From a virus: a stretch of 20,477 nucleotides of DNA. Where the stretch lies: IMG/VR virus record IMGVR_UViG_3300009422_000065, positions 1 to 20,477 of that record, one strand, 5' to 3'. The position numbers and the translations under genes were made by a program. The notes below the pieces were generated by a model. It was given only the letters and a program-made list of their open reading frames with translations. It was not told the DNA's origin and ran no database searches. Shown here piece by piece: positions 1-20,477 of the stretch; within the stretch, counting starts at the first letter, position 1; the number at the start of each line of letters is the position of its first letter.

Positions 1-446
1 TACATATCTATTACGCTCAGCGTAACGAAGTTTTTTTCTAGCAATCTATCTGCTCCTGATCCTTTGACGTATGTCTCTGCTACTGGCTGGCCTTCGTTCA
101 TTCGCCTGGCTGCAATTGCATCTGCATCGAATACGGTTGGCTGGCTTGATCCGATCTGTGCTGGTTGATACGCTGCGGAGCATTTCTGAGCTGCCTTCAC
201 GAAATTGTAAGGCGTGGGCCATGATCTTGTGCGGTTGTTCTTGCGTACATCTTGGGACATCTTGCTTAGAACATTGTTGAGGGCGTCTTCATTGATACCG
301 TCTGATATCTCTGAGTTGATATCCTCGACCATTGCTGACATTTCTTTAGCAGCTCTATCTGTGGTGTGGTTTGCCGGTACATCGTAGGATTGCAGCTCTT
401 GCTGTAACCATGCGCCAATTGATCTTGTACGTTGCTCGTATTTCAT
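1..446 (-). CDS. Partial phage protein downstream of the replication initiator (possible helicase loader or replication partner)
   Basis: The reading frame opens with ATG at 446 and stays open to position 1, so the C-terminus lies outside the window. The ATG overlaps the initiator stop codon (ATGA), which implies translational coupling. About 148 residues are visible. They start MKYEQRTRSIGAWLQQEL and are rich in charged and polar residues, with predicted helices and a central RKNNRTRSWPTPYNF stretch. No enzymatic motif, signal peptide or membrane segment is seen. In lambda-like phages the gene right after the O-type initiator encodes the helicase loader, and the position here invites that reading. 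It rests on context alone. A DNA-binding accessory protein is equally possible. Confidence 0.6.
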   Translation of the reverse strand, partial: MKYEQRTRSIGAWLQQELQSYDVPANHTTDRAAKEMSAMVEDINSEISDGINEDALNNVLSKMSQDVRKNNRTRSWPTPYNFVKAAQKCSAAYQPAQIGSSQPTVFDADAIAARRMNEGQPVAETYVKGSGADRLLEKNFVTLSVIDM

Positions 447-1135
447 TGGATCATCTTTCTATCATTTGTAAGTGAGCCAAGAATGGCCTGCATTTGTTGA
501 TCGCTGCTCATGTCCTGCAATGAAGCCTCTTGCAGTTCGTCATCCCATCTTTCCCCGTTTAGCCATGTTGCCAGGTGCGGCATGAATTTATTATCTTGGT
601 TGCCCCATGATCTGACAAAGAGTGCTAGTGAATGTTGGATCTTATCGGCTGGCGTTTTTGTGATTGCCTTTGCCAGCGCTTTTCTTGCTGTACCCTTGCC
701 TACCTTCTTTGGATACATCTTCCAAAGATCATCGAAAATGGACATATCTTTAGAGGTTATACTTCCAAGGTTATTACTTCCAAGGTTATGGGGTGGCAGA
801 TTCTGCCATGGGGGGCTAGCAGAATCTGCTAGGGGGGGTGGCAGATTCTGCCATGGTTGTTTTGTTAGGTTTAAGCGATATCCGTTGCTAGTTTGACTGC
901 CATTGCTGCGCTTTCGTTGCACTCTTGTGACTACTCCTGATTGCTCAAGGGTGTCTATGTGTCCTTGAACTGCACGTTTTGACATCTCACATTCTTCCGC
1001 AAGAGTAGAAAGGCTGGGAAAGCAAGCTTCTGTTTCGCTGTTGTGATGGTCTGCTATCCAATAAAGCACGATCTTAGCCGGTGCTTTTAGCCCCTTTTGC
1101 TGCATCGCTAGTGCAGTCATATAATGCGACATCAT
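443..1135 (-). CDS. Winged-helix phage replication initiator (O-like)
   Basis: This 230-aa protein has two parts. Residues about 15-90 form a winged helix-turn-helix of the HTH_36 / phage-O N-terminal type (FPSLSTLAEECEMSKRAVQG, then a wing ending NGYRLNL). Residues about 131-210 match the C-terminal region common in phage replisome organisers (DLWKMYPKKVGKG ... PHLATWLNGERWDDE). A Pro/Asn-rich linker at about 91-127 joins them, and its DNA carries palindromic iterons. The architecture is that of proteins that bind origin iterons and recruit the helicase. Start: tandem ATGs at 1135 and 1132 preceded by AAAAGGG. The gene lies downstream of rusA after a 122-nt gap and overlaps the next gene by ATGA. 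The role is firm by family resemblance; origin binding is inferred. Confidence 0.85.
   Translation of the reverse strand: MMSHYMTALAMQQKGLKAPAKIVLYWIADHHNSETEACFPSLSTLAEECEMSKRAVQGHIDTLEQSGVVTRVQRKRSNGSQTSNGYRLNLTKQPWQNLPPPLADSASPPWQNLPPHNLGSNNLGSITSKDMSIFDDLWKMYPKKVGKGTARKALAKAITKTPADKIQHSLALFVRSWGNQDNKFMPHLATWLNGERWDDELQEASLQDMSSDQQMQAILGSLTNDRKMIQ
761..789. repeat. Two 14-bp direct repeats beside the iterons
   Basis: The word ACTTCCAAGGTTAT occurs at 761-774 and again at 776-789, with a 15-bp period. On the minus strand it encodes the doubled NLGS of the initiator linker. Because the period is five codons, it could simply be a short protein repeat. However, it directly abuts the palindromic iterons and a moderately AT-rich stretch (about 735-775), as in origins where a duplex unwinding element flanks iterons. 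Confidence 0.7.
794..853. repeat. Three palindromic iterons; probable replication origin inside the initiator gene
   Basis: Three palindromes share the core GCAGA-W-TCTGC: TGGCAGATTCTGCCA at 794-808, CTAGCAGAATCTGCTAG at 816-832 and TGGCAGATTCTGCCA at 839-853. Their centres are at 801, 824 and 846, that is 23 and 22 bp apart, about two helical turns. They are separated by G-runs. The outer two are read in the same frame (both give WQNLP), but the middle one is in another frame (ADSAS), so the DNA word rather than the peptide is conserved. The site lies in the linker-coding part of the initiator gene, as do the lambda ori iterons in gene O. The origin role is inferred. Confidence 0.7.
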
Positions 1136-1225
1136 TTTACCCTTTTCATTTGGGCAAGATCAGCCTATTCTGACCTTGCTGCTGCTGCATTGGTTGTTGG
1201 TTCTTTCAGTGTATCCTAGTCCCAG

Positions 1226-1251
1226 CGCCCCTGCAAGAATTTGTGGGGGCG
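1226..1251 (+). terminator. Hairpin with weak U-rich tail between rusA and the initiator gene
   Basis: An 11-bp stem (CGCCCCTGCAA / TTGTGGGGGCG) closes a GAAT loop, with two G-U pairs when read as plus-strand RNA, followed by TTCTCTTTA. Read as minus-strand RNA the same stem has two mismatches and no U-tract. It lies directly after the rusA stop codon. It could attenuate transcription on either strand, and the plus-strand reading folds better although no plus-strand gene lies nearby. No other feature is seen in 1136-1257. Confidence 0.35.
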
Positions 1252-1257
1252 TTCTCT

Positions 1258-1665
1258 TTACCAAGTCACAGTTGTAATTAGGCACGGATCTTCTGCGTAC
1301 CTTTTAAACGCTTTAAGCTCATATATTTGCGCGTCATCATCCCAAACTATGCCGTTGAATGCGTCCAAAACCTTCGCCATGTTATCAATATCAGGCTTAC
1401 CTGGGTAAATTTCATGGTTCCTGGCGGCTTCCTTTTTGGCCTTTGTCCAGCTCTTTGGGATCTCAAACTGTGCCTTAATCAACACCGAACAAGGCTTACT
1501 TGTAACCTCTAAACCATGCGCAACCATGTAGTCAGACGCAACCGCAGCCAGCCGCATTTCATATTTGCGCGTTTTCTCAGGCGTATAAACCCGCCCCATT
1601 CTTGTGAACCTTGGCCTACCTTTGCCGATTGGCTGGCCGTTCATCCAGATATAGGCGGTTGTCAT
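1258..1665 (-). CDS. rusA: RusA-family Holliday junction resolvase
   Basis: This 135-aa protein would cleave Holliday junctions and other branched DNA as a dimer during replication, recombination or packaging clean-up. The family signature is clear: an N-terminal strand with GKGRPRFT (residues 14-21) and the catalytic block GKPDIDNMAKVLDAFNG around 89-104, followed by IVWDDDAQI. D92, D94, K98 and the D109-D111 cluster correspond to the metal-binding acidic residues and catalytic lysine of RusA. The length fits the family (about 120-140 aa). I chose the ATG at 1665 because it overlaps the upstream stop (ATGA). A GTG at 1680 would add five residues. The gene lies between the ribbon-helix-helix gene and the initiator. 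Confidence 0.93.
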   Translation of the reverse strand: MTTAYIWMNGQPIGKGRPRFTRMGRVYTPEKTRKYEMRLAAVASDYMVAHGLEVTSKPCSVLIKAQFEIPKSWTKAKKEAARNHEIYPGKPDIDNMAKVLDAFNGIVWDDDAQIYELKAFKRYAEDPCLITTVTW

Positions 1666-1937
1666 ATCCGGTCTAGCCACTTAATCACAGTCGTGGCATC
1701 TGCGGTATTTGGAATTAAAACCTTTTCTTCGTCAACAATCATATATGCCCCTACAACTTCGTCCATGACATCAGCCACGCTCACAGAGCGGTCAAGTCCT
1801 TGCAATATCAGATCAACGGCCAAACGGCTTTGCGATATCCCTTGATCTGTTGAAGCGATATCAAGCCTTTTCTTTAATCCGACAGGCAAGCGCACAACTA
1901 GGGGCTTTTTCTCTTCTCCCTTTGTTTGGTATTTCAT
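1662..1937 (-). CDS. Ribbon-helix-helix (Arc/CopG-type) DNA-binding protein
   Basis: This 91-aa protein is a probable transcriptional regulator. Residues 11-18 (KPLVVRLP) form the beta-strand that enters the DNA major groove in this fold. They are followed by two helices (GLKKRLDIASTDQGISQSRL and AVDLILQGLDR) with the usual short turn. The C-terminal 40 residues are acidic and may mediate oligomerisation. The start at 1937 is preceded by GGAAAAG at good spacing; a GTG at 1979 in the same frame has no such site. It is the first gene of the leftward early operon and overlaps rusA by ATGA. By position it could control the divergent region at 1938-2061. Confidence 0.82.
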   Translation of the reverse strand: MKYQTKGEEKKPLVVRLPVGLKKRLDIASTDQGISQSRLAVDLILQGLDRSVSVADVMDEVVGAYMIVDEEKVLIPNTADATTVIKWLDRI

Positions 1938-1982
1938 TTTCTTTTCCTTTGTTTTCAGCGACTTGTTAAATATATCCACATT

Positions 1983-2011
1983 TTGTTAATAATTGTATTG
2001 CTATCTATTGT
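1983..2011 (+). promoter_or_regulatory. Candidate sigma70 promoter for the rightward early operon
   Basis: TTGTTA (1983-1988) and TATTGT (2006-2011) are separated by 17 nt and lie about 50 nt upstream of the first plus-strand start codon, in an AT-rich divergent gap. Each box matches its consensus at four of six positions, so the call is only moderate. Confidence 0.35.
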
Positions 2012-2035
2012 GATATCGGTTTAAAGTAATTTCAA
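2007..2035 (-). promoter_or_regulatory. Candidate leftward promoter overlapping the rightward one
   Basis: On the minus strand TTGAAA (2035-2030) and CACAAT (2012-2007) are spaced by 17 nt, upstream of the ribbon-helix-helix gene. The -10 box overlaps the -10 box of the opposing promoter, so the two could be mutually exclusive. The -10 match is weak. Confidence 0.25.
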
Positions 2036-2061
2036 CAACAACGCAACAGGAGAATAAAACA

Positions 2062-2166
2062 ATGAGTGACGGCGTAAAAGATCTAATCAAATTTTGCCTT
2101 TGGTCAGTGGTCATTATTGATATTTCGATAATTCTTTTTTGTACTAATCAACTTATAGGAGCTTAA
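2062..2166 (+). CDS. 34-aa single-span membrane micro-protein
   Basis: A short reading frame starts with ATG at 2062, preceded by AGGAG nine nucleotides upstream, and ends with TAA at 2164-2166. The product has a polar N-terminus (MSDGVKDLIKF) and one hydrophobic stretch (LWSVVIIDISIILF), then a short polar tail. It is the first gene of the rightward operon, and its end carries the AGGAG used by the next gene. Function unknown. Small early membrane proteins in phages often modulate host membranes or superinfection, but nothing in the sequence specifies this. Confidence 0.65.
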   Translation: MSDGVKDLIKFCLWSVVIIDISIILFCTNQLIGA

Positions 2167-2170
2167 GACA

Positions 2171-2443
2171 ATGCAAACGATCATCACAAAGTACCTAGGC
2201 CCAACCAATCACCGTGGATCACGTTACAAAGCGACACACACCGGAAATTATACATCAGTCACACTCGACGCTGATTATTCGATGACCGCAGAGGCCAACC
2301 ATGTTGAGGCCGCTTCGGCTCTTGCAGAAAAGCTTGAATGGGAGGGTGACTACGTTGGGGGCCACACGCAAGATGGCATGGTGTTTGTAAACTCTTATCC
2401 CTCCTATTGCTTTAGATCATCTGGCAAAGCGAAGGCGGCATAA
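2171..2443 (+). CDS. Hypothetical phage protein, 90 aa
   Basis: The protein begins MQTIITKYLGPTNHRGSRYK, a type of N-terminus I recognise from small uncharacterised phage proteins, continues with a beta-rich part (NYTSVTLDADYSM) and has a helix rich in Ala and Glu (NHVEAASALAEKLEW). It has no membrane segment or catalytic motif. The start at 2171 has AGGAG ten nucleotides upstream. Its stop overlaps the next start (TAATG). Position among early genes suggests a role in host takeover or DNA metabolism, but no function can be assigned. Confidence 0.8.
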   Translation: MQTIITKYLGPTNHRGSRYKATHTGNYTSVTLDADYSMTAEANHVEAASALAEKLEWEGDYVGGHTQDGMVFVNSYPSYCFRSSGKAKAA

Positions 2444-2658
2444 TGCAAACTCTTTGGCAAACATCCACACATGAAGTCGACTATTACGCAGGCTTTCTAG
2501 TGATCGCGGAGAACGACACACAGCGCAACTATGTGGTTCAGTTGACAGACAACAACGGGCGCAACGTAACGCGCAAACAATTCACAGACGCAGCCAGCAC
2601 GCACGGCATAGACCGCGCTTGCAGCACATTCAAAAAACTAGCGGGGAAAGTTCAATGA
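2443..2658 (+). CDS. Hypothetical early phage protein, 71 aa
   Basis: This soluble-looking 71-aa protein starts MQTLWQTSTHEVDYY and ends with a basic segment (FKKLAGKVQ). The first half is predicted beta-strand (YYAGFLVIAE, NYVVQLTDNNG); the second half appears helical. No motif was recognised. It is linked to its neighbours by overlapping codons at both ends (TAATG before, ATGA after), so it is translated as part of the operon. Both it and its upstream neighbour begin MQT, but the remaining sequences do not obviously resemble each other. Confidence 0.75.
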   Translation: MQTLWQTSTHEVDYYAGFLVIAENDTQRNYVVQLTDNNGRNVTRKQFTDAASTHGIDRACSTFKKLAGKVQ

Positions 2659-2741
2659 AAGAATGGATCAAGGACGGTTTGGGGGTAATGGCTATTTTCT
2701 TTATTCTCTATGTAATCTTATTTTTTGGGGGAGCTTTATAA
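2655..2741 (+). CDS. 28-aa single-span membrane micro-protein
   Basis: The ATG at 2655 overlaps the preceding stop (ATGA), and the TAA at 2739-2741 overlaps the next ATG. The 28 residues comprise a short charged head (MKEWIKDG) and one hydrophobic span (VMAIFFILYVILFF) ending GGAL. The perfect fit between two genes supports it as real despite its size. Function unknown; it is a second small early membrane protein in the operon. Confidence 0.6.
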   Translation: MKEWIKDGLGVMAIFFILYVILFFGGAL

Positions 2742-2947
2742 TGGGGCGCGTAAAAGACATTTTTCAAGACGAAATCGAAAAGCTTTCTGAAATTTGCCCA
2801 GATTGTGACGGAGATGGGATCGTTATGATTGAAACCTACAAACAGCAAGGCTTTAGCCGTGACGTTGGAGAGATCTACATAGACCCCCAGACCTGCGAAA
2901 CGTGCAGCGGTGAGGGCGCAGTATTTAAGGAGGAAAATGATGATTAA
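2741..2947 (+). CDS. DnaJ-like zinc-finger mini-protein
   Basis: This 68-aa protein carries two CxxCxGxG motifs, CPDCDGDG at residues 19-26 and CETCSGEG at 52-59, which together can bind one zinc ion as in the cysteine-rich region of DnaJ. The J-domain and substrate-binding parts of DnaJ are absent, so it is a free-standing zinc module of a kind found in many phages. The start at 2741 is chosen over an in-frame ATG at 2663 because it follows GGGGGAG at good spacing and forms a TAATG junction with the micro-gene upstream. A role as a small DNA- or protein-binding adaptor is inference. Confidence 0.8.
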   Translation: MGRVKDIFQDEIEKLSEICPDCDGDGIVMIETYKQQGFSRDVGEIYIDPQTCETCSGEGAVFKEENDD

Positions 2948-3272
2948 CCCAATATTGCACATAATAATAAAAAAGATGCACCACCGCTTGGCAACGGGAG
3001 AAACATCCCAAGCGGCAGCGCACAAGGTGGCCCGATCGGTCGTAGGCAGACGCCTCGAAACCTTGCAAGGACTACACACGCTGGGTGGAAGCGCGTCAGG
3101 GGAGCAGATAGCCCGTGCGACCAAGCTATCTCTGTTTAGCATACGACCGAGACTTTCGGAACTCCTAGAAATGGAAATGATTGAAGAAACAGATAAGCGC
3201 TTCAATAATTCATACGGAAACAATGAGATTGTTTGGAAAATAACCAGAAAAGGGAAGACTTATGTACATTAA
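2937..3272 (+). CDS. Winged helix-turn-helix protein
   Basis: A 111-aa basic protein. Residues about 41-105 look like a winged helix: a helix (TLQGLHTLGG), a helix-turn-helix (SGEQIARATKLSLFSIRPRL), a further helix (SELLEMEMIEE) and a beta-hairpin wing (NEIVWKITRKGK). This resembles MarR/ArsR-type and phage regulatory wHTH domains. The N-terminal 40 residues are basic and contain several His. Start at 2937 (or the adjacent ATG at 2940) follows AAGGAGG, one of the strongest ribosome sites in the window, so the protein may be made in quantity. It overlaps genes on both sides. A regulatory role for phage or host genes is inferred; the target is unknown. Confidence 0.7.
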   Translation: MMINPILHIIIKKMHHRLATGETSQAAAHKVARSVVGRRLETLQGLHTLGGSASGEQIARATKLSLFSIRPRLSELLEMEMIEETDKRFNNSYGNNEIVWKITRKGKTYVH

Positions 3273-3747
3273 ATTTGAGCAAATCCGCGAAATGGCAGAC
3301 GAAATACGGCTAATTTCAGGCGACGATCAAGATACGTTTCTTGACACGCTAGACGGAGAGACCGACGCAATGGATATTTTAGGCAAACTCATTCAAGAGC
3401 GCACCGAATGCTCAATCTACGAAGGCGCTGCAAAAGAGCTGGCCGCAACTTACGCCGCTAGATCAAAAAGATTAGCCGCAAGGCAGGAGGGAATATCTTT
3501 TACAATAGGCCGGTTGCTTGATGCGATGGGAGAAACTAAAGTTACACACGCCCTAGGTACAGTCAGCAGAACAAAAGCCAGGTTTTCATTAGAAATCTAC
3601 GATGAAACAGATATTCCCACGCAACTTATGAAAATAACAAGCAGGCCAGACACGACTGCAATCAGAAAGCAACTTGACCAAGGTGAGATTGTTCCAGGTT
3701 GCGAAATTAAATTAGGCCAACCATCAATCACAGTGAGAATAAAATGA
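3262..3747 (+). CDS. Siphovirus Gp157-like protein
   Basis: A 161-aa protein resembling the Siphovirus Gp157 family. It has an N-terminal helix, a long charged helical region (KLIQERTECSIYEGAAKELA through AARSKRLAARQEGISF) and a C-terminal beta-rich domain with the family-like pattern TVSRTKARFSLEIYDETDIP, followed by KITSRPDTTAIRKQLDQGE and PGCEIK. Family members usually sit beside recombination or ssDNA-binding genes in phage early operons, and some were first noted in phage-resistant streptococci. The biochemical role is not settled. Here it lies four genes before the first gene of the next module (the candidate annealing protein is the third gene after it), consistent with that context. 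The start follows AGGGAAG. Confidence 0.8.
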   Translation: MYIKFEQIREMADEIRLISGDDQDTFLDTLDGETDAMDILGKLIQERTECSIYEGAAKELAATYAARSKRLAARQEGISFTIGRLLDAMGETKVTHALGTVSRTKARFSLEIYDETDIPTQLMKITSRPDTTAIRKQLDQGEIVPGCEIKLGQPSITVRIK

Positions 3748-3953
3748 AGATTGTTGAGGTTTCTAAAACTGTAACCGAAAAGATTTATTTCGAGAGATGT
3801 TCCTTGCACAAGCATCTAGGCAAAGCCCGAAATGAAGAATGCCCAAATGAATGCTGGGTACAGATCACAGGCAAGCCTGGAAAAAAGACAAACCATTGGG
3901 GAAGGCCAGCTTGCAGGGCTAAATTTAACAGAACAAGGGGAGTGAGAAAATGA
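3744..3953 (+). CDS. Small four-cysteine protein (module A)
   Basis: A 69-aa basic protein with Cys19, Cys33, Cys37 and Cys57, and His22, His24 and His51 nearby. The arrangement C-x13-CPNEC-x-V-x-I followed by WG-x3-C could form a zinc knuckle. The same pattern recurs in the next gene. It overlaps both neighbours by ATGA. No match to a named zinc-finger family was recognised, and function is unknown. It probably acts in the cytoplasm, since no signal or membrane segment is present. Confidence 0.72.
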   Translation: MKIVEVSKTVTEKIYFERCSLHKHLGKARNEECPNECWVQITGKPGKKTNHWGRPACRAKFNRTRGVRK

Positions 3954-4264
3954 GTGAAGATCAATTAAACGAGCAGAAAATGCGTGAAGAAATAGAATAT
4001 CTTTCCAAAATGACAGGAGATCTAAACCGTAAATTGCAGACTTATGAATATGTATTCAGCTTGATAGATGATATAAGAATAAAGCCGCCGGAAACTATCA
4101 CCTGCAAATATCGGCTACTAAACGGATCAGATCGAAAGCGCAGGAAGGGCGTAAAATGTCCACCGAATTGTCAAGTTATTATTGGACACGCCAACACGCA
4201 ATGGGGGAAAGGCTGTCAGATAGCGCACCAAATGAAAGCAAAAAGGGAGCAAACAAATGAGTGA
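3950..4264 (+). CDS. Coiled-coil plus four-cysteine protein (module B)
   Basis: A 104-aa protein. Residues 1-40 are a probable helical or coiled-coil segment (EQKMREEIEYLSKMTGDLNR). Residues 52-89 repeat the cysteine pattern of the preceding gene: Cys52, CPPNC at 70-74, V-x-I, then WG-x2-Cys89. The tail is basic. A plausible reading is a divergent paralogue of the upstream gene with an added N-terminal helix, perhaps a zinc-binding DNA or RNA adaptor. The start overlaps the previous stop (ATGA), and the end overlaps the next gene by eight nucleotides. Confidence 0.72.
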   Translation: MSEDQLNEQKMREEIEYLSKMTGDLNRKLQTYEYVFSLIDDIRIKPPETITCKYRLLNGSDRKRRKGVKCPPNCQVIIGHANTQWGKGCQIAHQMKAKREQTNE

Positions 4265-5006
4265 GCTACAAAAAGCAATGGCAGAGGTTAATGACCTTAA
4301 CCGGACACACGGCGTAACCCAGCGGGGCGGCAAGAAATACACAGAGGTATTCGTGCGCGTTGAGGCATTCCGCAAAGCATTTGCACTAGATCACGGGATT
4401 AATACTGAGATCTTGCTGGATGATGGCAAGCGCGTGGTTATCAAAGCAACAGTTATAAACGCAGCGGGTATGATCGTAGGCTCAGGAATGGCGGAGGAGA
4501 TCCGTGGAAGCTCAAACGTAAATAAGACTTCAGCGTTAGAGAATTGCGAAACAAGCGCCATAGGCCGCGCTCTGGCGTCGATAGGGCTACATGGCGGCAC
4601 ATATGCCAGCCTTAACGAGATTGATGCTGTACCACGCAAAGCAGCAGCTCAAAAAGAACAGGTTCAATCTACGAATGGTAAATCTACGATGGCGGCACTA
4701 CTCGCGCCGGTAGATGAACCTCAGGGCGATCTTCTTTTACTTAAAAACCACGTCGGCCAAGATAAGGGATCGTTTGATCCGCAAGACTTTTCTAAAAACC
4801 TAATTACTTTAATTGGTACATACACAAAACTCGAAGCAAAAAAGAACGGCGACCCTGTATCACCACGGGAACGAATGACTTTTCTGCGAGAGCTGCTTGA
4901 GCAAAATCAACCGTCAATCGACAAGTTGAGCGATGCTTTTAAAGAGCAAGTCGATAGCCGTTACAAAAAATGCCTCAAGATTCTTGGCGCACAGGTTGAG
5001 AAGTAA
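4257..5006 (+). CDS. Candidate single-strand DNA annealing protein (Sak/Erf/Rad52-like)
   Basis: A 249-aa protein. The N-terminal half is predicted alpha/beta (FVRVEAFRKAF, KRVVIKATVINAAGMIVGSG) and leads to the motif ENCETSAIGRALASIGLHGG at residues 95-114. Similar 'AIGRALA/AxGxG' segments occur in phage recombinases of the Erf, Sak and DUF1071 groups, where they form the core of the annealing fold. A variable Gln/Ala-rich linker (about 128-155) and a helical C-terminus follow, as in Erf-type proteins. The neighbours (RusA, Gp157-like and the initiator) suit recombination-dependent replication. The assignment is by motif and context, so a different DNA-metabolism protein remains possible. 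No separate SSB gene is visible in the window. Confidence 0.55.
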   Translation: MSELQKAMAEVNDLNRTHGVTQRGGKKYTEVFVRVEAFRKAFALDHGINTEILLDDGKRVVIKATVINAAGMIVGSGMAEEIRGSSNVNKTSALENCETSAIGRALASIGLHGGTYASLNEIDAVPRKAAAQKEQVQSTNGKSTMAALLAPVDEPQGDLLLLKNHVGQDKGSFDPQDFSKNLITLIGTYTKLEAKKNGDPVSPRERMTFLRELLEQNQPSIDKLSDAFKEQVDSRYKKCLKILGAQVEK

Positions 5007-5200
5007 TGGAAATTTGGGGGGAAATGACACTGCGTCATAAAAAGGAACGGATTGAGCTGGTACAATCGTTAGCTCAAGGCCGTTTCACGCAGACAGAAGC
5101 GGCGAAGGTGCTGGGGACAACGCTAACCAACCTCAACACCTTTGTTAAACGAAACGATATCGAATGGATCTACGTACGGAAAGGCAGAAAAACAAAATGA
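5006..5200 (+). CDS. Small helix-turn-helix protein
   Basis: A 64-aa basic protein. Residues about 24-58 form a helix-turn-helix (GRFTQTEAAKVLGTTLTNL then NTFVKRNDIEW), the pattern seen in small DNA-binding and transposase-like HTH proteins. It starts at 5006, overlapping the upstream stop (TAATG). An in-frame ATG at 5024 follows a run of six Gs but the spacing is only two nucleotides, so the longer form is preferred. It ends on an ATGA overlap with another HTH protein whose N-terminus has the same general design, so the two may be related or act together. Confidence 0.7.
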   Translation: MEIWGEMTLRHKKERIELVQSLAQGRFTQTEAAKVLGTTLTNLNTFVKRNDIEWIYVRKGRKTK

Positions 5201-5916
5201 AACCAAAAATATTAATTGCATTGGTGAGGGCCGCAGAACAGGGCCTTAGTAAACGCCAAGCGTCCGAAAGCTCAGACATACCATACCAAACTGTGCTTAA
5301 ATATTCTAAAGATTATGGACTTAAATTTGCTTGTGAAAGGAGAAGGGTTAATGAAAAACGTAAAGAAGAAAGAATTGAACGAGAGCGGGGTGGCCGCGCT
5401 CAAAAGAATGTCGCGACTATTGAAGATAATGATCTATCTATCGGATCAGAAACACAGGCCAAATCTAAAACAGACTTTAGAGGAGCTGAATGCATTGCTA
5501 CAAATAGTAGAGCGGCAATTGATAGAAAGCTAAAGTTGTTATTCTCCCAGGCAAAATCTGTTTATGAAAAGGCTGAAATTAAATATTGGTACAAATGGAT
5601 CTGCTTTGAACATGATCTTATCCGACGCAAAAAACGCCCACCGTTTCCTGTTTCTAGAGTTGAGGGCTGGCAACACGCTAACTTTGCAAAGCGGGAATCT
5701 TTAGATCGGCGTGGTAGAATATTAAACACACTACAAAAAGCGCCAAGAACAACGTCACAGATTTCAGATATTACTGGCTTTGATGTTAGGTCAACGGCTC
5801 TCTTCATGCACAATTTGTTTCGGGAAGGCAAAGTAGATCGAACCATTGTCATTCCGCCTGGCGGCAGTAAAAAGAATAGGGTTTATCTTTATGCTCAACC
5901 TGGTGAAATGCAATGA
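5197..5916 (+). CDS. Two-domain DNA-binding protein with N-terminal HTH and C-terminal winged-helix-like part
   Basis: A 239-aa protein. Residues 1-45 contain an HTH (AAEQGLSKRQASESSDIPYQ, TVLKYSKDYGL). Residues about 50-120 are a very basic, low-complexity linker (RRRVNEKRKEERIERER). Residues about 170-235 resemble a winged helix (RGRILNTLQKAPRTTSQISD, FDVRSTALFMHNLFREGKVD, then a hairpin ending NRVYLYAQ). The ATG at 5197 overlaps the previous stop; an ATG at 5164 lacks a ribosome site. The linker region also holds a second reading frame with its own ribosome site (5351-5533). The C-terminal part may be a primase-loader or regulator type domain, but no family was recognised. Confidence 0.62.
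   Translation: MKPKILIALVRAAEQGLSKRQASESSDIPYQTVLKYSKDYGLKFACERRRVNEKRKEERIERERGGRAQKNVATIEDNDLSIGSETQAKSKTDFRGAECIATNSRAAIDRKLKLLFSQAKSVYEKAEIKYWYKWICFEHDLIRRKKRPPFPVSRVEGWQHANFAKRESLDRRGRILNTLQKAPRTTSQISDITGFDVRSTALFMHNLFREGKVDRTIVIPPGGSKKNRVYLYAQPGEMQ
5351..5533 (+). CDS. Nested 60-aa coiled-coil ORF in another frame
   Basis: Inside the linker-coding part of the larger HTH gene a different frame starts with ATG at 5351. AGGAG at 5338-5342, within AAAGGAGAAGGG, lies eight nucleotides upstream, which is ideal spacing. The 60-aa product is basic at its N-terminus and ends in an amphipathic helix (LKQTLEELNALLQIVERQL) with regular leucines. The overlapped frame is low-complexity there, so it would tolerate the double coding. 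It may be a real overlapping gene. The alternative is that purine-rich DNA coding for Glu/Arg/Lys mimics a ribosome site. Confidence 0.45.
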   Translation: MKNVKKKELNESGVAALKRMSRLLKIMIYLSDQKHRPNLKQTLEELNALLQIVERQLIES

Positions 5917-6134
5917 CATACTGGGTAGCCTTGGTACTTACGTATGTAGTTAGCGTTGGTGTAAACGAATATGAGGTTGAGTCTAAGATATTATTTCCTA
6001 GCCAAAGGCTATGCTCTGAAGCCAGTGATGCTGTGTACCCTATAATTTATCACAACTTCTCACGCAACAGCATGGCCCAGTGCGTTGAAACAGATCTCCC
6101 ATCAACCAGTATGCGACCAAAAGCTAGACCTTGA
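5913..6134 (+). CDS. Small exported or membrane-anchored protein, 73 aa
   Basis: The N-terminus MTYWVALVLTYVVSVGV is hydrophobic and could be an uncleaved signal or anchor. The remainder is polar, with two cysteines (SQRLCSEASDAV, NSMAQCVET) that might form a disulfide outside the cytoplasm. The ATG overlaps the preceding stop (ATGA). It is the last gene of the rightward operon, before the convergent junction. Small phage proteins of this design are common, but no family or function was recognised. Confidence 0.65.
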   Translation: MTYWVALVLTYVVSVGVNEYEVESKILFPSQRLCSEASDAVYPIIYHNFSRNSMAQCVETDLPSTSMRPKARP

Positions 6135-6137
6135 ATT

Positions 6138-6250
6138 AAGTATTGGTGTGGGCGGCTGTGATATTAATGTAGCGCATTTGGTAGCACGAACCAAAACAAA
6201 CCAGACCCCGTGGCTAAGACTGTTAAGATTGTACCGCCCACCTAATACTT
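6138..6250. other. Long inverted repeat at the convergent gene junction (structured RNA or bidirectional terminator)
   Basis: The left arm AAGTATT-GGTG-TGGGCGG (6138-6155) pairs with the right arm CCGCCCACCTAATACTT (6234-6250), giving two 7-bp blocks interrupted by a small internal loop. Between the arms, TAGCACG (6182-6188) pairs with CGTGGCTA (6209-6216) with one bulge around a 20-nt A/C-rich loop. The element fills the gap between the last rightward gene and the muramidase stop codon. The 79-nt spacer and lack of a good U-tract make it unlike a simple intrinsic terminator. It may limit read-through from both operons or be a small RNA. Confidence 0.45.
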
Positions 6251-6772
6251 TTACGTTGGTTCATTTGCCATCACAAGAGCTGCCTCAAGAGTTTCTTTAT
6301 TTCTTCTGGTCCAACCTTTTCCAAAGGTATCGAAAGTGCTGAGATTCTCATAGAATTTTTGTCGAGTGTGGTAAACAGCTTCAATAATCCGGTCTGGATC
6401 TACATCAGCAACAGCTTGCAATGTCATAGGACCAATAGACCCATCTTGAGTTGACCCAACAGCCCTTTGGATTGCTTTGGCTGGGCGTTTGCTTCCAGAA
6501 TTAACACTCCAATCAAAGGCCGCCCAATCTAAGCCGCTAGGTAAATTGTCACCACAGACCTTATCCCAATAGTTTTTCTTGTATATCGGAGCAACATCGT
6601 CAGGCGTCAGCGCCCTCATGTCAGCCTCAGTGCTTTCCTTGCCCGTCCATTCGTCATACACAGCCTTGGTCACACCAAGATTTGTCATTCCGCCAGGATC
6701 TTTGGGATGATTTATAAAACCGCCTTCGTGTTTGAGTAACATTTCCAAGCATTCATTAAAGTTATCTTTCAT
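6251..6772 (-). CDS. Endolysin, GH108-type N-acetylmuramidase
   Basis: A 173-aa muramidase that would cut the glycan backbone of peptidoglycan to release progeny. The N-terminus carries the family signature LLKHEGGFINHPKDPGGMTN (residues 12-31), in which Glu16 of HEGG is the expected catalytic acid, followed by LGVTKAVYDEW. The second half matches the peptidoglycan-binding part of this family (FDWSVNSGSKRPAKAIQRAV, DGSIGPMTLQAV). The length is typical. There is no signal peptide, so it would depend on the holin. The ATG at 6772 follows GAAGGG and overlaps the holin stop (ATGA). A longer in-frame start at 6835 would lie inside the holin gene and is rejected. Confidence 0.93.
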   Translation of the reverse strand: MKDNFNECLEMLLKHEGGFINHPKDPGGMTNLGVTKAVYDEWTGKESTEADMRALTPDDVAPIYKKNYWDKVCGDNLPSGLDWAAFDWSVNSGSKRPAKAIQRAVGSTQDGSIGPMTLQAVADVDPDRIIEAVYHTRQKFYENLSTFDTFGKGWTRRNKETLEAALVMANEPT

Positions 6773-7110
6773 TTTTTTAAACCCTTCATTGTACGGATTC
6801 CAAAGCTGGCGGCTATTGAAGCATACATCGCCCAACTAAACCAGCTTGGCGCAGCTTGGAGATTGATAAATCCTTGCTCCATGTAAGGCTGAAGCCCAGG
6901 CACAAAGCTACCTAACACTATGAAAATAAAGCATAAAGTCCAGGCTTCGTCCTTCCAACTGTCCTTACTGGCCTCAATAGCAGACTGTTCCCAAGTGATC
7001 TCTCCAGTAGCAATCTTCATCTTAGTCTGAGCTTCAGCTTTCTTGACCGCAGTCTTACCGTCAATCACACTTGTTGCCAGCCCCGCAAGGCTACTCACTA
7101 TGTTTAACAT
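6769..7110 (-). CDS. Holin, three-TM GTA_holin-like family
   Basis: A 113-aa protein. The first 30 residues include a hydrophobic start (MLNIVSSLAGLATSVI), then a charged helical segment (KKAEAQTKMKIATGEITWEQ), then SWKDEAWTLCFIFIVLGSFV and a last hydrophobic segment around SWFSWAMYASIAASFGI. The 'SWKDE-W-T' block before the membrane spans is characteristic of the holin family found in alphaproteobacterial phages and gene transfer agents. It would form the membrane lesion that lets the endolysin reach the wall. It directly precedes and overlaps the endolysin. GGGGA lies upstream of the start. Confidence 0.85.
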   Translation of the reverse strand: MLNIVSSLAGLATSVIDGKTAVKKAEAQTKMKIATGEITWEQSAIEASKDSWKDEAWTLCFIFIVLGSFVPGLQPYMEQGFINLQAAPSWFSWAMYASIAASFGIRTMKGLKK

Positions 7111-7417
7111 TGCTTTTCCCCATGTTTGTTACGCCAAAAAACACGCCGACGATCCCAGCTACAGATATAAAATACACCCCTGCGATGGATGATAGGGCAG
7201 ACGTTGCCTCACTCAGACCGATCCAGGCGGTGACAATTATAGAAAACGGATACAATAACATTCCGGCCAGGCAAAAATAAACTACAGCCCGTTGCATATC
7301 GCGCTTACTATCTTCATCATCTAAAACGCGTCGTCTGTTTTCTAATTCCAATAATGCAAATTCGTCGCGGCTTACCAAATTGTCCTTATTGACATCTAGT
7401 TTATCAAACTCTGTCAT
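7091..7417 (-). CDS. EF-hand membrane protein of the lysis cassette
   Basis: A 108-aa protein. Residues 8-19 form a canonical EF-hand calcium loop (DVNKDNLVSRDE) with D8, N10, D12, S16 and E19 in the coordinating positions and a hydrophobic residue at loop position 8. FDKL before the loop and FALLEL after it fit the flanking helices. A charged helix follows, then two membrane spans (AVVYFCLAGMLLYPFSIIVT and IAGVYFISVAGIVGVFFGV). Start at 7417 makes a TAATG junction with the upstream gene, and the end overlaps the holin start region. A calcium-responsive helper or regulator of lysis is conceivable but is inference. Confidence 0.75.
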   Translation of the reverse strand: MTEFDKLDVNKDNLVSRDEFALLELENRRRVLDDEDSKRDMQRAVVYFCLAGMLLYPFSIIVTAWIGLSEATSALSSIAGVYFISVAGIVGVFFGVTNMGKSNVKHSE

Positions 7418-7896
7418 TACTTCCGACTCTCTGCTAATAGGGCTGCGCCCCAAATTAAACCACCAGTAGCGATTGCAATTAAAACAATAAAAAACCCTAC
7501 CGATATAAAATAGAAAATCTTGTCACGCTTCTCTGCCTCTGCTTCAAGAGCCAGCTTCTTTCTTTTTCTAACTTTTGCAGTCTCACTTACAACCATATCC
7601 CACAGCCCGGGCTCCGCATTAGGGCCGCTTCTACACAAAGATCTTAATTCAGATAAAGCTTTTTTATGTGCCATTCTAGCTGACGCAATAGCAAAACCTT
7701 CTTGCTCAGAAGAATTTAATCTGCCCAGTGGGCCTTTGTGTTTACCAGTTTCAGCTAAGTTTATTTCGGATTCAATTTCAGCAAGCTTGCCAAAGGCAGG
7801 CATCAGTTCATTAATATCTTTACCAGCCTTAATAGCGGAGCTTATACCGCCAGCAACTTTGGTAACCATACCAGCAAGGGCTAGGACTTCTATCAT
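7417..7896 (-). CDS. C-terminally anchored membrane protein upstream of the lysis genes
   Basis: A 159-aa protein. It begins with a weakly hydrophobic, glycine-rich segment (MIEVLALAGMVTKVAGGISS), has a long charged helical middle containing GKHKGPLGRLNSSEQEGFAI, and ends with a strong membrane span (IFYFISVGFFIVLIAIATGG) and a short tail. The KHKGPLGRL segment resembles uncharacterised proteins I associate with marine phages. Its placement between the 36-aa membrane protein and the EF-hand protein suggests a lysis or membrane role, perhaps spanin-like or holin-accessory. No spanin lipobox is seen, so the role stays open. Start and preceding stop overlap (TGATG). Confidence 0.72.
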   Translation of the reverse strand: MIEVLALAGMVTKVAGGISSAIKAGKDINELMPAFGKLAEIESEINLAETGKHKGPLGRLNSSEQEGFAIASARMAHKKALSELRSLCRSGPNAEPGLWDMVVSETAKVRKRKKLALEAEAEKRDKIFYFISVGFFIVLIAIATGGLIWGAALLAESRK

Positions 7897-8006
7897 CAGC
7901 CCATCTTTATCAGTACGGTAATTAACATTATGATGACCGCGCCAGTGCCTCCAATAAAGATAGCCTCAATGCGATTATGTGCCGAAGAAACTGTGCGCTT
8001 ATTCAT
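7896..8006 (-). CDS. 36-aa single-span membrane micro-protein at the head of the lysis cassette
   Basis: The frame starts with ATG at 8006, preceded by a CGGGA-type site about ten nucleotides upstream, and ends with TGA overlapping the next ATG (TGATG). The product has a basic N-terminus (MNKRTVSSAHNRIEA) and one hydrophobic span (IFIGGTGAVIIMLITVLI) ending KMG. The tight coupling to the following membrane protein supports it. It could be a small holin, antiholin or spanin-like partner; nothing distinguishes these. Confidence 0.6.
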   Translation of the reverse strand: MNKRTVSSAHNRIEAIFIGGTGAVIIMLITVLIKMG

Positions 8007-8036
8007 TAGTTTTATTCCCGTTACTTTAATTTATAA

Positions 8037-8573
8037 CTATCTCCAACGCGGTCCTTCAAACCAAGCTACTAAAGATTTTCGTACACCAGAAGTAACTGGC
8101 TTTACTTTATGTTGAAGATAGCTTGGAAAAACCAACACTGTTCCCCTTGCTTTTACATTAGCCTTCGGACTTTCGCATTCGTTAAACTCAAACTCACCGC
8201 CTTCGTACTCGTCAGGACCAGAAAGCTGGACCGTGATGCTTAGCTTGCGGTCTAACTTATTGTTGGCGTTCCAGTTGATGTCGTGATGCCAGTTGTAGTG
8301 ACCGCCCTCAGATGCGTGATACTCAGTAAACTGAACGTCAGCTTTCTTAAATATATGGGCGCCAAAGGCCGCTTGGTTAGCCGCGTCTGCGTAATTGTAA
8401 AGCATCTCCAAAATCATTTGATTGCCAGTTAGCCAAGACACACGGCTCTGTCGTGCTTCAGAGCCAGCACCATTGAATGTTGTGGCTTCCTTAGCCTCAC
8501 CAGCCAGAGAGATAATTAGGTCAACAATATCATCTGATACGCCATTTTCCCACGCTTGCCATAAACTCCTCAT
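8037..8573 (-). CDS. 2-oxoglutarate/Fe(II)-dependent oxygenase (PKHD/prolyl-hydroxylase type)
   Basis: A non-haem iron oxygenase. It would couple oxidation of 2-oxoglutarate to hydroxylation of a substrate. Numbering from the ATG at 8573, the double-stranded beta-helix shows HHD at 96-98 (H96 and D98 iron ligands, in GGHYNWHHDINW), the strand block LSITVQLSGPDEYEGGEFEF, GTVLVFPSYLQHKV with the distal ligand H155, and PVTSGVRKSLVAW with R165 to bind the 2-oxoglutarate carboxylate. All key residues are present. The ATG at 8573 overlaps the upstream stop (ATGA); an ATG at 8591 adds six residues. It follows the fibre and its chaperone, so virion or host-surface protein modification is a fair guess but not shown. 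Confidence 0.9.
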   Translation of the reverse strand: MRSLWQAWENGVSDDIVDLIISLAGEAKEATTFNGAGSEARQSRVSWLTGNQMILEMLYNYADAANQAAFGAHIFKKADVQFTEYHASEGGHYNWHHDINWNANNKLDRKLSITVQLSGPDEYEGGEFEFNECESPKANVKARGTVLVFPSYLQHKVKPVTSGVRKSLVAWFEGPRWR

Positions 8574-8986
8574 TCTGGAGGTGTTGGCCATGATATATTA
8601 TGAGGAAATCCAGATTGCTCTGTAACGTCAAGCAATGCAGTTCTGTATGTAGTCCACTCAGTTTGCTTAGACGAAGTTAACTCGGCCCAGCGCAAAGCAT
8701 TAGACACCATTGGGTCTACAAATTTTCTTAGATTAGTGTCACGTTCAAAGCGACCCGCTGCGGCTGCTTCTGTTGTTAGCTCTTCAGAAGTAGGAGCAAC
8801 GTAAGCTTCAAAGTTTGTGCCAATAAGATCCATAAGTTCATCATTGTCGATGGTGGAGTCTTCGTCATTAGGGTCTAAAAAATAAGGTATCCAGCCGTAA
8901 TCTGGATGGTTAATTTCTACTTCCATAGCTAAGTTGTCAGACTGTAGTGATGCCGCGTTGCGGACTTCTGTGATTGCAATGCTCAT
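8570..8986 (-). CDS. Tail-fibre assembly chaperone-like protein
   Basis: A 138-aa acidic protein directly after the tail fibre gene. Its C-terminal part has the pattern of phage tail assembly chaperones: R-x-x-x-L near 82-86 (RDTNLRKFVDP), then ALRWAELTSSKQTEWTTYR, ALLDV, and the ending FPHNISWPTPP. Such proteins bind the fibre C-terminus to help folding or trimerisation and are not in the mature virion. The start codon follows the fibre stop without a gap (TAA-ATG) and AAGGA lies nine nucleotides before it. The N-terminal half (EVEINHPDYGWIPYFLDPND) is less conserved and may contact this particular fibre. Confidence 0.8.
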   Translation of the reverse strand: MSIAITEVRNAASLQSDNLAMEVEINHPDYGWIPYFLDPNDEDSTIDNDELMDLIGTNFEAYVAPTSEELTTEAAAAGRFERDTNLRKFVDPMVSNALRWAELTSSKQTEWTTYRTALLDVTEQSGFPHNISWPTPPE

Positions 8987-11665
8987 TTAAGAAATCCTTA
9001 AGAAAACGGTGATACTCATATTATTGTAAACGTAATAGGCATATGAAAAACCCATTGTGCGCCACGTCCCTGACATGCCGCCGATAAGGCTAGACGTAGT
9101 TTGAGTTAAGACGTTTGATTGGCGTAAATTAGTACCAGCAACCGTCATACCACTGTAATAAGCGTAGTTATTATCGCTCATTTGCGCTCGAACACCAAGC
9201 GCGTAGCTACCTACGGAATTAAATGTTACCCCAACACCAGTTCCAGACGGTCCAGTAGGTCCAGTAGGCCCAGTAGGTCCAGTGCCTCCGCCCGAACCAG
9301 TGGGTCCAGTAGGTCCAGTAGGTCCATTAGAGCCGTTCGATCCGTTAGGGCCAGTAGGACCAGTTGGTCCCGCAAGAGCAGCATTAGCAATGGTTTGTTT
9401 TTCCCAAGTGCTTGAAGATACATCGTAAACAGGGATAAGGTCAGCAGAGGCTGCATCTGTTCCGGTGCTGAATGCAGTGATTGCAGTTCCTACGTTGGCC
9501 GCATCTGTTACATCTGATGACGCTTCAATACCATTTAATTTTGTATGGTCTGCATCTGTAAACACATTGGAATCTGTAGCTGCTTCTACTGCTGTTCTAA
9601 TTTCAGCGTTACTTTGGTCTGCCGTCGCGCTTGCTTCGATACCGTTAAGCTTGGTGTGGTCTGCATCTGTGAAAACATTACTGTCAGAAGCCGCCTCTAC
9701 CGCAGTTCTAATTTCAGCATTTGTTTGATCTGCTGTAGCCGACGTTTCTATCGTATCTAATTTTGTTCCATCAGCCGAAACATCCCGACCATCAACTGTT
9801 TGTGTGCCTGAGAATGTTAGGTTCCCAGTGAGCTGGCCACCAGAAAGAGCAAGGAAACCAGAGCCAGCAGTAACGCCTTGTTCCCATGCACTTCCCGTAT
9901 ATACCTTTAAAGTATCGTTATTCGTGTTGAAAAATAAATCTCCAGAGTCATTGTCGCTAGAAGGATCAGATGAACCCACACGATAACGCGCAGCAAAATC
10001 ATTAACTCCACCTAAGTTAGATGCAACACTGTTAACATTAGATATCGAACCAGACACGTTGGACATCGCCGTGACATTAGCAGATGTACCCAGTATCCCC
10101 ATATCCTCAATGATAGCGGCGACTGCCAGTATTCCCATGTCTTCGACAACGGCGCTAGTTCCAAGCAAACCCATTGCTGTTACGTTTGCTGAAGTACCAA
10201 GGGTATTCATATCGCTAACGATATCGCTCGTAGCTAACGTATTCATATCGGATACTACATCACTTGTAGCCAGTATAGCTAAGTCAGCAACTACAGCAGA
10301 CGTGCCAAGCAGTCCCATGTCTTCGACTACAGCAGATGTACCAAGTAAACCCATTGCTGCTACATTGCCGGTAGTGGCCAATAAATTCATGTCAGCAACT
10401 ACATCAGTAGTAGCAAGAGTATTAAGATCCGCAATGATATCACTATTTGCCAGAGTATTCATATCAGATACTACATCTGAGGTTCCCAGTATCGCCATGT
10501 CGGCCACAACTGCGCTAGTTCCTAACAGCGCCAAGTCAGCAATGGCAGCCGATGTACCAATAAGACCCATGTTTGTAACTGTAGTTGAGTTACCCAATAG
10601 CCCCATTGCCGTTACGTTTGCGCTCGTTGCCAAGGTATTTAAATCAGAAACAACATCACTTGTTGCTAACGTATTCATGTCAGCAACCACATCAGTAGTG
10701 CCTAGAATAGCCATGTCAGCTACAATGGCGTCAGTAGCCAAAATGGCCATATCAGCGATTACTGCGCTAACTGCTAACAGACCCATATCCTCAATCACAG
10801 CAGACGTACCAAGTAGAGACATATTACCGACAACGGTAGACGTACCAAGTAGACCCATGTCTTCGATAACCGCAGCGGTAGCTAACAAATTCATGTCAGT
10901 GACAACATCGCTTGTGCCCAGGATGGCCATGTCGGCCACAACATCTGATGTACCTAAGATTGCCATATCAGCTACGATTGCATCAGTACCTAAGATTGCC
11001 ATATCGGCTATTGCTGCTGTTGTTCCTAGTAAAGCCATTGCAGATACATTGCCAGATGTACCAAGTAAACCCATGTCTTCGATAACCGCAGAAGCGGAAA
11101 GTAAGCCCATGTCTTCAATAACTGCGGCAGTACCAAGAAGATTAATAGATGTAGTTACATTAGCTAAAGACTGAACTGCGGTGATGTTTGGACCGGCTTC
11201 TGGATCTCCGCTTGTTGCGTTAAACCCCAGGACTGTACCCTTACGCACATTCTTTACAGGAAGCTCTAGGTTTGTATAAACATCACCGGCATTAAGAAAT
11301 AACCCACGCTCAATTTTTTCATCAAGCTGCTGTGCCATGATAACATTACTATCAAGTTGTTCATTCAAGCTTGAAGCCAACAAATCACCAGCAGTAACAA
11401 AGTCTGTTGTTCGAGATAACTCACGACCACCAATGATTGTAAGAACGTCAGATGAAATTAAAGCCACCCCCAAGGAAACCGATCCGGTTCCGTTTGCGTT
11501 CAAAGACACAGAATAATTAGTTGTTAATGTTAATAATGTGTTATTTTTAAAAACAGCAATATCGGTTTGCTGTAATGCGTTGAATGTAAATGCAAAAGGT
11601 CCAGTTCCAGTATTGCCTGTGAACTGAACTCGGCGCGTTACCGGATTGATTGCGATATTGCTCAT
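8987..11665 (-). CDS. Tail fibre with T7-type N-terminus, 12-residue repeats and a collagen-like segment
   Basis: An 892-aa receptor-binding fibre. Residues 1-120 resemble the T7 fibre attachment domain (VQFTGNTGTGPFAFTFNALQ, DIAVFKNNTLL, then GRELSRTTDFVTAGDLLASS), which joins the fibre to the tail. Residues 177-536 are thirty uninterrupted 12-residue repeats of consensus L-G-T-S-x-V-V-x-D-M-x-L. Residues 634-716 carry a repeated 37-residue unit. Residues 766-810 are Gly-x-y collagen-like (GPTGPTGPNGSNGSNGPTGP), predicting a trimer. Residues 811-892 are a Tyr-rich globular tip (YAYYSGMTVAG, GFSYAYYVYNN), presumably receptor-binding. GGAAAG precedes the start. Its chaperone is next. The repeat fold is unknown. 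Confidence 0.92.
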   Translation of the reverse strand: MSNIAINPVTRRVQFTGNTGTGPFAFTFNALQQTDIAVFKNNTLLTLTTNYSVSLNANGTGSVSLGVALISSDVLTIIGGRELSRTTDFVTAGDLLASSLNEQLDSNVIMAQQLDEKIERGLFLNAGDVYTNLELPVKNVRKGTVLGFNATSGDPEAGPNITAVQSLANVTTSINLLGTAAVIEDMGLLSASAVIEDMGLLGTSGNVSAMALLGTTAAIADMAILGTDAIVADMAILGTSDVVADMAILGTSDVVTDMNLLATAAVIEDMGLLGTSTVVGNMSLLGTSAVIEDMGLLAVSAVIADMAILATDAIVADMAILGTTDVVADMNTLATSDVVSDLNTLATSANVTAMGLLGNSTTVTNMGLIGTSAAIADLALLGTSAVVADMAILGTSDVVSDMNTLANSDIIADLNTLATTDVVADMNLLATTGNVAAMGLLGTSAVVEDMGLLGTSAVVADLAILATSDVVSDMNTLATSDIVSDMNTLGTSANVTAMGLLGTSAVVEDMGILAVAAIIEDMGILGTSANVTAMSNVSGSISNVNSVASNLGGVNDFAARYRVGSSDPSSDNDSGDLFFNTNNDTLKVYTGSAWEQGVTAGSGFLALSGGQLTGNLTFSGTQTVDGRDVSADGTKLDTIETSATADQTNAEIRTAVEAASDSNVFTDADHTKLNGIEASATADQSNAEIRTAVEAATDSNVFTDADHTKLNGIEASSDVTDAANVGTAITAFSTGTDAASADLIPVYDVSSSTWEKQTIANAALAGPTGPTGPNGSNGSNGPTGPTGPTGSGGGTGPTGPTGPTGPSGTGVGVTFNSVGSYALGVRAQMSDNNYAYYSGMTVAGTNLRQSNVLTQTTSSLIGGMSGTWRTMGFSYAYYVYNNMSITVFLRIS
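9236..9370 (-). repeat. Collagen-like Gly-x-y segment of the tail fibre
   Basis: About 15 Gly-x-y triplets (residues 766-810), mostly GPT and GSN, with one glycine-rich interruption (SGGGTG). The DNA is a 9-bp repeat around GGTCCAGTA on the plus strand. Such segments trimerise phage fibres and change length readily by slippage. Confidence 0.85.
9518..9766 (-). repeat. 37-residue (111-bp) tandem repeat in the tail fibre
   Basis: A unit beginning TKLDTIETSATADQTNAEIR and ending NVFTDADH occurs twice in full (residues 634-670 and 671-707), with a third truncated copy (TKLNGIEAS from 708). The two full copies differ at only a few residues, which suggests a recent duplication. The same motif type is familiar from fibres of marine phages. 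Confidence 0.85.
10058..11137 (-). repeat. Thirty 12-residue (36-bp) tandem repeats in the tail fibre
   Basis: Residues 177-536 divide exactly into 30 units of 12 without insertion or deletion. Three subtypes recur: one with V-I/V-E-D-M-G-L, one with D-V-V-x-D-M-N-T and one with A-N-V-T-A-M-G-L. They tend to run in the order N-type, A-type, D-type, which suggests block duplication. Hydrophobic residues fall at unit positions 1, 6-7, 10 and 12. Confidence 0.93.
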
Positions 11666-11689
11666 GCTTACTTTCCACTTGTTTAGCTA

Positions 11690-11719
11690 CTTATAGCAGA
11701 TTAATTAATAATGTTCCAA
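11690..11719 (-). promoter_or_regulatory. Candidate extended -10 promoter for the tail fibre gene
   Basis: In the 61-bp gap before the fibre gene the minus strand carries TTGGAA (11719-11714), an 18-nt spacer and TATAAG (11695-11690) preceded by TGC, an extended -10. The start codon is about 25 nt further on. This is the only sizeable gap in the virion block, which supports a separate promoter, but no expression data are available. Confidence 0.45.
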
Positions 11720-11726
11720 TAGTTAG

Positions 11727-14201
11727 TTATCGAAACCCGCCTCCGGTCTTAACTATGCTTGATGGGGGGAGCCACATATCTTTGCCGGTTTCTCTTTTCA
11801 ACCTTCTTTCCCTCCTCTTGAGGTATCCAGGGTTTATGGTTTCTTGCAATTGATACCAAATTAAATAATTCATTGCTTCTTTTGTGTAGAACAAGTTAGC
11901 AAATGGAACATTTCCTTTAGCCAATCTAAGCGCAGATCCCGCAAGGTCTGTATCTTCACCTATAGCTGCGCCTTTAATTTGTGTAAGGAGGTCAACCGCC
12001 TTCGAAATAGTTCCAATACCAGGGCCAGCTAGTGTTTGAAGTGTAGATCCGCCATAGCGGTTGGCTTCACCAAACAAAAAGTCTCCATATATTCCTAGGC
12101 CACCACCTTGAAGAGCGCCAGCAAGAAAAGATTCTGCGTTTGCCGGACGCATTTCATTTCCCTTGGCTATCTCTTTTAGCTGCATAACATAATAACCAAG
12201 AATTGTTGTGCCTACAATGCTATTTACTAAGCCCATATTAGCGCCAAGACCGCGCTTTAATTGATCTGTTTTAGTCTTAGCTCCATAACCGTACAGTTGA
12301 CGCCCAACGCCTTTTGTCAGAGCTGTAACTCCAAACGATTTAAACTGACCTATAAACCTAAGGGCCTGACCCACTGTCGTATCTGGGCGATAACCGCGCC
12401 GCATAATTGCGCGCTCTCTTGCTCCTGGCGATGGAACGGAAAAGTCTGCTTCAGATACAAGCAATGCAAATACGTTTTCACGAATTGCAACATCTGGTAT
12501 TTCACCTGGAACAAGATAAATCCGCCCATCTGGGCCTTTCTTTGCGCCCTTACGGGCCAGCTCCCAGCCAGCGTCTTCTATTCCGTAATTAGCAAGAATA
12601 CGTTTTAAATCATCTGGAAGTTTATCAAACCTTTTTGTTGCCTCACGACCAAGATCATTTGCAATCATTAACGTAACGCCACGTTTGTTGCTTTCGGTCC
12701 AAGGTTGCAAAAGATTAAGCTTAAAGAAAAGTGACATTGTTTTAGCTGTCTGCCCTGGCACATCATCAGCCGCATTAAAGCGGCTCATAAAATCACCTAG
12801 CTGACCTTCAAGTCCAACGCCCATCCTATCAGAGAAATCACGCATTTGTCCTGTGTTCATGCCTTTAAATACAGCGGTTAGCCCGTCATTCCATGCGTCA
12901 AGTAATGATCTGCCTTGATAAATTCTATTAGTTGCAATGAAGGCAACATCGGAAAGCGCAGAAATCCAAGCGCCTCCAAGCTTTGCCATTGTTTGAACTG
13001 ACCTAAACCCGTGAAGCACCCTTACTAGAGGGGTGTGCGACCCCATGTTTACATCTCCGGTAACTTCAGCAAGAGCAGCTTGGAACTGTACAACTCCAGT
13101 ACCAAGACCTTGCCGTTTAATTTTTTTAAGTTTTTCTGGATCTTTTCTATAAGTCTTTTCCATTCGATCAATAACGCGATCAACCATTGCCTGAGGGTTA
13201 GTCCCAAGCACGTCCATAAGAGCAGTTGCCCTTGATGTTGATTGTAGGTCTTGCATAAACGATTCGCGCAAAGATCCTTTTCCAAACTTTTGGTCATAAT
13301 CGTACCAATCATTCGGCTTGTTAAAAATAAATACTCCAGATGCACTTTCTTTTTTGGCAAGATTGCCTGGACCCTTAAAGGCACGGCCTATTTCAGTTCT
13401 TTCCCCACCTCTTCTTATGCCGGAAACAATCGCGTCATAAGAGCTTTCAAGAAATCCATCTATTCTTTCGGGGGCAATTCCCATTTTCTCGTAATTTAAT
13501 TTACTTCTAATCTCATTATCCCAAGCCTCATATCCGGCCTTAACCAATCGGCGTTGATCGTGGCTTGCCTGGACAACTCTGCCCTCTTTTAATTTTATAA
13601 ATGCGCCAGCTTGGTTTTCCCTTAGAAGAGCCTGCCTTTGGTATTTAAATAATATTTGAGCAATATCTTTTGCATCTTTTGTTGCGCCTGGAACGCCTTC
13701 TGGTTTAACTCTATTTAAATCTCCAAGAACATTTGCAACTTCTCTTTCAAAATCGCCCTTCATGTTATTAAATTTTATATCTAGTTTGGATTTTTTTAAA
13801 TCAGCAACTAAATTTCCTACGTATGAAAGCAATATACCGTTCGTAAGGGAATCAACAGAACGACCAGATCCGGCAAACGGAGTGTTAACCCCTACTAAAG
13901 CACTCTCTAGACCTAATGATGGATTATCCACCATCTTATCAGCGGCCTCTATAAAAGACATTATCTTTTGCTCTTTGAGGATATTCATATAACGATTGCG
14001 CTTTTCAATCTTTTTTGCAATCTCTGCATCCTTGGCCATAACCAAGCCTTTACTTAAAATTTCAGCTTGGGCTTCGGCATATAGACCTGGAATTTTTCTA
14101 GATCTTTTTTCGGCCTGCAACTCAGAAATCATTTCTATAAGCTGGTCTTCCGTTAACCGGCCTTTGTTTACTGAATCAATAACCTTTAAACAATCTACCA
14201 T
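11727..14201 (-). CDS. Large internal virion (ejection) protein, 824 aa
   Basis: The third and last large protein between the gp14-like protein and the tail fibre, the position of T7 gp16. It is mostly helical. The N-terminal 150 residues are charged helices (MISELQAEKRSRKIPG, DAEIAKKIEKRNRYMNI) followed by a less polar stretch (GVNTPFAGSGRSVDSLTNGI). The C-terminal third has hydrophobic, glycine-rich segments (GLVNSIVGTTILGYYVMQL, AGALQGGGLGIYGDFLF) that could enter a membrane. The end is basic (YLKRRERRLKRETG). No lytic transglycosylase motif was seen, unlike T7 gp16. The start at 14201 makes a TAATG overlap; upstream in-frame codons inside the previous gene are rejected. The role in forming the DNA-ejection channel is inferred from order and length. 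Confidence 0.7.
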   Translation of the reverse strand: MVDCLKVIDSVNKGRLTEDQLIEMISELQAEKRSRKIPGLYAEAQAEILSKGLVMAKDAEIAKKIEKRNRYMNILKEQKIMSFIEAADKMVDNPSLGLESALVGVNTPFAGSGRSVDSLTNGILLSYVGNLVADLKKSKLDIKFNNMKGDFEREVANVLGDLNRVKPEGVPGATKDAKDIAQILFKYQRQALLRENQAGAFIKLKEGRVVQASHDQRRLVKAGYEAWDNEIRSKLNYEKMGIAPERIDGFLESSYDAIVSGIRRGGERTEIGRAFKGPGNLAKKESASGVFIFNKPNDWYDYDQKFGKGSLRESFMQDLQSTSRATALMDVLGTNPQAMVDRVIDRMEKTYRKDPEKLKKIKRQGLGTGVVQFQAALAEVTGDVNMGSHTPLVRVLHGFRSVQTMAKLGGAWISALSDVAFIATNRIYQGRSLLDAWNDGLTAVFKGMNTGQMRDFSDRMGVGLEGQLGDFMSRFNAADDVPGQTAKTMSLFFKLNLLQPWTESNKRGVTLMIANDLGREATKRFDKLPDDLKRILANYGIEDAGWELARKGAKKGPDGRIYLVPGEIPDVAIRENVFALLVSEADFSVPSPGARERAIMRRGYRPDTTVGQALRFIGQFKSFGVTALTKGVGRQLYGYGAKTKTDQLKRGLGANMGLVNSIVGTTILGYYVMQLKEIAKGNEMRPANAESFLAGALQGGGLGIYGDFLFGEANRYGGSTLQTLAGPGIGTISKAVDLLTQIKGAAIGEDTDLAGSALRLAKGNVPFANLFYTKEAMNYLIWYQLQETINPGYLKRRERRLKRETGKDMWLPPSSIVKTGGGFR

Positions 14202-16087
14202 TACGACCCCGCTACGCAAGCACTTGCGGCTTCAACAACTTCTACATATGCGTCTGTTGTCGAAACAATTTCTTCTAATTCAGCTAACTGTTCTAAGTGA
14301 TAATCAGTCAACCCCCCGTCTGCCCTAATTTGCTCAACCATTATTTCCTGTCTGGGTATTATATAATTAAGCTCTGCATCCTCACCCATAGAGTCAAACT
14401 TCAAAAGGTCTTCAAAATATGAATCGTTTGGCGGTGCGTTTGCCATAATTTCATCTAAGGAAACGCCTTCAATCTCATTACCATTACGCGCTAGTTTTTC
14501 GGATTGAATGTCTATAATTGTTCTGGATAGACCGCCATAGGCTTCAGCAGCGCTTTGGTTTAATCTGGACATTTCTTGAGAAACAATAGCCACCTCCTCA
14601 TCAGAGACATCCTTTACTCCATGCTCTTCTAACTCTTGGCGAATATCTGAACGTCTTGAAATTTCTGCCTCAAGATCACTGGAGGCATCATGGTAATCCC
14701 TCCAATCTTGTGCATCCTCTAAGTCGCTTCTTGCAAAGACAAGGTTCCCACGGGCCTCCTCAGACAAAGCTTCCATTAAAGCATTAGTATCTCTTGCTGG
14801 TAAATACCCAGCCTCTTCAGCAAGCTCTGCCATATCATCAAGATTTAATTCTGACCTAGTGTTGTTTACTGGGTTAACTGATTTTCCCTTTTTTGTTTTA
14901 TATCCAGCTCTTGCTATGTATCCAATATTCTTTAATTCGCCGCGAAATGTTGGGTCTTGATCGTTTATGCCACCTGATATTTTAACAAACTCACTAAGCG
15001 TTGTTGGCTTTCGTGGTCCCTTTGTAAGTATCATATCAACCTGTATGCCTTGATCCGTTACGAACTGACGTATTGCAGTCATATATGCAGTGCGAACATT
15101 GCTTTGTTGAGCGGCGGTTCTTGCTTTGGCTTCTGGGGCTCTGGCCGCTACTGCTGGTTGACTCACTTCTAAACGAACAGGAATTTCAACGGCGTCTAGT
15201 TCGGTACGAATTATACTTTCTAAGTCTCCGCCCACAGCATCCAATACTGCTTTGGGATTTATAGGGGCACGCGCTACCATACCAGCTATAGTTCCGATAC
15301 CACCACCTAAGAATAAACCAGCTCCAACATTAAGAAGAGCTTCAGACATTGTATAATCAAGCTGTTGATTTTTTGATAATCCGTAATACAAAGGCTCAAG
15401 CAGTAAAGCACCACCCACGCCTTCAATAGCGCCAACCCTAGCCCTGCCTGCAACTCTGCCTAACTTAGCAATGGAAGCAGCCCTTCCGGCTGGCCCTACA
15501 AATGGAATAAACATTGAGGCAACTTCAAGTGGATCTGAAGCAACTGCCAACATTCCGCCACCAAATTTTGCCACCGTAGGAATAAGACCTGTTGGGCTTT
15601 TAGATATAATTGCGTTTCTAATTATTTCTTCTTTTTTACCTTTAGCTAAAAGCTTGGCTTCTTCTTGAGATGTGGGGGCGTCAAACTTTAATCCAAGATC
15701 TTTATATTGTTCGTTTAAATCTTCTGGACTTTTTAGTCTGCCCTCTTCTAAAGCCTGTTCGGTAAATCTATCTTTTACAGTTTTATTTTGACTGTATATG
15801 CTATCAAGCTGAGAGGTTATGGACTCACGGGCTATAGGGTCTACCTCAAGGGCCAAATTATATTCAAGATCAGATTGAAGCTGTTCAAGCTCAAGGATTT
15901 CTAATTTCTCGTCTTCGCTAAAAACATCTGATTTTGCACGAAACTGTTCCATTTTTCTTGAGATTAAGGTTCCAGCCATAGGCATAGAAGATAACTCAGA
16001 CACAGCACGTCCCAAAGTAACACGCAACTCATCAGCGCCGGTCATGCGAAGAATACGGTTTTCTGTGTTAAGTGGCCGTGGTTGCAT
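14201..16087 (-). CDS. Internal virion protein, 628 aa, with glycine-rich hydrophobic centre
   Basis: The second of the three large proteins. Residues 1-150 are charged helices (SEDEKLEILELEQLQSDLEY). Residues about 165-270 hold hydrophobic, small-residue segments (FGGGMLAVASDPLEVASMFI, GVGGALLLEPLYYGL, NVGAGLFLGGGIGTIAGMV) that look membrane-inserting. The rest is acidic and helical with a C-terminal run of Glu-rich helices (HLEQLAELEEIVSTTDAYVE). Ejection proteins of podoviruses insert in the cell envelope after leaving the capsid, and this layout fits. Start and previous stop overlap (TAATG). I could not link it to a named family, so the function rests on position, size and composition. 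Confidence 0.65.
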   Translation of the reverse strand: MQPRPLNTENRILRMTGADELRVTLGRAVSELSSMPMAGTLISRKMEQFRAKSDVFSEDEKLEILELEQLQSDLEYNLALEVDPIARESITSQLDSIYSQNKTVKDRFTEQALEEGRLKSPEDLNEQYKDLGLKFDAPTSQEEAKLLAKGKKEEIIRNAIISKSPTGLIPTVAKFGGGMLAVASDPLEVASMFIPFVGPAGRAASIAKLGRVAGRARVGAIEGVGGALLLEPLYYGLSKNQQLDYTMSEALLNVGAGLFLGGGIGTIAGMVARAPINPKAVLDAVGGDLESIIRTELDAVEIPVRLEVSQPAVAARAPEAKARTAAQQSNVRTAYMTAIRQFVTDQGIQVDMILTKGPRKPTTLSEFVKISGGINDQDPTFRGELKNIGYIARAGYKTKKGKSVNPVNNTRSELNLDDMAELAEEAGYLPARDTNALMEALSEEARGNLVFARSDLEDAQDWRDYHDASSDLEAEISRRSDIRQELEEHGVKDVSDEEVAIVSQEMSRLNQSAAEAYGGLSRTIIDIQSEKLARNGNEIEGVSLDEIMANAPPNDSYFEDLLKFDSMGEDAELNYIIPRQEIMVEQIRADGGLTDYHLEQLAELEEIVSTTDAYVEVVEAASACVAGS

Positions 16088-18444
16088 TATTTGCTCCCAT
16101 CAATAAATTTCTGCGCCTCTGCGGCGTAACCAGCGGCTTCGTCAACAACTACCTCGCCATCGACAACTGCCGCATCTTCCCCCACAGGAATATCCGCTTG
16201 CAACAATCCCTCTTTACGGAAACCAGCGGCCTGCTCTGGAAATTCAGAGACACTATCTATTTCAGAATAAAGCTCGGAAACCAAACCTGGAAGTTCTGAA
16301 AATTTAACTTCAAACCCAGCCGGAAGATACGTTCCATTTATGTCATAATGAAGGCTTAGACCATCGGCCGTGCTGTTATTTAGAAACTTTCCTGTAGAAG
16401 AAAGAGAAGCTATCGCTACAGCTTTATCAACAAACTCTGGATATTGATCTGCATCCAGCACATCCAAATCAAGCACTGCAAGAATTTGCTCATTCATAAG
16501 CAGTGATGTATTTTGTTGTATAATTTGAGGATCAAATTGCATTGGAACAATATATATTCCGCTTTGCTCAACAACTGTTTGACTGCTCTCCGGTATTAAA
16601 TCATTAATAGCGCTTTCTACTGCTTCAGCAACGCTGCCGCCCTTCTTTAATCTTGAAAGGGCAAGCTTTTCAATAGTGTCAAATTGTTGATTAAATATTT
16701 TGTTAGCAGGATCTCCACCACCAGCTAAATATGCTGTTCGGTAATCTTCTAAAGCGTCAACCATTTCTGAGTCAACGTCACTTTTTATTGTACTGGGCAT
16801 CCCAACCACAATCTCGTTAACGTTCATTACTGATATATCTACTAGCTCTTTCTGTACGGCTGGATTGTTTACATACATTGCCTGTACAAACTCTGGCTTC
16901 AAACCTTGCGCCCTAAGTTCTTCAATAAACTGTGGTGCAAGGCTTGTATCATCGTCATATTTTAACCCGCTTACAATATCATTAAATGAAGCTGAAGCAA
17001 CATCGCTATCAATGCTTTGAAGGAAATTTACGATTTGAGCCGCCATAGGCTTTGGCATGAAGTTTCTTTTGCTTTTAGGAACGCCAAGCACATCTAACTC
17101 TGCATCTGCAACTCTATGCAAATTTTTTAAACGCCTAGCAGCCGATCCTAGATCTCCTTCTTCTATAGCACTAAAAATACTTTCTATGTATTCAGCATGT
17201 CCTGGGTCTGTTTGAGCAAGATATAAACCAGCATCTTTATTTATAGCATCGTTTCTGGAAGCAACAGATTTCTGCCAATCAGCAAGTCTTCTCACAGCCT
17301 TCGCCGGATCTGAAGCAGTAGAAATTTCTGCTTCAAGATCAGACGTTATTTGATCAACACGGCCTGGAGCCATATTATTTAGTGTTCCGCGATTTAAAAC
17401 ATCTTCTTGAGCATCAACCCACGTTTCCTTGAGAGATTTGGCAATATCCTCTGGAAATAAATCTTTTATTAATTCTTCATTAATATTATATCCATTAGTT
17501 TCACCTGTAGCGGCAAGAACAACAATAGCGTTATTTAAATCATCAACGGTAGATGTTTGTTCTGATGTAATTTCAGAATTTAAACGATTTTTTAAAGTTT
17601 CATTAAAACTAAAATTTGCTTCATAACTATGTCCAGGCAACGGGCTTTGATTGTACACCTCAAGCAATGCTTTTTTTTGATTAATGTCAGAAGCGTTGTT
17701 AAATACATATAACCTATTCTGACGAACTGCTTTTTTTAAAGTTTGATCCACAACATTTTTTGCAGTTTCTTCCTTTATGCCAAGATCAGTTTGAGACTGT
17801 AAAAACTTTTCACCTAAAATCAGAAGGTCACTTTCCCTAACACCAGGTTGAGTTGCTAAAAAAATAATTTCATCAGAGTCGGTAGTGATAATCTGAGACA
17901 CCCTTACAGCAGCAGCCTTTTTAGCTTTAGTAAATACTATATCAGAATATCTGCCCTCGTAGGTCAGAGAGCTATCAGCCAACCTAGCGGATAGAACACC
18001 AGCGGCAACTGGGTCTACATCAGCCATAGATGCAGAGTATCCATCTCGAATAGAAGACATCGACTCATTAAAAGCAGACATTGACATATTGTTCCTGTCA
18101 GCATCGCGAGAAAGATTTTGCATATCTTGTTTGGCAAGGCTTTCAATTTCAACAACTGCAATTCTATTTGCAGCGCTTACGGCAGAGCGCTCTTCTATAT
18201 TAGTCGGTCCACCGGCCTCAGTTATAGACCTTAAAGTAGGTATTGCGCCCTCCTCACGGACACGCTCCTCTCCGCGAGTTACTGCTAACTCACCGGCTTT
18301 TTCAAAAGCAAAACTAGACATACGATCAAGTTGCTGAGAAATGGTTGCGCCAAGCCTCGACTCTTCCCGCTTATTTGCAAAATCTATTTGCTGCGGTTGC
18401 CTGTCACTAATTCCAATGCGCTGATATCTAGGTAGAACCGCCAT
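16087..18444 (-). CDS. Internal virion protein, 785 aa (gp15-like position)
   Basis: The first of the three large proteins after the gp14-like gene, as T7 gp15 follows gp14. It begins MAVLPRYQRIGISDRQPQQI, a type of N-terminus common for ejection proteins, and is almost entirely predicted helix with acidic character and no strong membrane span. Segments such as NLSRDADRNNMSMSAF and DDLNNAIVVLAATGETNGYN support a long helical-repeat shape. The C-terminus is acidic and Ala/Val-rich (EDAAVVDGEVVVDEAAGYAA). AGGAA lies eight nucleotides before the ATG, ten nucleotides after the previous stop. It is probably part of the internal core or ejection channel. The primary sequence gives no enzyme motif. 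Confidence 0.7.
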   Translation of the reverse strand: MAVLPRYQRIGISDRQPQQIDFANKREESRLGATISQQLDRMSSFAFEKAGELAVTRGEERVREEGAIPTLRSITEAGGPTNIEERSAVSAANRIAVVEIESLAKQDMQNLSRDADRNNMSMSAFNESMSSIRDGYSASMADVDPVAAGVLSARLADSSLTYEGRYSDIVFTKAKKAAAVRVSQIITTDSDEIIFLATQPGVRESDLLILGEKFLQSQTDLGIKEETAKNVVDQTLKKAVRQNRLYVFNNASDINQKKALLEVYNQSPLPGHSYEANFSFNETLKNRLNSEITSEQTSTVDDLNNAIVVLAATGETNGYNINEELIKDLFPEDIAKSLKETWVDAQEDVLNRGTLNNMAPGRVDQITSDLEAEISTASDPAKAVRRLADWQKSVASRNDAINKDAGLYLAQTDPGHAEYIESIFSAIEEGDLGSAARRLKNLHRVADAELDVLGVPKSKRNFMPKPMAAQIVNFLQSIDSDVASASFNDIVSGLKYDDDTSLAPQFIEELRAQGLKPEFVQAMYVNNPAVQKELVDISVMNVNEIVVGMPSTIKSDVDSEMVDALEDYRTAYLAGGGDPANKIFNQQFDTIEKLALSRLKKGGSVAEAVESAINDLIPESSQTVVEQSGIYIVPMQFDPQIIQQNTSLLMNEQILAVLDLDVLDADQYPEFVDKAVAIASLSSTGKFLNNSTADGLSLHYDINGTYLPAGFEVKFSELPGLVSELYSEIDSVSEFPEQAAGFRKEGLLQADIPVGEDAAVVDGEVVVDEAAGYAAEAQKFIDGSK

Positions 18445-18454
18445 GTTTATTTTC

Positions 18455-18907
18455 CTATACTTGTCCGTACTGGTACGCGCCTTGACCCAAAGTACCTATT
18501 GCCGAAATATTAGAACTAAATTGCGCGGTTTTACCAGCTTGCCTGTAAATGTTAGCTTGCATACTTGCCTGCCCAATTGCCATTGCGGCATTGTCAGCAG
18601 CAATATTAAACTCCCTTACGCCCTCACCCATTGCATAGCCTTGCAAGGTAGCCGCAGATCCAGAAGTAGGATCAACACCACCAGCACCAGCACGCGCAAC
18701 AATTGAAGCTAATGTTTCATTTAAGTTTCGCAATGCATCAGCACCCTTTTGCTTATATCCAATAGCTTCAGATCTGCCGCGAAGCTCTGCTTGTTGAGCT
18801 TGAAGGTTATACCCTTCTCTTTGCGCCATGCCAGATTTAACCTGACCAGCCGCAGACGCAACCGTTGCTACCGTTGACGCCACTTTAAATGCTGTTGCTA
18901 GTTCCAT
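18455..18907 (-). CDS. gp14-like internal virion protein
   Basis: A 150-aa protein. It has an Ala/Val-rich hydrophobic start (ATAFKVASTVATVASAAGQV), a long Gln/Ala-rich helix (MAQREGYNLQAQQAELRGRS), the block VARAGAGGVDPTSGSAA typical of gp14-family virion core proteins, and further Ala-rich helices (AADNAAMAIGQASMQANIYR). T7 gp14 moves into the outer membrane at infection. The N-terminal hydrophobic helix here is compatible with that. It is placed directly after the tail nozzle gene and before the larger ejection proteins, the usual order. AGGAA lies upstream of the ATG at 18907, which sits one nucleotide after the previous stop. Confidence 0.75.
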   Translation of the reverse strand: MELATAFKVASTVATVASAAGQVKSGMAQREGYNLQAQQAELRGRSEAIGYKQKGADALRNLNETLASIVARAGAGGVDPTSGSAATLQGYAMGEGVREFNIAADNAAMAIGQASMQANIYRQAGKTAQFSSNISAIGTLGQGAYQYGQV

Positions 18908-18908
18908 G

Positions 18909-20477
18909 TTAATTTCCTACGCTTAATCTATAATCAAGGCCCAAGACGATCATAGCCAAAGGCACACTTTGACTTATTGTAATCTGCCCTGATTGGCTAA
19001 ATCCTAAAAATCCATGCGCTACCTTAGTTCCGGTAAAGGGCTGAACGGCCTCGTCAAGCACATCCACACCAAGATTTCTAAACGCAATTTGTTTTTCGTT
19101 AATGGTCATATCTTGAGTGTTGTTTACAATCGCATCAACTTGAATAATCCGCTTTTTAAATCCCTGCACAGATCCGCCCGAAAGAACAGGTTCGGCTGGC
19201 ATGGTCCTAACTGTAACCGGATAATCTAATCCAACCTGGTAACTAGCCGTTGCTGGTGTTGTGAAGGTAATTGTAAAGGGTGAGGCTGGAACCGTCTGAG
19301 AGGCCAGCACAACGCCATCACGAATGATTGCTACTGTCTTTCCCTGTAACTGTGTCATTGCCACTGAATTGGCAGCTCCGCCGGTCTTGGCGCTATCCAG
19401 GGTAAGACTAGAATCAAACTTCTCCAGCATATACCTAACTTGACTGTTTACTGTGCGTTTTACAATTACATAAACATCAGCAATCTCAACCGATACTGCA
19501 ATAAATTCGCCATCTGTAGTAAACCGGCTGGGCGCAATAACATTCTGCCCTACCAGAATAGAGTAAACGGCCATAGATCCGTCTGTCCCGTTCACAATAA
19601 ATATGCGATCACTTTCATCAGTAGAGGCAGCGCGTCTAGCGGCTAGGTCAACTGGGTTCTTTAAAAGGTGAGAGCTAAGAGCAGATAGGGGCTGTACCTG
19701 GTAAGACGCAGTTGTGTCACCAAACTGGAAAGCGTTTAGAGATTTACCCTGCCTTTGAATGAATACAGTAGCACCATTAAGATCTTCGATTGGAAGACCA
19801 GGCTTTGATCCCAATCGTGTTTGCGGCCTAACAAAGAAAGTAGAAGGGGTAATCGGATTATCGCCAGACTGAAGAACCGCAAACTCTGCGCCAGTAGTAA
19901 ACACGCGCAAGTCGTTTCCAGAAAATAAATTAACAATGCTGTTAAGCTGATTTGTGTTTATTGTTGCCTCAACGCTTTCATCATCAAGCCCACTACCAGC
20001 TCCAAAGTCAAAATAATTAATTACCTGAGAACCCCATATTGTATTTGGTCTGGATTTAGATCCACCAAAATATAGACGCCCCTCATGGAATGCGGCAGAC
20101 CTGGGCCAACCACGGGCATTAGACCAAACATCTTCATACCCATGTTCACTTTCCCAGTTTCCAGCAATAATTCCACTTGTGTCAAAGAAATTAACTTCGG
20201 TCACAGCCTTCATTACGGTGTTAGATACAAACTCAACATAACGGGCGCGGCCAAATGTGCTTGTTACCTGAGCGTATTCACCAACAGCCGCCGCCTCGAA
20301 AGGATGCACAGAATAGTTTGATGTCCCATTGGGCGCAGTATCCCATGCCGGATATACCGTTAATACCTTTGTAGAGGCAACATAATCCTCAACATGGCGC
20401 GTTTGACCTGATCCAGTACCAGAGGTAATTTTAACAAACATTCCGTTAGGTCCATCATCGGACGAGAACGAACTTGA
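18909..20477 (-). CDS. Tail nozzle / tail tubular protein B-like, partial at the right edge
   Basis: The frame is open to the window end, so the N-terminus is missing. An internal Met at 20441 is not the likely start. At least 522 residues are visible. They include the stretch RGWPRSAAFHEGRLYFGGSK followed by RPNTIWGSQVINYFDF and LDDESVEATINTNQLNSIVN, which resembles the propeller part of T7 gp12-type tail nozzle proteins and related podovirus tail proteins. The rest is beta-rich (ASQTVPASPFTITFTTPA, YQVGLDYPVTVRTMP). The product would form the distal part of the short tail that DNA passes through. Order (nozzle, gp14-like, ejection proteins, fibre) agrees with T7-like phages. Confidence 0.75.
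   Translation of the reverse strand, partial: SSSFSSDDGPNGMFVKITSGTGSGQTRHVEDYVASTKVLTVYPAWDTAPNGTSNYSVHPFEAAAVGEYAQVTSTFGRARYVEFVSNTVMKAVTEVNFFDTSGIIAGNWESEHGYEDVWSNARGWPRSAAFHEGRLYFGGSKSRPNTIWGSQVINYFDFGAGSGLDDESVEATINTNQLNSIVNLFSGNDLRVFTTGAEFAVLQSGDNPITPSTFFVRPQTRLGSKPGLPIEDLNGATVFIQRQGKSLNAFQFGDTTASYQVQPLSALSSHLLKNPVDLAARRAASTDESDRIFIVNGTDGSMAVYSILVGQNVIAPSRFTTDGEFIAVSVEIADVYVIVKRTVNSQVRYMLEKFDSSLTLDSAKTGGAANSVAMTQLQGKTVAIIRDGVVLASQTVPASPFTITFTTPATASYQVGLDYPVTVRTMPAEPVLSGGSVQGFKKRIIQVDAIVNNTQDMTINEKQIAFRNLGVDVLDEAVQPFTGTKVAHGFLGFSQSGQITISQSVPLAMIVLGLDYRLSVGN

What the first reader, a model, noticed from the sequence alone, without database searches (positions are those of the whole stretch)
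761..853. Probable replication origin embedded in the initiator gene
Three palindromes with the same core (GCAGA-W-TCTGC) lie 22-23 bp apart in the linker-coding part of the initiator gene, next to two 14-bp direct repeats. The middle palindrome is read in a different frame from the outer two, so selection appears to act on DNA, not peptide. The arrangement parallels the lambda ori iterons inside gene O, but the palindromic iteron and its sequence look distinct.
Basis: partly seen in the sequence, partly recalled or inferred. Interest (0 to 1): 0.75.

Follow-up and report, generated by a model that had tools for sequence, protein, structure and literature searches.

The report
Phage replication origin inside initiator gene
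This phage's replication-starter gene carries, inside its own coding sequence, three copies of the DNA palindrome that its protein most likely binds to start copying the genome, and in related phages the palindrome and the protein's DNA-reading helix change together.

Summary
Three GCAGAWTCTGC palindromes (cores at 796, 819 and 841) lie 23 and 22 bp apart in the disordered-linker-coding part of a winged-helix (wHTH) initiator gene (443-1135, minus strand). A 15-bp tandem repeat (760-789) sits beside them.

The same palindrome cluster occurs in 96 virus contigs. In 75 of 97 ORFs tested it lies in a wHTH replication-initiator gene, always 3' of the wHTH. Palindromes occur in all three reading frames, mixed within 42 of 57 distinct linkers. 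A permuted control palindrome gave 2 contigs.

Relatives fetched by their C-terminal domain alone give the strongest test. The three sites stay at fixed offsets (22 and 23 bp apart), but their sequence changes with the recognition helix. Of all 9-residue windows, the helix best predicts iteron distance (r = 0.95; partial r 0.96). A second family, in prophages, agrees more weakly.

The least stable 40 bp of the gene abut the sites, as in lambda ori. A second DNA-level element, AACC repeats often 11 bp apart, follows the iterons.

Best reading: an intragenic iteron origin that works like lambda ori but has a different DNA-binding family; a new variant of a known kind. Binding and replication were not tested experimentally.

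The parts
443..1135 (-). Replication initiator gene, 230 aa: wHTH, linker, and a YPKK...ATWLNGERW C-terminal domain
   Evidence: phrog_270 'replication initiation protein' E 1.8e-42; Pfam HTH_36 E 1.4e-14
872..1093 (-). Winged-helix DNA-binding domain (residues 15-88)
   Evidence: Pfam HTH_36 at 15-67; AlphaFold2 helices plus wing strands 69-75 and 81-88, pLDDT mostly about 80-89
941..979 (-). Recognition helix (residues 53-65, KRAVQGHIDTLEQ)
   Evidence: Predicted helix 53-65; the 9-residue window MSKRAVQGH best predicts iteron sequence, r = 0.949
737..859 (-). Stretch coding for the disordered linker (residues 93-133); the putative origin lies here
   Evidence: pLDDT below 50 at residues 93-133
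839..853 (.). Iteron 1 (first in coding order), TGGCAGATTCTGCCA
   Evidence: conserved in relatives
817..831 (.). Iteron 2, TAGCAGAATCTGCTA (symmetry extends to 816-832), read in another frame
794..808 (.). Iteron 3, TGGCAGATTCTGCCA
755..789 (-). AACC repeat element: 15-bp tandem ATAACCTTGGAAGTA (two copies) plus a third TAACC; AACC read on the minus strand at 784-787, 769-772 and 755-758
   Evidence: kept in all specificity groups; 2 of 16 codons synonymously variable against 126 of 165 in the rest of the gene, p = 6e-7; AACC enriched at this place in 57 initiators
741..780 (.). Candidate unwinding region: least stable 40 bp of the initiator gene
   Evidence: Nearest-neighbour energy -44.8 against a gene mean of -53.7, sd 3.2; in lambda O the minimum likewise abuts the iterons
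536..736 (-). C-terminal domain, YPKK...PHLATWLNGERW (function inferred: helicase or loader contact)
   Evidence: Aligns across relatives; exchanged for other C-terminal types in other initiators with the same iteron

Best explanation
The stretch 755-853 is most likely the phage's replication origin, embedded in the gene of its own initiator. Dimers of the initiator's winged-helix domain bind the three palindromic iterons, one dimer per palindrome, stacked about two helical turns apart. The assembled complex strains and opens the adjacent unstable AACC-repeat region (741-789), and the C-terminal domain, joined by a disordered linker, brings the replicative helicase or its loader. Because the sites lie in the linker-coding part of the gene, DNA-binding domain and binding sites are inherited and recombined together. 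Shown here by computation: DNA-level selection on the sites, their restriction to wHTH initiator genes, fixed geometry, covariation with the initiator's own recognition helix, and an adjacent least-stable region. Inferred: dimer binding, strand opening, helicase loading and actual origin function.
For: (1) The pair pattern finds 96 virus contigs; a permuted control palindrome finds 2. In 75 of 97 ORFs the cluster is in a wHTH initiator; 73 and 72 of 97 hit PHROG initiation families. (2) In those initiators, 193 cores lie in 49 kb of initiator ORF against 2 in 496 kb of flank, all 3' of the wHTH. (3) Frames 129/16/48, with 42 of 57 linkers mixed; spacings cluster at 16-18 and 21-24 bp, none at 19-20. 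(4) Synonymous sites are frozen in the iterons. (5) Relatives fetched by C-terminal domain only keep three sites at fixed offsets, while their sequence follows the recognition helix: r 0.949, partial 0.957, permutation p 2e-4. (6) A second family agrees: partial 0.42, p 2e-4. (7) The least stable 40-mer abuts the iterons, as in lambda. (8) Some initiators with this iteron have a lambda-O-type C-terminal domain.
Against: No binding, unwinding or replication data. L099/L225 keeps the same recognition helix but only one of three sites intact. Twenty-two of 97 clusters are not in a detected wHTH ORF; some are tail-fibre or low-complexity genes, some truncated. Sequences within each covariation set are related and fall into few groups, so permutation p values are optimistic; in the second family the rest of the domain also correlates (0.66). 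GC skew is uninformative.
Confidence: 0.9

Rival explanations
1. The palindromes are operator sites through which the initiator or another phage regulator represses transcription, with no role as origin.
For: Palindromes are typical dimer operators, and wHTH domains of this kind resemble MarR-type repressors.
Against: They lie about 280 nt inside the gene, never before the wHTH-coding part, next to a conserved unstable AACC-repeat region, and in genes of PHROG initiation families. A regulator other than the initiator would not explain covariation with the initiator's own helix.
Confidence: 0.05
2. The repeats are selected as peptide motifs (WQNLPP, AESAP, QNLHP) and the DNA palindrome is a by-product.
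For: Some linkers use one frame only (for example AESAP repeats), and frame 0 is commonest (129 of 193).
Against: 42 of 57 linkers mix frames; 0 of 20,000 synonymous shuffles give three cores; synonymous sites are frozen; the linker is predicted disordered.
Confidence: 0.02
3. The palindromes act as RNA hairpins in the mRNA.
For: By general knowledge, inverted repeats in a transcript can fold; no tool result supports it (not folded here).
Against: Symmetry includes the innermost pairs, which a hairpin loop cannot use. In the QMH group the inner positions change symmetrically (GCAGAATCTGC to GCAAAATTTGC), and sequence follows a DNA-reading helix.
Confidence: 0.02
4. They are a selfish palindromic element that inserts into genes in any frame, like Rickettsia palindromic elements.
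For: The same core occurs in many genes and in all frames.
Against: In the contigs with wHTH initiators, cores are confined to the initiator gene (193 against 2), at fixed offsets in the window family, and the sequence is replaced in step with the recognition helix.
Confidence: 0.01

Closest known systems
Lambda ori within gene O, and its Stx-phage versions
   Same: Inverted-repeat iterons inside the initiator gene, just 3' of the DNA-binding domain, in mixed frames (0, 2, 2, 1), 20-24 bp apart, followed by the least stable DNA of the gene; O dimers bind the iterons and an A+T-rich tract opens (PMC7466680, PMC5043065).
   Different: Window N-terminal domain is Pfam HTH_36, not Phage_rep_O/TIGR01610; different iteron sequence; AACC repeats beside the iterons instead of lambda's A-rich tract; different C-terminal domain.
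RepA_N initiators (PLE, pSK41 and pTZ2162 RepA)
   Same: wHTH N-terminal domain related in fold to DnaD-N, binding semi-palindromic iterons; C-terminal domains vary (PMC7145576). Rep-DNA entry 5kbj and 4pql ('N-terminal domain of DNA binding protein') are among weak fold hits.
   Different: No RepA_N Pfam hit for the window protein. In PLE the iterons lie in a noncoding region; from memory, in pSK41-type plasmids they lie within rep. Iterons there converge on a poly-A tract.
Gram-positive phage origins inside rep genes (lactococcal TP901-1/Tuc2009, SPP1 gene 38)
   Same: From memory: repeats inside the initiator gene serve as origin.
   Different: Recalled only, not tested; different initiator families and hosts.

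Membership tests
Intragenic iteron origin (general kind) | Repeated initiator-binding-type sites inside the initiator's own coding sequence | tested here: met
   Three sites at 794-853 in gene 443-1135; 193 cores in initiator ORFs against 2 outside
Intragenic iteron origin (general kind) | Sites under DNA-level selection, independent of peptide | tested here: met
   Frames, synonymous variation, codon shuffles
Intragenic iteron origin (general kind) | Unstable region next to the iterons | tested here: met
   Least stable 40-mer of the gene at 741-780
Intragenic iteron origin (general kind) | Initiator binds the sites | tested here: inconclusive
   Strong covariation with its own recognition helix in two families; binding itself not tested
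Intragenic iteron origin (general kind) | Replication starts there | not testable with these tools
   Needs minireplicon or marker-frequency data; skew is confounded by gene orientation
Lambda O family | Phage_rep_O / TIGR01610 N-terminal domain | tested here: not met
   Lambda O hits PF04492 (5.7e-36) and TIGR01610 (5.4e-39); the window protein hits neither
Lambda O family | Lambda iteron sequence ATCCCTCAAAACGAGGGA | tested here: not met
   Window iteron is TGGCAGAWTCTGCCA
Lambda O family | Lambda-O-type C-terminal domain | tested here: not met
   Window C-terminal domain clusters apart from lambda O; five other contigs with this iteron and Vibrio phage pA2SJ1 do cluster with it
RepA_N | PF06970 RepA_N domain | tested here: not met
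   No RepA_N match in the Pfam scan; only weak fold resemblance
PHROG 270 phage replication initiation protein | Profile match over wHTH and C-terminal region | tested here: met
   E 1.8e-42 over residues 2-205

The most novel reading that the evidence does not exclude
HTH_36-type phage initiators form a large, modular class of self-addressed origins. Each gene carries its own iterons in its linker, the wHTH-plus-iteron cassette is joined to several unrelated C-terminal domains, and a second strand-specific element (AACC direct repeats, often 11 bp or one helical turn apart, starting a few nt after the last iteron) is shared across iteron classes as an unwinding or loading site. The many natural protein-site pairs would then make the winged-helix recognition code readable.
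Probability: 0.5. Interest if true: 0.75.

Novelty: new variant of a known kind. Interest (0 to 1): 0.62.

Why it matters
The lambda arrangement, an origin inside the initiator gene, recurs here in a much wider group of phages whose DNA-binding domain Pfam and NCBIfam do not recognise as lambda's; it also occurs in named phages whose records show no origin there. Because each gene encodes both the DNA-reading helix and the sites it presumably reads, every homologue supplies a naturally matched protein-DNA pair. That allows origins to be predicted from sequence alone and offers a large data set on how winged-helix specificity evolves. It also suggests how a phage can change origin specificity without breaking compatibility, since protein and site move together.

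Tried and rejected
GC skew: in the window and in Aeromonas phage 4_4512 it follows gene orientation; in the latter there is only a local dip near the initiator. Genome contigs pattern scan: most of the loci inspected are chance or other genes; only five have a wHTH. Literature search for the core sequence: 9 papers, none on phage replication by title. Search with a mixed wHTH alignment failed for lack of conserved columns. PDB sequence search: no relevant hit; PDB fold search gave only weak generic winged-helix matches. Single-gene palindrome scores for distant named initiators were mostly not significant, because exact symmetry was demanded while their iterons are degenerate. A gene-wide AACC test was weaker than the position-specific one. 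Peptide motif, RNA hairpin and selfish-element readings were rejected for the reasons given under rivals.

Full report
OBSERVATION. The window is a 20,477-base virus record. Gene 443-1135 (minus strand, 230 aa) is a phage replication initiator (phrog_270, E 1.8e-42; Pfam HTH_36). Its middle holds three 15-bp palindromes at 794-808, 817-831 and 839-853, 23 and 22 bp apart, and an exact 15-bp tandem repeat at 760-789. The core with up to one mismatch occurs nowhere else in the window; no shuffle of 100 gave three matches. Holding the peptide and shuffling synonymous codons, 0 of 20,000 versions had three cores.

HOW WIDESPREAD. Scanning 2.9 million viral contigs for two cores 5-25 bp apart gave 96 contigs. 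A permuted palindrome of the same composition gave 2. The clusters lie in ORFs read as AESAP, QNLHP or RRICT, i.e. in all three frames. Of 97 ORFs, 75 match a wHTH profile grown from the window's N-terminal domain, 65 match HTH_36, and 73 and 72 match PHROG initiation families 391 and 270. In 57 distinct linkers there are 193 cores, frames 129/16/48, and 42 linkers mix frames. Spacings cluster at 16-18 and 21-24 bp, with none at 19-20. These contigs were chosen by the pattern, but frame was free and spacing was restricted only in that one pair had to lie 16-36 bp apart. Cores are confined to the initiator ORF (193 in 49 kb against 2 in 496 kb) and are always 3' of the wHTH, first at a median of 57 nt after it. 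Named examples: Vibrio phage vB_VpM-pA2SJ1 (three cores, 23 and 22 bp apart) and Aeromonas phage 4_4512 (three cores, the only ones in its 42-kb genome). Examples from bacterial genomes or MAGs with a wHTH come from Sphaerisporangium, Streptomyces, Solirubrobacteraceae and Phycisphaerales.

SELECTION ON DNA. Among eight relatives, 2 of 14 degenerate palindrome codons vary synonymously against 135 of 198 elsewhere (p = 1e-4). For iterons plus spacers the figure is 3 of 19, and for the 3' repeats 2 of 16, against 126 of 165 in the rest of the gene (p = 3e-7 and 6e-7).

SPECIFICITY MOVES WITH THE HELIX. I fetched relatives using only the C-terminal domain, so neither the wHTH nor the palindromes chose them. 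All those examined in the window family keep three sites at offsets 19/41/64 or 22/44/67 nt after the wHTH (spacing 22 and 23), but with different sequences. KRAVQG/AH goes with GGCAGAATCTGCC; KRAVQMH with GCAAAATTTGC-type sites; E/DKSVHTH with TGTAAAATTTACA-type sites; ERSVHYH with CTGCAAAATCTGCAG; DR[ST]T[IV]IRH with GTCGCAAAATGCGAC-type sites. Over 21 sequences, distance in the 9-residue window MSKRAVQGH, out of all windows in the N-terminal domain, correlates best with iteron distance (r = 0.949). The partial correlation given the rest of the domain is 0.957, while the rest given the helix is -0.54; permutation p = 2e-4. AlphaFold2 places these residues at the start of the recognition helix (53-65) of a wHTH and predicts residues 93-133, the iteron-coded linker, as disordered. 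A second family, fetched through helix-1/2 motifs, carries GTGN9CAC iterons about 21-24 bp apart that likewise follow the helix, but more weakly (best window EISRRSVMD r = 0.757; partial 0.42, p = 2e-4). Sequences within each set are related, so these p values are optimistic.

ARCHITECTURE AND MECHANISM. The least stable 40 bp of the initiator gene is 741-780, directly 3' of the iterons in the coding sense. In lambda O the minimum likewise starts about 3 nt after iteron 4, and lambda's iterons are in frames 0, 2, 2, 1 with spacings 20, 24, 23. Lambda iterons are inverted repeats bound by O dimers, and binding opens the adjacent A+T-rich tract (PMC7466680, PMC5043065). By analogy, the window initiator binds its three iterons as dimers, opens 741-789 and recruits the helicase through its C-terminal domain. 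These last steps are inferred. The wHTH-iteron cassette is joined to at least four C-terminal types, one clustering with lambda O.

A SECOND ELEMENT. In the 80 nt after the last iteron, AACC occurs 22.8 times per kb against 4.1 elsewhere in the genes, while its complement GGTT is not enriched (1.3 against 2.9). It occurs in all frames (36/32/40), often begins 6 or 8 nt after the last palindrome core, and totals 105 against 61 expected under codon resampling (maximum 75 of 300). Successive copies are most often 11 bp apart (23 observed; null mean 4, maximum 10). A test over whole genes was weaker, and lambda O and several initiators lack it. It may be an unwinding or loading site; this is a hypothesis.

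MEMBERSHIP AND NOVELTY. The window protein is not a lambda O by sequence: lambda O hits PF04492 and TIGR01610, and the window protein hits neither. It is not RepA_N by Pfam, though Foldseek lists DnaD-N and Rep-DNA structures among weak wHTH matches. The kind, an iteron origin inside the initiator gene, is known. The sequence class, its breadth, the helix-iteron covariation and the AACC element are, as far as the searches here show, undescribed; the paper library is incomplete.

LIMITS. No experiment supports binding or replication. One relative (L099/L225) has one intact site. Skew could not locate the origin. Of 97 clusters, 22 were not in a detected wHTH ORF.

Noticed in passing
window 755-789; L001-L096 initiators; L290, L298, L302-L381: AACC direct repeats, strand-specific and often 11 bp apart, immediately 3' of the iterons in initiators with quite different iterons.
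   Followed up: partly
L302-L381, within about 180 nt after the wHTH: Second family of prophage initiators with 3-6 GTGN9CAC iterons 21-24 bp apart. The residue before the conserved His of the helix (R, S, N or D) seems to go with the fourth and fifth bases of the half-site (R with GTGAC, S with GTGAA).
   Followed up: partly
L245, L247, L262, L266, L289, L290: Other initiators show other palindrome-like repeats in the same place (for example GGTGTCACAGTGACACC, GCCGTGAGTCACGGC, and repeated CCCCGCAGNNNATGCACC-like units in Pseudomonas phage MD8).
   Followed up: no
L099/L225 initiator: Recognition helix unchanged but two of three palindromes altered in the same half (GCAGAGCGTGC, GCAGATCGTGC); decay or altered half-site use is unexplained.
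   Followed up: no
window 3-446 (minus); L101 5687-6220: The gene after the initiator overlaps its end by 4 bp and is kept in relatives; no known family. A helicase loader or partner is a guess.
   Followed up: partly
window 8987-11665 (minus): 892-aa tail-fibre-like protein with many copies of a degenerate 15-residue repeat (AILGTSDVVADM...) and a GPTGPTG collagen-like stretch.
   Followed up: no
L114 6175-6814; L175 3936-4294 (Flavobacterium): Pairs of the same core palindrome 19 bp apart, recurring every 100-210 bp outside long ORFs; not initiator genes.
   Followed up: no
L123, L131, L135, L161, L166 (Clostridiales MAG RUG680): A pair of core palindromes 23 bp apart lies near the end of several contigs of one assembly, suggesting a repeat element that breaks the assembly.
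   Followed up: no
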